The notes beneath the pieces are model-generated. The model did not search any database, was not told where the DNA came from, and saw only the letters and a list, made by a program, of their open reading frames with translations. 64,000 nt of DNA from Hyphomicrobiales bacterium. Lineage in GTDB: Bacteria; Pseudomonadota; Alphaproteobacteria; Rhizobiales; Rhizobiaceae. Where the stretch lies: the NCBI GenBank assembly GCA_900471815.1, contig UICE01000009.1, forward strand, positions 62,001-126,000. The letters are read 5' to 3'. Numbering within the stretch: the stretch's first letter is position 1; every line of letters begins with the position of its first letter. Positions 1 through 64,000 of this stretch are shown one piece after another. The position numbers and the translations under genes are program-made.

Positions 1-1
1 T

Positions 2-868
2 TCCCATCTGACCAATATCACTCACATATTTTATGCGGCCTACCAGGATCGTCCAAGCTGGGCCGAGCTGGTCGCGCCCAATCTGGCAATGCTGGTCAAT
101 GTGGTGAATGCAATCGAGCCGATTGCGCCTAGCCTTGAGCATATCAGTCTCATGCAAGGCTATAAGGTCTATGGTGCACATCTGGGCCCGTTCAAAACGC
201 CGGCACGCGAAACCGACGCCAATCACATGCCGCCGGAATTCAACATCGACCAGCAGGATTTCCTTGAAGCCTTGCAAAAGGGCAAAAGCTGGAACTGGTC
301 GGCATTACGCCCTTCTGTGGTTATCGGCTTTGCTCTGGGTAATCCCATGAATCTGGCGTCGGTCATTGCTGTCTATGCGTCCATGTCGAAGGAGCTTGGT
401 ATTCCATTGCGCTTTCCAGGAAAGCCCGGCGCCTATGATAGCTTGCTGGAAATGACCGATGCAGGGCTTCTGGCACGCGCAACTGTTTTCATCGCGACTA
501 ATCCGCAATGCGGCAATCAGGCCTTCAACATCAATAATGGCGATTTATTCCGTTGGAGCGAATTATGGCCCAGAATTGCGCAATATTTCGGCTTGGATGT
601 TGCCCCACCTTTGCCCATGTCACTTAATGTCATCATGGCTGACAAAGCGAAACTGTGGGAGCAGATGGTGGAAAAACACGGTCTTGCGCCAACGCCCTAT
701 TCCGACGTCTCCGCGTGGGGCTTTGGCGATTTCGTTTTCGGCTGGGATTATGATTTCTTTGCCGACGGGACAAAACTGCGGCGCGCCGGCTTTCATGAGT
801 ATATCGACACGGAGGAAATGTTTCTGCGTGTCTTCGATGATCTGAAGGCACGCAAAATTATCCCATAA
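2..868 (+). CDS. SDR-family reductase, PRISE type (5' end outside window)
   Basis: The frame is open from base 2, so the N-terminus with the Rossmann nucleotide-binding motif lies to the left; 288 residues are visible. The sequence resembles the progesterone 5-beta-reductase/iridoid synthase-like (PRISE) branch of short-chain dehydrogenases. The stretch with HISLMQGYKVYGAHLG fits the family's catalytic region, where a Tyr sits in a YG context, and it is followed by conserved FKTPARE. The physiological substrate in bacteria is usually unknown; NAD(P)H-dependent reduction of an activated C=C bond is the family chemistry, inferred here. The gene converges on the MscS-like gene, with only 2 bases between the stop codons. 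Confidence 0.8.
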   Translation, partial: SHLTNITHIFYAAYQDRPSWAELVAPNLAMLVNVVNAIEPIAPSLEHISLMQGYKVYGAHLGPFKTPARETDANHMPPEFNIDQQDFLEALQKGKSWNWSALRPSVVIGFALGNPMNLASVIAVYASMSKELGIPLRFPGKPGAYDSLLEMTDAGLLARATVFIATNPQCGNQAFNINNGDLFRWSELWPRIAQYFGLDVAPPLPMSLNVIMADKAKLWEQMVEKHGLAPTPYSDVSAWGFGDFVFGWDYDFFADGTKLRRAGFHEYIDTEEMFLRVFDDLKARKIIP

Positions 869-870
869 GA

Positions 871-3057
871 TCAGGCGGCGTCTTCAGCTGCCTTTAATAC
901 GGCTGCGCGCTTGCGGCGCGCAGTATGGTTCTGTGCCACGACCGGTGCGGTTTCTTCGCCTTTCTGCACGTGGACAGTTGGGACAGGCAGTTCAATGTTG
1001 TTTTCCTTGAAAGCCTTGCGCACGGCGATGAAGAATTTGCGCTTCATTGCGAAGGCTCCGCCAGGTTTTGTCGTCATCTTCATACGCAGCACTATGCCGT
1101 ACTCGCCAAATTCCTGAATACCCTGCATTTTGATTGGTTCAATGACCCAAGGGGCAAATTCTGGATCAGTTGCAAGCTCAGCTCCCACACGTTTGATCAA
1201 CTTTCGCGCAGCTTCAATATCTGTGTCAAAGCCTACGGTGATATTGAACTTGTCCATCGTCCAATCGCGGCTCTGGTTCTGCACTGCTCCCAACTCGCCG
1301 AAGGGTATGGTGAAAACCGGACCACGATGGTGGCGAAGCTTGATCGAGCGGAGGCTGAAACTTTCAACCGTGCCCATATATTTCCCGCTGCTAATATACT
1401 CGCCAATACGGAACGCATCGTCGAGCAGGTAGAACACGCCGGAAATAACATCCTTCACCACGGTTTGCGCACCAAAGCCAATGGCGACGCCGACGACGCC
1501 CGCGCCCGCAATCAACGGCCCGATCTGAATACCAATCGAAGAGAGGATCATCAGGATTGCCATGATCAGAAGAGAAGCGAACAGAATATTGGAAATGATC
1601 GGCAACAGAGTACGCAACCGTGCCTGCTGCGGATCGATCTCGGCATGTTCTTCCTGTGCGTGATGATGGACACCAAGCTTGCGCTCGATCAATGCCTTTA
1701 TGATGCTCCAGCCGAAGTCTGCAGCAAGAGCGATGACCAGCGTATTGACAATACCGCGAACAATCAGCGTCGTTGTCGGGTTTTGGAGGTTCTGCATGCT
1801 GGACATGCCGACGCCCCACATGCGGGCCGTAATGAATATGGCAAGCAAGATCAACGCGACGCGAATGCCGCGATCAACGACCGCAAGCGTAACGGCGGGA
1901 ACAGTTGCGCCCCCTGCTTCGGCTGTTGCGGGCCGCAATATGAAATGGACCGCCTTGTGCGCTATGATGACGAGCAGCGGGATCACGAATGCAAGCGCGA
2001 CAACCGAGAAAAGCACCCAGGCTCCCGTCAGCTGGAGCAACCAAAGTCCGATAAAATAGACCGTCATCAGCCATGTCGCGGCAACATGACTGACCAACTG
2101 CTTTTTGCCCTCCGCAACCGAAGCGCGCGGACGGCGCCATATAGCAACCAGCCCAAGACACAACAGGACAAAACTTGCCGGTATGGCCAGTGCGACAATC
2201 CCGTCTGAGGTCAGACCCAAAAGCGGCAGCAGCGAGAAGGTTGCATCCACAAACAGGAACCAGCCGGCAATGATGACAAGCCAATGGCTCCAGTGATCGG
2301 CCGTTTCGTCTGATATTGGCAATGCCCGCACTTCCTCCGAATGTGCGACCTGCATGCTGGATGTGATCAATCCTGCCTTGCAGAACACATTGACAGCCCA
2401 TGTGCCGGTTGCAGCGGTCAAGTAAGCAAGCACGATCTCACGCAATAATGGCGGCCACTCGAAAATCATGAATGCGCCTGTGCTGCCGACGCTGAAGGCA
2501 AGGATCATGAGGCCGGAGTATAGAAAACGGGCGCTGATTTTCTTCGCCCTGCCCTGCGGCGTATCTTTCGATAAGCTGATGAGCCATCGACGATATCGCA
2601 CTGTCAGGCGGTAAACCAGTCTCTGCAATGCGATACCGGCAGCAATAAAAATACCTACCAGCAGGAATACACCCAAGAGACCGCGGTCGCTCAGCTCGGA
2701 CATAATTGTGGAACGCGCCTGCATGAACTGTCTCGGCAGGTCCGGGATTGTTCTGGCGGTGCGTTCAATATGCTGTTTCACCGTGTCGAGAGAAGACGAG
2801 ACCATGGATTTTGTCATGGTCGCGGATTCTGGTGTCACTGTACCGGTAGCCACAGGAGGTGCCGGTTTTGCCAGCTCCTTTTCCAGCCATGTCTTCACTT
2901 CGGGGTCGGACAGCAGCTGGATAAACTGGTCAACTTTCGTCGGTGTGGTCGGCTCGGCAGCTGGTGCACTCTGAGCAAAAACTGGTGACGTCAATAAGAA
3001 CAGCACCGCAAAAACACTAAGCAGTACTTTCAGCAATGAAGAAGGTAAAACGGTCAT
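871..3057 (-). CDS. MscS-family mechanosensitive ion channel, large multi-domain type
   Basis: The protein has 728 residues. A Sec signal peptide (about residues 1-29, ending SPVFAQ) is followed by a Pro/Ala-rich periplasmic stretch, then many hydrophobic segments, and the MscS core from about residue 480. The pore helix is glycine/alanine rich (GPLIAGAGVVGVAIGFGAQ) and is followed by VKDVISGVFYLLDD, the standard MscS signature, then the cytoplasmic beta and alpha-beta domains. It is much longer than E. coli MscS (286 aa) and closer to YbdG/YnaI/MscM-like channels. Expected role: an inner-membrane tension valve that releases solutes on hypo-osmotic shock. The C-terminal 30 residues are basic and Ala-rich. 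It has its own start region and no obvious operon partner. Confidence 0.9.
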   Translation of the reverse strand: MTVLPSSLLKVLLSVFAVLFLLTSPVFAQSAPAAEPTTPTKVDQFIQLLSDPEVKTWLEKELAKPAPPVATGTVTPESATMTKSMVSSSLDTVKQHIERTARTIPDLPRQFMQARSTIMSELSDRGLLGVFLLVGIFIAAGIALQRLVYRLTVRYRRWLISLSKDTPQGRAKKISARFLYSGLMILAFSVGSTGAFMIFEWPPLLREIVLAYLTAATGTWAVNVFCKAGLITSSMQVAHSEEVRALPISDETADHWSHWLVIIAGWFLFVDATFSLLPLLGLTSDGIVALAIPASFVLLCLGLVAIWRRPRASVAEGKKQLVSHVAATWLMTVYFIGLWLLQLTGAWVLFSVVALAFVIPLLVIIAHKAVHFILRPATAEAGGATVPAVTLAVVDRGIRVALILLAIFITARMWGVGMSSMQNLQNPTTTLIVRGIVNTLVIALAADFGWSIIKALIERKLGVHHHAQEEHAEIDPQQARLRTLLPIISNILFASLLIMAILMILSSIGIQIGPLIAGAGVVGVAIGFGAQTVVKDVISGVFYLLDDAFRIGEYISSGKYMGTVESFSLRSIKLRHHRGPVFTIPFGELGAVQNQSRDWTMDKFNITVGFDTDIEAARKLIKRVGAELATDPEFAPWVIEPIKMQGIQEFGEYGIVLRMKMTTKPGGAFAMKRKFFIAVRKAFKENNIELPVPTVHVQKGEETAPVVAQNHTARRKRAAVLKAAEDAA

Positions 3058-3182
3058 GGGCTGCCATCAACGCAAAGAGTGACACGCCTGCATGGATTGG
3101 TTATGGCCAACCCCAGCAGTATTATGAATTATCTAGCACAATCCGGCAGGTCTTGTCTGTCAACAAAGAAGGTTGCGGCATT

Positions 3183-3719
3183 TCAAGTATAGGGCTCGCC
3201 TGTTCTTCGTGGCTCGTCGTAATTGAGAAAGAATTCATCAAGCTGCGGCGGCGGAACGTTTGTCCCGGCCAGCATGGCATGGGCCTGCCCGCGGTGGTGA
3301 ATCTGGTGCACGAACAGATGCGACAGGACGAGAGAAATCGGTTCGCGAGATGTGTCTCCGGTTCTCCATGTGATGGATATAACCCGGGCAAGGTCAGCAG
3401 CGCTCAACCCGTCACAAAAATCGATAAGCGACTTATCAAATTCCTCCTGTGCCTTCTTCAAGTCGCTGGCAGCAGGAAATGGTACGTCGCCTTCCAAACC
3501 AATATTCGCCCGACCAACGCCGATCATATCAGCCATATATATGTGATCGACGATCAGGTTATGATTAAGGGTCAGCTGTATCGAGGGAAAGAAACTGGTG
3601 CGCTCTTGAGCAAATTCGGCAGGTGATAACTGCTCACAGACAGTCAGCAATCGATGATTTGACCAGGCGCTGTTGCGCGCCATGGCCGAAAAATGGGCTT
3701 GGAGGGAGATGTCAGACAT
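3183..3719 (-). CDS. DinB-family protein (putative metal-dependent four-helix enzyme)
   Basis: 178 residues from the ATG at 3719, chosen because an AGGTGAGG-like ribosome binding sequence lies just upstream; a GTG three codons earlier is an alternative. The pattern is DinB-like: AWSNHRLL near the N-terminus, NHNLIVDHIYM (first metal-ligand His region) and HLFVHQIHHRGQAHAML (HxxxH pair with HRGQ). DinB/YfiT proteins form four-helix bundles with a His-rich divalent metal site; some are thiol transferases or hydrolases and most have no known substrate. It lies 20 bases downstream of guaB in the same direction, so it is probably co-transcribed with it. No function is assigned beyond the family. 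Confidence 0.85.
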   Translation of the reverse strand: MSDISLQAHFSAMARNSAWSNHRLLTVCEQLSPAEFAQERTSFFPSIQLTLNHNLIVDHIYMADMIGVGRANIGLEGDVPFPAASDLKKAQEEFDKSLIDFCDGLSAADLARVISITWRTGDTSREPISLVLSHLFVHQIHHRGQAHAMLAGTNVPPPQLDEFFLNYDEPRRTGEPYT

Positions 3720-3739
3720 CGCCCTCACCTTTCAGATGA

Positions 3740-5254
<1,515 letters not shown>

Positions 5255-5280
5255 CTAACATACGGCTAATACGACTAAAG

Positions 5281-5305
5281 GACGCGCCACGTGAGGTGGA
5301 GCGTC
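5281..5305 (-). promoter_or_regulatory. Hairpin in the guaB leader
   Basis: On the transcribed strand GACGC and GCGTC pair around an internal CCAC/GTGG stem with a 5-base loop and one mismatch. It ends 35 bases before the guaB start. No U-run follows, so it is not an intrinsic terminator. It might influence mRNA stability or translation; no known riboswitch fold is recognisable. Confidence 0.3.
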
Positions 5306-5442
5306 GATCAAGGTCTATTCAAGTGAATTGGCACGGGCTGGTAACATGCTTATGTCAGTTTGAAAAGCCGTAAACGCAACTGCTGGCCCTTTACGCCCTG
5401 TTCAGACACATAATCTTGCAATTGCCAAAGCAGAAATGCCCG

Positions 5443-6426
5443 TCACCCAACGTCGAATTGATAGGTCGCAGGCACGAAGCGATAGCCCGTTTCCAGCTTT
5501 TCCGCATAACCAACACTCGGGAAAGGCATGTGGTAGCCGATGAATGGTACTTTATCAGCGGCAATCTTATCGAAAACCTTCTTACGGGTCTCTGCGGCCA
5601 TTGCCTTGTCGCCGTCAAAGCTCACTTCCCATTCAGGACGTTGCAGCGACGCCACATAGTGATTGGCGGTATCGGCTGTCAAAACCAGGCGCTTGCCTGC
5701 CGACTCTACATGAAAAATCATGTGACCCGGCGTGTGGCCATAGGCTGCTTCACTGGTAATACCCGGCACAACCTCATCGCCAGCCTTGATAAAGGTAAAT
5801 TTGTCGGCAAGCGGCTTGACCTTGGCATTGACCGCTTTCGCGTTATTTTCAGCGGGCGTTCCTGTGCGTGCGGCATCTGTCCAGAAATCATATTCGATCT
5901 GGCCGCCTACATAACGCGCATTGGCAAAAGCCGGTTTATCGCCATTCATCAGCCCACCAATATGATCTCCGTGCATATGGGTGATGAGAACGACGGTGAC
6001 CGCATCCGGCGTATATCCGGCTGCTTTCATGTTGTTTTCCAACTGGCCCAGACCATTTTCACGCCCGCCAACGCCAAAACCGGTATCAACCAACACGACG
6101 TCAGAACCGGTATTGATCAAGACAGGGGTGAAGCCATTGACGAACTTGGTCTCCGGCAGAAAATTATTGCGCATAAGCTCTGCAACTGTTTCCTGGGTTT
6201 GATTGGCTCCGAAAGTCGGATGAGGCCCGTCTCCCGGGCGCAAACCGTCAAGCAAGGTGGTTATTTCAAAGTCACCAAGTTTGAAACGCTTGAAGCCGGG
6301 GGATTGTATATCCGAATGCGGCACGGCAGCTTCAGCGGTGCCCATAATACTGGCTGATGCCAGTCCTCCAGCCATCGCAGTGGAAGCCAGAAACAGATCG
6401 CGGCGCGAAATCTCAAATGTTGACAT
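5443..6426 (-). CDS. Tat-exported metallo-beta-lactamase-fold hydrolase
   Basis: 327 residues. The N-terminus STFEISRRDLFLAS followed by an Ala/Gly-rich hydrophobic stretch is a twin-arginine signal, so a folded, metal-loaded protein is exported to the periplasm. The metal-binding motif THMHGDHIGG (HxHxDH) is intact, and later ligands are visible in YGHTPGHMIFHV and LTADTANH. The overall pattern resembles quorum-quenching lactonase-like and related MBL hydrolases (YtnP/AttM type), but the substrate cannot be read from sequence. AAGGAGATTG precedes the ATG. It is divergent from the DHA2 exporter gene, with about 190 bases between them. Confidence 0.88.
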   Translation of the reverse strand: MSTFEISRRDLFLASTAMAGGLASASIMGTAEAAVPHSDIQSPGFKRFKLGDFEITTLLDGLRPGDGPHPTFGANQTQETVAELMRNNFLPETKFVNGFTPVLINTGSDVVLVDTGFGVGGRENGLGQLENNMKAAGYTPDAVTVVLITHMHGDHIGGLMNGDKPAFANARYVGGQIEYDFWTDAARTGTPAENNAKAVNAKVKPLADKFTFIKAGDEVVPGITSEAAYGHTPGHMIFHVESAGKRLVLTADTANHYVASLQRPEWEVSFDGDKAMAAETRKKVFDKIAADKVPFIGYHMPFPSVGYAEKLETGYRFVPATYQFDVG

Positions 6427-6616
6427 GGATCAATCTCCTTGAGGTGCGAATGCTTTTCAGGTTGTAGCGCGGAAAGATCAAAAACAAAGACATGCGTAGA
6501 TCACTTCTGTTTGATCGCGGCTTGAGCACCAGCAATGCCGGTGCTATCGCATCGCTGATGAGCTGTTGTCCGGCGCCGGACCCGCTTTCTCAATGCTTTG
6601 AGAACTGGATTAGATT

Positions 6617-8020
6617 TTGAACCGTGTCATTCCACTCGTCCTCGCCGTCGCCCTCTTCATGGAGCAGATGGACTCGACTGTTATTTCGACATCCCTGCCA
6701 GCCATCGCGGCGGACATTGGGACGAGCCCCATTGCACTGAAGCTGGCTTTGACCGCCTATCTCGTCTCGCTTGCGGTTTTCATCCCCGTAAGCGGGTGGA
6801 TGGCAGACAGGTTCGGTGCAAAAAACGTGTTTCGTGCCGCGATCGTGGTGTTTGTTCTCGGTTCCATCGCCTGTGCGGTATCAAATTCGCTGCTGGCCTT
6901 TGTCGTATCGCGTTTTCTGCAAGGCGTCGGCGGCGCAATGATGACACCGGTGGGGCGTCTCGTTCTTGTGCGATCAACGCCGCGCAATGAGCTTGTGGGG
7001 GCAATGGCGTGGCTGACCATGCCTGCGCTGATCGGACCGCTATTGGGCCCGCCCGTGGGAGGTTTTCTCACGACCTATTTCAGCTGGCACTGGATCTTCC
7101 TGATCAACGTGCCGATTGGAATAATCGGGATCTGGTTTGCCACACGCTACCTGCCTTCCGTGGAAACACTGGTACGGCGGCCGCTTGATGTTATCGGTTT
7201 CTTTTTGAGCGGAATCGCCGCTTCCGGTGTCGTATTTGGGTTGTCGGTCGTCAGCCTGCCTGCGCTGCCCTCATGGGTAGGGCTGACAACACTTGCCGTT
7301 GGACTTGTATCTACCGTTCTTTATCTTTTTCACGCGCGCAACAAGCCAGAGCCTTTGCTGGCGCTCGATCTTTTCAAAAACCAGGTGTTCCGGGCATCCA
7401 TCGTTGGTGGCAGCCTGTTTCGTATTGGCGTCGGCGCTGTCCCTTTCCTGCTGCCGCTCATGTTTCAGATCGGCTTCGGCATGACGCCCTTCCAGTCAGG
7501 CATGATTACATTCGTGTCAGCTTTGGGAGCGATGAGCATGAAGCTTGTGACAAAATGGTTCTACGCCAAGACCGGTTTTCGCAACTCGCTCATGTATGGG
7601 TCCGTCGTCGCGGCGGTATTTATCGCGGTCAACGGGCTTTTCACGCCGGCAACGCCCTATTGGCTGATGATCCTATTATTGCTCGCCGGCGGTTTTTTCC
7701 GTTCGCTGTTTTTCACCGGAACAAATGCGCTGGCCTATGCGGATATTCCCAATGAACAGACCAGCCAGGCCACTCCAATCAGTTCTGTCGCACAGCAAAT
7801 TTCGATAGCCCTGGGTGTTGCTGTCGCTGGCGGCATTCTTGAAGTGTCTACAAAGTTGCATGGAGGGCCGCTGCAACTATCAGACTTTCATACGGCATTC
7901 TTTATCGTTGCTGCGGTTTCCGGACTTGCTTGCCTGTCATTTCGCGGCTTGAAAGCGGACGCCGGGGCGGAGGTTTCCGGCCATCGGCCACGAATCAAGG
8001 TTGTTTCACCTGCCGAATAG
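6617..8020 (+). CDS. DHA2-type MFS drug exporter
   Basis: 467 residues from TTG at 6617. A stop codon sits two codons upstream and the first transmembrane helix (VIPLVLAVALFMEQMDST) begins immediately, so a later start would remove helix 1. EmrB/DHA2-type signatures are present: MDSTVISTSLPAIA in TM1, a loop with DRFGAK (motif A), RFLQGVGGAMMTPVGRLV in TM4, and the antiporter motif C region IGPLLGPPVGG. Expected role: proton-driven efflux of toxic compounds across the inner membrane. It converges with rlmE, with a 3-base gap. The divergent hydrolase gene suggests, but does not prove, a shared substrate. Confidence 0.9.
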   Translation: MNRVIPLVLAVALFMEQMDSTVISTSLPAIAADIGTSPIALKLALTAYLVSLAVFIPVSGWMADRFGAKNVFRAAIVVFVLGSIACAVSNSLLAFVVSRFLQGVGGAMMTPVGRLVLVRSTPRNELVGAMAWLTMPALIGPLLGPPVGGFLTTYFSWHWIFLINVPIGIIGIWFATRYLPSVETLVRRPLDVIGFFLSGIAASGVVFGLSVVSLPALPSWVGLTTLAVGLVSTVLYLFHARNKPEPLLALDLFKNQVFRASIVGGSLFRIGVGAVPFLLPLMFQIGFGMTPFQSGMITFVSALGAMSMKLVTKWFYAKTGFRNSLMYGSVVAAVFIAVNGLFTPATPYWLMILLLLAGGFFRSLFFTGTNALAYADIPNEQTSQATPISSVAQQISIALGVAVAGGILEVSTKLHGGPLQLSDFHTAFFIVAAVSGLACLSFRGLKADAGAEVSGHRPRIKVVSPAE

Positions 8021-8023
8021 CAA

Positions 8024-8734
8024 TCAGACGTCTCTGCCCTTGAAGTCTCGGGCCAAAAGATAAAGTTCGACCGACTCTGCGCGGGAAGCTGGCGGCTTGA
8101 CATGATGCACGGATTTGAAGTGCTTCTTGAGAAGTGTCAGTACCTCATTTTCCGTGCCGCCCTGGAAGGTCTTGGTCAGGAAGTGGCCACCCGGGCGCAG
8201 AACAGACACCGCAAAATCGGCGGCAACTTCGCATAGGTGCGTTGTACGGATATGATCGGTACGGCGATGGCCCGTTGTTGGAGCTGCCATATCAGACATC
8301 ACGATATCAGGCTCCCCACCCAAAGCTTCAATCAGTTTTTCCGGTGCAGCGTCGTCGAGAAAATCCATCTCAAGCAAGGTAACACCCGGCAGCGGATCAA
8401 TATGCAGATAGTCAATGCCAACGACTGTCGGCTGATGTGCGGGCGATTCCACGATGGAAGCAGCTATCTGGCTCCATCCGCCCGGAGCAGCGCCGAGATC
8501 GATAATGCGCTGACCCTTTTTCAAGATCTTGTAACGATCATTGATTTCGATGAGTTTATAGGCGGCGCGGGACCGATAGCCATCCGCCTTTGATCGCTGG
8601 ACATAAGGATCATTAATATGGCGCTCAAGCCAACGGCGCGAGGATTCCTTGATCGTCCCGGCCTTCTTCTTGATCTTGGTGTGCAGCCCGCGCGTGCCTG
8701 TGCCGCCGCGTCCGCCTGTTGTCGTCTTAGCCAT
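8024..8734 (-). CDS. rlmE: 23S rRNA (uridine(2552)-2'-O)-methyltransferase
   Basis: 236 residues, FtsJ/RrmJ family. The S-adenosylmethionine site is [13 protein letters not shown], and the catalytic K-D-K-E tetrad can be followed: Lys in RAAYKLIEI, Asp in [10 protein letters not shown], Lys in [10 protein letters not shown], Glu in [10 protein letters not shown]. It methylates U2552 in the peptidyl-transferase A loop late in 50S assembly. An N-terminal Arg/Lys/Gly-rich extension of about 30 residues probably contacts rRNA. It lies 45 bases downstream of the ppx/gppA-family gene on the same strand, a common pairing in Hyphomicrobiales, and is probably in its operon. Confidence 0.95.
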
Positions 8735-8779
8735 CTGGGCCCCTGTTTTCCGCGCTATATCAATCGCGCCTAATCTTGC

Positions 8780-10249
8780 TTATGCGCTGGGACGAAGCCA
8801 GCGATTGCGCCACGCGCCATCGCGCGACATGAGTTCGGTTAAAATACCTTCGCGAAGGCCACGATCCGCAACGCGTAATTTCTGGCTGGGCCACACATTG
8901 CGGATGGCATCCAGAATTGCGCAACCGGCAAGTACAAGATCAGCACGATCAGCACCAATGCAAGGATTTGCGACACGCTCGTCAAAACTCCACGACAATA
9001 GTCTGCTCGTCATTTCAGTCACATCGTCATTTTGCATCCAGATGCCATCAATACGGCGGCGATCATAGCGCTCCAGTCCGAGATGAATACCGGCCAGCGT
9101 CGTTACGGTGCCGGACGTTCCAAGCAAATGGAAATTCTGGCTTTTTACCAGATCGCCAAGCTTGTGACGCTCTGTAAATTCATTGATGAGTTCAGCAACG
9201 TGATCGACCATGACCGCGAAATTATCCGTCGTCACGTCGCGGCCGCCAAAGCGCTCCGCCAGTGTTACCACGCCAACCGGCAGCGAGGTCCAGGCTATGA
9301 TGTGCTCCGCCAACCGGGGTGAGCGACGCTCGGAAACGTCAATCAATGCGATTTCGGAAGATCCGCCACCAATGTCGAACAGGACCACCGCGTCAGTCTC
9401 CCGCTCGACCAATGTGCCGCAACCGGAAACAGCGAGCCGGGCTTCAGTCTGGCGATTGATGATTTCGAGATCGAGTCCCGTTTCATCCTTTACCCGCGCC
9501 AAAAACTCTTCACCATTTGAAGCTTGTCGGCAGGCTTCGGTTGCAATCAGGCGCGCACGCCGCACATCATGGCTATCAAGCTTGTCCCGGCAAACTTTCA
9601 ATGCCTCAATGGCACGATTCATTGCGTTCTCGTTCAGCCGGCCTGTGGCGCCAAGCCCTTCGCCCAGACGAACGATGCGGGAAAACGCATCCACGACCCG
9701 AAACTGGCCGGGGCGCGTGGGAGAAGCAACGAGCAACCGGCAATTATTCGTACCCAGATCCAGCGCGGCATAGAGCGCGGCTCCCGAGTGCCGGTTGTCT
9801 TTACGGACCGCATCTTGAATTACAGGCTGTGCCGCTGCCGATGGCTGAACTTGCAAGGTGACCACGCTGGCTTCAGCGCTCTGCACAGGGCCTTTATTGC
9901 CTGCGCGCCCACGACGGCGAAAGCGATTTGGCCGTCGCTTTTTAGCTGGTTTGGCGGCTGCGGCCGCTGGACTGACAGCAGCGGGCGCAGATGCAGCCGT
10001 CGATACGGCATTCTCCGCCAAAACAGGAGCCTGCTTTGACTTGCCACGCCGTCTGCGGCGCGCACGTTTCTTGGGGTTCGGGTCGAAGCGCCGTTCTTCG
10101 GAACCGGAAAGGCTACCCTGTACCTCTTGCACGGGATTACCATGTTGTCCGGACCCGTTCTTGGCAGAATCACTTGCACCATTTGGCACATTGATTCCAC
10201 CAGACGCCCCATGCGGCGCCAATGAGGCACCCAGTTCGGGGTCTTTCAC
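8780..10249 (-). CDS. Ppx/GppA-family phosphatase with basic disordered N-terminal extension
   Basis: 489 residues from GTG at 10249, which has AAAGGA 8 bases upstream; an upstream TTG (10309) would add 20 residues but lacks a ribosome site. Residues from about 160 on form the actin-like Ppx/GppA fold: ALDLGTNNCRLLVA, RLGEGLG, FDIGGGSSEIAL and LGTSGTVTTLAGI. Family activity is exopolyphosphatase and/or (p)ppGpp 5'-phosphohydrolase; which applies here is not decided. Only the short two-domain core is present, without the HD-type C-terminal domain of E. coli Ppx. Residues 1-160 are low-complexity, with Arg/Lys clusters (KKRARRRRRGK, KKRRPNRFRRRGR), typical of an RNA- or polyphosphate-binding tail. 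rlmE follows. Confidence 0.88.
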   Translation of the reverse strand: MKDPELGASLAPHGASGGINVPNGASDSAKNGSGQHGNPVQEVQGSLSGSEERRFDPNPKKRARRRRRGKSKQAPVLAENAVSTAASAPAAVSPAAAAAKPAKKRRPNRFRRRGRAGNKGPVQSAEASVVTLQVQPSAAAQPVIQDAVRKDNRHSGAALYAALDLGTNNCRLLVASPTRPGQFRVVDAFSRIVRLGEGLGATGRLNENAMNRAIEALKVCRDKLDSHDVRRARLIATEACRQASNGEEFLARVKDETGLDLEIINRQTEARLAVSGCGTLVERETDAVVLFDIGGGSSEIALIDVSERRSPRLAEHIIAWTSLPVGVVTLAERFGGRDVTTDNFAVMVDHVAELINEFTERHKLGDLVKSQNFHLLGTSGTVTTLAGIHLGLERYDRRRIDGIWMQNDDVTEMTSRLLSWSFDERVANPCIGADRADLVLAGCAILDAIRNVWPSQKLRVADRGLREGILTELMSRDGAWRNRWLRPSA

Positions 10250-10406
10250 TCTTTTATCCTTTGAGCACCGCGCGAACCATCGAAGGACGCAAAGCAAGGC
10301 GCTTTTCAATTAATGTTGGAGATAATGTAACACGGATTGGCGAATATCCAAGAGACGTTTTACCGCCTAACTGTCGAGAAGGCTCGCATCGCACCTTTTG
10401 GCTCGT

Positions 10407-11333
10407 TCAGCCAGCCAGTTTTTCAATCTCGCCCTCGGTATTTTCTACTGCCTTCCATCCCGTGGATTGCAACAGCATTGAACTGGCAACAAGGTCGCCG
10501 TTCAACGTGGCCCAACGATCGCGCTGCCCCGTGATACGTGCCGCAATATCCATGATCCAGACAGGACATGTGAACAATGAGGGGTTTCTTTTGACACCCC
10601 GACGCAGGGCGACAAGTATCTGCGCAACTGTGACCGGGCTACTATCGGCGACGATGAAGGTTCCGCCATCGGTTTTTGGTTGATTGAGGCAATGAATTAC
10701 AGCGTCACAAAGTGACGAGCGATGAACAAGAGACCTTTTGCCGGCGAGGGATTTGAATGGAAGCGGGATCGGCAATGCCGCTAGTTTTATCAAAGCCGCC
10801 AGATTGCCCTTTACACCGGCACCGTAAACCAGGACTGGCCGCAATATCGTATAGTTTCGGCGGGGCATGAATTTGACTATGTCGATTTCTGCGTGTCGTT
10901 TCGCCCGCCCGTAATCGTCAGTGGGCTGTGGATCATCTGATTCAAGCACGACACCCTGAGCAATATTGGCGCATTGCGCCCTTATTGATGACATGAAAAT
11001 GAACTTGCCTGTAATGGCTTTATCCGCGGCCTTCGCCAGTCTGGCTGGAAGAACATGGTTTACTGCATTGTATATTTCAGCGCCATTTTCCAACCTTGTA
11101 TGCGCAATGGCTGCCAGATGAACCACATGATCGACGCCATCCAGAATAGTCTCGAAAGCGGCGTCGGGCTCATCATGAACTGGCAAACGAACAGTTTTTA
11201 CTCCGGCAACGACACCCGTTGCTCCGTCTCTCACAGCGGCAACCACCCGATATCCCGATGCCAGCAAAAGCGGAACAAGCTCAGTTCCGACAAAGCCCGT
11301 GGCCCCGGTAACAAGAATAGTAGCCGAAGCCAT
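10407..11333 (-). CDS. NAD-dependent epimerase/dehydratase (extended SDR)
   Basis: 308 residues from the ATG at 11333, chosen because GAAAGGG lies about 9 bases upstream; two further ATGs lie 3 and 6 codons earlier. The N-terminal Rossmann motif is VTGATGFVGTELV, and the catalytic region has SSIRAQ and YGRAKRHAE (YxxxK). It resembles the nucleoside-diphosphate-sugar epimerases annotated as UDP-glucose 4-epimerase-like or NAD(P)H-binding, which often act in polysaccharide synthesis; the substrate is not predictable. It stands alone between ppx/gppA and a divergent cluster of small stress-type genes. Confidence 0.82.
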   Translation of the reverse strand: MASATILVTGATGFVGTELVPLLLASGYRVVAAVRDGATGVVAGVKTVRLPVHDEPDAAFETILDGVDHVVHLAAIAHTRLENGAEIYNAVNHVLPARLAKAADKAITGKFIFMSSIRAQCANIAQGVVLESDDPQPTDDYGRAKRHAEIDIVKFMPRRNYTILRPVLVYGAGVKGNLAALIKLAALPIPLPFKSLAGKRSLVHRSSLCDAVIHCLNQPKTDGGTFIVADSSPVTVAQILVALRRGVKRNPSLFTCPVWIMDIAARITGQRDRWATLNGDLVASSMLLQSTGWKAVENTEGEIEKLAG

Positions 11334-11424
11334 GTGATTCATCCCTTTCAAGAACTCCTATTAAGAGCAAAATAGAACGAGCAATAGAAGTCAGTAATTT
11401 TAACTCATGTTCCAATACCTCACC

Positions 11425-11449
11425 GGAACAAATGATTTTCAATCACGTT
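11425..11449 (+). promoter_or_regulatory. EcfG-type general stress promoter match
   Basis: GGAAC at 11425-11429 and CGTT at 11446-11449 are separated by exactly 16 bases. This matches the GGAAC-N16/17-CGTT consensus of EcfG/RpoE2-type sigma factors that run the alphaproteobacterial general stress response. The first downstream reading frame with a plausible start begins at 11567, so the leader would be about 110 nt. Confidence 0.6.
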
Positions 11450-11463
11450 GTACGAGGCCAAAT

Positions 11464-11485
11464 ATCAAAAGGCAGTGCTTTTGAT
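11464..11485 (+). other. Perfect 8-bp hairpin downstream of the EcfG-type promoter
   Basis: ATCAAAAG and CTTTTGAT flank a 6-base loop. The element lies about 10 bases past the predicted transcription start, inside the long leader of the 58-residue gene. It may be a leader structure, an operator, or part of a small RNA. No terminator U-run follows. Confidence 0.3.
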
Positions 11486-11566
11486 CCTGAAGATTGACAG
11501 ATGTTCTGATTGATAATTCGCGCATAAGTTGTATTAGACCATTGTCACAATTTTGAGACGAATCCC

Positions 11567-11743
11567 ATGCTTGATAATGACCAGCAGCCAGTACAATTAA
11601 CTGGATTATTGTTCTTGGCTGCAATCGCTGTGATATTTTTAATCATTGTATGGCTAATTGGTTCGACTTTTGTTCGGTCTGAAACTCCGCCGGCTCCGCA
11701 AAGCTGGAACAAGTCTGGCGTAGTGGGCGTTATCATAGGCTGA
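11567..11743 (+). CDS. 58-residue single-pass membrane microprotein
   Basis: ATG at 11567, TGA at 11741-11743. A short polar N-terminus (MLDNDQQPVQ) is followed by one hydrophobic helix, about residues 13-32 (LLFLAAIAVIFLIIVWLIG), then a Pro-rich polar tail and a hydrophobic end GVVGVIIG. No family is recognised. No strong Shine-Dalgarno precedes the ATG, which weakens the call. In favour: an EcfG-type promoter upstream and a second gene of the same kind directly downstream. Possible roles, inferred only from size and topology, are modulation of a membrane complex or stress adaptation. Confidence 0.5.
   Translation: MLDNDQQPVQLTGLLFLAAIAVIFLIIVWLIGSTFVRSETPPAPQSWNKSGVVGVIIG
11706..11731 (+). 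promoter_or_regulatory. Second EcfG-type promoter match
   Basis: GGAAC at 11706-11710 and CGTT at 11728-11731 are separated by 17 bases, again matching the general stress response consensus. The element overlaps the last codons of the 58-residue frame. It would start transcription near 11738, about 60 nt before the 27-residue gene at 11800. Confidence 0.5.
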
Positions 11744-11799
11744 ACGCTCCGCATCGGGTTAAGCGCATGCTCCCGGCGCGGCTAGGCAGGAGATCGAAA

Positions 11800-11883
11800 A
11801 TGTACTCACGAACAGCCAATTTTTGGTTCAATTTTGCAATATTTGCTGTGTTTATTGCACTGCTGCTTATGCTCAATCCGTAA
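11800..11883 (+). CDS. 27-residue hydrophobic microprotein
   Basis: ATG at 11800, TAA at 11881-11883, with a good ribosome binding site AGGAGA about 5 bases upstream. The product is a polar N-terminus (MYSRTANFW) followed by an uninterrupted hydrophobic stretch (FAIFAVFIALLLML) ending NP, a minimal single transmembrane helix. It resembles the small membrane proteins often found in stress regulons, but no named family is recognised. An EcfG-type promoter match lies about 70 bases upstream. Confidence 0.55.
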   Translation: MYSRTANFWFNFAIFAVFIALLLMLNP

Positions 11884-12094
11884 GAATATTCCAAAATTGA
11901 GCAAATAAGAGCGGCAGGGCTGCCGCAATCAAAAACTGAGCCCGTGACACGCCCGAATTAAACCTCTAAGCTTCTGTATTGTAAATCGTCTTTTGGCCAG
12001 GCTTGGCTTTTCGCGGCGTCAGAGGTTTCGGCCGCCAATTCATTCCAAACGACTGATTCCGTGAAGTATCCTGGTATAACCGGTAGGAGGCACC

Positions 12095-12235
12095 ATGGCC
12101 AAGGGTCAGCAACGCAGCAACAAAGAAACGCGCAAGCCAAAAAAGGAAAAGGTCGCAGCGAAAGCAGAAGTTCCTTTTAGCTCGATGATGAAAAAGGCAG
12201 AGGCAACCACGCCTAAGGGCAAGCCGAAAGCTTGA
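12095..12235 (+). CDS. 46-residue basic hypothetical protein
   Basis: ATG at 12095 with a strong Shine-Dalgarno (TAGGAGG, 5 bases spacing). The protein is almost entirely Lys/Arg/Gln/Ala (MAKGQQRSNKETRKPKKEK... ending KGKPKA), predicted unstructured, with a single short hydrophobic island VPFSSM. Similar Lys-rich proteins beginning MAKGQQRSN are, to my knowledge, widespread in proteobacteria and uncharacterised. The charge suggests nucleic-acid or ribosome binding, by inference only. A large stem-loop follows 8 bases after the stop. Confidence 0.7.
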   Translation: MAKGQQRSNKETRKPKKEKVAAKAEVPFSSMMKKAEATTPKGKPKA

Positions 12236-12243
12236 ATCAATAT

Positions 12244-12280
12244 GTGCCGGCCAACATGGCAAACCATGTTCCGGCACGTT
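12244..12280 (+). terminator. Stem-loop after the basic small gene
   Basis: GTGCCGG pairs with CCGGCAC and, after a 2-base bulge, AACATGG pairs with CCATGTT around a CAAA loop: 14 base pairs in all. Only a weak T-rich stretch (GTTCTCATTTTG) follows, so terminator strength is uncertain. Confidence 0.5.
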
Positions 12281-12306
12281 CTCATTTTGTGGAACAAAAA
12301 GAGAAC
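12278..12306 (+). promoter_or_regulatory. LexA-type SOS box within a 29-bp dyad
   Basis: GAAC-N7-GAAC at 12292-12306 equals the alphaproteobacterial LexA box (GTTC-N7-GTTC read on the other strand). It forms the right half of a near-perfect dyad whose arms GTTCTC/GAGAAC and TTTTGT/ACAAAA are interrupted by one mismatch, with a 3-base centre. It lies 55 bases before the start of the 65-residue gene. Confidence 0.55.
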
Positions 12307-12361
12307 AAAATCCTTTTCAAATATGTTCGGTTGTGGCAGTATTTTTGGAAAGGAGATTCCT

Positions 12362-12559
12362 ATGAACGCCATCTTGAGACAACCAGAAGATGAAATTGAT
12401 GAAGCTCTCGCTTATCATCAGGGTGATGCAAGGGCGACCGTGGCTGCTCTTTTAGCCGAACGCGACTTTCTTTTGCGCGAAATCGAATATGCAGCTTTGG
12501 CAATGTCATATGGTTTCGCCCGGGGATGGCGGCCGTCCGGTCAAAAGATTGTAAGATAG
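12362..12559 (+). CDS. 65-residue hypothetical protein, candidate SOS gene
   Basis: ATG at 12362 preceded by AAAGGAG with good spacing; the frame is open further upstream but that part lacks coding character. The product is acidic at the N-terminus (EDEIDEALAYHQGD), then helical (ARATVAALLAERDFLLREIEYAALAMSYG) and ends in a basic tail RGWRPSGQKIVR. The pattern looks like a small helical, possibly dimeric, protein. No named domain is recognised. The LexA-type box upstream suggests DNA-damage induction. Confidence 0.68.
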   Translation: MNAILRQPEDEIDEALAYHQGDARATVAALLAERDFLLREIEYAALAMSYGFARGWRPSGQKIVR

Positions 12560-12609
12560 ACTTGGCAGCCGTCGCGTGTCATTATTGTAAGCTAACAATG
12601 TGAGACACG

Positions 12610-12882
12610 ATGAAACATAGTCCAAAACAATTGCCCGAAGTCGGTGTGCGCCCGAAGCGGGTGCTCAGCCCCTCAGAGCAGAAAAGTCTGGCTACCACAG
12701 CTGCCGCCTCCGCCATCATCAATGATGAGACCAATAAGTGGGAGAGCAAGACAGCCCGGCTAAAAGCGCTTCGTCTTGCGAAAGAAGCTGCCGACGAAGC
12801 CGAACTTGCGGCGCAACCGCCAAAAGCAGCGCCTAAATCCAAAGCCAAGGCGAAAGTCTCCCGGGCGACAAAAGCCAAGTAG
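12610..12882 (+). CDS. 90-residue hypothetical protein with Lys/Ala-rich tail
   Basis: ATG at 12610; the upstream bases TGAGACACG give only a weak ribosome site. An N-terminal segment (about 1-40) with KQLPEVGVRPKRVLSPSEQ precedes a central helix of alternating charges (KTARLKALRLAKEAADEAELAAQ) and a C-terminal Pro/Lys/Ala tail (PKAAPKSKAKAKVSR) like those of nucleoid-associated or RNA-binding proteins. No domain is recognised. It is the last of the small genes before the cold-shock gene. Confidence 0.7.
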   Translation: MKHSPKQLPEVGVRPKRVLSPSEQKSLATTAAASAIINDETNKWESKTARLKALRLAKEAADEAELAAQPPKAAPKSKAKAKVSRATKAK

Positions 12883-13208
12883 TTACTGCCTGCCAGAGCA
12901 CCTCAAGGCCGAGACTGAAGGAGCTATTTGTGATTTTCTGCACGCAGAAATCGAGAAATAGTTTTCAGTTAAAATTCTTATGTGCTAATTGATATATTAG
13001 GCTTGGCAAAGTCTTTATATTTATTTCTGGCGGTCCGCATTGACGAAACAGGTGCTTCGCCTTATATGTGTGATATCGGTATTTGGTAGTTAGTTAACAG
13101 TTTTATTGCGTCTCAGGCGCTCTGAAAGATCCTTCTTCAAAAATCGAGCTAAAAACTGCATGGCGCGTCGTGCCCTGTATTAAGATATTTCCATTGAAAG
13201 GGTTCATC
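12883..13208 (+). other. Intergenic region and long leader of the cold-shock gene
   Basis: 326 bases without a gene. An imperfect hairpin (TTTCTGC/GCAGAAA) lies near 12935-12950 after the 90-residue gene. An AT-rich stretch follows, then a strong promoter and a leader of about 134 nt with two small GC stems (near 13109-13121 and 13161-13173). GAAAGG lies before the cold-shock ATG. Confidence 0.6.
13040..13068 (+). promoter_or_regulatory. Housekeeping-type promoter of the cold-shock gene
   Basis: TTGACG at 13040-13045 and TATATG at 13063-13068 are separated by 17 bases. The predicted start near 13075 leaves an unusually long 5' untranslated region of about 134 nt, as is common for cold-shock genes whose leaders refold with temperature. 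Confidence 0.65.
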
Positions 13209-13418
13209 ATGAGCACTGGAACAGTAAAGTGGTTCAATTCCACAAAGGGCTTCGGCTTCATTCAACCTGATGACGGTTCGGCAGACGTGTTCGTTCACAT
13301 CTCCGCAGTTGAGCGCGCTGGTATGCGCAGCCTCAATGACGGTCAGAAGATCAGCTTCGAATTGGTCCGTGACAACAAGTCCGGCAAGATGACTGCTGAT
13401 CAGCTTCAGGCTGGTTGA
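13209..13418 (+). CDS. CspA-family cold-shock protein
   Basis: 69 residues from the ATG at 13209 (GAAAGGG upstream), the usual length of the family. Both RNA-binding motifs are present: RNP1 KGFGFI and RNP2 VFVHIS, on the OB-fold beginning [14 protein letters not shown]. It binds single-stranded RNA/DNA and acts as an RNA chaperone in the cytoplasm. The long leader suggests post-transcriptional control. A terminator hairpin lies 66 bases downstream. Which csp paralogue this is cannot be told. Confidence 0.96.
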
Positions 13419-13834
13419 TTATAATTCGTCTTCGCGGTCTTTGACCACGGATGTACTGGCACTGATAGCAAAGATGAATTTGAGAAGGTCGGGTTTTCCC
13501 GGCCTTTTATTTTGCCTGGATTTCTGGCGGGCTTATAGCCACGGTCGGCAGACTTTGTTCAACCGTCATTGCCTCACGCAGAATTTGCGGTCACATCCGC
13601 GATGGACAGGTTTATGAACCCAAGCGTCTCGCCAGCTTTGCACCGTGTTGCCCCACTTCAACGCGCTTGACGCCGCAAACTCTGGGCATCCTGGGAAAAG
13701 GCGGCATTCTCCATGACATTTCAGCGCAAGCACCAAGAAAACACTGGAAAGACTGCGTTCTAACCCACAAGGTACGATTCGGTTTGACAGCCTGCTTTTC
13801 GCGGCTGATGTGTGGTTCGAAGGAGTTCCCATTC
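13419..13834. other. Intergenic region between csp and dadA
   Basis: 416 bases. It holds the csp terminator at 13485-13512. Near the right end is a perfect -35 hexamer TTGACA (13784-13789) with only a poor -10 candidate 17 bases on. The dadA frame is open through part of this region, but that translation shows no dehydrogenase similarity and lacks a ribosome site. Nothing else is recognised. Confidence 0.5.
13485..13512 (+). terminator. Intrinsic terminator after the cold-shock gene
   Basis: AAGGTCGGG and CCCGGCCTT form a 9-bp stem with one G-U pair around a TTTT loop, followed by TTATTTTG. Confidence 0.8.
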
Positions 13835-15091
13835 ATGAAAGTTCTCGTCCTTGGCAGTGGCGTCGTCGGTGTCACGTCGGCCTGGTATCTTGCGCAGGCA
13901 GGACATGAAGTTGTGGTGGTGGATCGCCAATCGGGACCCGCACAGGAAACCAGCTTTGCCAATGCCGGAGAAATTTCACCGGGATATTCATCACCTTGGG
14001 CAGGTCCCGGTGTCCCGGTAAAAGCCATCAAATGGATGCTGATGCATTTTGGCCCGCTCGTCGTGCGGCCGAAATTCGATCCCTACATGGCGTTATGGCT
14101 GGCAAAAATGCTGCGCAACTGCACATCTGCACGCTATGCGCGCAATAAGGCTCGGATGGTGCCTGTTGCAGAATATAGCCGCGATAGTCTCAAGGCGCTA
14201 CGCGAAGAAACCGGCATCACCTATGATGAGCGCACGCAAGGGACGCTGCAGCTTTTCCGCACCCAGAGCCAATATGATGGCACCGGCGGTGATATTGATG
14301 TTCTGAAGCAGTTTGGCGTGCCTTATAATCTGCTTGACCCAGAAGGCTGCATTGCAGCCGAGCCCGCATTGGCCAATGTGCGCGGAAAGTTTGTCGGCGG
14401 CTTGCAATTGCCTGGCGACGAAACGGGTGATTGCCAGATGTTTACCGAAAAGCTGGCGGCGCGTTGTGCCGAAGCGGGTGTGACCTTCCGGTTCAACACG
14501 ACGATCACGTCCATTAATACGAGCACGAACAAGATCGCCAGTGTTTCGACGGAAACAGAAGAACTGACCGCTGATGCCTATGTGATCGCGTTTGGCAGCT
14601 ACTCTCCCTTCCTGCTACGTCGCATCGGGGTGCATATTCCCGTCTATCCGGTGAAAGGCTATTCCATTACCGTTCCGATCACCGATCCTGCTGGCGCGCC
14701 GGTTTCGACCGTCATGGATGAAAGCTACAAGGTTGCAATCACTCGCCTTGGTGATCGTATTCGCGTCGGCGGCACTGCTGAGATTTCCGGCTATGACCTG
14801 ACATTGCGCGAAGCACGCCGGGGAACATTGGCTCATTCGGTCGGCGATCTGTTCCCCAAGGGCGGCGATATTTCAAAAGCAAGTTTCTGGACGGGCCTGC
14901 GCCCAATGACGCCCGATGGCCCGCCAATCATCGGCGGCGGGACAAAATATTCCAATCTTTATCTCAATACCGGCCATGGGACGCTAGGATGGACCATGGC
15001 ATGCGGGTCGGGCCGCGTTCTCGCCGATCTGGTATCTGGCAAATCCCCGGATGTCGACCCATCGCCACTTAACATCAGCCGCTACGGCTGA
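13835..15091 (+). CDS. dadA: D-amino acid dehydrogenase small-subunit family (DadA)
   Basis: 418 residues from the ATG at 13835, preceded by AAGGAGTT; FAD-binding begins directly ([21 protein letters not shown]), which fixes the start. An FAD-dependent membrane-associated enzyme that oxidises D-amino acids (notably D-alanine) to 2-oxo acids and feeds electrons to quinones. Typical features are [21 protein letters not shown] near the N-terminus and the C-terminal [12 protein letters not shown] and [16 protein letters not shown]. No alanine racemase gene (dadX) or lrp-type regulator lies beside it, so the E. coli dadAX layout is not kept. Its stop codon lies inside a 13-bp inverted repeat. Confidence 0.93.
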
Positions 15092-15098
15092 TGTTAAG
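15068..15098. repeat. 13-bp perfect inverted repeat over the dadA stop codon
   Basis: CTTAACATCAGCC at 15068-15080 and GGCTGATGTTAAG at 15086-15098 flank a 5-base centre. The right arm contains the TGA stop of dadA. No T-run follows, so it is not a classical terminator. Confidence 0.7.
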
Positions 15099-15247
15099 AC
15101 CACGTTCAATCCGCACTAAGTGCTTTAAAACATTACAAATTGTTTAGGTTCACATTCAGTTTTCGTTCATCTCGCCAGAGATACAACCATTGCGTGTCTG
15201 AATAATCATGGTCTTTCCCAAACCATGCAGCTCACGAGGAAACGAAA

Positions 15248-15583
15248 ATGAAAAAAATCGCTCTGGCAGCAATTGCCATATCACTTCTAGCCACGCCCGC
15301 AGCTTTCGCCCAGCAGCGACACGACCAAGGTCGCCATTACGACCAGCAACGCGAACATGTCGTCAAAAAGCGCATCGTTACCAAGAAGGTCGTTGTGAAG
15401 AAAACACGCTGGTCGCGCGGTCATGCACTACCGTCAAGCTATCGTCGCAACGTGGTGCGCGACTATCATCGCTATCACCTGCGGACCCCGCCACGTGGTT
15501 ATCACTGGGTAAGAGCTGACGATAATTACGTGCTGATCGGCATCACATCCGGCATCATTTCGGCGCTGGTTCAAGCCCGATAA
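15248..15583 (+). CDS. RcnB-family periplasmic protein
   Basis: 111 residues with a Sec signal peptide (KKIALAAIAISLLATPAAFA). The mature part is His/Arg/Tyr-rich (QQRHDQGRHYDQQ), then repeats VVKK motifs, and ends in the RcnB-like core YHRYHLRTPPRGYHWVRADDNYVLI. RcnB of E. coli is a periplasmic factor affecting nickel/cobalt efflux, but most homologues, often present in several copies in Brucellaceae, have no assigned metal or partner. GAGGAAA precedes the ATG. It stands alone and ends at a bidirectional terminator shared with pbpC. Confidence 0.85.
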   Translation: MKKIALAAIAISLLATPAAFAQQRHDQGRHYDQQREHVVKKRIVTKKVVVKKTRWSRGHALPSSYRRNVVRDYHRYHLRTPPRGYHWVRADDNYVLIGITSGIISALVQAR

Positions 15584-15590
15584 ACAGAAG

Positions 15591-15625
15591 ACTGAAAAGC
15601 GGCGACCTCCAGCGCCGCTTTTTCA
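15591..15625 (+). terminator. Bidirectional terminator between rcnB-like gene and pbpC
   Basis: ACTGAAAAGCGGCG pairs with CGCCGCTTTTTCAGT (one bulged base) around an 8-base loop. The A-rich and T-rich flanks let it serve both converging genes. Confidence 0.85.
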
Positions 15626-17707
15626 GTCTATGAAAACGCGAACAGTAGCCGCCCGCCCCATCGAATCGACAACCGTCAAAGTCGAATATCCTCCACCATC
15701 CGGCGTCCATTGATTGACCCGTCTGCGCGACATATCCGGCAAAGGCTTGCCATTGGCCAGCCAACGGAACGGCGCTCTGCCGCCTTGCAGCTTCAATATG
15801 AGCGGGTTTATCTGGCCTCCGTGCTTGGCACCAAGATCGACTCGCGCACCTTCCGGTGGATAAATTATCTGCGGCGCGGGTTCCCGTGTTGAAGAGGCGA
15901 GAAGCCCGCTTGGCGTCATGGAAAACCGGCGTTGACTTATGGGCAATTCCGCCTGTGCAACTCGCGCTGCTCCAGCCGGTGCACGGGCCAAAGGCGTTAT
16001 TGCAATGCCGGATTTGGCAAAACCCTCAAACAGGATAGGCGCTGCGGAGGCGAACCCTGTTATGCCCGGGACAGCCCCATTATCCGGCCGCCCTACCCAA
16101 ACACCAAGTACATAAGCCCCATCAAAGCCCACTGACCAAGCGTCACGATAACCATAGCTTGTACCAGTCTTGTACGCGATGCCACGCTGGCCCGCGCCCA
16201 AAGGCGGCATGACGCCGGACAGGATATCGGCAATATGCCAGGCAGCGACAGGTTCAAGCAAAGGCTCACCCTCAATGACCGCGGGCTTTTCCCGGATACC
16301 GTCCCCTAACTGTACTGGCCTGCCCTGATTGGCCAGCGCAGCATAGAGCTGGACAAGATCTTTCAACGTCGTACCGACGCCGCCAAGTCCAATTGCTAAT
16401 CCGGGGGCCTCATTGGCTGGCAGAACCGGACGCACGTCAGCGCGGCGGAAACGAACCATCAAACGCGTTGGCCCAACCACATCGAGCAGACGCACCGCTG
16501 GCACATTCAGCGACAATTGCAATGCCTGCCTGACGCTGACATCACCTTGATAGCTCATATCGAAATTGCGCGGCCGATAGCCGAAAAAGTCTGTGGGACG
16601 ATCTTCAATCATCGTTTCCTGGCTGACCAGACCATCTTCAAAGGCAAGCCCATAAATGAAGGGCTTCAGCGTCGATCCCGGCGAACGATTGATGCGCGTC
16701 ATATCTATCCAGCCCGAACGGCTGGCATTAAAATAATCGGCGGAACCAACTTCTCCAACGATTTCGCCAGTGCGGGCATCAGCCATCACCATGGCGACAG
16801 ACAGTTTCGGACCGAGCTTCACAGCTGCATCACGCGCAACAGTTTCCAGTCCTTCCTGAACCTTACGGCGCAGGGTGGTCTGATGACGTTTGACTTGCGG
16901 TTCTTTTTTTGCGGCAGCTTCGGCAAGGTGAGCTGCAAGGGCGGGGAGTTGCAGACGGCGGGAGGAGACGGGGATCAAGCCTGCGCGTTCAGCCTCGCCC
17001 TCCCCGACAATTTTTTCCACCGCCATGCGTTTGAGAACGCGTTCTCGCGCATTGGTCGCCGCACCAGCATTACGGTCTGGCCTTCGCTTTTCCGGTAATT
17101 GCGGCAGAGCAACCAGCAATGCTGCTTCCGAAACGCTCAAGCGACGTGGTTCCTTGCCGAAATAGCTCAAGCTTGCCGCGCGAACGCCTTCAAGATTACC
17201 TCCGTAAGGAGCGCGCGTCAGATAGAGATCGAGAATCTGCGATTTGCTTAAGCGGCGCTCGATCTGCAACGCCCGCACGACTTGCTGAAACTTTGCCGTG
17301 AGCGACCGGCCTTCCCGAGGCTCGATAAGCCGGGCAACCTGCATTGATAAGGTAGACGCACCAGAGACGATGCGTCCATTAGTGACCAGCTGGAAGGCAG
17401 CCCGTCCCAAGGCCAGAGGATCAACGCCCCGATGGTCCATGAATCGCTGATCCTCATAGGCAATCAGCATGCGCACAAATTGCGGGTCAACATCCTTGGT
17501 TTTTGTACCCAGTCGCCACCGGCCTTCAGTAGTTGCAAAGGCACGCAACAACTGGCCATCCGCGTCAACCACTTCAGTTGAGACCTCGCGCGCTTTTTCA
17601 AGAGGCGGCGGGAACGCATGATCCGCCGCGTCGAGTCCAAAGGCCAACAGGGTCGCCAACACAAGATTGGCAGAAACGCCGATGCAGAATGTCCGCCACG
17701 TAAGCAT
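15623..17707 (-). CDS. pbpC: Penicillin-binding protein 1C (bifunctional class A PBP)
   Basis: 694 residues. One N-terminal membrane anchor is followed by the GT51 glycosyltransferase domain (EDQRFMDHRGVDPLALGRA; GRIVSGASTLSMQVARL) and the transpeptidase with catalytic Ser345 in SPGSTLKPF, SLN, and YKTGTSYGYRDAWS. A short beta-rich BiPBP_C domain ends the protein (GGYSTLTVVDSMGRAATV). It polymerises and may cross-link peptidoglycan in the periplasm; PBP1c is generally dispensable. Its ATG overlaps the stop of the alpha-2-macroglobulin gene by one base (TAATG), so translation is coupled. Confidence 0.95.
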   Translation of the reverse strand: MLTWRTFCIGVSANLVLATLLAFGLDAADHAFPPPLEKAREVSTEVVDADGQLLRAFATTEGRWRLGTKTKDVDPQFVRMLIAYEDQRFMDHRGVDPLALGRAAFQLVTNGRIVSGASTLSMQVARLIEPREGRSLTAKFQQVVRALQIERRLSKSQILDLYLTRAPYGGNLEGVRAASLSYFGKEPRRLSVSEAALLVALPQLPEKRRPDRNAGAATNARERVLKRMAVEKIVGEGEAERAGLIPVSSRRLQLPALAAHLAEAAAKKEPQVKRHQTTLRRKVQEGLETVARDAAVKLGPKLSVAMVMADARTGEIVGEVGSADYFNASRSGWIDMTRINRSPGSTLKPFIYGLAFEDGLVSQETMIEDRPTDFFGYRPRNFDMSYQGDVSVRQALQLSLNVPAVRLLDVVGPTRLMVRFRRADVRPVLPANEAPGLAIGLGGVGTTLKDLVQLYAALANQGRPVQLGDGIREKPAVIEGEPLLEPVAAWHIADILSGVMPPLGAGQRGIAYKTGTSYGYRDAWSVGFDGAYVLGVWVGRPDNGAVPGITGFASAAPILFEGFAKSGIAITPLARAPAGAARVAQAELPISQRRFSMTPSGLLASSTREPAPQIIYPPEGARVDLGAKHGGQINPLILKLQGGRAPFRWLANGKPLPDMSRRRVNQWTPDGGGYSTLTVVDSMGRAATVRVFID

Positions 17708-20700
17708 TATTGTGCTTCGACGACCTCCATGCGGCCAGAGGCAGTGCGGGCAGAAAATTGCGGGCGATACATGTCTTCGACGCTAGCGGCAGGATGGCTG
17801 TAATTGCCCGGTGTGACGGCGCGAACAACGTAAGCAAGCGTAATTTCGCTATTATCGCTGGCGACCCGATCAAACGCAGCAACGAAACGATCACTACGGA
17901 ACTCCGTGTGAGCCGCCTCGACCTCACCTATCCAGTCAAAATTGGTCAAGCTGGCACTATTGACCAAGCCGGGATTGTCGATCTCAAAACCAGCGGGCAA
18001 CAGATCCGTAACCAGAACACGCGAGGGCCATCTATTGTTCTCTGTTATCTTCAAAACAACGACATAGCGCTCATTCTGCTTGGCCTCTGTGACGTTGGCC
18101 TCGCTACCATCAAGCGTGTAATAGGTGCGTTCAATATTAAACCCATCACCGCCCGCCGGCAGGGGCTGCGACGGTGCAGCAACCGTAGTGACAACTGCGG
18201 AAAGCGGAGCGGAGCTGGTGTTCGTAACTGTCACGGGCGACGCAATCAGTTCTTCGCCTGTAAGCTGCGACGCATAACTACCTGCATGGGCTACACCGTT
18301 AATATCGAGCTTCAGGTCGCTGTCTCCGTCTTGAATTGCACGCGCAGCAAGGAGCATCCATGTCTGTTCCTGGGTGCTGGTGTACCGAGCGCTTTCCCAT
18401 TGTTCGGCAACGATTTTTGACAGTTGCGGAATGATAGCCGGAACCGGACGGCTCTCGGCTGCCAGAGCAAGAACGGCAGCGCCATCACGCAAGGATGAAC
18501 CATAATCGGAGCGCACCAGGCTGACATTGCTCAACAACGATGTCTTACCGACAATATCGGTAAAAATGCTTTGCGAGCGCTGACCATCGCCATAAAGCGA
18601 AAGCGCAGCAGCTATGTGTGCTTTTGCAAGGGGCGTCGGAAACTCCGAAAGCATCGTATCGGCATAGTAGCGAAGATCGCTGATTGCGGCCTTGCGATTG
18701 CGGGCCAATACGTAGAGCGCATAGGCTATTTCATTTCCTTGATCCTTGACATTCACGTCATAGCTCAACGAATTCTGGAGATTATCCAGCGCCTGAACCA
18801 GCGCCTGTTCCGGCACGTCATATTTCTGTTCGCGTGCTCGTGTCAGGAAATCCGTGACATAGGCATCGAGCCAAAGATCGCCCGAACCTGGGCTCCACAG
18901 GCCGAAACTGCCGGACGAAGACTGATAGGCAAGCACGCGGTATATGGCTTCCTGAACGCGTTTTTGAACATCGCCATCATCAGCTATACCCGATTTCTTT
19001 GCCAGTTCGCTCATATATAGCAAAGGCAAGGCGCGGCTGGTGGTCTGTTCGGCGCAGCCATAAGGGTAGCGATCAAGCGTCATCAGCAGAGCAGGAATGT
19101 CGAACGCCGTTGATCGTGTAACGTTGAGGCTAACCGAAGCGCCCTGCAGGATACTCCCGGCAAGCAATTCACTGTCCACTTTGACACTGGCATTGGGTCC
19201 AAGCTTGATTGGCTTGCGCACAGTCATCGGCAATGTTGCTGGACGAACCGGAAGATTGAGCGTTTGTTCAAGCGACATGCCGGCGGTATTCGATAGTTTC
19301 ACCGAGACAACGCCATCGCCGGGATGAACGCCAACAAGCGGCAAGGTAAGGTCGAATTTGCCGCCAGCGGTCAGGTTGATCGCCTGCGATGCGCCGGGCT
19401 GCTCTACCTCGACGGCAGGATTGCCGGTGACCTGCACCTGATATTCACCAGCAGGCGCGTCGGTATTGGCTATATCAAGCCGCAAGGATGCTTTGTCGCC
19501 AGGCGTCAGGAATTTTGGCAGGCTTGCTGTCACTACCACCGGGTCACGGATAATCACGTCAGAGGTGGCATGCCCAACGCCGGATTTGGACCAGGCGACA
19601 GCCATGACCCGCGCCGTGCCATTGAACTGCGGGATATCAAAAGTGACGTTCGCCTTACCTTCCGCATCAAGCTTTACGGGCCCGGAGAAGAATGCGACGA
19701 GCTTTTCAGTTGGAGGATTACCCTGCATCGGCATTTGAGCGCCGTCGCCGCCGGTACGCAGTTTCCCTGTTGCGCCCTGCGAACTATCAATCAGACGCCC
19801 ATAGAGATCGCGGATTTCGAGCCCAAGCTGACGCTGGCCAAAATACCAGTTATCAGGATCAGGAGCCTCGTAACGAGTCAGATTAAGAATTCCGACATCC
19901 ACTGCAGCCACGGAAACAAATGCGTTCTCATTTGCGCCAGCGCCTGCAACCTGCAATGCGATGTTGAGTGGTTGGCGTGGCTCGGTCTTTTCCGGAGCTT
20001 CAAGCTTGACTGCCAGCTTGCGATCGCCGGGATTCACATTCAGCCATTTAATACCGATGGCTCGCATGGGCATATGCGTTTCCTGTGCATCGCCCGGACG
20101 GAACAACGTGGCCGTGACATAGGCTCCTGCACCCCAATCGGCGGTGACAGGAATATCAACTTCGCCGCCTTCAGCACCAATACTGGCTCTAGTCGTTGCC
20201 AGCAGGCTTTCAGCGCCGACTGTCACCAGCAATTCGCCAGCGAAACGCGAGGAAACTTTCAGCTTGGCGGTATCACCAGGCGCATATTGCTCCTTGTCCA
20301 GCGCAATTTCGAGGCCGTCAGGTGTTTCCGTCGATGCGGCTTCAACATAGTAACCAGCGTCGAATTCGACGCTTGATGTGGGACCATCCGCAGCGGCTGT
20401 TTCCACTTCCAACCGGAAACGTCCCCATGTCACGGGAACTGAAATCGCCCCGCCATCCGTGGTGGCATCAACTGTGCCATTGGCAACCTGCTTGGTCGAC
20501 AAAATAGGCTCGTACTTCCACGAGCTGCCGTCGCGATACCACTGATAGTTCCGCTCGACGCTCAGCAGCTTCCATGACAGACCTTGCATGGCCTGCTTCT
20601 GCCCATTTGCATCAAGCGCTATGACGTTAAACTTGCCAACGGAATTCTCGCTGAGATCGCCGGAAAACTCCGGCTTGATCCCAATCATCGAGCTTTCGGA

Positions 20701-23145
20701 TTTGACTGGCAGCGTCAATGAACGCTCAACAGCGCGTCCGCCTGCTTCCTTCAATCGTACAACCACATTTGCATTCAATAATTGTGTTGTCGAAGGAGCA
20801 TCGGCAATGGTCACGTCAAACGTCGCCTTGCCGTTTTCGTCCAATGCTTCGGCGGCTTCGATCGGCACGGATACTGGTTCACTTGCCTGTTCGTCGGCCA
20901 ACCCGAAGAAGTACCCTTTGAAATCCTCTCTTTCGCGCGTGGGCTTGAGAATGACCTCGCCTTCCGCAAACAAACCCGCAGCGGGAGCGCCGTATAGATA
21001 GCGCCCGTCAATAGTGACAGATGCGGGCTGGCCGGTCTCCAATGATTTGGCGTCGCTTGTCAGATCGAACTCGATACGGTCGGGCACGAAATCCTCGACC
21101 ATGAATTGCTTTTCCGCAATTGAAGACCCCTTTGGGTCGGTGAATATCTGCATCGTCCACGTGCCGCGCATGGCATTGGCCTGCAAAGCCAGATCCAACG
21201 TGTGGCCGCCCAAATTCTCTCCATCACTAACCATCCGGCGGTCTTCTACGCCATCTGGACGCTTGAATACGAAAGTGAGTGGCAGTTTCTCGATAGCATT
21301 TGCAGCGTTGTCACGCGCGAGAGCCGAAACGTGGACCGTTTCACCTGCCCTGTAGATGCCACGCTCGGTCCAAGCCAGAATATCGATAGCGCCAGGAGCC
21401 GCGCGGCCTGTAACACCGCGATCCGAAAGGTCGAAACCGGCTCGGGTCATGTCCAGAAAGACATAATCGGCATCACCGTTGCGGGCGGTGATCACGGCGG
21501 GAACCATGGCTGCAGTGCCGCGCATTAGCCCCGCACTGAACGTCGCACGACCATCCGTATCGGTTGTCGCGGTGCCGAGAATTTCGTTGTTCTTGGCAAG
21601 CAGCTGCAACTCAACGCCGATAAGCGGCTGGGCACTGGCAAGCGAGCGCACAAATACGTTCAGGCCATCGGTGCCTGTATATGTCGACAAACCAATGTCT
21701 GAAACGACGAACCATTGGGTTGCCAGCGCTGCCCAATCATCCTGCTTTGCTTCAGGTGATACGGCGGTCAACACATAAACGCCGGGCTTGCGCTGCGGCA
21801 AGGCCTCGTCGACAGGGAAGCTGGTGACAACGTCCTTGTTCAAATCGGTCTGAATATCAATCGTGCCTTCCCAAATGGCTTCACCCGCCTCGTCCTGCAG
21901 TCTTTGAGCGCTGTAACCTTCCAATTGCGTAAGGAATTGCGAACTCGTCAGCAAAGGCGCAATACCGCGATCGCCGATGCGGTAGAGTTTCAGCTTGGCG
22001 CTGCTGGTATTGACAGACACAATAGGAATGCCGCGACGGGCCGTGCTGGGCAAAACGAAACTGTCACCCGTAAACCGAACCATGGCTGTGCGGTCCTTGA
22101 CGTAAATATCAAGGTCGACTTGCCGCTCCAAAGATTCACCCACCGATGAAGGAAGACCGGCACGCAGCGCGAGCTTGTAGCGTTCACCATGTGTCAGACC
22201 TTCGGCGCAGATCTCACTACCCTTGGCTTCAACGCTTTTCGCCGGCACGCCGTTCAGTGTGACGAAGGGCGTGTAATCCGTCCCCATTTTTACCAATGGT
22301 TCTGAGAACTGAACGCAGGCACGTGCTGTCGCACTGTCAGCATCAATCGTGTGATTGACCACGCGGAAGCCCTGACGCGCCTGCAGATCATTGAGTGCTG
22401 CCCGAACTGTCTTTGCTTCAACCAGTTCCAAGCTTGCCTTATAGGCATTGATTGCCGCCCGGTAATTTTGCGCAATCTCCAGGGACGTTCCCAAGACGGA
22501 AAGGTCTTCTGCGCGGCTTTGTGTGGTGCGTGACAATTGATAGGCATTAAAAGCAGCCAATGCAGACTGACCACCCCTGTAGCGATCGCCTCCAACATTT
22601 CCAGCTTTTGCAAGCTCCAGCCATATGTCTTCATTGCCGGGTGCGAGCGACAAGGCAGCCATATAATTCTCGAGAGAGGTAGGAACTGCGCTGTTTCTTG
22701 CAAGCTCGATAAGCTTGTCAAAACCCATCGCTTTTTGAGCATCGGTTGCCGACAGATTGGCTTTGATCTCACGTGCATCGGTGATGAACTGCTCCGAAAC
22801 AAACTGCACTTTAGGAGCGGCGCCAATATCCGGTTCGACTGAGGTCTCCACGACCTTTCCGGCAAAGACACCCGGGAAGCTCTTGAGCTCCTTGAAGTCT
22901 GATTTCAGGAAGCACCACTTTACCTTGGGATTGTAGGTGAAGGCTTTACACGCCTGATCTGCAAGACAGACGGTTTCGCATTGATCCAGCGTAACATCTT
23001 CTTCCGTGCGCAGATCAAACCCGAAATAATCGCTGTCCTTCGTAGTGACGATATCGCGGTTAATCTCCGCGGCCCCCACCGGTAAGATGGAGGTAACAAA
23101 TGTGAGGAGAAGAGCAAGAAGCCCAAACCTTGCGCGCACAGACAT
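17707..23145 (-). CDS. Bacterial alpha-2-macroglobulin with thioester motif and PAN domain
   Basis: 1812 residues. A Sec signal (ending VGAA, with no lipobox cysteine) is followed by a Cys-rich PAN/Apple-like domain (about 40-95: DQCETVCLADQACKAFTYN), a helical linker, MG domains, and the thioester motif GCAEQ at residues 1363-1367 with its Cys and Gln intact, then the alpha/alpha-toroid and receptor-binding-like end. E. coli YfhM is a lipoprotein; this one seems secreted to, or free in, the periplasm. The family traps proteases that breach the outer membrane and pairs with PBP1c, which would repair the wall; the coupled pbpC gene matches that model. Which protease is the target is unknown. 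Confidence 0.95.
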   Translation of the reverse strand: MSVRARFGLLALLLTFVTSILPVGAAEINRDIVTTKDSDYFGFDLRTEEDVTLDQCETVCLADQACKAFTYNPKVKWCFLKSDFKELKSFPGVFAGKVVETSVEPDIGAAPKVQFVSEQFITDAREIKANLSATDAQKAMGFDKLIELARNSAVPTSLENYMAALSLAPGNEDIWLELAKAGNVGGDRYRGGQSALAAFNAYQLSRTTQSRAEDLSVLGTSLEIAQNYRAAINAYKASLELVEAKTVRAALNDLQARQGFRVVNHTIDADSATARACVQFSEPLVKMGTDYTPFVTLNGVPAKSVEAKGSEICAEGLTHGERYKLALRAGLPSSVGESLERQVDLDIYVKDRTAMVRFTGDSFVLPSTARRGIPIVSVNTSSAKLKLYRIGDRGIAPLLTSSQFLTQLEGYSAQRLQDEAGEAIWEGTIDIQTDLNKDVVTSFPVDEALPQRKPGVYVLTAVSPEAKQDDWAALATQWFVVSDIGLSTYTGTDGLNVFVRSLASAQPLIGVELQLLAKNNEILGTATTDTDGRATFSAGLMRGTAAMVPAVITARNGDADYVFLDMTRAGFDLSDRGVTGRAAPGAIDILAWTERGIYRAGETVHVSALARDNAANAIEKLPLTFVFKRPDGVEDRRMVSDGENLGGHTLDLALQANAMRGTWTMQIFTDPKGSSIAEKQFMVEDFVPDRIEFDLTSDAKSLETGQPASVTIDGRYLYGAPAAGLFAEGEVILKPTREREDFKGYFFGLADEQASEPVSVPIEAAEALDENGKATFDVTIADAPSTTQLLNANVVVRLKEAGGRAVERSLTLPVKSESSMIGIKPEFSGDLSENSVGKFNVIALDANGQKQAMQGLSWKLLSVERNYQWYRDGSSWKYEPILSTKQVANGTVDATTDGGAISVPVTWGRFRLEVETAAADGPTSSVEFDAGYYVEAASTETPDGLEIALDKEQYAPGDTAKLKVSSRFAGELLVTVGAESLLATTRASIGAEGGEVDIPVTADWGAGAYVTATLFRPGDAQETHMPMRAIGIKWLNVNPGDRKLAVKLEAPEKTEPRQPLNIALQVAGAGANENAFVSVAAVDVGILNLTRYEAPDPDNWYFGQRQLGLEIRDLYGRLIDSSQGATGKLRTGGDGAQMPMQGNPPTEKLVAFFSGPVKLDAEGKANVTFDIPQFNGTARVMAVAWSKSGVGHATSDVIIRDPVVVTASLPKFLTPGDKASLRLDIANTDAPAGEYQVQVTGNPAVEVEQPGASQAINLTAGGKFDLTLPLVGVHPGDGVVSVKLSNTAGMSLEQTLNLPVRPATLPMTVRKPIKLGPNASVKVDSELLAGSILQGASVSLNVTRSTAFDIPALLMTLDRYPYGCAEQTTSRALPLLYMSELAKKSGIADDGDVQKRVQEAIYRVLAYQSSSGSFGLWSPGSGDLWLDAYVTDFLTRAREQKYDVPEQALVQALDNLQNSLSYDVNVKDQGNEIAYALYVLARNRKAAISDLRYYADTMLSEFPTPLAKAHIAAALSLYGDGQRSQSIFTDIVGKTSLLSNVSLVRSDYGSSLRDGAAVLALAAESRPVPAIIPQLSKIVAEQWESARYTSTQEQTWMLLAARAIQDGDSDLKLDINGVAHAGSYASQLTGEELIASPVTVTNTSSAPLSAVVTTVAAPSQPLPAGGDGFNIERTYYTLDGSEANVTEAKQNERYVVVLKITENNRWPSRVLVTDLLPAGFEIDNPGLVNSASLTNFDWIGEVEAAHTEFRSDRFVAAFDRVASDNSEITLAYVVRAVTPGNYSHPAASVEDMYRPQFSARTASGRMEVVEAQ

Positions 23146-23258
23146 ATCGTCCTCCCAACGCCACTACTGATCCTGATGTTGGGCACTCTTTAAACTTCGT
23201 CGTGACTTGTCAACAGACCATGCAACTTACGGCTGAAATCTATGACATTGTTACAATA

Positions 23259-23280
23259 AAAAGGCCCCGAAGGGCCTTTT
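23259..23280 (-). terminator. Terminator after the OFA transporter gene
   Basis: AAAAGGCCC and GGGCCTTTT form a perfect 9-bp stem around a 4-base loop, with T-rich bases on either side. It lies 22 bases after the transporter stop and separates the formate operon from the macroglobulin gene. Confidence 0.85.
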
Positions 23281-23302
23281 TACTTCGAGTTGGAGCAATT
23301 GC

Positions 23303-24958
23303 TCACTGGAAGAGAATGATGGCCTGTTTGATGGTAACCCAAACACCCCACAGGATCGGGATACCAACAGCTGCCCAGGCAATTGCCGCCTTTGCGTCGA
23401 GACCGCCATGCCCTATGCCGAATGACCCGCTTGTGCCCGCTTCCACGACCTTTGTCTTGGCCTGTAGCGCAGCAACTTCCGCATCCGACATGAACCATTT
23501 GTCTGCCAATGGCCGCACGAACAGATTGGCTACCAAACCGAGCGCCAACATGCCAGCCAGGATATACATTGTTCGATCATAGACCTGATCACGCGGGACA
23601 CCCGCACTGATCTGGAATTCACGGATGTAATTGACCACGACGGGTCCCACGATACCGGCAGTCGCCCAAGCGGTCAGCAAGCGGCCATGAATAGCTCCAA
23701 CAAACTGCGTTCCAAATATATCGGCTAGGTAGGCCGGTATAGTAGCAAAGCCACCGCCATACATCGACAAGATCACGCAGAAAATAGCAACAAACAGCGC
23801 CTGGCTTCCCATATGTGCTGCGGTCGGTGCCAAGGCATACAGCGCTATGCCCAGCGCAAAGAAGGTGTAGTAGGTTGCCTTACGGCCGAGACGGTCGGAA
23901 AGTGACGCCCAGAAGAAGCGTCCGCCAATGTTGAACAGTGAAAGCAAACCGGTAAAACCAGCCGCGATAGCTGCTACCGCAGTTTTTTGCGATGCGTCCA
24001 GTTGCGTAAAACTGACATCGGGGAAGCCAATCAGCTTGCCTGCAAATATCTCCTGAAGCATTGGCGAAGCCATGCCGATCACGCCGATGCCAGCCGATAC
24101 GTTGAGGCATAGTACGGCCCAAATGAGCCAGAATTGCTTGGTCTTGTGCGCATCCCGCAAATGGACGTGACGCGTGGTAATCATGGCCTTGCCGTTAACG
24201 GGCGGGGTCCAGCCCTCTGGGCGCCAATTTGCAGGAGGAATACGATAGCCAAATGCGCCGCACATCATGAAAACAAAATAACCGGCGGCCATGACAAGCA
24301 AAGTCTGCCAAACGCCAACGGATTCCGGTGTCTTGAAGTAATTCATCAGAAGATTGGCCAGTGGCGCTCCGATCATCGCACCGCCACCAAAGCCCATGAT
24401 CGCCATGCCTGTTGCCATGCCGCGTCGATCCGGAAACCATTTGATCAAGGTCGACACCGGAGAAATATAGCCAAGCCCAAGGCCGATACCGCCGATAACG
24501 CCTGCGCCAAGCCACATCAGCCACAATTGATGTGTCATGATGCCGATGGCTGCAATGACCATGCCGCCGCACCAGCAGAGGGCTGAAACAAGACCCGCCT
24601 TGCGAGGGCCTGCGCGCTCCAGCCAACCGCCCCAAATTGCTGCGGAACAGCCGAGGAGCACAAAGAACAGCGTATATATCCAGCCGAGATCGCTGACACG
24701 CCAGTCACAACTGGTCGTAAAGAGAGCCGTTACAAGGTTGAGATCAGCACAGGCGACGGATTGTTCAATCCCGATCGAGCGGGACAATGGCAGCCAGAAA
24801 ACACTGAATCCATAGGCCATGCCGATACATAAATGAATTGCCAAAGCGGCTGGCGGGACGAGCCATCGATTGAAACCCGCCTTGGCGACAATGCGCTCGC
24901 GGTCGAGAATTCCAGCGGTTCCTACCGGACCTTCTGCTGTTTGGTCAATTGCCGACAT
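23303..24958 (-). CDS. OFA-family MFS transporter (oxalate/formate antiporter-like)
   Basis: 551 residues, about 12 membrane helices plus a C-terminal extra segment. OFA/MCT-like signatures: GIGLGLGYISPVSTLIKWFP, DRRGMATGMAIMGFGGGA in TM4-5, and AYLADIFGTQFVGAIHGR in the second half. The family exchanges or imports small carboxylates (oxalate, formate, pyruvate). Its start is 49 bases after fdsD on the same strand with GGGAGGGG ahead of the ATG, so it is probably the last gene of the formate dehydrogenase operon. That context points to formate or a formate-yielding acid as substrate, by inference. The large polar loop after TM2 holds several cysteines. Confidence 0.88.
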   Translation of the reverse strand: MSAIDQTAEGPVGTAGILDRERIVAKAGFNRWLVPPAALAIHLCIGMAYGFSVFWLPLSRSIGIEQSVACADLNLVTALFTTSCDWRVSDLGWIYTLFFVLLGCSAAIWGGWLERAGPRKAGLVSALCWCGGMVIAAIGIMTHQLWLMWLGAGVIGGIGLGLGYISPVSTLIKWFPDRRGMATGMAIMGFGGGAMIGAPLANLLMNYFKTPESVGVWQTLLVMAAGYFVFMMCGAFGYRIPPANWRPEGWTPPVNGKAMITTRHVHLRDAHKTKQFWLIWAVLCLNVSAGIGVIGMASPMLQEIFAGKLIGFPDVSFTQLDASQKTAVAAIAAGFTGLLSLFNIGGRFFWASLSDRLGRKATYYTFFALGIALYALAPTAAHMGSQALFVAIFCVILSMYGGGFATIPAYLADIFGTQFVGAIHGRLLTAWATAGIVGPVVVNYIREFQISAGVPRDQVYDRTMYILAGMLALGLVANLFVRPLADKWFMSDAEVAALQAKTKVVEAGTSGSFGIGHGGLDAKAAIAWAAVGIPILWGVWVTIKQAIILFQ

Positions 24959-25007
24959 ACAATGCCCCTCCCAAGGTTTGCATTAGAAAACAAGCGATTA
25001 AGTTGGA

Positions 25008-25256
25008 TCAGGCCGAAACGGTGCCCGGCTTGCGTATCTGCTTTGCAGCTTCAAGGACCAAGGGATCCAGACCGTTGTCCGGCTGTTCCAGTATGTCGAA
25101 AAGCTGCTGGCGCATGCGCGGTTCCCAGAAGTGGTTGATATGCTCGGCAACACCCGCCGCTGCCTCATCCATCGGTTGAGAGTGAAAGAAGGTTGCAATC
25201 TGATTGGCCATATAGACCAGTTTTTCCGCCGTGGTTTTATGGCTTTCACTATCCAT
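25008..25256 (-). CDS. fdsD: Formate dehydrogenase delta subunit / assembly factor
   Basis: 82 residues from the ATG at 25256, overlapping the end of fdhD by 8 bases. The sequence (KLVYMANQIATFF; AEHINHFWEPRMRQQL) is the FdsD pattern found in soluble NAD-dependent formate dehydrogenases. In Rhodobacter and Cupriavidus FdsD is small and is needed for activity, whether as subunit or chaperone. Gene order GBA-C-D is the canonical one. Confidence 0.92.
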   Translation of the reverse strand: MDSESHKTTAEKLVYMANQIATFFHSQPMDEAAAGVAEHINHFWEPRMRQQLFDILEQPDNGLDPLVLEAAKQIRKPGTVSA

Positions 25257-26184
25257 ATTGCACCAATCTAACAGTTGGACTTTGTATAAGGGTCGAGGCA
25301 GCAGGATCGGGATTGAGATGCGGCCGCTGCGGCTTTTCATCTGTGTCGGAGCCGATTTGCGCTGCGGCGACCGGGATACGTTCCGGGCGCGTAAACACAT
25401 CAAATTCATCGCCGCGAACCAAGGCAACGAGCGTTAGTCCGGCGGCATGGGCCGTGCGAATAGCAAGCGCTGTCGGGGCAGAAACCGCAATCAATACTGA
25501 AGCACCAATGATCGCTGCCTTCTGGACCATTTCAATGGAAACCCGGCTGGTTATCACAATAGCACCGCTGCTGCCTTCAATGCGCGAGCGGCACAGATTG
25601 CCAGCCAATTTGTCGAGCGCATTGTGTCTTCCGACATCTTCACGCGCCGCTACAATGCCTTTTCCCGGTTGATAGAAACCAGCGGCATGAACAGCTCCCG
25701 TTTCCTTGTGAAGAGGCTGTATTTCTGAAAGCAGTCTTACCGCTTGCGCAATGTCATCTGGTGCCAGTTCCAATTTCACCTTGTCGACGGAGGAGACCGG
25801 TTTCAATGCCTGCTCGATTGATTCAATTCCGCAAAGACCGCAACCAACGGGCCCCGCCATGCGGCGGCGGCGATCACTCAAATCCTGTCCTGCCTCGCCT
25901 GCAAGCCTGATCTGGATATCAATGCCTTCAGCATGGTCTTCAATGTTGATTTCATCGATCTGTTCAAGCCGCGAGATAATGCCTTCGGAAAGACTGAAAC
26001 CAACGGCAAAATCTTCCATGTCAGAAGGGGTTGCCATCATGACCGCATGGGTCGTGCCGTTATAGCTAAAGGCGACCGGTGTCTCTTCCGGCACGGCACG
26101 GTCGCCGCTGGCATAGCTGGCGACTGCGCCATTCAAGCGGCGAGTGATCCGCGGTACGAGTTGGCGTGCGGGGCGCTTTTCCAC
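25249..26184 (-). CDS. fdhD: Formate dehydrogenase sulfurtransferase FdhD (FdsC)
   Basis: 311 residues from GTG at 26184, two bases after the fdsA stop. FdhD/FdsC takes sulfur from an IscS-type desulfurase and sulfurates the bis-MGD molybdenum cofactor before its insertion in the alpha subunit. The sulfur-relay pair of cysteines is visible in CGLCG (C115 and C118), and other conserved stretches are EDFAVGFSLSEGII and REDVGRHNALDKL. Called fdsC in fds operons. Tight spacing on both sides shows it is co-transcribed and probably translationally coupled. Confidence 0.95.
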   Translation of the reverse strand: MEKRPARQLVPRITRRLNGAVASYASGDRAVPEETPVAFSYNGTTHAVMMATPSDMEDFAVGFSLSEGIISRLEQIDEINIEDHAEGIDIQIRLAGEAGQDLSDRRRRMAGPVGCGLCGIESIEQALKPVSSVDKVKLELAPDDIAQAVRLLSEIQPLHKETGAVHAAGFYQPGKGIVAAREDVGRHNALDKLAGNLCRSRIEGSSGAIVITSRVSIEMVQKAAIIGASVLIAVSAPTALAIRTAHAAGLTLVALVRGDEFDVFTRPERIPVAAAQIGSDTDEKPQRPHLNPDPAASTLIQSPTVRLVQYG

Positions 26185-26186
26185 GT

Positions 26187-29063
26187 TTATTCTGCCGCGT
26201 CGAGTATTTTGATCCGGCGACTTTGGCGGGCCTGTTCATCATATTGAACCTGCCAATCGCTTGGTCCGTTGGACGCACCGACCTGAACCGCAGTAACCTT
26301 ATACTCCGGACAGTTTGTTGCCCAGTCGGAGAAGTCGGTCGTGATCACATTTGCCTGCGTCGTGGGATGGTGGAAGGTCGTGTAGACCACGCCGGGCGAG
26401 ACACGATCCGTAATAAGCGCACGCAAGGTAGTTTCGCCGGACCGGCTGCTGATCTTCACCCAATCGCCATCACGGATGCCGCGATTTTCCGCATCATGCG
26501 CATGAATTTCCAAACGGTCCTCTTCATGCCACATGACATTGTCTGTACGGCGTGTTTGTGCGCCGACATTGTATTGCGACAGAATGCGGCCTGTTGTCAG
26601 CAAAAGCGGGAAACGCGGTCCCGTCCGCTCATCAGTGGCAACATATTCGGTACGAATGAACTTGCCCTTTCCGCGCGCAAAACCATCAATGTGCATGATT
26701 GGCGTACCAAGAGGGGCCTTTTCATTGCACGGCCACTGAACCGAACCTTCTTTTTCAAGCAGCTCATAACTGACACCAGCAAAACTGGGTGTGGTCATGG
26801 CAATTTCATCCATGACCTGTGACGGATGGGTATAGTTCCAATTGAGGCCCATCGCTTTGGCAAGATTTTGTGTAACTTCCCAATCCGCATAGCCATTGAG
26901 CGGGCTCATCACTTTACGCACCCGGTTAATCCGGCGCTCGGCATTGGTAAAAGTGCCGTCCTTTTCGAGGAATGTAGAACCCGGCAGAAACACATGGGCG
27001 TAGTTTGCGGTTTCGTTCAAAAACAGGTCATGGACGACTACACATTCCATTGCTTCCAGACCGGCAGCAACATGTTTCGTATCGGGATCTGACTGCAGGA
27101 TGTCTTCACCCTGAATGTAAATGCCCTTGAACGTGCCGTCGACGGCGGCATCCAGCATGTTTGGAATGCGCAAGCCCGGCTCGTCCTGAATTTTGACGCC
27201 CCACAGCTTGTCAAAAATATCTCGTGTCGATTCATCGGAAACATGGCGATAGCCGGGAAGTTCATGCGGGAACGAACCCATATCGCAGGAACCCTGCACA
27301 TTATTCTGACCGCGCAGCGGATTAACGCCGACGCCCTTGCGGCCGATATTACCGGTTGCCATTGCCAGATTGGCAATCGCCATAACCGTGGTCGAACCCT
27401 GGCTGTGCTCTGTTACGCCAAGGCCGTAATAGATAGCGCCGTTACCGCCAGTGGCGAACAGGCGTGCTGCTTCGCGCAGGGTTTGCGGGTTCACACCTGT
27501 CAGTTCTTCAATGGCTTCCGGACTATGCTCCGGGCTAGAGACGAAAGCGGCCCAATCCTGGAACTCTTCCCAATCGCAACGCTCGCGAATGAACTTTTCG
27601 TCGAAAAGACCCTCTGTAACAACCACATGAGCCAGCGATGTGACCACAGCGACATTCGTGCCCGGGCGCAGTTGCAGATGTTGGGCTGCAGAGACGTGGG
27701 GCGAGCGCACCAGATCAATCCGGCGTGGATCGACGACGATGAGTTTTGCGCCCTTGCGCAAACGCTTCTTCAGACGCGAGGCGAAGACAGGATGACCATC
27801 GGTCGGATTTGCACCAATGACCATAACGACATCCGTATGCTCAACGCTGTCGAAATCCTGCGTACCGGCAGATGTACCAAAGGTTGTCTTGAGACCATAG
27901 CCAGTTGGCGAATGGCAGACACGGGCGCAGGTATCGACATTATTGTTGCCGAAACCGGCGCGGACCAACTTTTGTACGAGGTATGTTTCTTCATTGGTGC
28001 AGCGGGACGAAGTGATGCCGCCAACGGAATTGCGCCCATATTGATATTGCAGACGGCGGAATTCATTGGCGACGTACTTATATGCCTCGTCCCAGCTCAC
28101 TTCGCGCCAAGGATCTGTAATTTTCTCGCGGATCATTGGGTTGAGAATGCGATCCTTGTGTGTGGAATAACCATAGGCAAAGCGGCCTTTGACGCAGGAG
28201 TGACCACGATTGGCTTTGCCATCCTTGTAGGGAACCATGCGAACAAGTTCCTCACCACGCATTTCTGCCTTGAACGAGCAGCCAACGCCACAATAAGCGC
28301 AGGTCGTGACTTTGGAGTGCTCGGGTTGTCCTATCTGGATGACCGATTTTTCCGTCAGTGTCGCGGTAGGGCATGCCTGCACGCAGGCACCGCAGGAAAC
28401 ACATTCACTATCCAGAAAGTTTTCGTGCATGCCCGGAGAAACGCGACTGGAAAAACCACGGCCCTCAATCGTCAGTGCAAATGTGCCCTGCACTTCTTCA
28501 CAGGCACGGACACAGCGTGAACAAACGATGCATTTCGCCGGATCATAGGTGAAATAGGGGTTGCTTTCATCCTTAGGCATCCAGCGATCATTGGCAATGC
28601 CATCTGCCTTGGTGAAAACATGGTTGTCGCCTTCGTAACCATAGCGAACATCGCGCAAGCCCACCGCACCTGCCATATCCTGCAACTCACAATCGCCATT
28701 GGCAGCGCAAGTCAGGCAATCGAGCGGATGATCGGAGATATAAAGCTCCATCACGCCTTTGCGGATATCCTTCAGGCGCTTGGTCTGCGTATGGACCACC
28801 AGACCTTCCATTGCAGGCGTGGTGCAGGAAGCCGGAGTACCGTTGCGGCCTTCGATTTCAATAAGGCAAAGACGACAGGAACCAAATGCATCAACCATAT
28901 CGGTGGCGCAGAGTTTCGGCACCTGAATGCCTGCTTCCATCGCGGCACGCATCAGGGAAGTTCCTTCGGGAACCGTCACCTCATTGCCGTCGATGGTGAG
29001 CGTGACCATCTTCTCCGAAAGGGAAGCTGGCGTGCCGTAGTCGATCTCGTGAACCAGTGACAT
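26187..29063 (-). CDS. fdsA: NAD-dependent formate dehydrogenase, molybdenum alpha subunit
   Basis: 958 residues. Order of domains: [2Fe-2S] ferredoxin-like (about 20-95, CRLCLIEIEGRNG), His-Cys3 [4Fe-4S] region (HPLDCLTCAANGDC), two [4Fe-4S] clusters (CIVCSRCVRACEE and CVSCGACVQACP), the MGD-proximal cluster (CAYCGVGC), then the molybdopterin domains. The Mo ligand is Cys383 in RVCHSPT, not selenocysteine. It oxidises formate to CO2 in the cytosol and passes electrons through the clusters to FdsB, reducing NAD+. Length and cluster set match FdsA of Rhodobacter/Cupriavidus. Confidence 0.96.
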   Translation of the reverse strand: MSLVHEIDYGTPASLSEKMVTLTIDGNEVTVPEGTSLMRAAMEAGIQVPKLCATDMVDAFGSCRLCLIEIEGRNGTPASCTTPAMEGLVVHTQTKRLKDIRKGVMELYISDHPLDCLTCAANGDCELQDMAGAVGLRDVRYGYEGDNHVFTKADGIANDRWMPKDESNPYFTYDPAKCIVCSRCVRACEEVQGTFALTIEGRGFSSRVSPGMHENFLDSECVSCGACVQACPTATLTEKSVIQIGQPEHSKVTTCAYCGVGCSFKAEMRGEELVRMVPYKDGKANRGHSCVKGRFAYGYSTHKDRILNPMIREKITDPWREVSWDEAYKYVANEFRRLQYQYGRNSVGGITSSRCTNEETYLVQKLVRAGFGNNNVDTCARVCHSPTGYGLKTTFGTSAGTQDFDSVEHTDVVMVIGANPTDGHPVFASRLKKRLRKGAKLIVVDPRRIDLVRSPHVSAAQHLQLRPGTNVAVVTSLAHVVVTEGLFDEKFIRERCDWEEFQDWAAFVSSPEHSPEAIEELTGVNPQTLREAARLFATGGNGAIYYGLGVTEHSQGSTTVMAIANLAMATGNIGRKGVGVNPLRGQNNVQGSCDMGSFPHELPGYRHVSDESTRDIFDKLWGVKIQDEPGLRIPNMLDAAVDGTFKGIYIQGEDILQSDPDTKHVAAGLEAMECVVVHDLFLNETANYAHVFLPGSTFLEKDGTFTNAERRINRVRKVMSPLNGYADWEVTQNLAKAMGLNWNYTHPSQVMDEIAMTTPSFAGVSYELLEKEGSVQWPCNEKAPLGTPIMHIDGFARGKGKFIRTEYVATDERTGPRFPLLLTTGRILSQYNVGAQTRRTDNVMWHEEDRLEIHAHDAENRGIRDGDWVKISSRSGETTLRALITDRVSPGVVYTTFHHPTTQANVITTDFSDWATNCPEYKVTAVQVGASNGPSDWQVQYDEQARQSRRIKILDAAE

Positions 29064-29072
29064 GGTGAACTC

Positions 29073-30629
29073 CTATTCCGCCGCAACGGCAATTGGTGCC
29101 GGGCGAAAATCTTCAGGAAAATGATTAAGAGCGCTCATAACGGGATAAGGTGTGAAACCGCCCAAGGCACAGAGCGAGCCGAATTTCATCGTATTGCAAA
29201 GATCAGTGAGAACCGCGATTTGCTTTTCCGGCTCGATATTGGCTGAAAGGCGATCCACAACCTCAACGCCGCGGGTAGAACCGATACGGCATGGCGTACA
29301 CTTGCCACAGGATTCCACAGCGCAGAATTCCATGGCAAAGCGTGCCTGTTTCAGCATATCGACACTGTCGTCAAAGACGACCAATCCGGCGTGACCGATA
29401 AGACCGTCCTTGGCTGCAAAGGCTTCGTAGTCAAACGGCGTGTCGAAAAGCGAACGTGGGAAATAAGCACCCAGTGGACCGCCGACCTGCACCGCTTTTA
29501 CCGGACGGCCCGTGGCAGTGCCGCCGCCAATATCATCCACGATCTCACCAAGAGTAAGACCAAAGGCAGCCTCAAACAGACCGGCATATTTGACGTTGCC
29601 AGCTATTTGCAGCGGAATGGTGCCACGTGAGCGGCCCATGCCGAAATCTTTGTAGAACGCCGCCCCCCTGTCCATGATAACAGGCACCGAGGCCAAGGAA
29701 ATCACATTATTGATGACGGTAGGTTTGCCAAACAGGCCCTTATGCGCGGGAAGCGGTGGCTTGGCGCGTACGATACCGCGACGCCCTTCAAGACTTTCAA
29801 GCAAAGCCGTTTCTTCGCCGCAGACATAGGCCCCGGCGCCGACGCGAACCTCGATATCGAAAACATATGACGAACCGAGCACAGAGGCTCCCAGTACTCC
29901 AGCCTTCCGCGCAACTTCGATGGCTTCATTCATTACTGCAATGGCATGCGGATACTCAGAACGAATGTAGATGTAGCCCTTGGTCGCCTCAACGGCGATG
30001 CCGGCAATCGCCATGCCCTCGATGAGAACAAAGGGATCGCCTTCCATGATCATACGATCAGCAAAAGTGCCGCTATCGCCCTCATCCGCATTGCAGACAA
30101 TATATTTTTGCGGTGCCAAAGTATCGAGCACCGTTTTCCATTTGATGCCGGTCGGAAAGCCAGCACCTCCGCGTCCGCGCAGTCCGGATTCGGTTACCTG
30201 AGCCACGATCTCGGCCCGCGACAAGGTCAGAGCGTTCTGCAGCCCCTTCAAGCCGTCATGGGCGCGATAATCATCAAGCGAGACTGGATCAGTGATGCCA
30301 CAACGCGCAAATGTCAGGCGTGTCTGTTTGGACAAGAACGGGAGATGCTCTGTAAGACCAAGCCAAAGCGGATGCACCCTGCCCTCGGCCAACCCGCCAT
30401 GGAGCAAGGCTGCAACGTCAGAGGCTTTGACCGGCCCATAGGCTACACGGCCGCCGGGCGTTTCGACCTCGACCATCGGCTCAAGCCAGTACATGCCACG
30501 CGATCCATTGCGTATGATTTTTGCATCCAGCTTGCGTGCGGTGATTTCGTTTTCGAGCGTCTTTGCGACTTTTTCAGCGCCGAGTGCCAAGGCACCGGAA
30601 TCACGCGGGACATAGAAGGTGATGCTCAT
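29073..30629 (-). CDS. fdsB: NAD-dependent formate dehydrogenase, FMN/NADH beta subunit
   Basis: 518 residues; an NuoF-like core with an N-terminal thioredoxin-like extension. The glycine-rich FMN/NADH site is GLRGRGGAGFPTGIKW with NADEGDSGTFADR, and the [4Fe-4S] cluster is SCGKCTPCRIGS. It receives electrons from FdsA and reduces NAD+. Its ATG overlaps the fdsG stop by four bases (ATGA), and fdsA follows 9 bases after its stop, so the subunits are made in one translationally coupled set. Confidence 0.96.
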   Translation of the reverse strand: MSITFYVPRDSGALALGAEKVAKTLENEITARKLDAKIIRNGSRGMYWLEPMVEVETPGGRVAYGPVKASDVAALLHGGLAEGRVHPLWLGLTEHLPFLSKQTRLTFARCGITDPVSLDDYRAHDGLKGLQNALTLSRAEIVAQVTESGLRGRGGAGFPTGIKWKTVLDTLAPQKYIVCNADEGDSGTFADRMIMEGDPFVLIEGMAIAGIAVEATKGYIYIRSEYPHAIAVMNEAIEVARKAGVLGASVLGSSYVFDIEVRVGAGAYVCGEETALLESLEGRRGIVRAKPPLPAHKGLFGKPTVINNVISLASVPVIMDRGAAFYKDFGMGRSRGTIPLQIAGNVKYAGLFEAAFGLTLGEIVDDIGGGTATGRPVKAVQVGGPLGAYFPRSLFDTPFDYEAFAAKDGLIGHAGLVVFDDSVDMLKQARFAMEFCAVESCGKCTPCRIGSTRGVEVVDRLSANIEPEKQIAVLTDLCNTMKFGSLCALGGFTPYPVMSALNHFPEDFRPAPIAVAAE

Positions 30630-31099
30630 AGTCGCACCTCCGCAGCAATTTCATCGAGGCGCTCAGCGTCCAGGCGACCAATAACTTCGCCATCCAACAT
30701 CGCGGCAGGCGCACAGGCGCACAGGCCGAGGCAGTAAACCGGTTCGAGCGTTACCGCGCCATCTGTCGTGGTGCCATGCCAGTCAATGCCAAGCAATTGG
30801 CGCGCGCGGTCCGCCAATGCATCGCTGCCCATTGATTGACAGGCTTCAGCCCGGCAAAGCTTCAGGACATGTCGGCCAGCTGGATGATCACGATAATCAT
30901 GATAAAATGAAAATACGCCGTGAACTTCGGCACGGGAAATATTGAGGGCATGTGCGATCAAAGGAAGCGTTTCCTGTGGCACATAACCAAACTCACCCTG
31001 CAACTCGTGCAAGATGGGTAATAGCGGCCCTTCTTTGCCCTTGAATTGATCGATAATGCCTATCGCTCTAGCTGCGATATCGGTACTTGCGCTCTGCAT
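30626..31099 (-). CDS. fdsG: NAD-dependent formate dehydrogenase, gamma subunit
   Basis: 157 residues, NuoE-like. The thioredoxin-fold [2Fe-2S] cluster is ligated by Cys in CRAEACQS and CLGLCACAP; VPQETLPLIAHALN and VFSFYHDYRDHP are typical helices of the N-terminal part. It is the first gene of the operon and supplies an extra Fe-S centre next to FdsB. AGGGAGG lies about 11 bases before the ATG. Confidence 0.95.
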   Translation of the reverse strand: MQSASTDIAARAIGIIDQFKGKEGPLLPILHELQGEFGYVPQETLPLIAHALNISRAEVHGVFSFYHDYRDHPAGRHVLKLCRAEACQSMGSDALADRARQLLGIDWHGTTTDGAVTLEPVYCLGLCACAPAAMLDGEVIGRLDAERLDEIAAEVRL

Positions 31100-31154
31100 T
31101 TTGTGCAGCGCCCTCCCTAATTTCTCCTCGTGACTTAGAACAGATCAAAAAACT

Positions 31155-31203
31155 GATATATAATCAATATCATTGTCTCGTTGAACGATAGAATATTTCT
31201 ATC
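31155..31203 (-). promoter_or_regulatory. fds promoter with two palindromes (candidate LysR sites)
   Basis: On the minus strand TTCAAC (31180-31185) and TATATA (31157-31162) are spaced by 17 bases. Just upstream lies GATAGAA-TAT-TTCTATC (31187-31203), overlapping the LysR stop codon. GATAT-N7-ATATC (31155-31171) covers the -10. Both dyads have T-N11-A spacing possibilities, so the layout fits a LysR activator with an upstream recognition and a promoter-proximal site. Confidence 0.5.
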
Positions 31204-32098
31204 AAAAAACTTCCATTGTGAGTGCCAAAGCGCGTGCCTCATGAAGGAGGGCTGATACAAGCGGCGTGTGAGGCTCCCGATCTGCCGTGACCAACCCCAC
31301 CAAATGACGCGCATCAGGCTCCACAATCGGAATGGACCGGATTGGCTCGGCAAAACCCAAGGTCTCAGAGAGGTTAAGCGGCATGATGCTTACCCATTTT
31401 CCGGTGCGGATATGCGAGAAAAGAACAATCATCGAATTGGATTCGAGTGTCGGGTGAACCTCCACGCCAGCATCCTGCAAGTGCTTGTTGATAAGCCGGC
31501 GGTTCTGCATATCTTTCGTAAGCAAACATAGCGGCAGTTGACCCACCTCGGCCCATGTGACGGACGTCCTGTCCGAATAGGTATTGCCCGCCGCAGTAAT
31601 CAATTGATAGCGCTCGGAATAAAGCGGGACCGAGGTCACACGCCCGAGAGGTTCATTATCAAGATAACTAATACCGGCATCGATCTCGAAATTACTGAGC
31701 AGCGTCAAGACTTCCAATGATGTTCGCGACGTAATGGAAAAGGTGACATCGGGGTGCTTCTCTCTGAAAGGCGTGGTGAGCTTGGACACCATGGCCAATG
31801 CGGTTGGAATGGCGGCAATCTTCAGGTGTCCGGCCAGTCCAAAATGCGCTGCGCGGATTTCTTCACGCATTGTTTTCGTGTCGCCAACAATTCGCCGCGC
31901 CCATTCGAGCACGCGCTGGCCCTCGGATGTCAGACCATTGAACCGCGAGCCGCGCTGAACAAGAACAGCGCCCAGCGTATTTTCAAGCTGACGAATTGCT
32001 GCTGAAAGCGTCGGCTGTGTCACACCGCATTCTTCCGCAGCGCGACCAAAATGCTTATGGCGAGCCAATGCGATAAAAAATTCCAACTTGTCGATCAT
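31202..32098 (-). CDS. LysR-family regulator, probable fds regulator
   Basis: 298 residues from the ATG at 32098, with GGAGGAGAG upstream; an earlier in-frame codon would add six residues without a better ribosome site. The winged-helix HTH is at the N-terminus (FIALARHKHFGRAAEECGVTQPTLSAAIRQLE) and the effector domain follows. FdsR-like LysR proteins control fds operons in Cupriavidus and Rhodobacter; here the gene sits directly upstream in the same direction rather than divergently, 102 bases before fdsG, so some read-through to the operon is possible. Effector unknown; formate is the natural guess. Confidence 0.88.
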   Translation of the reverse strand: MIDKLEFFIALARHKHFGRAAEECGVTQPTLSAAIRQLENTLGAVLVQRGSRFNGLTSEGQRVLEWARRIVGDTKTMREEIRAAHFGLAGHLKIAAIPTALAMVSKLTTPFREKHPDVTFSITSRTSLEVLTLLSNFEIDAGISYLDNEPLGRVTSVPLYSERYQLITAAGNTYSDRTSVTWAEVGQLPLCLLTKDMQNRRLINKHLQDAGVEVHPTLESNSMIVLFSHIRTGKWVSIMPLNLSETLGFAEPIRSIPIVEPDARHLVGLVTADREPHTPLVSALLHEARALALTMEVF

Positions 32099-32228
32099 CC
32101 AGACTCTCCTCCACAAAGACTCTAGAGCAAATGAGCAAGCCTTCTAATGCTGGGGCCGCTTTGGTCTGGCAAAGAGTTTTGTTTGATGTATGTTGCGCTC
32201 AACATCCACGATTTCCAAGGACATGAAA

Positions 32229-32567
32229 ATGGATATTCGTCAGATTGACGATCGCTACGCCGTGACGGGTCAGATTTCACCAGACGACGTTCGCGATATC
32301 GTTGCCGCTGGCTACGGCGCGCTCATCTGCAATCGGCCGGATGGCGAGTCACCAGACCAGCCAGATTTTGCAGAGATCGCCAAAGTCGCAGAAAAGGCCG
32401 GTATTCCCGTTTATTACGTGCCGATTATAGCCGGACAGCTAACGCAAGATGATGTCGATGCCATGGCTTCCGCGCTTGAACAAGCTGAAGGCCCGATTCT
32501 CGCCTATTGTCGCTCAGGCGCCCGCTCAACCAATATTTACGGGATTGTGCAACAGCAGAAGGGTTAG
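32229..32567 (+). CDS. TIGR01244-family rhodanese/phosphatase-like protein (Blh N-domain type)
   Basis: 112 residues from ATG 32229: AAGGA lies 8 bases upstream of it, whereas the ATG at 32223 is too close to that site. The fold is of the DUF442 group found in front of the metallo-beta-lactamase domain of Blh proteins; here it stands alone. The active-site loop YCRSGARS (CxxGxR) fits a rhodanese-like sulfur or phosphate chemistry. Biochemical role unproven; Blh relatives act in sulfide handling. It overlaps or nearly abuts the next gene. Confidence 0.85.
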   Translation: MDIRQIDDRYAVTGQISPDDVRDIVAAGYGALICNRPDGESPDQPDFAEIAKVAEKAGIPVYYVPIIAGQLTQDDVDAMASALEQAEGPILAYCRSGARSTNIYGIVQQQKG

Positions 32568-32572
32568 AGTTG

Positions 32573-33007
32573 GTGCGCCTGTTCGGCACGCTGACTATGG
32601 TCTTCTTTATGACGCTGCCCGTTGTTGCTGGCAGCGCACAGGAGAAACCATTTTCTGCCGACGATATAGATAATATGCTGGAAAACAGCGCTCCAATGCC
32701 GCTGGCGAGCGGCACTGTCGAAGATCGGTTGAAGCAAGAGATTCAGGCGTGCTGGGTTCAGCCCATCTTCAAGCGGGGCGATACTCTGCCAGAAATAAAG
32801 GTAGCTGTGAGCGTCGGGAAAGACGGGATGCTACTCAAAGACCCCAAAGTTTTGAAGACCGGAAAGGGCACCATGGGCAAACAGCTTGCTTTAAGCGCCG
32901 TGCGCGCCATCAAGCGCTGCGCACCCTTCAAAACGGTAAAAGATAATCCCGGTTCTTATGAAAACCTTCGAACAATTATACTCAACTTTCAGCCGTCTTC
33001 GCTGTAA
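32573..33007 (+). CDS. Small periplasmic protein with TolA/TonB C-terminal-like domain
   Basis: About 144 residues from GTG at 32573 (a TTG at 32570 is equally possible; no ATG suits). A signal peptide (RLFGTLTMVFFMTLPVVAGSAQ) precedes a TolA-C-like domain: RLKQEIQACWVQP, then IKVAVSVGKDGMLLKDPKVL and LALSAVRAIKRCAPF, which match the pattern of alphaproteobacterial TolA/TonB ends, including the two cysteines. It lacks the long helical stalk and the membrane anchor of TolA, so it may be an exported single-domain relative. It starts within a few bases of the preceding stop. Confidence 0.7.
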   Translation: MRLFGTLTMVFFMTLPVVAGSAQEKPFSADDIDNMLENSAPMPLASGTVEDRLKQEIQACWVQPIFKRGDTLPEIKVAVSVGKDGMLLKDPKVLKTGKGTMGKQLALSAVRAIKRCAPFKTVKDNPGSYENLRTIILNFQPSSL

Positions 33008-33018
33008 TTGCTCACTGA

Positions 33019-34209
33019 CTAGAAAAACGCCTGAATGCCAGTCTGTGCACGACCCAGAATGAGAGCATGCACATCGTGCGTACCTTCATAAGTATTCACC
33101 GTTTCGAGATTTTGCGAGTGCCGCATGACATGATAGCCGATCTGGATTCCATTGCCGCCATGCATATCGCGAGCCATGCGCGCGATGTCCAAAGCCTTGC
33201 CGCAATTATTGCGTTTAACCAAGCTGATCATTTCCGGCGCCATGCGGTCCTCGTCCATGAGACGGCCAACGCGCAATGAAGCCTGCAAACCAAGCGTAAT
33301 TTCGGTCTGCATATCGGCAAACTTCTTCTGGAAAAGCTGTGTTGCAGCCAGTGGACGACCGAACTGCTTGCGGTCGAGGCCATATTGTACCGTGCGCTGC
33401 CAACAATCTTCAGCGGCGCCCATGACACCCCAGGAAATACCATAGCGTGCGCGATTAAGGCATCCGAATGGACCTTTCAGACCAGCCACATTCGGCAGCA
33501 ACTGTTCTTCTCCAACAATAACGCCATCCATGACAATCTCGCCGGTGATCGAAGCGCGAAGGGAAAGCTTGCCGTCAATCTTTGGTGCGGAAAGCCCCTT
33601 CATGCCTTTCTCCAGCACGAATCCCTTGATCTGGCCGTCATGCGCGTCGGACTTGGCCCAAACTACAAAAACGTCGGCAATAGGGGAATTTGAAATCCAC
33701 ATCTTCGAGCCGGAAATACTATAGCCATCCGCAACTTTGGTCGCACGGGTCTTCATACCCGCCGGGTCGGAGCCTGCATCCGGTTCTGTCAATCCAAAGC
33801 AACCAATCCATTCACCGGACGCCAATCTCGGCAGATATTTCTTGCGCTGTTCTTCCGAACCATAGGCATAAATAGGATACATGACCAAGGAGGACTGCAC
33901 GCTCATCATCGAACGATAACCACTGTCCACACGCTCCACCTCGCGGGCAACAAGTCCGTAAGCAACATATGACGCACCTGCCGTGCCATATTCCTCCGGC
34001 AAAGTGACCCCGAGCAATCCTGATTGTCCCATAAGGCGGAATAATTCAGGATCAGTCTTTTCCTGGATATAGGCTTCCTCGATTCGCGGCTGAAGTTCGC
34101 TTTGGGCAAAGCTACGCGCGCTGTCGCGAATCATCCTTTCGTCTTCTGTCAGTTGGTCTTCCAACAAAAAAGGATCCGTCCAGACAAAGGATGGCTTGGA
34201 GTTTGCCAT
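33019..34209 (-). CDS. gcdH: Glutaryl-CoA dehydrogenase
   Basis: 396 residues from the ATG at 34209 (GAGGAGA upstream). An FAD acyl-CoA dehydrogenase that oxidises and decarboxylates glutaryl-CoA to crotonyl-CoA in lysine/tryptophan/aromatic catabolism. Family signs: [29 protein letters not shown] (FAD/substrate contacts) and [17 protein letters not shown] carrying the catalytic Glu. The alignment to GCDH is closer than to short-chain acyl-CoA dehydrogenases. No other glutarate pathway gene is adjacent. It is divergent from mutL, with a 147-base gap. Confidence 0.9.
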
Positions 34210-34321
34210 AGGTATTCTCCTCAAATAGGCGACAAGACCTAGCATCAAATCCGCACCGGTGACCAGATCGCGGCATTGCTAAAATTTGCTTGGATGATGA
34301 GCGACGCGCATGATTTGCGCA

Positions 34322-34350
34322 TTTCGATACGCAGCCGAATCCACTATATC
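34322..34350 (+). promoter_or_regulatory. mutL promoter placed for a leaderless transcript
   Basis: TTTCGA (34322-34327) and TATATC (34345-34350) are 17 bases apart. The usual start, seven bases after the -10, falls on the A of the mutL ATG at 34357. No Shine-Dalgarno precedes this ATG. Confidence 0.45.
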
Positions 34351-34356
34351 TGTGTA

Positions 34357-36219
34357 ATGGCCATTAAACATCTCACCGAAACAATCATCAATCAGATCGC
34401 GGCGGGCGAAGTTATCGAGCGGCCAGCCAGCGTGGTGAAAGAACTCGTTGAGAATGCAATCGATGCCGGCGCAACACGCATTGATATTGTCACTGCGGGC
34501 GGTGGAAAGAACCTTATCCGCATAATTGACAATGGTTCTGGCATTCCCGCCGATGAACTTTCATTGGCGGTTTCCCGCCATTGCACGTCGAAACTGACCG
34601 ATAATGTGCACGATATCAGAGCGCTTGGTTTTCGCGGCGAAGCACTTCCTTCCATTGGTTCAATTTCGCGATTGTCACTAAAGTCGCGTGTGGCCGATGC
34701 CGATTCTGGATTTGAGATCTCCGTTAATGGCGGGCGCATGGACGGCCCGCGCCCGACGGGCATGAATGGCGGAACAATCGCGGAGGTGCGGGATCTTTTC
34801 TTTTCCACACCCGCACGCCTCAAATTCATGAAAACGGACCGCGCTGAAGCCTCTGCGATCAGCGATGTGGTCAAACGTGTTGCCATCGCCTTTCCGCATA
34901 TTCGCTTTTCCATGACCGGGAGCGACCGGACACCATTTGAAATGGCCGCAACGGGGGTTGGCTCAGAGGGGATGCTGGAGCGAATCTCGCAAGTGTTGGG
35001 CAAAGAGTTTCCAGAAAATGCCATAGGCATTGATGCAATGCGCGATGGCGTTCGGCTAAGGGGTTTTGCCGGTATTCCTGCTTTTAATCGCGCAAACAGC
35101 CTTCATCAATTCGCCTATGTGAATGGTCGCCCGGTTCGCGACAAGCAGATATGGGGCGCAATTCGCGGAGCTTATGCAGATGTAATGTCGCGCGACCGTC
35201 ACCCCGTTGTCGTTCTTTTCCTCAATCTCGATCCGGAACTCGTCGATGTGAATGTCCACCCAGCAAAAGCCGATGTGCGATTTCGCGATCCTGGTCTTGT
35301 TCGCGGCTTGATAGTTGGAGCAATACGGGAAGCGCTCGGGCAATCCGGTATTCGGGCGGCGACCACGGGTGCTGAAGCCATGCTGCACTCTTTTCGACCC
35401 GGCGGCGGATTCGAACCTCGCTCAACAGCGCCAATATGGGGCAAGGAAACTGTCTCTCCCGGTAATTTGAACTATTCGGTGCAGCAATCGCCGTTCCGTC
35501 CTTTTGAGAGTGTCGCCAGCGCCTCAAGTCACGGCAACGGGTTTGCTGAAACCGTGCAGGAATTCCTCTATGATGGCGCTGCCGCTCTAAGCGCTGATGC
35601 CCGCGCCAGCACGATCAGTGCTCCGCCAGAATTGCTTGCCATGCCGCTCGGCGCTGCCCGGGCACAGGTTCACGCAAATTATATCGTCTCACAAACTGAC
35701 GACAGCCTCGTTATTGTTGACCAGCATGCAGCGCATGAACGCCTTGTCTATGAGGCTTTAAAAAATGCTCTGCACTCACGTCCTTTGGCAGCGCAGATGC
35801 TGCTTATCCCGGAGATTGTCGATCTTCCCGAGGAAGATGTGGGGCGGCTTGTTGCCCATGCTGAAACGCTGCAACGCTTCGGGCTTGGTCTGGAAGCTTT
35901 CGGCCCTGGTGCTGTCGCCGTTCGCGAAACCCCCTCCATGCTGGGCGAGATCGATACGCAAAAGCTGGTGCGAGACCTTGCAGATGAGATTGCAGAACAC
36001 GACACGTCGGATGGCTTGAAAGCCATACTCGACCACGTGGCTGCTACCATGGCGTGTCACGGTTCAGTCAGGGCTGGACGGCGGCTTAAGCCCGACGAGA
36101 TGAATGCGTTACTTCGTCAAATGGAGGCAACGCCGGGTTCAGGTACGTGCAACCACGGACGCCCGACCTATATTGAACTGAAGTTGACGGATATTGAACG
36201 GCTGTTTGGCCGGCGCTAA
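34357..36219 (+). CDS. mutL: DNA mismatch repair protein MutL (endonuclease type)
   Basis: 620 residues from the ATG at 34357, which begins the conserved [20 protein letters not shown]. The GHKL ATPase motifs are [18 protein letters not shown] and [14 protein letters not shown]. The C-terminal domain contains [12 protein letters not shown] (Asp455 onward), which is the metal-dependent endonuclease motif DQHA-x2-E-x4-E, and CNHGRPT near the end. So it nicks DNA itself, as in organisms without MutH. It couples MutS recognition to strand removal. No upstream Shine-Dalgarno is visible; the promoter position suggests a leaderless mRNA. Confidence 0.97.
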
Positions 36220-36315
36220 AGCGTTTTCCATTCTATGGAACCATTCAGGCAGACCTTGACCGCGAAAGTCGCAAAGCCGTAAATAGCGGTAAATGAACGA
36301 ACTGGAACAAATGCA

Positions 36316-36552
36316 ATGAACCGATTTGAAGGCCCCGGCTCTCGCGAAGCCAAAATTCGCTATCTAGACGGTGACTTTCAAGTCCTGTCTCCGGGGGCCT
36401 ATGTCCTGTGCGCCGTCACTGGGGAAAAGATTGCTATTGATGAATTGAGGTACTGGAGCGTCGCGCGGCAGGAGCCCTATGTGGACGCACATACTTCTTT
36501 CAATCGGGAGTTGCAGGAAAATCCTGACATGCGTCAGCGGAACAAGGCTTGA
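36316..36552 (+). CDS. DUF2093 protein
   Basis: 78 residues, conserved in Hyphomicrobiales. The body RYLDGDFQVLSPGAYVLCAVTGEKIAIDELRYWSV is compact and beta-rich; one Cys is present. No function is known. It shares a 4-base overlap with the lipoprotein gene that follows. Confidence 0.85.
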   Translation: MNRFEGPGSREAKIRYLDGDFQVLSPGAYVLCAVTGEKIAIDELRYWSVARQEPYVDAHTSFNRELQENPDMRQRNKA

Positions 36553-37001
36553 GCGTGTATAATCGTCGAACCCTCCTACTTTCGCTCATCGGCATTGGCC
36601 TTACCATTAGCGGTTGTGCCACCAGCAAGGAGCCGCCGACCTATAGCGGACCAACCAAGACTATTCGCGGTTATTTGCAGGGACCGCCTTATGCCCGGCT
36701 TGGTGCAAGCACCGTTGTTTTCATAACGGCTTATGATGCGACAGGTGGCGTTACAGGTTCCATGCCAAAGATCGGCGCGACAAGCTTTACCCTGAATCGC
36801 AATGGCTATTTCCCGATTGCCTATGAGATCGAGATTCCCGCGAGTCATGCCGCTCCCCGCATTTCGCTTGCCGTTGAAATGCGCCAATATGGCAGGGTAA
36901 CATTCACCAATGATCGACAATATAGTCAAACGATCGGACGTAATCTCGACATACCCGTAAGAGAAGCACCGCCAAGGGTCAAAACGCGCAACTATCTATA
37001 G
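36549..37001 (+). CDS. YbaY/YscW-like lipoprotein
   Basis: 150 residues from TTG at 36549, overlapping the DUF2093 stop (TTGA); GTG at 36555 is an alternative. The signal ends in a lipobox ISGC, and the mature domain (RGYLQGPPYARLGASTVVFITAYD; NGYFPIAYEIEIP) resembles the YbaY domain, which is related to the YscW pilotin family and presents a small beta-sandwich. Probably anchored to the outer membrane; no partner is known. Its 3' end overlaps that of lpxK by 6 bases. Confidence 0.8.
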   Translation: MSVYNRRTLLLSLIGIGLTISGCATSKEPPTYSGPTKTIRGYLQGPPYARLGASTVVFITAYDATGGVTGSMPKIGATSFTLNRNGYFPIAYEIEIPASHAAPRISLAVEMRQYGRVTFTNDRQYSQTIGRNLDIPVREAPPRVKTRNYL

Positions 37002-38027
37002 AGTTTTAAGGATGCGCGCCTTGGCGCGTTCCCTTGTATCGCGAATAATATTATGCGCGGTTTGCGGATGGCTGAAAACAAGTTCCACATCCAGAACGAG
37101 CGTTTGCGTCGCCAACTCCTTGGTCACAGCACTTCCGTCAAACAATCTGACATGATCCTTTGCGGTCGTGATCAAGGTAAGTTGCTCTTTGGCTGCGTCC
37201 TTCATCAAATCAGCAGCGTCCTCATCCGTATAGGGATGGTGATCTGGAAAGGATTTGGTCTGTGCCACATTTAGTCCGGCTTCGTGCAAGGTCCTGAAAA
37301 ACTTGGACGGATCGCCGATGCCAGCAAAAGCCAATAAGCGCCCCTCCTTTATCTGCGCAATGTTTTGTGGTTGAAGCACAGACTCATAAATCGGTTTTGC
37401 CGCCCTCGCAGCGCTGCGAACAAGCTGGTCGGCACCGCTGGCAGTGCCTATTCTGAGCAAGGCATCTGTTCGGACCAATTGGTCCGTGAGCGGTGCTCGT
37501 AGCGGCCCGGCGGGCAGGACTTTCCCGTTGCCAATTCCACGGCCCGCATCGACCACCATAAGCGCATAGTCAAAATGGAGGCGGGCACTCTGAAAACCAT
37601 CATCCATGATGATGAAATCACAACCCGACGCGATAAGCGCTTTCGCGCCAGCCACACGGTCGGCGCACACGACAACGGGTGCATGACGCGCCAGCAGAAT
37701 CGGCTCATCGCCAACATGGCGCGCGCTGTCTTTATCCGGGTCGACTTTGTGCAAGCCGGAAAATGCACCGCCATAGCCACGCGATACAATTCCTGGCTTC
37801 AGGCCCATTGAGATCGCTGCTTTGGCGAGAGCAATCGATGTTGGTGTCTTGCCCGCACCGCCAACAGTAAAATTACCGACGCATAACACCGGAACAGAGA
37901 CGGATGGCGGCTTGGCGCGCCGAAGACGGCGACCGGCAACTGCGCCGTATATGTTGGCAAGAGGACTCAAGGCTCGCGCGCGCCAATCCGGCTTTTCCCA
38001 CCAGAATGGAGGTGCTTCTGACGTCAT
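36996..38027 (-). CDS. lpxK: Tetraacyldisaccharide 4'-kinase
   Basis: 343 residues from the ATG at 38027, which overlaps the waaA stop by 4 bases (ATGA). It phosphorylates the lipid A disaccharide at the 4' position at the inner membrane. The P-loop is VGNFTVGGAGKTPTS, with a hydrophobic N-terminal anchor ahead; DDGFQSARL and DAGRGIGNGKVLPAGPLR are further LpxK signatures. It ends a tight five-gene envelope operon. Confidence 0.96.
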   Translation of the reverse strand: MTSEAPPFWWEKPDWRARALSPLANIYGAVAGRRLRRAKPPSVSVPVLCVGNFTVGGAGKTPTSIALAKAAISMGLKPGIVSRGYGGAFSGLHKVDPDKDSARHVGDEPILLARHAPVVVCADRVAGAKALIASGCDFIIMDDGFQSARLHFDYALMVVDAGRGIGNGKVLPAGPLRAPLTDQLVRTDALLRIGTASGADQLVRSAARAAKPIYESVLQPQNIAQIKEGRLLAFAGIGDPSKFFRTLHEAGLNVAQTKSFPDHHPYTDEDAADLMKDAAKEQLTLITTAKDHVRLFDGSAVTKELATQTLVLDVELVFSHPQTAHNIIRDTRERAKARILKTL

Positions 38028-39346
38028 TTCCAAGCGCTTTCGCGATTGGAAAGTCGAGCCTGCAGCACCAAAGGCTGCAAATAGGGCTCAAGGGCTGTCA
38101 TGGTTCGCGACAGTGATCCGCGCATGTCCTCGACTGTCTTCAGCCCCGCATCAATCATAATCTGCCGTTCTGCCGGATTGTTGAACAGGTAGTTTACCGC
38201 CCCTGCCAGCATATCCTTGTCGCGTACAAGTTTGGCAGCACCATTTTTGATCAAGCGTTGATAGGAGTCACGGAAATTCTGCACATTGCGACCCGAGAGA
38301 ATGGCCGATTTCAGCATAGCCGGTTCAAGAGGATTTTGGCCACCTTGCGCAGTCAGAGAGCGGCCAACGAAGGCAATCTCTGCCATCCGCAGATAAAGAC
38401 CCATATCGCCGATTGTATCGCCTATGAATATATCGGTGTCCGCATCGATCGGATCATTGCGGCTGCGCAATGCAACCTTCATTCCCATCGTTTCTATCAG
38501 AGCTGCTACCTCAGCAGCGCGATCCGGATGCCGGGGCACCAGGATCGTCAGTAAGTCGCGATGCCGGGCCTTGAGCATCTGATGCACCTGAGCGACGATT
38601 TCCTCTTCGCCCTGATGCGTAGAGATGGCAGCCCATGTCTTGCGCGGGCCGATCATCTTTTGAAGTGCGGCCAATTGCGAATTGTCCACCGGCGGAACGG
38701 CCGTATCAACCTTCAAATTGCCTGATACTGTCACCGGCCGTGCGCCAAGCGCACGGAACCGCTCACCATCAACATCTGACTGCGCGACAACGTGAGCGAG
38801 ATTTTCAAACAGCGCCTCTGCGATCGATGCACGCTTGTTCCACGCCGCGAAGGAACGGTCCGACAGGCGTCCATTAACGAGAACCTGCGGCACACGTCTT
38901 GTTCCAAGCTCGAGGATCGTCATCGGCCATATTTCAGACTCGCATATTACCGCAAGATCAGGCTGCCAGTGGGTCAGGAAACGGTCAACCGCAGGCTTGA
39001 GATCAAGTGGCACATACTGGTGAATGACACGATCCCCAAGACGATCCTGAACCATTTTCGCCGAAGTCACCGTGCCGGTGGTCAAGACGACATGGATGCC
39101 CATTTCGACGATTGCTTCGACCAATGGTGTGACAGCCGATGTTTCGCCAACGCTGGCGGCATGAACCCAGACCAATGGTCCAGAGGGTCGAGCCACGCTG
39201 GCAACACCATAACGCTCGCCTTGACGACCGCGCTCTTCCTTGCCCTTGCTCGCACGGAAAGCAACATAGGCTCCCACTACGGGGAAAATTATAGCACCCG
39301 CCCACCGGTAGGTGCTGAGTGCCAATCTGGCCCACTTCTCACTCAT
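38024..39346 (-). CDS. waaA: 3-deoxy-D-manno-octulosonic acid transferase
   Basis: 440 residues. N-terminal membrane helix, then the GT30 glycosyltransferase with LVWVHAASVGET (catalytic acid region), PQVLVNGRLSDRSF and FVGRSLTAQGGQNPLEPA in the donor-binding part. It adds Kdo from CMP-Kdo to lipid IVA. ATGA overlaps at both ends with its neighbours show translational coupling. Confidence 0.96.
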   Translation of the reverse strand: MSEKWARLALSTYRWAGAIIFPVVGAYVAFRASKGKEERGRQGERYGVASVARPSGPLVWVHAASVGETSAVTPLVEAIVEMGIHVVLTTGTVTSAKMVQDRLGDRVIHQYVPLDLKPAVDRFLTHWQPDLAVICESEIWPMTILELGTRRVPQVLVNGRLSDRSFAAWNKRASIAEALFENLAHVVAQSDVDGERFRALGARPVTVSGNLKVDTAVPPVDNSQLAALQKMIGPRKTWAAISTHQGEEEIVAQVHQMLKARHRDLLTILVPRHPDRAAEVAALIETMGMKVALRSRNDPIDADTDIFIGDTIGDMGLYLRMAEIAFVGRSLTAQGGQNPLEPAMLKSAILSGRNVQNFRDSYQRLIKNGAAKLVRDKDMLAGAVNYLFNNPAERQIMIDAGLKTVEDMRGSLSRTMTALEPYLQPLVLQARLSNRESAWK

Positions 39347-40143
39347 ATCGCGCCATCCACCAGTGTATGAACACGAAGCGTATTCGCATTCAGGCTGTCC
39401 GTCAGTTCAACGCGCTTAGCTTCAAGCATGGCATCATCAGCATCCTGGGGAACGAAAATCGGATCTCCGACAATCAGTCCTGACTTGCCGAAAGGCAATG
39501 GAACAGTTGTCTTATCCCAACTCTTTTCAAGAACTTTCCGTCGCGAGGTCAGGTAGCAAATTGGGAGAATTGGACGGCCCGATAATTTTGCAAGCAGAAT
39601 GACGCCTATGCCTGATTGGCGAGGCGTACCATGGGGGATATCAGCAATCATTGCAGCAGTCTTGCCATCCTTCAATGCCTTTTTTAGGGCAAGCAATGCA
39701 CGTGCACCGCCTTTTTCAGCCCCCTTTGCGCGGTCCCTACCGCCTGAACCGCGAATGATCTCAACACCGAAACTTTCAGCGACGCGCGCGTTTAATTCGG
39801 CATCCTTGCTGCGCGAAAACATTGCAACAAACCGGACATTGCGGGGCATGAGAAACGGCGCCATCAAATGCTGGCCGTGCCATGCAACCGCAATAAAAGG
39901 TTCGCCGCCACGCTTCATATCTTCGACATCAGACGAACCGGCGAGCCGAGGATTTGTAGCATTCACCAGCCGGAAAAACTGGGTAATAAGCCAAACTATC
40001 ATTGTCCGCACAACCGGCGAATTTGCCAAAGGACCACGGACAGAACGCCAGAACCGCTTCAGCAACCCGTTTTTCTTCTTAGGCGAAGATTTGGAAGCTA
40101 ACATAATTTCGCTGGTCGGCATTTCATCGTTTTGTCGTGTCAC
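39343..40143 (-). CDS. DUF374 lysophospholipid acyltransferase-family protein
   Basis: 266 residues from GTG at 40143, four bases after the DUF4170 gene; an ATG seven codons later is possible. Central motif AVAWHGQHLMAPFL resembles the acyltransferase block I (H-x4-D/E-like), and IADIPHGTPRQSGIG is typical for DUF374. It sits within the Kdo/lipid A genes in most alphaproteobacteria; lipid A late acylation or processing has been proposed for relatives, but this member is unproven. Confidence 0.83.
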   Translation of the reverse strand: MTRQNDEMPTSEIMLASKSSPKKKNGLLKRFWRSVRGPLANSPVVRTMIVWLITQFFRLVNATNPRLAGSSDVEDMKRGGEPFIAVAWHGQHLMAPFLMPRNVRFVAMFSRSKDAELNARVAESFGVEIIRGSGGRDRAKGAEKGGARALLALKKALKDGKTAAMIADIPHGTPRQSGIGVILLAKLSGRPILPICYLTSRRKVLEKSWDKTTVPLPFGKSGLIVGDPIFVPQDADDAMLEAKRVELTDSLNANTLRVHTLVDGAI

Positions 40144-40147
40144 ACGA

Positions 40148-40396
40148 TCAACCTGATTTGCCCGTTACCGGATCAAGCAGCTTGTGCATATGGACGATGA
40201 AATAACGCATATGCGCATTATCGACTGTTTGCTGTGCTTTGGATTTCCAGGCGCGCTGTGCGGTTTCGAAGTTCGGATAAATTCCGACAATATCGAGATT
40301 GTCGAGATCGCGGAACTCGACGCCGCCTAACTTCTTAAGCTCCCCGCCGAAAACCAGATGCAGCAGTTGTTTTGTATCCGAGGTTTCTTCGCTCAT
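40148..40396 (-). CDS. DUF4170 protein
   Basis: 82 residues. The sequence FGGELKKLGGVEFRDLDNLDIVGIYPNF... AWKSKAQQTVDNAHMRYFIVHMHKLLDP is the DUF4170 pattern, a small alpha/beta protein conserved beside lipid A genes in Hyphomicrobiales. Function unknown; its fixed location suggests a link to lipopolysaccharide assembly. Confidence 0.85.
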   Translation of the reverse strand: MSEETSDTKQLLHLVFGGELKKLGGVEFRDLDNLDIVGIYPNFETAQRAWKSKAQQTVDNAHMRYFIVHMHKLLDPVTGKSG

Positions 40397-40441
40397 AATT
40401 ATTATCCAGATGATTTGCCAGATTGGAAGATGTCAGTCTGT

Positions 40442-41251
40442 TTAACCGAAGGCAGTGTCCGCTACAATGTTCAGCATGTTATCCATTAGTAGACCACTTG
40501 CCGCAACCAAAGCGCCGTGCCGGTAATCGCCTCTTTGAGTATTGCGCAGACCGTAGGTGAGTGCTTTGCCTTTTGCTGTCAAGACATTGCCGCCCGCTTC
40601 AGACAAAATGAGATCGGCAGCCGCCAGATCCCAATCATGGGAGTTCGGTCTTACGAAGGTCCCAGCAAGGTCGCCCCGCGCTACCATCGCCAGCCTATAG
40701 GCAAGCGACGCTATATGAGGGGCGCGTTCAATAGAGCCAAGAAATGATTCCGGCAGCTTATTGAGAAATCCTCCCGGCGCAGCAACTTTGAATGGCCGGC
40801 TTTCCGCCTGGGCATGGATGGGACTGCCGTTCTGATCAGCGCCCTCACCCGGCACGGCACTTATCGTCTCATGACGAGCCGGACACTCAAGAACGCCCGC
40901 CACCGGACGGCCATTCTCAATGACGGCGACACTGACGCACCAAACATCAACACCTTCGATGAAAGCACGGGTTCCATCTATTGGATCGACAACGAAAAAG
41001 CGTTGCCTGGGTGAATCTATACGCTCATCAAGCGTCTCTTCAGATATCCAGCCATAATCAGGCCGTGCGGTCAGCAGCACATCCTTGAGATATTTATCCG
41101 CGGCAAGATCCGCTTCGGTAACAGGGGAATTACCGGTCTTGAGCCATATCTGGGGCGATTGCCCATAAAAGGACAGGGCTACACGGCCAGCGCCTATTGC
41201 TGCCTCACGAATCAGGTCAAGATCTGCTCTGTTTTGGTCATTTTCCGGCAA
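40442..41251 (-). CDS. Inositol monophosphatase-family phosphatase (CysQ-like)
   Basis: 269 residues from TTG at 41251, overlapping the pmbA end by 14 bases; no better start is seen. Metal-site motifs: WISEETLDE, DPIDGTRAFIEG and HDWDLAAADLILSEAGG. This fits 3'(2'),5'-bisphosphate nucleotidase (CysQ) or a related sugar-phosphate phosphatase; which one is undecided. It precedes DUF4170 in the envelope operon. Confidence 0.87.
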   Translation of the reverse strand: MPENDQNRADLDLIREAAIGAGRVALSFYGQSPQIWLKTGNSPVTEADLAADKYLKDVLLTARPDYGWISEETLDERIDSPRQRFFVVDPIDGTRAFIEGVDVWCVSVAVIENGRPVAGVLECPARHETISAVPGEGADQNGSPIHAQAESRPFKVAAPGGFLNKLPESFLGSIERAPHIASLAYRLAMVARGDLAGTFVRPNSHDWDLAAADLILSEAGGNVLTAKGKALTYGLRNTQRGDYRHGALVAASGLLMDNMLNIVADTAFG

Positions 41252-42587
41252 GAGTCATGCCTTCTATAAGGAGCGTTGGGCTGGCAACGCTGAAATTGCG
41301 ATCAATATCATTGGCTACCGTTAAATTAAGGAACATTTCTTTCAAATTCGATGCCAGTGTTACCTCGCTTACCGGGTAAGACAGCTCACCGTTTTCAATC
41401 CAGTATCCGCTAGCGCCACGGCTATATTGGCCGGTTATCATGTCAACACCCTGCCCAAACAGTTCCGTGACATAAAACCCTGTGCCAACGGCGCGGATTA
41501 ATTCGTCCGGCGTTTTTTCGCCAGGCTCGATAGCAAAATTGGTAGATGACGGCACGACAGTCGAGCCCGAGCGTGTGCCGCGCCCGTTCGTGGTCAAACC
41601 CAATTCCTTGGCTGTAGACGTGGAGAGCAACCAGTGCTTCAGCACCCCATTTTCAACCATGTTCAATGGAACGCCCTCAAGGCCTTCGCCGTCGAAAGGG
41701 CGAGATCCAGAGCCCCGCACCCGCAATGGATCATCAGAGACATAAATAGCGTCGCTGAGAATTTTCTCTCCCATGCGATCTTTTAGAAAGCTGGTTTTGC
41801 GGGCAACCGATGCTCCGTTGATGGCGCTCGCCAAATGCGAGGCAATGCCACGCGCCACGCGCGGATCGTAGACGACATTGACCCGCCCCGTCTGCGCCTG
41901 ACGTGCATTCAGCCGCTTGACAGCGCGCGCGCCAGCGGAACGTCCGATAGCGGCAGCATCTTCCAGCTCACCATAATAAATACGCGACGAGAAATCATAG
42001 TCGCGTTCCATCGCGGTTCCAGTGCCTGCGATAGCACTCACCGAACGTGAAAAACGTGAGCCATTATAATACCCGGCAAACCCTCCCGAAGTGACCAGAA
42101 CCAACCCGCCCATGCCGGCAGATGCCGAGCCACCGCCAGAATTGGTAACGCCTTCGACGCTGAGCGCTGCTTCCTCTGCGGCAAGCGCAGCTTCAGTCAA
42201 TTGTGCGGCATCGACATTGGTTGGATCGTAGAGCTCAAGATCACGAATATTGCGCACGAGCTGTTCTGTTGCCGCTAATCCTTCGTAGGCATCATCCGGC
42301 GAAACCTTGGCCATTGCGACAGCTCGTTCAGCCAGAATCTTGGGATCAGAGCCCGTATTTGCGGAAATGCTCGCGATCTTGCGGCCGACAAAGACCCGCA
42401 ACGAAAATTCGTCACTTTCCGAAGATTCGGTCGACTCCACTTTGCCCAACCGCACGTTAACGCCAGTCGAGCGGGAGCGCACCACAACGGCATCTGCCGC
42501 ATCAGCACCAGCACGCCTTGCGGCCTCTACCAACGCTGTGGCACTGTCTACAAATTCGCGGGAATTTACCGGCTCGACCATATTCAT
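41238..42587 (-). CDS. pmbA: TldD/PmbA-family protein
   Basis: 449 residues from ATG 42587; ATGs at 42581 and 42605 are also possible. Typical PmbA parts: VEAARRAGADAADAVVVRS at the N-terminus, VGRKIASISANT, and the C-terminal FAIEPGEKTPDELIR. PmbA is the partner of the metalloprotease TldD in peptide (microcin precursor) maturation and in antitoxin degradation. It lacks a metal motif itself. tldD is not in the window. Confidence 0.87.
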   Translation of the reverse strand: MNMVEPVNSREFVDSATALVEAARRAGADAADAVVVRSRSTGVNVRLGKVESTESSESDEFSLRVFVGRKIASISANTGSDPKILAERAVAMAKVSPDDAYEGLAATEQLVRNIRDLELYDPTNVDAAQLTEAALAAEEAALSVEGVTNSGGGSASAGMGGLVLVTSGGFAGYYNGSRFSRSVSAIAGTGTAMERDYDFSSRIYYGELEDAAAIGRSAGARAVKRLNARQAQTGRVNVVYDPRVARGIASHLASAINGASVARKTSFLKDRMGEKILSDAIYVSDDPLRVRGSGSRPFDGEGLEGVPLNMVENGVLKHWLLSTSTAKELGLTTNGRGTRSGSTVVPSSTNFAIEPGEKTPDELIRAVGTGFYVTELFGQGVDMITGQYSRGASGYWIENGELSYPVSEVTLASNLKEMFLNLTVANDIDRNFSVASPTLLIEGMTLAGK

Positions 42588-42724
42588 CTCTAAGGTTGAT
42601 TGCATGAGAGGATGCGAGGACTTATCTGACAAAGCCAGACGATGTACTCCACCCTATATGGTGCAAATCAGGGTCTATCAAGGCAAACGCGCGCAACATT
42701 TTTTAAGGTCCGGATCACGAGCAC

Positions 42725-44557
42725 ATGCTTTCACAGAGCGGCAACCTCTACTATCAGGCACTTGCACTTCTTGCAGGGGCGATTATTGCGGCCCCGCTTT
42801 TCAAGCGTCTCGGTCTGGGGACCGTGCTTGGCTACCTTGCCGCCGGGCTGCTGATAGGCCCCCTTGCCAACCTAATCACAGATGGCGAACAGGTCCTTCA
42901 CTTTTCAGAACTCGGCGTGGTTTTCCTGCTTTTCGTCATCGGCCTTGAACTCAAGCCATCACGTCTTTGGACATTGCGACATGCAATTTTTGGTCTCGGC
43001 GCAGCGCAGGTAATCGTTACCGGCGCTCTTTTGACCGGCTTGATCGTTGCGCTTGCCCTTATGAATTGGCAGGCCGCCTTGATCACGGGATTTGGCCTTG
43101 CCCTCTCATCGACAGCCTTTGCCATGCAGATTCTGGAAGAGCGCGGCGAAACGACCATGCCTCACGGACAGACATCATTTGCAATTTTGCTGTTTCAGGA
43201 CCTGGCGATCGTCCCGCTTTTGGCCATGGTGCCTGTCCTTGCACCGGGCTCAGCAACGCATGAGGCAGATCCGCTGGGCAAATTTCTCATCGCCGTTATC
43301 TGCGTTGGAGCGATCATTGCCGTTGGTCGCTATCTGCTTAATCCACTTTTCCGGTTTATTGCCAATACCGGCGCACGCGAAGTCATGATCGCCGCAGCCT
43401 TGTTCGTGGTTCTGGGGGCGGCGACGCTGATGCAATTTGCCGGTCTATCAATGGCTATGGGTGCATTCATTGCCGGTGTACTCTTGGCTGAATCTTCCTA
43501 TCGCCATGAGCTTGAAGCCGATATCGAACCCTTTCGCGGCGTGTTCCTCGGCCTTTTCTTCATGGCTGTCGGCCTGTCTCTCGACCTTGATGTCATTTTG
43601 CAAAATTGGCAGGCAATTCTTTTGGCTGTACCGGTTTTCATGGCAATCAAGGCTTTGGTAGTTTACCTGCTCGCCCGGATATTCCGCAACAATCACAATG
43701 ATGCGATCCGTGTTGCGTTTTTCCTGCCACAAGGCGGTGAGTTTGGTTTCGTCTTGTTTTCGGCAGCAGCTGCCGCAGGCCTTATGACCGGTTCGGCTGC
43801 CTCAGAACTCGTTGCGGTAACAACGCTTTCCATGGCGGCAATGCCTTTATCGGTTGCCCTTGGGAATCGTTTTCTGGTCGATCACAACAAGAAGGATGAG
43901 ATTGACGAGGACTTTGACGGGGCTGGTGCCGACGTCATGATGATCGGCTTCTCGCGCTATGGGCAGATTGCAGCGCAAATTCTTCTGGCGGGCGGCAGCG
44001 ACGTTACTGTTATCGATGCCTCAGCCGACCGTATACGCGCGGCGAGCAAATTCGGATTCCGCATCTATTTCGGCGATGGAACCCGAAAGGAAGTGCTGGA
44101 AGCTGCCGGTATAAGACGGGCCAAGATTGTGGCAGTCACCACGCATAAGAAAGAAACGACAAACCAGATTGTTGAAATGATTCAGGCCGAATATCCGGAT
44201 ATAAAGCTTTTTGTACGATCTTACGATCGCGTACATACGCTGAAGCTACGCGCTCGCGGCGTCCACTATGAGCTGCGTGAAACCTTTGAATCCGGCCTGG
44301 TGTTCGGGCGGCGAGCGCTCGAGGAACTCGGCGTTAGCGAAGATCTCGCCTACGAAATAGTGCAGGACATTCGCCAACGCGATGAGGACAGGCTACACCT
44401 GCAGGCGGCAGAAGGCCTGTCTGCAGGTAATGATCTTCTTCTTACGCGACCGGTAACACCCGAGCCTTTGGTCAAGCCAACACGTGAGGCTCAACGTATA
44501 GACACAGTTCCGGACGAGGAGATCGACGCCAAACCTGTGCCAACGCCGGCTGAATAA
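42725..44557 (+). CDS. CPA2 monovalent cation:proton antiporter (KefB/KefC-like)
   Basis: 610 residues: about 12 membrane helices (residues 1-380), then a TrkA-N/RCK nucleotide-binding domain (VMMIGFSRYGQIAAQILLAGG, VTVIDASADRIRAAS) and a Pro-rich tail. The helix-5 region RFIANTGAREVMIAAALFVVLGAAT and the later FRGVFLGLFFMAVGLSLDLD match KefB/C. Exchanges K+ (or Na+) for protons, usually gated by glutathione adducts or nucleotides. No ancillary kefF/kefG-like gene is adjacent. It converges with the M16 gene (2 bases). Confidence 0.9.
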   Translation: MLSQSGNLYYQALALLAGAIIAAPLFKRLGLGTVLGYLAAGLLIGPLANLITDGEQVLHFSELGVVFLLFVIGLELKPSRLWTLRHAIFGLGAAQVIVTGALLTGLIVALALMNWQAALITGFGLALSSTAFAMQILEERGETTMPHGQTSFAILLFQDLAIVPLLAMVPVLAPGSATHEADPLGKFLIAVICVGAIIAVGRYLLNPLFRFIANTGAREVMIAAALFVVLGAATLMQFAGLSMAMGAFIAGVLLAESSYRHELEADIEPFRGVFLGLFFMAVGLSLDLDVILQNWQAILLAVPVFMAIKALVVYLLARIFRNNHNDAIRVAFFLPQGGEFGFVLFSAAAAAGLMTGSAASELVAVTTLSMAAMPLSVALGNRFLVDHNKKDEIDEDFDGAGADVMMIGFSRYGQIAAQILLAGGSDVTVIDASADRIRAASKFGFRIYFGDGTRKEVLEAAGIRRAKIVAVTTHKKETTNQIVEMIQAEYPDIKLFVRSYDRVHTLKLRARGVHYELRETFESGLVFGRRALEELGVSEDLAYEIVQDIRQRDEDRLHLQAAEGLSAGNDLLLTRPVTPEPLVKPTREAQRIDTVPDEEIDAKPVPTPAE

Positions 44558-44559
44558 AC

Positions 44560-45870
44560 TCAGGATTGCGGCGGCCCGACGATCAACACGGCAGGGCTCG
44601 TCAAAAGCAGTTTTTGTGCCGCAGCCTTGACCTGCTCAAGCGTTACAGAGTTGATAAGATCAGCGCGTCTGTCGATATAATCACGACCAAGCTTTTGATC
44701 CTGCAAACCAACAAGAGTGCTGGCCACCGCTGACGATGAATCCAGATTGTTTACGGCATAAGAGCCAACCAGATACTTCTTCGCCTCAACCAGTTCTTCT
44801 TCTGTCGGCCCATCCTTGGCCATGCGCGCAACCTCATCTTTCAGAATTTGCAAAGTCTCATTAGACCGATCAGCACGTGTCGCGGTCGAGATTATCAGCG
44901 CGGACATATGGTCCTTGGTCGCAAGGGTCGAACCCGCGGAATAGGCAAGGCCACGCTTTTCACGAACTTCATTGTAGATACGTGAAGAGAATGTGCCGCC
45001 ACCCAGAATGTGGTTCATGATGAAAACCGGAAAAAAGTCCGGATCCTGACGGCGGACGCCCGGATAAACCATTGAAATTGACGTCTGGGGCAAGACATAA
45101 TCCACCCGCGTGGTTCGATCCAAGCCCAGCTTTGCGTCGCTGACGGGTTCAAGCTGTGCCTTCTCAGGAAGATCGCCAAATACCTTGTCCAGCAAAGCAG
45201 CGAAATCCTCAGGGCTGATGGAGCCGACCGCTGCAACAATCAGATTATCGCGGGCAAAATTACGTTTGTGGAACGTGGCAAGATCATCATGCGTTATAGT
45301 GCCCAGCGTCTCCACTTTACCTTCCGACTGACGGCCATAGGGATGCGAACCATAGAGGGCTTCAGCAAATTTGCGCCCTGCTATAGTGTTGGGATCGCGC
45401 TCGGACGCCTTTATTCCAGCCACAACCTGCTGGCGAATACGGTCAATAGGAGCTTGATCGAAGCGTGGCTTATTGACAGCGAGAGCAAGCAAGTCCACAG
45501 CAGCATCACGTCTGTCCGAAAGCATACGTACTGTGCCGGAGATCGCATCATCATCGGCGCTGAAACTCATTTCAGCACCGACATCATCGAGCTGCTGTTG
45601 AAATTTTTCGGAATCCAGATCGCCCGCGCCTTCGTCAAAAAGGCCGGTCATCAGATTGGCTATCCCATCCTTACCTGATGGGTCTTGCGCAGAACCGCCT
45701 TTGAACGAAAAGCGCATGGAGATGAGCGGGACGAAATCGTCCTGCACCAGCCATGCCCGAATGCCTTTGGGCGATACTACTTCCTTGATTTCGACGGCAT
45801 AGGCAGGCGCGATGGCAATGGCGGCGAGCACAAACGCAGCGGCAAATCGCTTCATGATGGATGCACTCAT
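44560..45870 (-). CDS. M16-family peptidase homologue without the zinc motif
   Basis: 436 residues with a signal peptide ([17 protein letters not shown]). At the expected HxxEH place the sequence reads [14 protein letters not shown], so zinc ligands are missing, as in the non-catalytic half of paired M16 enzymes. Its ATG overlaps the upstream peptidase stop by 4 bases. It should form a periplasmic dimer with that protein. Confidence 0.88.
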
Positions 45871-47336
45871 TGGACAACTCCCTGCGCTGGTGCTTCACCC
45901 TCGCCTGCATTCTGCGTCTGGTTTTCGGTTTTTTTATCGGGCGTGCCCGCTTCCGGCATCAGATAGCTCGTGACTGAACGGCTATCGACGAGATATCGCT
46001 TGGCCACGTCCTGGATATCCTGAACTTTCACCGCCTTTATGCGATCCGGCCACTCTTCGATATCTTTGATGGTTTGGCCCGTAGATAGTGTCGAGCCGTA
46101 AATGCGAGCCATGCCGGTTTGACTGTCTCGCGCGAAAATAACGCTTTTCAAAAAGCGGTTTCTGGCTTTTTCCAGTTCGTCTTCAGTAACGCCATCCTTG
46201 ATAATCCGGGCAACCTGCGCATCGATGCCATTTTCGACATCTTTTAGTGTGGCATCGCCACGGGGCGATCCATAAACGCCAAAACTGCCATCATCGAGCG
46301 AAGAGCCCTGATAATATGCGCCAGCGCTCGCCGCTGAACCATCCTTGACCACCAGTGTCTGGTAGATACGGCTGCGCGCAGAGCCACCAAGAATTTCGCT
46401 GAGCAAATCAAGTGCCTCTGCTTCGCCGGGTTTTGCATTGGTATAGGACGGGGCAAGCCACATCTTCTGGAAGCTGGGTTGAGAAACACGCGGGTCGGCC
46501 AGCGAAACCGTACGTTTGGTATTCTGTTCAGGTTCCTGCGGACGCTCGCGCTTGCCGGGCTCTGCCCGCCGTGGAACCTTGCCATAGGTCTTTTCCGCAA
46601 GTGCCTTAACGGTAGCGCTGTCTACGTCACCAGATACAACAAGCGTCGCGTTATTGGGTGTGTAATATTTTTGATAGAAGGCCAGAGCATCTGTCAGATT
46701 GAGCTTCTCCATCTCATGCAGCCAGCCGATTACCGGCATCCGATATGGATGGTTCTGATAAAGCGTGGCATTCACTTCTTCCGAGAGCAATGAAGACGGA
46801 TTGCTATCAACGCGCGATCGGCGCTCTTCCAGAACGACATCCCGTTCCGTCTTGACCACTTCATCGTTCAGGATGAGATTTTCCATCCGGTCAGCTTCAT
46901 AGGTCATAGCCATTTCCAGCGCCTGTGGAGCGAGCTGCTGGTAGAAGGCCGTATAATCGTAGGATGTGAACGCGTTTTCCTGTCCGCCAATCTCGGCAAC
47001 CTTGCGCGAGAACTCACCGGCCGGATAGGTCTTGGTCGCCTTGAACATCAAATGCTCGAAGAAGTGGGCAATGCCAGATTTTCCGGGCTCCTCGTCGGCA
47101 GATCCGACATGATACCACAGCATGTGCGTGACAACGGGGGCACGGTGGTCGGGAATAACAACAACTTCCAGCCCATTTTCGAGATGGAACGAGCTGACAT
47201 CATTCTTGATCGAGGCGTTAGCTGCAACCAGTGTTGCAGTCTTTGTTTCCGCTCGCACTGGAAGGGTTGAAAACGAGGCGAAAACGACGCCCGACAAGAC
47301 AAATGCCGCAACAAGGCGGCCTTGAGCAAGAAGCAT
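45867..47336 (-). CDS. M16-family zinc metallopeptidase (catalytic partner)
   Basis: 489 residues with a signal peptide. The inverted zinc motif HFFEHLMFK (HxxEH) is intact, with downstream Glu in the [12 protein letters not shown] region. Family members cleave peptides in a closed chamber formed by two homologous halves. Substrate unknown; mitochondrial processing peptidase and pitrilysin are the distant relatives. The C-terminus is Lys/Glu/Gln rich ([15 protein letters not shown]). Confidence 0.9.
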
Positions 47337-47391
47337 TCAGATCAATCCAATTCTGTTTTGCAGACACTGCAATGATGGACTTCCCAAGCTA

Positions 47392-47949
47392 TTACGACTT
47401 CAATGTGACAAGCCTTATGATTGTTCCGCCGTAAGAACGCTCTTCGATGATTTCAAAGCGGGCGTCAAAAGCAATGACAGCTTCAGCTTCTTCTTCGAGG
47501 ATCAGCAATGCGTCCGGCTTTAACCACCCGCCATCAAGAGCGGCCTTGAATGCACGCTCGCCCAAACCTTTGCCATAGGGCGGATCAGCAAAGACCAGGT
47601 CAAAGGGCTCGACATTGCCTGCATCGCCAAGCTTGGTTGCATCACGGCTGAACACTTTGGTGTTTCCGTTGAGTCCAAACGCCTCAATATTCGTGCGAAT
47701 CAAACCACGCCCTTGCGCAGATTCTTCAATGAAGATTCCATAGCGTGCGCCGCGAGACATAGCCTCCAGTCCCAAAGCGCCTGTGCCGGCAAATAGGTCG
47801 AGCACACGCGTGGACTCGAACTTTTCCGGGTAGTTATGCGCCAGTACATTGAAAAGGCTTTCACGCGTCCGGTCCGTTGTCGGCCGGATCGCGTTTGTTT
47901 CTGGGGTCGCCAAGCTGCGTCCGCGAAATTTTCCGCCAACAATCCGCAT
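47392..47949 (-). CDS. rsmD: 16S rRNA (guanine(966)-N2)-methyltransferase
   Basis: 185 residues. Starts MRIVGGKFRGRSLATP, typical of RsmD; the SAM motif is DLFAGTGALGLEAMSRGA and the catalytic tetrad is DPPYGKG. Methylates G966 of helix 31 in the 30S subunit. It begins 8 bases after the rluB-family gene stop, a common alphaproteobacterial pair. Confidence 0.95.
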   Translation of the reverse strand: MRIVGGKFRGRSLATPETNAIRPTTDRTRESLFNVLAHNYPEKFESTRVLDLFAGTGALGLEAMSRGARYGIFIEESAQGRGLIRTNIEAFGLNGNTKVFSRDATKLGDAGNVEPFDLVFADPPYGKGLGERAFKAALDGGWLKPDALLILEEEAEAVIAFDARFEIIEERSYGGTIIRLVTLKS

Positions 47950-47957
47950 GTGAGGCC

Positions 47958-49829
47958 TTAGCTTTTAGGCTTGCCGCCGCGTGGTGGCCTGCTTCCGCCA
48001 CCAGGGCCGCTACGCGGTGCACCCCTGGGTGCGGCTTTCGGTCCACCATAGGGGCGGTCGCCGCTGCGGCCATCCTGCCTGCCGGGCGCGCGCGTTGGCT
48101 TGCCGCTTGCACCATAGGGGCGTTCCGAGCGGTTTGGACGGTCACCTTGTGCCGGCGCGTCGCCGCGTGCTTCACGTTCCTTGAGTTCCGCACGCTCGCG
48201 CTTACCAACCCGTGGAGGACGCGGCGCATTGCGGGAACCTTCAGGGCGATCCGAACCGAATGAACGCTTTGGCCGTTCAGCATTGTCGCCGCCTTCACGC
48301 GGTGGGCGCGGAGAATAGCTGCGCGGCTTGTCGCCGGAATATCCCCCCGGCGCACGAGCACCTGACCTTTCCCGGTCTTCCCGAGGACGATCCGAGGCTG
48401 GACGATCAGCGCCCCGAGCTGGCCGGCTCGCGCCTTCGCCAGCACGCGCCGGTCTTTCCGACCTTGCGCTTTCCGAGCGATTTCTCGCTTCACGCGATTC
48501 TACCGCCTTTGCCCTCGCACTGCCCATGGGACGGGCACCCGGAGCCATCCACACATTCGCTGAACGCGAACTGCGCGGTGCCATAGCCTCGTCTTCCTTG
48601 CGCTCCCGATCCGCTTTCGAGCTAATGCCGCGCGGCTTCTGATCGTTGTCACGAGCCGCGCGAGCTGGGCGCTCTTCGCGTGGTCCACGTGCAGGCCGTT
48701 CGTCACGACCGGTTCGCGGTGTGGCTGGGCGGTCAGTACGATCTGTCGACCAGCGGGAAAGGTTTTCTTCGCGCTGTTCATCCTTGGATTTACGAGGCGC
48801 GCGTCGTTTTTCTACCGGTGCGCTGGAAATCCACTCCGAGCGGCGTGCCGGAGCCGGACGTTCGACGGGCTGCTGAACAGCTTCGCCTTTCACGGCATCA
48901 TTCGAGAATACATTGATGATCGGCGCATCAAAATCAGCGCCGGATTCTTCGATCAGGCGTTCACCAAGCTGGTCGCGAAGCGTGCGGCCATTCATTTCGC
49001 GAACAGAACCTTCCGGCAAATCGCTCAACTGGAATGGACCATAGGAAATACGAATGAGCCGATTAACAGACAGACCCAACGCACCCAGGACGTTCTTGAC
49101 TTCGCGGTTCTTGCCCTCACGAAGCCCCATCATGATCCAGACGTTAGAGCCCTGCTCACGTTCCAGATGGGCCTCAATTGCACCATAAAAGACGCCGTCA
49201 ACGGCAATGCCATCCTTCAATGTATCAAGCTTTTCCTGGGTGACACTGCCATGAGCCCGAACGCGGTAACGGCGAAGCCAACCCGTAGAAGGCAATTCCA
49301 AAGCACGCGACAAGCCACCGTCATTCGTGAGCAAAAGCAGCCCTTCGGTGTTGATGTCGAGACGGCCAACGGACAAAACGCGCGGCATATCTTTCGGCAA
49401 GGATTCGAAAACGGTCTGTCGGCCTTCGGGATCGCGATTGGTCGTCACAAGACCAGCTGGCTTGTGGTAAAGCCACAAGCGCGTCCGCTCTTTTTCAGGC
49501 AATGGTTTTCCATCAACCTCGATGCGATCACTGCGCATGACGTTGATAGCGGGACTGGAAAGTCGCTTGCCATTGACGGAAACACGGCCCGCCGCAATCA
49601 TCGTTTCGGCTTCGCGGCGGGATGCTATTCCCGCGCGTGCCAAACGCTTGGCTATGCGCTCGCCCTCTTCGGGCAGCGCTTCTTCTTTACGCGGTTCAAA
49701 ACCGCGCTTTGCCGGAGCAGCATTGTCGAACTTGCGGGGTCCTTTGGGACCATCATTACCGCGCTTGTCGAAACTGCGCTTTTCAAAGGGGCGTTTGCCG
49801 CCCTTGCCGTCATCATTTGAGCTTGTCAT
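47958..49829 (-). CDS. rluB: RluB/RsuA-family rRNA pseudouridine synthase with long basic tail
   Basis: 623 residues. Residues 1-55 are charged and disordered; an S4 RNA-binding domain lies at about 57-105 ([21 protein letters not shown]); the synthase domain has catalytic Asp158 in [17 protein letters not shown]. From about residue 320 to the end is a 300-residue tail rich in Arg, Pro, Gly, Ser and Glu, with many RPAR, RSER and RPPR repeats ending [10 protein letters not shown]. Family members modify U2605 of 23S rRNA (RluB); RluE/RsuA specificity cannot be excluded. Core length normal, tail much longer than in E. coli (291 aa). Confidence 0.9.
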
Positions 49830-49907
49830 GGAATGTTTGCCTTTCAGCAGGGCTCACTACCAGCTATGGAGTGTGCTTGCGAGTAAATTCTGGATGATGA
49901 GCCGCCC

Positions 49908-50360
49908 GTGAACCAAAAAACTGATCCTATGAGCCTGGCTTTGGCACAAGCACACGCGGCAGCGGCCCGAGGAGAGGTACCAATTGGAGCTGTCCTGGTC
50001 AAAGACGGAGCCATTATTTCGGCAGCTGGCAACCGGACCCGAGAGCTTAATGACCCGACTGCACATGCTGAAATTCTGGTTATTCGGGAAGCTTGCCAGA
50101 TCCTTGCAGATGAGCGCCTGACCGGATGCGATCTCTTCGTTACCCTTGAGCCTTGCACCATGTGCGCTGCCGCAGTTTCCTTTGCTCGAATTCGCCGACT
50201 TTATTATGGCGCACAGGATATAAAAGGTGGCGGCGTCGAAAACGGGGCTCGCTTCTTCACGCAACCAACCTGCCATCACGCCCCGGAAGTCTATTCTGGT
50301 TTTGGCGAAGCCGAGTCAGAAGCTCTGCTAAAAGAGTTTTTCAAGGCAAAGCGGCTCTAG
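49908..50360 (+). CDS. tadA: tRNA adenosine(34) deaminase
   Basis: 150 residues from GTG 49908 (ATG at 49929 is an alternative). The zinc site is HAEILVIRE and PCTMCAAA, with VPIGAVLVKDG ahead. It converts A34 of tRNA-Arg(ACG) to inosine and is essential in most bacteria. It is divergent from the rluB-family gene. Confidence 0.93.
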   Translation: MNQKTDPMSLALAQAHAAAARGEVPIGAVLVKDGAIISAAGNRTRELNDPTAHAEILVIREACQILADERLTGCDLFVTLEPCTMCAAAVSFARIRRLYYGAQDIKGGGVENGARFFTQPTCHHAPEVYSGFGEAESEALLKEFFKAKRL

Positions 50361-50365
50361 TGCCG

Positions 50366-51349
50366 TTAATCGCTGCGTATTCTTGCCGAAAAATCAGGTG
50401 ACGTGTCTGCATTTATCGCGCGCTGATTGATCAAGGCAGACTTTTCCACCTCACTTAAAGGCTTCTGATTATCTATCGCGCCAAGATCATAAAGATAGCT
50501 TGGCAGATAACCGGAGAAAATGACCCGATAATCAATGGGAATATCCGGCGTGATGGCTCGTATCATATCAAAAATAACCGTCGTGCAATTCGCGGTGACG
50601 GTATTGTAGAAGCTGGCTTTTTCCGCCAGGCGATTGGCATTGTCGACATAGGACAGGAACAATGCCTGGCGCATCTCCGGCTTCATATTGATGCGATAAC
50701 GATACACATCTTCCTTGCGTATATTGGTGCGCAACCGAACGATATCGCGTTCGTCGGCTGCGATCATTGCCAGTTCAAATTCTTTGAAAAAACCGCCGAT
50801 CTCAGAAAACGCTTCGTGCCGCTCCTTCCGGATTTCAGCAGAAAAGACAACATGCTCGCCATTCTTAAAGCCGAAACTGACAAGCGTATGCGCGATGGCG
50901 GGATTGGACCAATAGGAAAGGAATACATCGACCGATGCCAGATCTTCCATATTATACGTGCGCACTTCCCAGCGCGGCGTGAAATCCTCGCGCGTTCTCC
51001 ATTCGAAGTTGCGCACATTGGACAAGGTGACCTGATTGCCTGACAAAGTTCCGGTGACCGTCTGTGCAACATCGTCAGCCCAGATGCGCGTGAGCGATGG
51101 TGTAATCGTGCTCCACCAATAGAGCAGTCCAAGCAATATTGGCACAAGAACGATCAATGCCCTAAATGACCGGCCCTTTATTTCCAGCCAAAGCACGGAA
51201 AAGGCAATCGCTATCCAGACTGTAAGACAGCCGATGGTGCCGAAAACGCCAAAGGGAAGCTGATACCAAAGGGCAAATCCGCCCCATATAAAAACCAGAA
51301 CCGAAACAGGGACGAGGATAATCCGTCCGATCAATCTTAAAATGAACAA
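50366..51349 (-). CDS. DUF4105 membrane protein
   Basis: 327 residues from TTG at 51349, chosen because AGGA lies about 9 bases upstream and a stress-type promoter would start transcription near 51377; a longer frame back to a GTG at 51436 would begin before that start. Two to three N-terminal hydrophobic helices are followed by a periplasmic DUF4105 domain (NCTTVIFDMIRAI; WWSTITPSLTRIW; YNMEDLASVDVFLSYW), which belongs to the NlpC/P60-like papain fold, with the Cys in NCTT as probable nucleophile. Substrate unknown. It follows the lipoprotein gene at 135 bases. Confidence 0.8.
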   Translation of the reverse strand: MFILRLIGRIILVPVSVLVFIWGGFALWYQLPFGVFGTIGCLTVWIAIAFSVLWLEIKGRSFRALIVLVPILLGLLYWWSTITPSLTRIWADDVAQTVTGTLSGNQVTLSNVRNFEWRTREDFTPRWEVRTYNMEDLASVDVFLSYWSNPAIAHTLVSFGFKNGEHVVFSAEIRKERHEAFSEIGGFFKEFELAMIAADERDIVRLRTNIRKEDVYRYRINMKPEMRQALFLSYVDNANRLAEKASFYNTVTANCTTVIFDMIRAITPDIPIDYRVIFSGYLPSYLYDLGAIDNQKPLSEVEKSALINQRAINADTSPDFSARIRSD

Positions 51350-51382
51350 TTGGGAGAATCCTCGACTGGCGTAGGTTAACTT

Positions 51383-51407
51383 AACGAAACGCAAGCATAT
51401 CTGTTCC
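51383..51407 (-). promoter_or_regulatory. EcfG-type promoter match before the DUF4105 gene
   Basis: On the minus strand GGAAC (51403-51407) and CGTT (51383-51386) are exactly 16 bases apart. Predicted start near 51377, 28 nt before the TTG at 51349. Confidence 0.55.
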
Positions 51408-51483
51408 CAAACTTTCGGAACAGATTGCGGAAACACGCTTTAAGCGGCAACCATTACGACAGGTAAGGAGCAGTAATTCTGGA

Positions 51484-52164
51484 TCAGTTCCAGGGAATCA
51501 AGTTTTTGAAGCTGAAGCCCTTGTCCTTCCGGGCTGCAGCTTTCCGCTCACGTTCTTTCTTGACCTCGTCTTTGCCAAGATCATCCGTGGCAGCAGTCGG
51601 TGCGGGCGCCCTATATTCCAACGGTGGTTCGCTCAAATATCTGCGTGTGGTCGGTGAGCCAGCCGTTGAGGCGAGCTTGCGCGCACGAAACTCGCTGCTC
51701 TGATCGGTTTGCGGCGAGCCAGCGGGCACAACCTTCGGTGCCTTATCATTGTAAACGCCATACTCATCCCATTTTGACGACTTGGTAGCGGCAGGAATAT
51801 CGTTTTCAACTTCCGGAACAAAATTCGGGTTGTTCTGGTTGGCAGTTGCGGTATCGCGAATGCGCTTGCGCCGCTGTTCTGGCGATTCTGGCCAGTTGGC
51901 GCTGTTTTCAGATACAACATTGCCCTGCGGCTGCGGCAACTGGGCGTTTGCAGAAGCGCCAGCAGGTGGACGAACAAGCTCCGGCCTTGGATTATACGCG
52001 ATCGTATTTTTCTTTTTACTGAACGAAGCAATGTTTGATACGTCGTCAAGCAATTGCGCACCGGACGTTTTGTCGGTGCCATAGGTGGGCGATGTGCTGC
52101 AGCCAGCTATTGCCAGCGATGCAAACAATGCACTTAGAACCGTGATGCGTCCGTTCAAATTCAT
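51484..52164 (-). CDS. Hypothetical lipoprotein, low-complexity
   Basis: 226 residues from the ATG at 52164; upstream in-frame codons do not encode a signal. The N-terminus ends in a lipobox LAIAGC, then the mature chain is Asn/Pro/Ser-rich with short conserved parts (NTIAYNPRPELVRPPAG, NWPESPEQRRKRIRD, KWDEYGVYNDKAPKVVP) and a basic end RKAAARKDKGFSFKNLIPWN. No named domain; possibly an outer-membrane or periplasmic scaffold. It lies in the place where lspA often follows ileS in other bacteria; it is not lspA. Confidence 0.72.
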   Translation of the reverse strand: MNLNGRITVLSALFASLAIAGCSTSPTYGTDKTSGAQLLDDVSNIASFSKKKNTIAYNPRPELVRPPAGASANAQLPQPQGNVVSENSANWPESPEQRRKRIRDTATANQNNPNFVPEVENDIPAATKSSKWDEYGVYNDKAPKVVPAGSPQTDQSSEFRARKLASTAGSPTTRRYLSEPPLEYRAPAPTAATDDLGKDEVKKERERKAAARKDKGFSFKNLIPWN

Positions 52165-52311
52165 ACTCGCCACTTCCACCCAAGCCTGAGCACTGATGCC
52201 CGCCAAAAATACGCTTGATCTATGCCCTGCCTCTAAATTCAGGCAACTCAATGGCAAGCCTTTTACATGAGGCCTGTAGCATTAAGCAAGTCGAGGCTCT
52301 TTCTTGTTAAT

Positions 52312-52349
52312 AAATCCGCGGATTATCTCAAGGGATAACCCGCAGATTT
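52312..52349 (-). terminator. Terminator after ileS
   Basis: On the minus strand AAATCTGCGGGTTATC pairs with GATAATCCGCGGATTT (16 bp with two G-U pairs) around a 6-base loop, followed by ATTAAC. It begins 4 bases past the ileS stop. Confidence 0.7.
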
Positions 52350-52352
52350 GAT

Positions 52353-55271
52353 TCAGGCATCAAGTTTTCCCAACTTCGCCAGTTCATGTAGCGCCGCTGC
52401 ATCCCGCGCCGATACATCAGGATAGGCCGGATCTGATCCAACATCATGTGTGTATCGCCATGACCGTGCGCATTTTGTGCCGGTTGCCCGTTGCGATACG
52501 ACCGCAACGCCTTTGACGTCATCAGCAACAAAGGCATCTGCTGGCGCTGCTCCGTCCGTGATGGTTATGGCACTGGTGATGCATATCTCGGCCATATCAA
52601 GACCCTTCACCGCTTCGAACAATTCAGAATCGTTGACGAAAACCAGCGGGGCAGCCTCAAGTGATGAACCCAACGTCTTCTTGGCGCGCTCCAACTCCAG
52701 CGCACCCGTAACTACGCGGCGAACATCGCGCACCTTGCGCCACTTTGCGGCCAGCGCTTCGTTCTTCCACTCTTTTGGCGTGTCCCTGAACTGCTCCAGA
52801 TGAACAGAAACGGCATTCTTGTGCAGATCAAGCCATGCTTCCTCCGTTGTAAATGGCAGCATGGGAGCCAGCCAAGTCACGATACGGTCGAACAGATGCC
52901 TGACAACTTGCAGTGCAGCTTTCCGCTTGATGCTGGAAGGCGCATCGCAATAGAGTGCGTCTTTGCGGATATCGAAATAGAATGCTGACAATTCCACAGT
53001 GAGGAAATCGATCAATGCGCGCGTGATCCGCTTGAATTCGAAGGCATCATAGCCCGAACGCACAAGTTCATCGAGTTCCGCGAGTCGATGCAGCATTAGC
53101 TGCTCGAGTTCTGGCATATCCGCATAGGCAACTTCATCGCCTTCGTCATGAGCCAAAGTCCCTAGCATCCAACGGATCGTATTACGCAGCTTGCGGTATG
53201 AGTCGATATTTGTCTGGATGATGTTTTTACCCAGACGTTGATCTTCCCAATAATCGGTTGTCATGACCCAAAGGCGAAGGATGTCTGCCCCAGAATCCTT
53301 GATGACATCCTGCGGCGTGACAGTATTGCCGAGCGACTTCGACATCTTGCGCCCCTCTTCATCCATGGTGAAGCCATGGGTGACAAGAGTATTATATGGA
53401 GCGCGTCCGCGTGTGCCGCAGCTTTCAAGCAAAGACGAATGGAACCAGCCGCGATGTTGATCGGAACCTTCGAGGTAAACATCCGCTGGCCATTTCAGAT
53501 CAGGGCGATCCTCGAGAGTGAAGACATGGGTCGAGCCTGAATCAAACCAGACGTCGAGAATATCGCGTACTTGTACCCAGGGTTCATTGGCTTTTTCGCC
53601 AAGGAACCGCTCACGGGCACTTTCGGCAAACCAGGCGTCAGCGCCTTCCTGCTCAAAGGCCTCAAGAATGCGGGCGTTGACCGCTTCATCCTTCAAGACA
53701 TTGCCATCTTCGTCGGCAAAAACGCAGATTGGCACGCCCCAGGCGCGTTGGCGCGAAAGCACCCAATCGGGACGGTCCTCAATCATTGCACGCAAGCGGT
53801 TTTGCCCACCAGCAGGGACGAAACGTGTCTCGTCGATGGCGGCAAGAGCGCGCGAACGCAATGTCGTCTGATCGCCAAGATCTTTGTCCATATAGACAAA
53901 CCATTGCGGCGTATTGCGGAAAATGACCGGCTTTTTCGAACGCCACGAATGCGGATAAGAGTGTTTGATACGACCGCGTGCAAACAGCATGCCGCGATTG
54001 ATCAGCTCTTCAATAACAGCCTTGTTGGCATCGCCCTTCTTGCCATTATCGTCGATGACGCGCGCGGCACCTCCTTCACGGTCCGGCCCAAATCCCGGTG
54101 CATCCTTGGTGTAGTAACCCGCATCATCAACGGTGAAGGGGATTGCCGAGGAAATACCGCGTGCTTCAAGATCGCTGCGGGCATCCATCCACGCATCGAA
54201 ATCCTCACGACCATGGCCGGGCGCTGTATGGACGAAGCCTGTCCCTGCATCGTCGGTTACGTGATCCCCGCCAAGCATCGGCACTGCAAATTCATAACCA
54301 CCGCCAAAACCTTTGAACGGGTGGGAGAGAGCGATGCCTGCAAACTCATCGGCTGTTATGGCTCTGATACGCTTGAAAGTCAGCTTGGCTTTCGTGGCCG
54401 AATCTTCCGCCAACGCATCTGCAAAAATCAACATCTCGCCCGGACGCGGGCCGAAATCATTCTCTGCCGTTTCAACCTCGTAAAGTCCGTAGGCTACGCG
54501 AGGTGAGTAGTTGACCGCCCTATTTCCAGGAATGGTCCAAGGGGTCGTCGTCCAGATGACGACATAGGCCGATGCGAGATCACCTTCGCCATTGACGATC
54601 GGAAACTTGACCCAGATCGTATCGCTTTCAACGTCGGCATATTCCACTTCGGCCTCGGCCAAAGCGGTGCGCTCAACAACCGACCACATGACAGGCTTGG
54701 AACCGCGATAGAGCTGGTCCGACATGGCGAACTTCAGGAGTTCCCCAGCAATGCGGCTTTCTGCATGAAATGCCATCGTTGTGTAGGGATTTTCGAAATC
54801 GCCTTCGATACCAAGCCGTTTGAACTCGGCAGATTGGACCTTGATCCAGTTGGCGGCAAATTCGCGGCATTCCTTGCGGAACTCGTTGATCGGCACCTGA
54901 TCCTTGTCTTTGCCTTTGGCGCGGTACTGTTCCTCGATCTTCCATTCGATTGGCAGACCGTGGCAATCCCAACCCGGGACATAATTGGAATTGTAACCGC
55001 GCATCTGGAAGGAGCGCGTGATGACGTCCTTGAGAATTTTGTTCAGTGCATGGCCGATATGGATATTGCCATTGGCATAGGGAGGACCGTCATGCAGCAC
55101 ATAAAGCGGACGATCTTTGCCGTCTTCACGCAGCTTCCGATAAAGGTCCATGTCCTGCCAGCGCTGGACGAATTCCGGTTCCTTGGCTGGCAAACCAGCA
55201 CGCATCGGAAAATCCGTCTGCGGCAGATATAGAGTTTTCGAATAGTCGATTGGCTTAGGCGTATCGTTCAT
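52353..55271 (-). CDS. ileS: Isoleucyl-tRNA synthetase
   Basis: 972 residues, class I synthetase. HIGH signature [19 protein letters not shown] near residue 65 and KMSKS in [11 protein letters not shown] near residue 620; the CP1 editing domain holds [14 protein letters not shown]. Charges tRNA-Ile and hydrolyses Val-tRNA-Ile. Upstream lies an isoleucine-rich leader peptide and an attenuator-like set of hairpins. The synthetase belongs to the same minus-strand row as HAD, ribF and mipA; a terminator follows. Confidence 0.98.
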
Positions 55272-55329
55272 TTTTCTTGGCTTTTCTTGGGCCCGCGCGT
55301 TATCGCTGCAAGCAAGGATTTGAAGAAAT

Positions 55330-55351
55330 CGAAATAAGGCGCAAAGGCGCC
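55330..55351 (-). terminator. Attenuator terminator hairpin before ileS
   Basis: On the minus strand GGCGC-CUUU-GCGCC (55351 to 55338) forms a 5-bp GC stem, followed directly by UUAUUUCGAUUUCUU. It stops 67 bases before the ileS ATG and would prematurely end ileS transcripts. Confidence 0.55.
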
Positions 55352-55407
55352 GCCCGGACCTTCAACACCACGAAGCAAATAGCTTCAGGTTCAGGTGAAG
55401 GCCGGGC
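55338..55407 (-). promoter_or_regulatory. Candidate ileS transcription attenuator
   Basis: Three pairings are possible on the minus-strand RNA. 1:2 is GCCCGGCCUUCA (55407-55396) with UGAAGG-U-CCGGGC (55364-55352), 12 bp with one bulge, enclosing a GAAGC/GCUUC hairpin. 2:3 is GGUGUUGAAGG (55369-55359) with CCUUUGCGCC (55347-55338), 10 pairs with one bulge and three G-U. 3:4 is the terminator hairpin. 1:2 and 2:3 share region 2, and 2:3 and 3:4 share region 3, so they exclude one another as in ribosome-controlled attenuators. Confidence 0.6.
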
Positions 55408-55465
55408 CAGTAATTCGTATCTGAATCGGTACGGACTTGGGAAAAGCCCCGCAAACGGTTTTCAT
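55391..55465 (-). CDS. ileS leader peptide (24 codons)
   Basis: ATG at 55465, TGA at 55393-55391. The peptide is MKTVCGAFPKSVP, then IQIRI (codons ATT, CAG, ATA, CGA, ATT at 55426-55412), then TGPAFT. Three Ile codons in five lie directly upstream of region 1 of the attenuator, whose left arm overlaps the last codons. No strong Shine-Dalgarno precedes the ATG; an in-frame GTG at 55486 could add seven residues. Expected role: cis-acting sensor of charged tRNA-Ile. Not a stable functional product. Confidence 0.55.
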   Translation of the reverse strand: MKTVCGAFPKSVPIQIRITGPAFT

Positions 55466-55542
55466 GACCGCGCTTTTAGCAACCACGCTCGCGAGAATAA
55501 AGGGGCAGATGCAATAAACTTCGTCTGTATCTGCCATAATGC

Positions 55543-56388
55543 TTATAACGAGAAGTCGAAGCGATAAGTCGCTTGCAGGCCGAACGTTGCCTGATTGGCT
55601 GACCCACGCTCTTTGACCAGACTTGAATCGGCCGCGGGTCCCATCAAACGGTTATACTCCGCATAGGCGCTTGTCGTGATCTTGTCTGTGGTCTTCCAGG
55701 TAATTTGTCCGCCGATTCCGAGCGACTTCAGCCCCCCTCCTGGCCGGTATTCCTTAAGGCCAGACGCAGCAGACTCTGCTGGATTAACACCGTAATATTC
55801 AAGGAAATAATCTTTCGTCGCGACAGTAGCGCGTGGACCGGCGGACACACGCACCGTTGGAGTAATATCCGTAAAGGCATCAACAGCGAAATCTGCAACC
55901 ACGCCATCATGCGCGCCAATGCCACGGCGAACTTCAACGCGGCCGCGGACATTATCTGTCGGATAGAATTCGGCAAACCCGCCAACTTCTACGCCCCAAT
56001 CGGTATCATGCAGTCCCTTCAAATCGCGGGAGTCATCATCGTCGCGCCCGGAAACCAGCTTGCCCGTCAGACCGGCGCGAAACACGCCGGTATCGATAAA
56101 GCCGATGGAAGCATTGTCATTCAGGGACGAGAATTTTTCAGACTTGCCAGCGCGTCCAAGTGAAATAACCGGAGCGGCCAGCAGGCGATAATCGCTTGCG
56201 CCATCATAGCGCGGCGCAACAAATCCCTTTGCTCCCAATGTCAGATACCAGTCGCCCGACCACCAATGATCGCCTCTTGAGCTGCTGGCCGGTGTTTCCG
56301 CATCACTATAATATTCATCCGCAAGCACTATGGCGGGGGACGCGAAAAATACTGCGCCAGCAAGGGCGCCAATCAAACGAACAGACAT
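55543..56388 (-). CDS. MipA/OmpV-family outer-membrane protein
   Basis: 281 residues with a signal peptide (GALAGAVFFASPAIVLA). The chain is beta-barrel like: WYLTLGAKGFVAPRYDGASDYRLLAAPVISLG at the start, repeated aromatic/Gly strands and a terminal F-x-L pattern YRFDFSL. MipA of E. coli scaffolds a murein synthase-hydrolase complex, while OmpV-type members transport or respond to osmolarity; which applies is unclear. It separates ribF from ileS, which are usually adjacent elsewhere. Confidence 0.88.
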   Translation of the reverse strand: MSVRLIGALAGAVFFASPAIVLADEYYSDAETPASSSRGDHWWSGDWYLTLGAKGFVAPRYDGASDYRLLAAPVISLGRAGKSEKFSSLNDNASIGFIDTGVFRAGLTGKLVSGRDDDDSRDLKGLHDTDWGVEVGGFAEFYPTDNVRGRVEVRRGIGAHDGVVADFAVDAFTDITPTVRVSAGPRATVATKDYFLEYYGVNPAESAASGLKEYRPGGGLKSLGIGGQITWKTTDKITTSAYAEYNRLMGPAADSSLVKERGSANQATFGLQATYRFDFSL

Positions 56389-56489
56389 ATCTTGACTCCG
56401 AAATTTGCCTTGGGAGACGGCAATTCCAGGCCAAGCTACGAAAGGATAGATAAAATTGGATTTATTCTTATGGTAAACGATTTGCCATT

Positions 56490-57470
56490 TCAGACAAAAT
56501 TAATCGTGTTATCCAGCGGCGAGAGCGGCTTCACACCCTGTAAAAGTCCCCGTGCCTCTTCTTCATCCCTTCTGATCTGAAGCATCATAGGCTCCAGCCC
56601 ATCGAATTTTTCTTCGCCACGAAGGTATGCAAAGAAGGAAACAGCGCAGATCTCACCGTATAGATCGCCGGAAAAATCGAAAACGTACGTTTCCAAAAGT
56701 GGCTCGCCATCCGTGTCAACTGTGGGTCTGCGTCCGAAGCTGGCCACGCCATCGTAAAGGGTGCCATCAGCCCGGCGAAAGCGAACCGCATAGATGCCGT
56801 GCTTCAAATGAGTTTCCGGGGGCAGAACCATATTGGCAGTAGGATAACCGATGGTCCGACCAAGCTGCTTGCCGTGAACCACTTTTGCCCGAATGCGATG
56901 GCGATATCCCAACAGGCTGGCCGCCTCTACAACGTCGCCCTCCCCGAACAGCGAGCGAATGCGGCTGGATGATACGGCCTGTCCGCCTTCATCGCGAAAC
57001 GCATCAACCAGCGTGACATGGAAACCGCGCTTGTCACCGGCCTCCATGAGAAAAGCGGGGCCGCCTTGGCGATTTTTGCCAAAATGAAAATCAAAGCCGG
57101 TGACGATGCGGCTTGCATGCAGGGCACTGACCAGAATCTGGTCAACGAAGTCATCGGCAGTCAATTGCGAGAATTCGCGCGTGAACGGGCATTCCACCAC
57201 GGCGTCGAAGCCCAAAGCCTCCAGAATAGTAGCTTTTTCAGCTGCCGGTGTCAGCCGGTCCACCGGTTGGTCCGGCACAAAGACGCTGCGTGGATGCGGC
57301 TCGAACGTTAAAACCAGCGAGGGCCTGCCCGCAGCCTGAGCCGCTTCCAAAGCGCGTTCGAGAACTGCTTGATGCCCACGATGCACCCCGTCAAAGTTAC
57401 CAATCGCGACAACAGCGTCTCTTAAATCAGCTGGCAGCTGCGTGGGGTCCGTCAAGCGCAAAATTGGCAT
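56490..57470 (-). CDS. ribF: Bifunctional riboflavin kinase/FAD synthetase
   Basis: 326 residues. N-terminal FMN adenylyltransferase with GNFDGVHRGHQAVL and C-terminal flavokinase with HGKQLGRTIGYPTANMVLP. Makes FMN and then FAD from riboflavin and ATP. It begins 12 bases after the HAD gene and probably shares its mRNA. Confidence 0.96.
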   Translation of the reverse strand: MPILRLTDPTQLPADLRDAVVAIGNFDGVHRGHQAVLERALEAAQAAGRPSLVLTFEPHPRSVFVPDQPVDRLTPAAEKATILEALGFDAVVECPFTREFSQLTADDFVDQILVSALHASRIVTGFDFHFGKNRQGGPAFLMEAGDKRGFHVTLVDAFRDEGGQAVSSSRIRSLFGEGDVVEAASLLGYRHRIRAKVVHGKQLGRTIGYPTANMVLPPETHLKHGIYAVRFRRADGTLYDGVASFGRRPTVDTDGEPLLETYVFDFSGDLYGEICAVSFFAYLRGEEKFDGLEPMMLQIRRDEEEARGLLQGVKPLSPLDNTINFV

Positions 57471-57482
57471 AGCTGCTTGTCC

Positions 57483-58355
57483 TCAAGCCAGAGCAGGCAT
57501 CGTAGCAACAGGATTGCTTCCGTGTTTCTTCAGGAATTCCAGCAGCTTTTCGACATCGTGAACGCCACCATGGACATAATCACCCGCGTGAATGCCACCG
57601 GATATATATAGGACATCTATGCCAAAGAGATCAGCACCTTTGACATCCGTTAGCATACCATCGCCTATCGCAATGACACGGTTAAGTTTGACAGGTTTGC
57701 CACGCACCTCTTCAGCTGCGGCTATGGAAGCCTCATAAATCGGTCGATGCGGCTTGCCGGCGATCAAGGTCCGGCCACCAAGCTGGCCATAATCGCGGGC
57801 CAAAGCACCGGCACACCAGATCAGACGATCTCCGCGCTCAACGACAATATCAGGATTGGCACAGATAAATGGCAGATCGCGCGAACGGAAACGCGTCAGC
57901 ATTTCGGCATAATCAGCCGGTGTCTCCGTTTCGTCATCAAAATAACCAGTACAGACGACGACATCAGCCTCCCGCTCTTCCACAAGCTCAACGTCCAGTC
58001 CTTCGTAAAGCGTTTCATCACGCTCCGGTCCAAGATGGAAGACCTTACGCGGCGAATTGCGGATCAATTCACGCGTAACATCGCCTGATGTAACGATCCG
58101 GTCATAGGCATCTTCGGGCACACCCAAGCCATGGATTTGCGCTGCCACGCTATCGAAGCGTCGCGGGGCGTTGGTTATCAGGACCACGGTCAAACCAGCG
58201 GCTCTGGCGCGAGCCAATGCTTTTGAAGCAGAGGCAAACGAATCGACACCATTGTGCAAAACACCCCAGACATCGCAAAGAAGCACGTCATAACGATCCA
58301 TCAAGTCGTCCAGACTTGCCAAATGTACCATGTCGGTCATGCCGCTCTTCTCCAT
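57483..58355 (-). CDS. TIGR01459-family HAD-type phosphatase
   Basis: 290 residues; an ATG five codons later (58340) is possible. HAD motif I LLCDVWGVLHNG; the cap region; motif II LVVLITNAPRR-like (TVVLITNAPRRF); motif IV IAIGDGMLTDVKGADLFG. NagD/PGP-like subfamily of HAD hydrolases, substrate unknown. It begins the minus-strand run that continues with ribF. Confidence 0.87.
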   Translation of the reverse strand: MEKSGMTDMVHLASLDDLMDRYDVLLCDVWGVLHNGVDSFASASKALARARAAGLTVVLITNAPRRFDSVAAQIHGLGVPEDAYDRIVTSGDVTRELIRNSPRKVFHLGPERDETLYEGLDVELVEEREADVVVCTGYFDDETETPADYAEMLTRFRSRDLPFICANPDIVVERGDRLIWCAGALARDYGQLGGRTLIAGKPHRPIYEASIAAAEEVRGKPVKLNRVIAIGDGMLTDVKGADLFGIDVLYISGGIHAGDYVHGGVHDVEKLLEFLKKHGSNPVATMPALA

Positions 58356-58437
58356 GCCAGTAATCGAGTTGCACCTCGCTTACCTGATTGCAGGAAAACT
58401 GTCACTCGGGATCATCATCAAAAGCTGTATCGACCGG

Positions 58438-58478
58438 TTGACAGTAAACACATGAACAAATATTGATATGTTTGTTAT
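58438..58478 (+). promoter_or_regulatory. CDF-arsR promoter with overlapping ArsR-type dyad
   Basis: TTGACA (58438-58443) and TATTGA (58461-58466) are 17 bases apart. An imperfect AT-rich dyad, ATGAACAAATAT at 58452-58463 against ATATGTTTGTTAT at 58466-58478, covers the spacer and -10, as in SmtB/CzrA operators. The CDF start is 15 bases on. Confidence 0.55.
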
Positions 58479-58492
58479 CAAACGAGGTTCAA

Positions 58493-59527
58493 ATGGCTCA
58501 TTCCCACGGCACGCACGGGCACGATCACGCACATGATCATGCTCCCAAAATAACGGCTGACAATGAGCGCAAGGTCCTGATCGCCTTCCTGATCACATTC
58601 ACGTTTATGATTGTGGAAATCATTGGGGGCCTTTTATCGGGTTCCTTGGCATTGATTGCCGACGCCGGACATATGTTAACGGATGCGGGGGCTCTCGCAC
58701 TGGCCTATGCAGCATTTCGTTTTGGCAAACGCGCGGCTGATGAACGCCGCACATTTGGATATCTGCGCTTTGAGGTCATTGCCGGCCTTATTAATGCGCT
58801 CGCACTTTTCGCCATTCTTGTCTGGATCGCCATCGAAGCCTTTGAGCGGTTTCGCAATCCCGGCGAGGTCCTCGCGGGTCCAATGTTTATCGTCGCAACG
58901 ATAGGACTGCTCGTAAATATCGGCGTCTTCTGGATTTTGACCCGCGGCGACAAGGATCACGTCAACATCAAAGGTGCGATCTTGCACGTTCTTGGCGACC
59001 TGCTTGGTTCCGTAGCTGCCATTACGGCATCGGTCATTATCTATTATACTGGTTGGACACCAATCGACCCGATCCTTTCGGTCTTCGTGTGCTTGTTGAT
59101 CCTGCGCAGCGCTTGGGCACTTCTGCGCAATTCCCTGCATATTCTGCTTGAAGGCGCCCCGGAAAATGCCAAGCCGGAAGAAATCGAACAGCACTTGATG
59201 AAAACGGTCTCCGACCTGGCTGGCGTACGCCATGTCCACGTCTGGATGATCACATCCGGCAAGGCGCTGGCAACCTTGCATGTGAAGCCAAAAGAAGGCA
59301 GCGATCCGCGCCTGCTGGTGAAAGCCGTCGAGGCGGAGCTGATCAAAAAATTCGAGATCGAGCATTCGACCATTGCCATCGATTTTGCCGATGCTACCGG
59401 CGACTGCTGTCTTGGCAGCGACACCTCCGGCGAACATGACCACGATCACGGGGAGGATGGCCATAGCGGCCACGGCGATCATGATCATGCAGCGCATGAC
59501 CATAGCCATGAAGGTCACAAACATTGA
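58493..59527 (+). CDS. Cation diffusion facilitator (CzcD/ZitB type)
   Basis: 344 residues from the ATG at 58493 (GAGG upstream); the upstream in-frame codon would start before the promoter. Six membrane helices; the metal sites are ADAGHMLTDA in TM2 and HVLGDLLGS in TM5. N-terminal HGTHGHDHAHDH and a C-terminal tail of His-Asp repeats (DHDHGEDGHSGHGDHDH and onward) are typical for Zn/Co/Cd export. It couples metal outflow to protons. The ArsR gene overlaps its end by 4 bases. Confidence 0.94.
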   Translation: MAHSHGTHGHDHAHDHAPKITADNERKVLIAFLITFTFMIVEIIGGLLSGSLALIADAGHMLTDAGALALAYAAFRFGKRAADERRTFGYLRFEVIAGLINALALFAILVWIAIEAFERFRNPGEVLAGPMFIVATIGLLVNIGVFWILTRGDKDHVNIKGAILHVLGDLLGSVAAITASVIIYYTGWTPIDPILSVFVCLLILRSAWALLRNSLHILLEGAPENAKPEEIEQHLMKTVSDLAGVRHVHVWMITSGKALATLHVKPKEGSDPRLLVKAVEAELIKKFEIEHSTIAIDFADATGDCCLGSDTSGEHDHDHGEDGHSGHGDHDHAAHDHSHEGHKH

Positions 59528-59835
59528 GCAAAATAACGATACCATCCCAGCTTGATACGACCATCCTCGCCGAGACATTCAAACTGCTTGGCGACCCGAC
59601 GCGACTACGAATCCTGTTCTTTTGTCTCGAACACCCACGCTCCGTCGGCGACATTGCGGCAAGCCTGGATTTGTCGCAATCATTGGTCAGTCACCACTTG
59701 CGATTACTGCGTGGGGCGCGTCTGGTGCGCGGCAACCGGCAGGCAAAGCAGATTTTTTATGAACTTGCTGACAAACATGTCAGCGACATGCTTGTCGATA
59801 TGGCGCATCACGTATGCGAGGATAGTGACGACTGA
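59524..59835 (+). CDS. ArsR-family metal-sensing repressor
   Basis: 103 residues from TTG at 59524, whose TTGA overlaps the CDF stop. Winged helix with RLRILFFCLEHPRSVGDIAASLDLSQSLVSHHLRLLRGARLV; the C-terminal helix has EDSDD and ADKHVSDMLVDMAHHVCED, with His/Asp/Cys suitable for an alpha-5-type zinc site. It probably represses the CDF-arsR operon in the absence of metal. Confidence 0.9.
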   Translation: MSKITIPSQLDTTILAETFKLLGDPTRLRILFFCLEHPRSVGDIAASLDLSQSLVSHHLRLLRGARLVRGNRQAKQIFYELADKHVSDMLVDMAHHVCEDSDD

Positions 59836-60065
59836 AACTGCTTCATCGGATCGTTTTATACTTTAGGTAAGGCGCTCACCAAAGTTCTGGGCTCTTTTTC
59901 AAAGGACAAGTTGCCGCAATGGCGCGCAATCAAAGACAGCACATTGCTCGAGCGCTGGATGGTGAAGTAGCGATTGGGTTTGCCGGTGCCTTGCTATTCC
60001 AATATCAGGGCGTCCAATCCGGAACTTCGAATCCACCAATGTCATGAAAATTTCATCGCCTTTCC

Positions 60066-60094
60066 CTTGACTCTTTCGACCCCTCCCACTATCT
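60066..60094 (+). promoter_or_regulatory. groE promoter
   Basis: CTTGAC (60066-60071) and CTATCT (60089-60094), 17 bases apart. Such sequence can serve both the housekeeping and the RpoH (heat shock) sigma factors of alphaproteobacteria. The predicted start is just before CIRCE. Confidence 0.55.
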
Positions 60095-60104
60095 CCGGCT
60101 CCAG

Positions 60105-60131
60105 TTAGCACTCACTATCAACGAGTGCTAA
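60105..60131 (+). promoter_or_regulatory. CIRCE element (HrcA operator)
   Basis: TTAGCACTC (60105-60113), 9 bases, GAGTGCTAA (60123-60131): a perfect match to the consensus inverted repeat. HrcA bound here represses groESL; heat-misfolded proteins draw GroEL from HrcA and release it. Confidence 0.97.
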
Positions 60132-60192
60132 TAACGCGAATGGCACAACTGTTTGCGAAACCGTTTTGACACCAACATCAAGGGTTCTAACC

Positions 60193-60489
60193 ATGGCCAA
60201 GACCAAGTTCCGCCCGCTTCACGACCGCGTCGTAGTACGCCGCGTTGAATCGGAAGCAAAGACTGCAGGCGGCATCATCATTCCGGATACTGCCAAGGAA
60301 AAGCCACAGGAAGGCGAAATCGTCTCCGTAGGCACAGGCGCTCGTGACGAAGCTGGCAAGCTCATACCGCTCGATGTCAAGGCAGGCGATCACATCCTGT
60401 TCGGCAAGTGGTCCGGCACGGAAGTCAAGATCGGCGGCGAAGATCTGCTGATCATGAAGGAATCCGACATTCTCGGCATCCTCGGCTAA
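60193..60489 (+). CDS. groES: Co-chaperonin GroES
   Basis: 98 residues from the ATG at 60193. Begins [17 protein letters not shown]; the mobile loop is [18 protein letters not shown]; the end is [14 protein letters not shown]. The heptamer caps GroEL in the cytosol. groEL begins 56 bases later, in the same operon under CIRCE. Confidence 0.98.
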
Positions 60490-60506
60490 TCACCGTCACC
60501 CAATAA

Positions 60507-62192
<1,686 letters not shown>

Positions 62193-62217
62193 GAAGTCCT
62201 CTCCCTATAGAATACGG

Positions 62218-62247
62218 AAAAGGCGGGTTTCGACCCGCCTTTTTTGT
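62218..62247 (+). terminator. groESL terminator, bidirectional
   Basis: AAAAGGCGGGT and ACCCGCCTTTT pair perfectly (11 bp) around a TTCG tetraloop, followed by TTTGTTG. It lies between groEL and the converging HxlR gene. Confidence 0.95.
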
Positions 62248-62264
62248 TGTACGAGTAAGCGTTT

Positions 62265-62672
62265 TTATTCGGCAGCTTGAGCGAAAGGCGGAGTGATTTC
62301 CGTAGCCTTGTTCGCGGAATCGAAGCTGGCGCGCGCATTGGCGATACGCGTTTCATTCTGGATGGCGAAGTCAGCAAGGTTGCGCACCGGCACAAGCAGA
62401 TCGCGTCCAAGATCGGTAAGCTCATAATCCACACGCGGCGGGATTGTCGGAAACACCGTTCTCGTTACAAAACCGTCGCGCTCCAAGCCACGCAAAGTGC
62501 TGGTAAGCATCTTTTGAGAAATGCCATCAATCGAGCGTTTCAACTCGTTGAAACGCATTGAACCAGCGCCCAAATAATTAACGACCAGCACGGTCCACTT
62601 ATCTCCGACACGGGAAAGAATCTGGTGGACCGCACCACAGGCAGGAGTTACCTCAAAGTGCTTCGGTTTCAA
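62265..62672 (-). CDS. HxlR-family transcriptional regulator
   Basis: 135 residues from TTG at 62672, which has AAGGAGG about 8 bases upstream, so the non-ATG start is well supported. Winged helix DKWTVLVVNYLGAGSMRFNELKRSIDGISQKMLTSTLRGLERDGFV is typical; an N-terminal Cys in TPACGAVHQIL is present, as in redox-sensing HxlR/HypR members. Divergent from the FMN reductase gene and probably its regulator. Confidence 0.9.
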   Translation of the reverse strand: MKPKHFEVTPACGAVHQILSRVGDKWTVLVVNYLGAGSMRFNELKRSIDGISQKMLTSTLRGLERDGFVTRTVFPTIPPRVDYELTDLGRDLLVPVRNLADFAIQNETRIANARASFDSANKATEITPPFAQAAE

Positions 62673-62684
62673 AAAAGTGCCTCC

Positions 62685-62714
62685 TTGCTAGAACTTTTAA
62701 CAGTCACCTATATA
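62685..62714 (+). promoter_or_regulatory. Promoter of the FMN reductase gene with direct repeats
   Basis: TTGCTA (62685-62690) and CTATAT/TATATA (62708-62714), 17-18 bases apart. AGTCACC (62702) and the related GGTCAC (62720) and AGTTACC (62730) recur in one orientation through the intergenic region and may bind the HxlR regulator. Confidence 0.4.
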
Positions 62715-62760
62715 GCTCCGGTCACAAATAGTTACCATCCCAAGATAAGGATTTCTGAAA

Positions 62761-63321
62761 ATGGCAAAACTAAAAATCGGCGTCATCGTCGGCAGCACGC
62801 GCATTGGCCGGTTCGCCGAGTTTCCTGCCAAATGGATCGCTGACGTTGCAAGCCAACGCGATGATTTAGAGGTCGAGATTGTCGACCTGCTGGACTATCC
62901 TATGCATTTCTTTGGTGAAGAACGCAGCACGACGGCGGAAAGCGAAACCGCCGAGCGCTGGAAGAAGAAGATGCGCTCTTTCGACGGATTTATTTTCACC
63001 GTCGCAGAGTACAACCACGCGCCAACTGCCGTGCTGAAGAATGCGATAGATCTTGGTGAGTTCATTCAAAAGCCAGTCGCTTTTGTGGGATATGGTGGTG
63101 TCGGCGGTGCACGCGCCGTTGAACATCTGCGTCTTATATTCGTTGAAATGGGTGCGGCATCTGTCAAGACCGGCGTCCATATTTCCTTCCCCGAATATTT
63201 GACTGTCGTTAAAGGGGAAAAGAAGCTTAGCGATTATCCGCACCTCAATGAGGCGGCAGGCGCCCAGCTTGATCAGCTTGTCTGGTGGGGCAACGCCTTG
63301 AAAGCTGCACGCGACGCCTAA
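62761..63321 (+). CDS. NADPH-dependent FMN reductase
   Basis: 186 residues, flavodoxin-like. FMN phosphate loop VGSTRIGRFAEFPAKWI and isoalloxazine loop EYNHAPTAVLKNAIDLG; VAFVGYGGVGGARAVEHLR follows. Family activities include quinone, azo-compound and chromate reduction and FMN supply. The divergent HxlR regulator points to an electrophile or quinone response, by analogy to Bacillus HxlR/YodB systems. Confidence 0.9.
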   Translation: MAKLKIGVIVGSTRIGRFAEFPAKWIADVASQRDDLEVEIVDLLDYPMHFFGEERSTTAESETAERWKKKMRSFDGFIFTVAEYNHAPTAVLKNAIDLGEFIQKPVAFVGYGGVGGARAVEHLRLIFVEMGAASVKTGVHISFPEYLTVVKGEKKLSDYPHLNEAAGAQLDQLVWWGNALKAARDA

Positions 63322-63354
63322 TGCTATTCGGCGGCTGCTTGTGCAGCCGCCTCC

Positions 63355-63711
63355 TTACTTGTCCGACCAGACCGCCAATTCGTAGCCTTCCGGATCAACA
63401 AAATGGAAGCGCTTCCCTCCGGGAAATTCAAATATCTCTTTTGAAATTTTTCCGCCCGCTTTTTTGACACGTTCCAGCGTATCCGCAAGATCATCGGCGA
63501 AAAGAATAACCAATGGGCCGCCAGATCTCACCCCCTCAGAATGAGCAAAACCGCCCTTGAGATTGCCGTCCGAAAACTCGCAATAGGCCGGGCCATAATC
63601 GGTGAAGGTCCAGCCGAATGCGGTGCCGTAGAAATCCTTCGCGCGCGAAATATCCTCGACGTTGAACTCGATATAGTCGATCTGTTTGTCTTGACCTGAA
63701 CTATTGCTCAT
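63355..63711 (-). CDS. VOC-family (glyoxalase/bleomycin-resistance fold) protein
   Basis: 118 residues. DKQIDYIEFNVEDISRAKDFYGTAFGW is the standard first beta-alpha-beta unit; YCEFSDGNLKGGFAH, the second; end FPGGKRFHFVDPEGYELAVWSDK with the Glu metal ligand. Function unknown; often a small-molecule lyase or binding protein. It starts 3 bases after the gene to its right, which it probably follows in an operon. Confidence 0.88.
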   Translation of the reverse strand: MSNSSGQDKQIDYIEFNVEDISRAKDFYGTAFGWTFTDYGPAYCEFSDGNLKGGFAHSEGVRSGGPLVILFADDLADTLERVKKAGGKISKEIFEFPGGKRFHFVDPEGYELAVWSDK

Positions 63712-63714
63712 CCC

Positions 63715-64000
63715 TTACTCCAGCAATTGCGCTTCCAGCAAATCTCTCAGTTTCTGTAAGTCGCGCATAACCCATGCTGCGTCCGCAGTAAACTTTTCAT
63801 CGTCAATGCCAGGCAATCGAAACAAGGTGAATATCACTTCGGAAGCATTGCCATTGGCAACGACGCGCAGGGGAATATAAACATTCTCTCCGGTTTCCGT
63901 TATTACCCAATGGTCTAACACGCCAAACTCATTATCGGGCGCAAACCGAAGACGCAGCTTTCCGGCGGGACCGTCAGCCACCCATTCATTTCCGGACTTC
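63715..64000 (-). CDS. SRPBCC-family protein (5' end outside window)
   Basis: The frame is open to the window edge, with 94 codons visible and no certain start (a GTG at 63981 lies within an open frame). The visible part FGVLDHWVITETGENVYIPLRVVANGNASEVIFTLFRLPG resembles the helix-grip (START/SRPBCC) fold and ends with a helix RDLQKLRDLLEAQLLE. Substrate unknown. It neighbours the VOC protein, with only 3 bases between them. Confidence 0.7.
   Translation of the reverse strand, partial: KSGNEWVADGPAGKLRLRFAPDNEFGVLDHWVITETGENVYIPLRVVANGNASEVIFTLFRLPGIDDEKFTADAAWVMRDLQKLRDLLEAQLLE

Follow-up and report, generated by a model that had tools for sequence, protein, structure and literature searches.

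The isoleucyl-tRNA synthetase gene, ileS, in the 64-kb stretch of DNA analysed here (the window) is preceded by a 24-codon isoleucine leader and a hairpin, P1; on comparison with its relatives, this element is real, conserved and old. We think it likely that the leader, whose mRNA appears to lack a 5' untranslated region, and P1 together place ileS under the control of tRNA-Ile charging, as one member of a family of codon-addressed sensors of branched-chain amino acids. The main interest lies in this family and in the change of specificity that a single codon appears to bring about within it.

An isoleucine leader and a hairpin upstream of ileS

The window encodes a 972-amino-acid isoleucyl-tRNA synthetase (ileS, 52353..55271, minus strand), identified by NCBIfam TIGR00392 with 799 bits against a cut-off of 621. 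Between ileS and the gene upstream, which encodes MipA by Pfam, lies a leader ORF of 24 codons and a stop, MKTVCGAFPKSVPIQIRITGPAFT (55391..55465, minus strand), whose frame is conserved. Just as the original prediction described, codons 14-18 of this frame read Ile-Gln-Ile-Arg-Ile; the window leader has three Ile codons. One of these, ATA (55418..55420, minus strand), stands immediately 5' of the core CGAATTA (55417-55411, minus strand), which comprises a conserved Arg codon and an Ile specifier codon, CGA-ATT (55412..55417, minus strand), the pair that is swapped to CGA-CTT before leuA. Downstream, hairpin P1 (55352..55407, minus strand) joins GCCCGGCCTTCA (55407-55396) to TGAAGGTCCGGGC (55364-55352), folding with 12 pairs and one bulged U, and within it lie the stop codon of the leader and a smaller hairpin. 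This is the 12-bp pairing of regions 1 and 2 (1:2) that had been proposed; it folds as stated, and is conserved and covarying.

A second, terminator-like hairpin, P2 (3:4; GGCGC-CTTT-GCGCC, 55338..55351, minus strand), has five GC pairs and a four-base loop and is directly followed by TTATTTCG, with a U-rich tail, TTATTTCGAT, at 55328..55337 (minus strand). Because the 1.1-kb region holds two terminator-like sites where 1.4 are expected by chance, P2 alone is not significant. On the other side of the leader, a -10-like box, CTAAAA (55474..55479, minus strand), has its nearest base 9 before the ATG, and a -35-like sequence picked by eye, CTTTATTC (55495..55502, minus strand), is separated from it by a 16-base spacer; CTTTATTC was seen again, also by eye, in many Hyphomicrobiales relatives. 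No Rfam family matched over the leader at gathering thresholds, and at E up to 10 there were two unrelated families far below their cut-offs; the Rfam models of the T-box sequence and specifier loop likewise gave no match there. A covariance model of the element, R1, recovered the ileS copy in its own genome at E 3.7e-5, and the other matches in that genome were dismissed as noise (next-best E 0.86).

Conservation of the leader

The core CGA-ATT-A was found in 76 of 81 Hyphomicrobiales ileS upstream regions (the window and 80 named loci), and an upstream ATG was in frame with it in 75 of these 76. All 19 genomes of the window's genus carry the leader. The original prediction had proposed looking in relatives for conserved Ile codons and for covariation in the three stems: Ile codons are kept, and hairpin 1:2 covaries, with a score that 0 of 500 shuffles reached (see below). 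The five regions that lack the core and the one that lacks an ATG (L067) all come from Bartonella. In that genus the exact core or the hairpin is lost at six of eight loci (core altered or hairpin broken in L053, L056, L058, L063, L067 and L069; L021 and L025 intact), and some of its members seem to be losing the leader.

Across the class, we inspected 59 ileS upstream regions, hand-picked for family spread from the best matches listed rather than drawn at random, with L107 taken twice; 27 have the exact core, three have variants and in 29 no leader was seen. The variants are ATC in L094, ATT with an altered next base in L137 and a missing CGA in L127. Exact CGAATTA in L085 and L115 was judged to be chance and left out, as by eye it falls within an upstream frame similar to ribF. 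With E up to 0.1, R1 had matches in 143 of the 387 class genomes, 104 of them with E 0.001 or less; these E-values are per genome, and about 39 of the 143 matches could be chance. In a phylum sample of 299 genomes, whose share from outside the class is not stated, 65 had matches at E up to 0.01, and 64 of these are Alphaproteobacteria, the one from outside the class matching at E 0.0088. The most Ile-rich form seen occurs in L128 and L129, which belong to one family (L126 is close): five Ile codons in six positions, AIIIRIISPAL.

Reading frame, codon use and start of the leader

Frame and codon use were counted in 102 sequences with the exact CGAATTA, 75 from Hyphomicrobiales and 27 from elsewhere; L085 and L115 were omitted, as was L067, which has a broken hairpin and no ATG. 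An ATG open to the core is present in frames 0, 1 and 2 in 102, 7 and 23 sequences, respectively, and an in-frame stop within P1 in 101, 5 and 22; 68 sequences have this stop at codon +10 and 29 at +7 or +8. The short leader ORF is thus under frame selection of the kind found in ribosome-mediated attenuators. Because of the frame, the in-frame stop inside P1 and the covariation, we take the leader ORF to be very probably translated.

Isoleucine is concentrated near the core, at 47 of 98 codons at position -1, 35 of 96 at -3 and 51 of 102 at +2, versus 34 of 444 over positions -8 to -4. The exact-motif anchor fixes codon +1 as ATT and inflates the seeming invariance of CGA and ATT. Position -1 lies outside the anchor, and ATA makes up 34 of its 47 Ile codons. 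Within ileS genes, ATA and ATT account for 2.7% and 13.8% of Ile codons, and CGA for 1.7% of Arg codons; given how scarce CGA and the ATA favored at -1 are there, rare codons cluster at the box. Leaders with one candidate ATG (57) contain one to five Ile codons, and 5 of the 14 such leaders from outside Hyphomicrobiales contain a single one.

Among leaders in which only one ATG qualifies as the start, a -10-like hexamer starting with TA ends 6-10 bases 5' of the ATG in 43/43 from Hyphomicrobiales, 93% of 14 from elsewhere and 88% of 8 before leuA; repeating the scan at eight shifted positions gave 7-42%, 7-14% and 0-50%, respectively. TTGAC was present upstream in all six leuA leaders inspected (6/6). 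Since the -10-like box sits 6-10 bases before the ATG, the leader mRNA would be leaderless or nearly so; a -10 box right before the start codon, with no Shine-Dalgarno sequence, is the sequence arrangement of such mRNAs. The lack of a Shine-Dalgarno sequence had been counted as a weak point of the prediction. Such sequences are indeed scarce (1/43 in Hyphomicrobiales, 0/14 in others and 1/9 in leuA leaders), but this is no weakness, as the predicted leaderless start would account for their absence.

Conservation and covariation of P1

The P1 arm CCCGG begins 11 bases past the C of CGA, outside the anchor motif, in 98 of 102 rows (CCCGA in 3, CTCGG in 1), and the 3' end of P1 is CCGGG in 93 and TCGGG in 7. 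The base of the hairpin is therefore nearly invariant, and covariation is found in the pairs above it. A MAFFT alignment of 24 sequences gave a covariation score of 0.316, versus 0.195 (sd 0.023) after shuffling and a slid maximum of 0.182; in 62 model-fitted sequences it was 0.262 versus 0.152, with 0/500 shuffles reaching it, all of these scores being inflated by relatedness and model fitting. Two-sided changes affected four pairs in the 24-sequence alignment, which is not beyond shuffles (170/500), and five pairs in the 62 sequences (58/500 shuffles).

P1 was also considered as a general terminator and rejected: it is terminator-like in 9/50 regions of other Hyphomicrobiales, 1/17 of the Mesorhizobium group, 2/27 other regions and 0/8 Phyllobacterium, Brucella-like and Bartonella regions. 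Some Rhizobium loci have a U-run 3' of P1.

A leader family with exchangeable specifier codons

The layout shared by the family is CGA, a specifier codon, A, four bases and CCCGG...CCGGG. Its ATT version precedes ileS, a gene for an ACT-like protein, or ilvA or cimA operons. Judged by the start of the downstream protein, 24 of the first 30 model matches precede ileS and six do not. We then hand-picked, among the matches listed, 40 further sites as likely non-ileS; three proved to precede ileS, 33 adjoin a small ACT-like ORF, two a threonine-dehydratase-like gene, one leuA and one an MbnB-type gene. The last of these (L237) was judged to be chance. The ACT-like family, which thus makes up 33 of the 37 non-ileS picked sites, consists of proteins of about 100 residues (for example L171:1131-1448). 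Nineteen of the 33 ORFs are in A3, the 20-protein alignment from which the profile was made, and 14 are outside it; L201, L202 and L205 coincide with L171, L178 and L191. The members that were scanned singly gave no match in Pfam or NCBIfam with E of 0.001 or less. Outside matches of the family are weak, with ACT_5 in 5/20 members (best E 0.0036) and the four best PDB matches, all to small subunits of acetolactate synthase, at E 0.32-0.5; with caution, we call this uncharacterised small-protein family ACT-like. Downstream of the ACT-like gene lie ilvA in L183 (TIGR01124, above cut-off), and a citramalate synthase gene in L215 (TIGR00977, above cut-off) and, by resemblance, in L227. As for the threonine-dehydratase-like genes that follow the leader directly, that of L204 matches families of this enzyme below their cut-offs, and that of L207 is assigned by resemblance. 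In L202, L204, L207, G026, G136, G217 and G375, tandem Ile leaders about 180-210 bases apart precede an ACT-like or a threonine-dehydratase-like gene.

A leader with CGA-CTT in place of CGA-ATT precedes leuA at L236, where LeuA was identified by NCBIfam. A class-wide search for CGABTTA, in which the first base of the specifier is not A, found 27 places (25 distinct ones), spread over 24 of the 374 genomes. As a control, the pattern in reverse gives 25 places, so that the evidence for a Leu version is the association with leuA and not the number of matches. LeuA is encoded downstream of 17 of the 20 distinct CGACTT sites and of none of the five CGAGTT or CGATTT sites; these LeuA proteins are 66-100% identical to that of L236, 100% being the same site (L259). 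The codons before the box change accordingly with the regulated gene, Ile being enriched at ileS and Leu at leuA. At codons -6 to -1, Leu occupies 42/102 positions in leuA leaders versus 71/612 in ileS leaders (p ~1e-11, uncorrected for relatedness, which makes Fisher tests too optimistic), and Ile 7/102 versus 131/612. From these features, the ileS and leuA versions look like a single sensor in which one codon decides the amino acid. The CGA-codon box, the leader family and its Leu version all go beyond what the original prediction described.

A search for other specifiers with CGANNNANNNNCCCGGN{5,34}CCGGG in 21 genomes gave many matches; by eye, only those with ATT and CTT had both hairpin and stop, and no Trp, Thr, His, Phe or Cys version was seen. 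L254 and L255, from two genomes of one genus, have a CGA-GTT (Val) box before ACT-like genes, and one of the two has a CGA-CTT box 48 bases upstream of CGA-GTT. The leuA gene of the window's own genome (L271) has no CGACTT box. About 180-295 bases upstream of the LeuA match there is a Leu-rich ORF ending FLLPLLLDLIGDRRAR, followed by what appears by eye to be a GC-rich inverted repeat; this is perhaps a different leucine leader.

At the ACT-like sites the end of the hairpin is near +34, and 24/31 loci have an ATG in the gene's frame at +74 to +83, leaving little room for P2; several have an SD-like GGAG by eye. The leader ORF runs beyond the ATG of the gene in 14/31 (stop at +90 to +111), a geometry that looks like translational coupling. 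Such geometry at ACT-like genes suggests that the box and P1 form a sensor to which different outputs can be attached.

Terminator and alternative folds between P1 and ileS

Terminator-like sites between the core and ileS are enriched in the clade of the window, where 15 of 23 regions have one versus 4.1 expected: 4/4 of Phyllobacterium type, 2/2 Brucella-like and 9/17 of the Mesorhizobium group. There is no enrichment in other Hyphomicrobiales (12/50 versus 8.1 expected), other Alphaproteobacteria (5/27 versus 2.7) or leuA leaders (5/17 versus 3.2), and neither of two Bartonella regions has such a site. The GC hairpin and U-rich run that had been proposed as a terminator are present in the window, and sites of this kind are enriched in its clade but not in the other lineages compared.

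In a simple occlusion model of folding, the ribosome was represented as a mask over the 5' part of the RNA, with positions counted from the C of CGA, such that a mask to +15 represents AUU in the A site. In the window, the probability of P2 was 1.0 in the free RNA, 0.95 at +15, 0.92 at +18, 0.78 at +21 and 0.14 at +24. The alternative pairing of regions 2 and 3 (2:3) exists in the window and dominates only when the mask reaches about +24; P2 would be lost only with a ribosome past the Ile codon or at the stop. For the genus, the median probability of 3:4 was 0.96 free, 0.83 at +15, 0.64 at +18 and 0.04 at +21, and for the Brucella-like pair it was 0.88 or more up to +27. P2 was retained at +15 in 13 of 16 representatives. 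In L018, from Mesorhizobium, the probability of 3:4 fell from 0.86 in the free RNA to 0.08 with masks of +12 to +15; for L145 and L158 the automatically chosen stem was absent already from the free RNA. Because P2 persists at +15 in most representatives, the model suggests that the 2:3 pairing is possible, but mostly not where an Ile-starved ribosome would stand.

How the leader might be read

These results bear directly on the classical three-state attenuator that was originally proposed, in which a stall at the Ile codons would free region 2 for region 3 and so break the 3:4 terminator. The 2:3 fold of the window, the enrichment of 3:4 with its U-rich tail in the clade and the behavior of L018 are all consistent with such a switch. 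However, 3:4 survives a ribosome on the Ile codon in the window, in the genus as a whole and in the Brucella-like pair, and a ribosome at the stop codon would break up 3:4, an effect opposite to the one required unless the ribosome is released quickly. We therefore regard this switch as doubtful, and the attenuation mechanism of the original prediction as partly supported: its 2:3 fold exists as an alternative and is not the favored one with a ribosome on the Ile codon. The same Ile sensor could instead act through Rho-dependent termination or translational control, with no intrinsic terminator. The coupling geometry at the ACT-like sites and the lack of terminator enrichment in leuA leaders make this a serious possibility, if short of an even chance, whereas the clade-specific enrichment of P2 with a U-rich tail argues against it.

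Two further explanations seem unlikely. Both ileS and leuA leaders conserve the peptide R-[IL]-x-x-P-[AV] around the box, and it might arrest the ribosome as a nascent chain, but the CCCGG arm of the hairpin forces most of this peptide, the residue after the Pro varies with the hairpin between Ala, Val, Ile and Thr, and the Ile/Leu swap tracks the downstream gene, which makes nascent-chain arrest improbable. That the RNA is read by a protein, for example IleRS repressing its own mRNA, and that the ORF is incidental seems to us highly improbable: the nucleotides of CGAATTA and CCCGG/CCGGG are themselves conserved, as would suit such an element, but it has no place for the reading frame, for a stop inside the hairpin or for the codon swap to CTT before leuA.

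Control of ileS by Ile-tRNA charging is, on our analysis, the likeliest function of the leader and P1. The promoter-like boxes suggest that the transcript starts at or beside the AUG of the 24-codon leader. A ribosome would then read the cluster of rare Ile codons ending in CGA-AUU-A, four bases 5' of the CCCGG of P1. When charged tRNA-Ile is scarce, it would pause at AUU, its leading edge resting on the base of P1; when charged tRNA-Ile is plentiful, it would enter P1, terminate and leave, and P1 would close. The state of P1 would set the amount of mRNA that reaches ileS, most likely through termination at P2 in the clade of the window and, because P2 is not general, by some other route elsewhere. 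The core would act as a branched-chain amino-acid sensor, with AUU serving ileS, the ACT-like protein and ilvA/cimA, and CUU serving leuA.

CGA is read by I:A wobble and AUU by G:U wobble. The box may therefore be a built-in slow step, with I:A wobble in the P site followed by G:U wobble in the A site; if so, small drops in charging could be felt with few control codons. The family also offers a natural case for asking why the rare CGA and U-ending codons persist at a putative stall site. More broadly, and with chances that we put at a little below even, Alphaproteobacteria may own a transferable, codon-addressed ribosome sensor, the CGA-NUU-A-N4-CCCGG hairpin, that is plugged into terminator or coupling outputs according to lineage. 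In such a sensor, one base of one codon would set the amino acid, AUU for Ile, CUU for leuA and perhaps GUU for Val, and it would be a ribosome-read counterpart of the T-box. This natural one-codon change of specificity is directly testable.

Relation to known systems

Amino-acid operons of the trp, his and ilv type are controlled by ribosome-mediated attenuators. The leaders described here share with them the amino-acid codons in a leader ORF, a hairpin over the end of that ORF and a pathway gene downstream; unlike them, they have a single fixed CGA-codon-A box at an unvarying distance from a hairpin whose sequence is conserved, a predicted leaderless start, no general terminator and a specifier that is swapped between genes. 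In T-boxes, a single specifier codon determines the amino acid, the same design serves synthetase and biosynthesis genes, and the RNA binds tRNA directly, without a ribosome. The single specifier codon and the mixture of synthetase and biosynthesis genes are thus common to both systems, but the T-box is a tRNA-binding RNA, whereas the present element has an ORF and is without an Rfam match. Work by Vitreschak from 2004 may touch on ilv or leu leaders in Alphaproteobacteria. As far as we searched, control of synthetases in Alphaproteobacteria is little described compared with T-boxes, of which ileS examples are reported in Actinobacteria (PMC1262725); leader genes in bacteria are the subject of PMC4833913.

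The original prediction knew of no ileS attenuator in this group. This needs qualifying: an ileS leader CDS, CCNA_03934, is annotated in Caulobacter crescentus and receives a passing mention, as a negative control, in a ribosome-profiling study, which also refers to the ilvBN leader of Caulobacter as a ribosome-mediated attenuator (PMC4117421, in part). CCNA_03934 resembles the leader described here in being a small ORF before ileS in an alphaproteobacterium. Also similar is the uORFC-8-2 motif, a cysS attenuator in Rhodobacterales whose uORF has Cys codons (PMC8632094, in the part consulted). It too concerns an alphaproteobacterial synthetase gene, a uORF with codons for the cognate amino acid and a proposed attenuation, but its tandem Cys codons are inside the first stem and it has a U-run in all cases. 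A leaderless leader ORF, as predicted here, is known in a rhizobium from trpL of Sinorhizobium meliloti, an attenuator that differs in concerning Trp and trpE and in yielding the sRNA rnTrpL (rnTrpL/peTrpL; PMC10117765, in part). The term "ileS" is absent from the main texts of PMC2965389 and PMC1273637, and among the papers listed on ileS, leuA and branched-chain leaders, no title or abstract opening describes the CGA-codon-box family. Defined by sequence, this family links ileS, leuA, ilvA, cimA and the ACT-like protein across many alphaproteobacterial families.

Elsewhere in the 64-kb window, the sole Rfam match at gathering is ar35, an alphaproteobacterial sRNA, at 13386-13513 on the plus strand (59.2 bits, gathering threshold 45).
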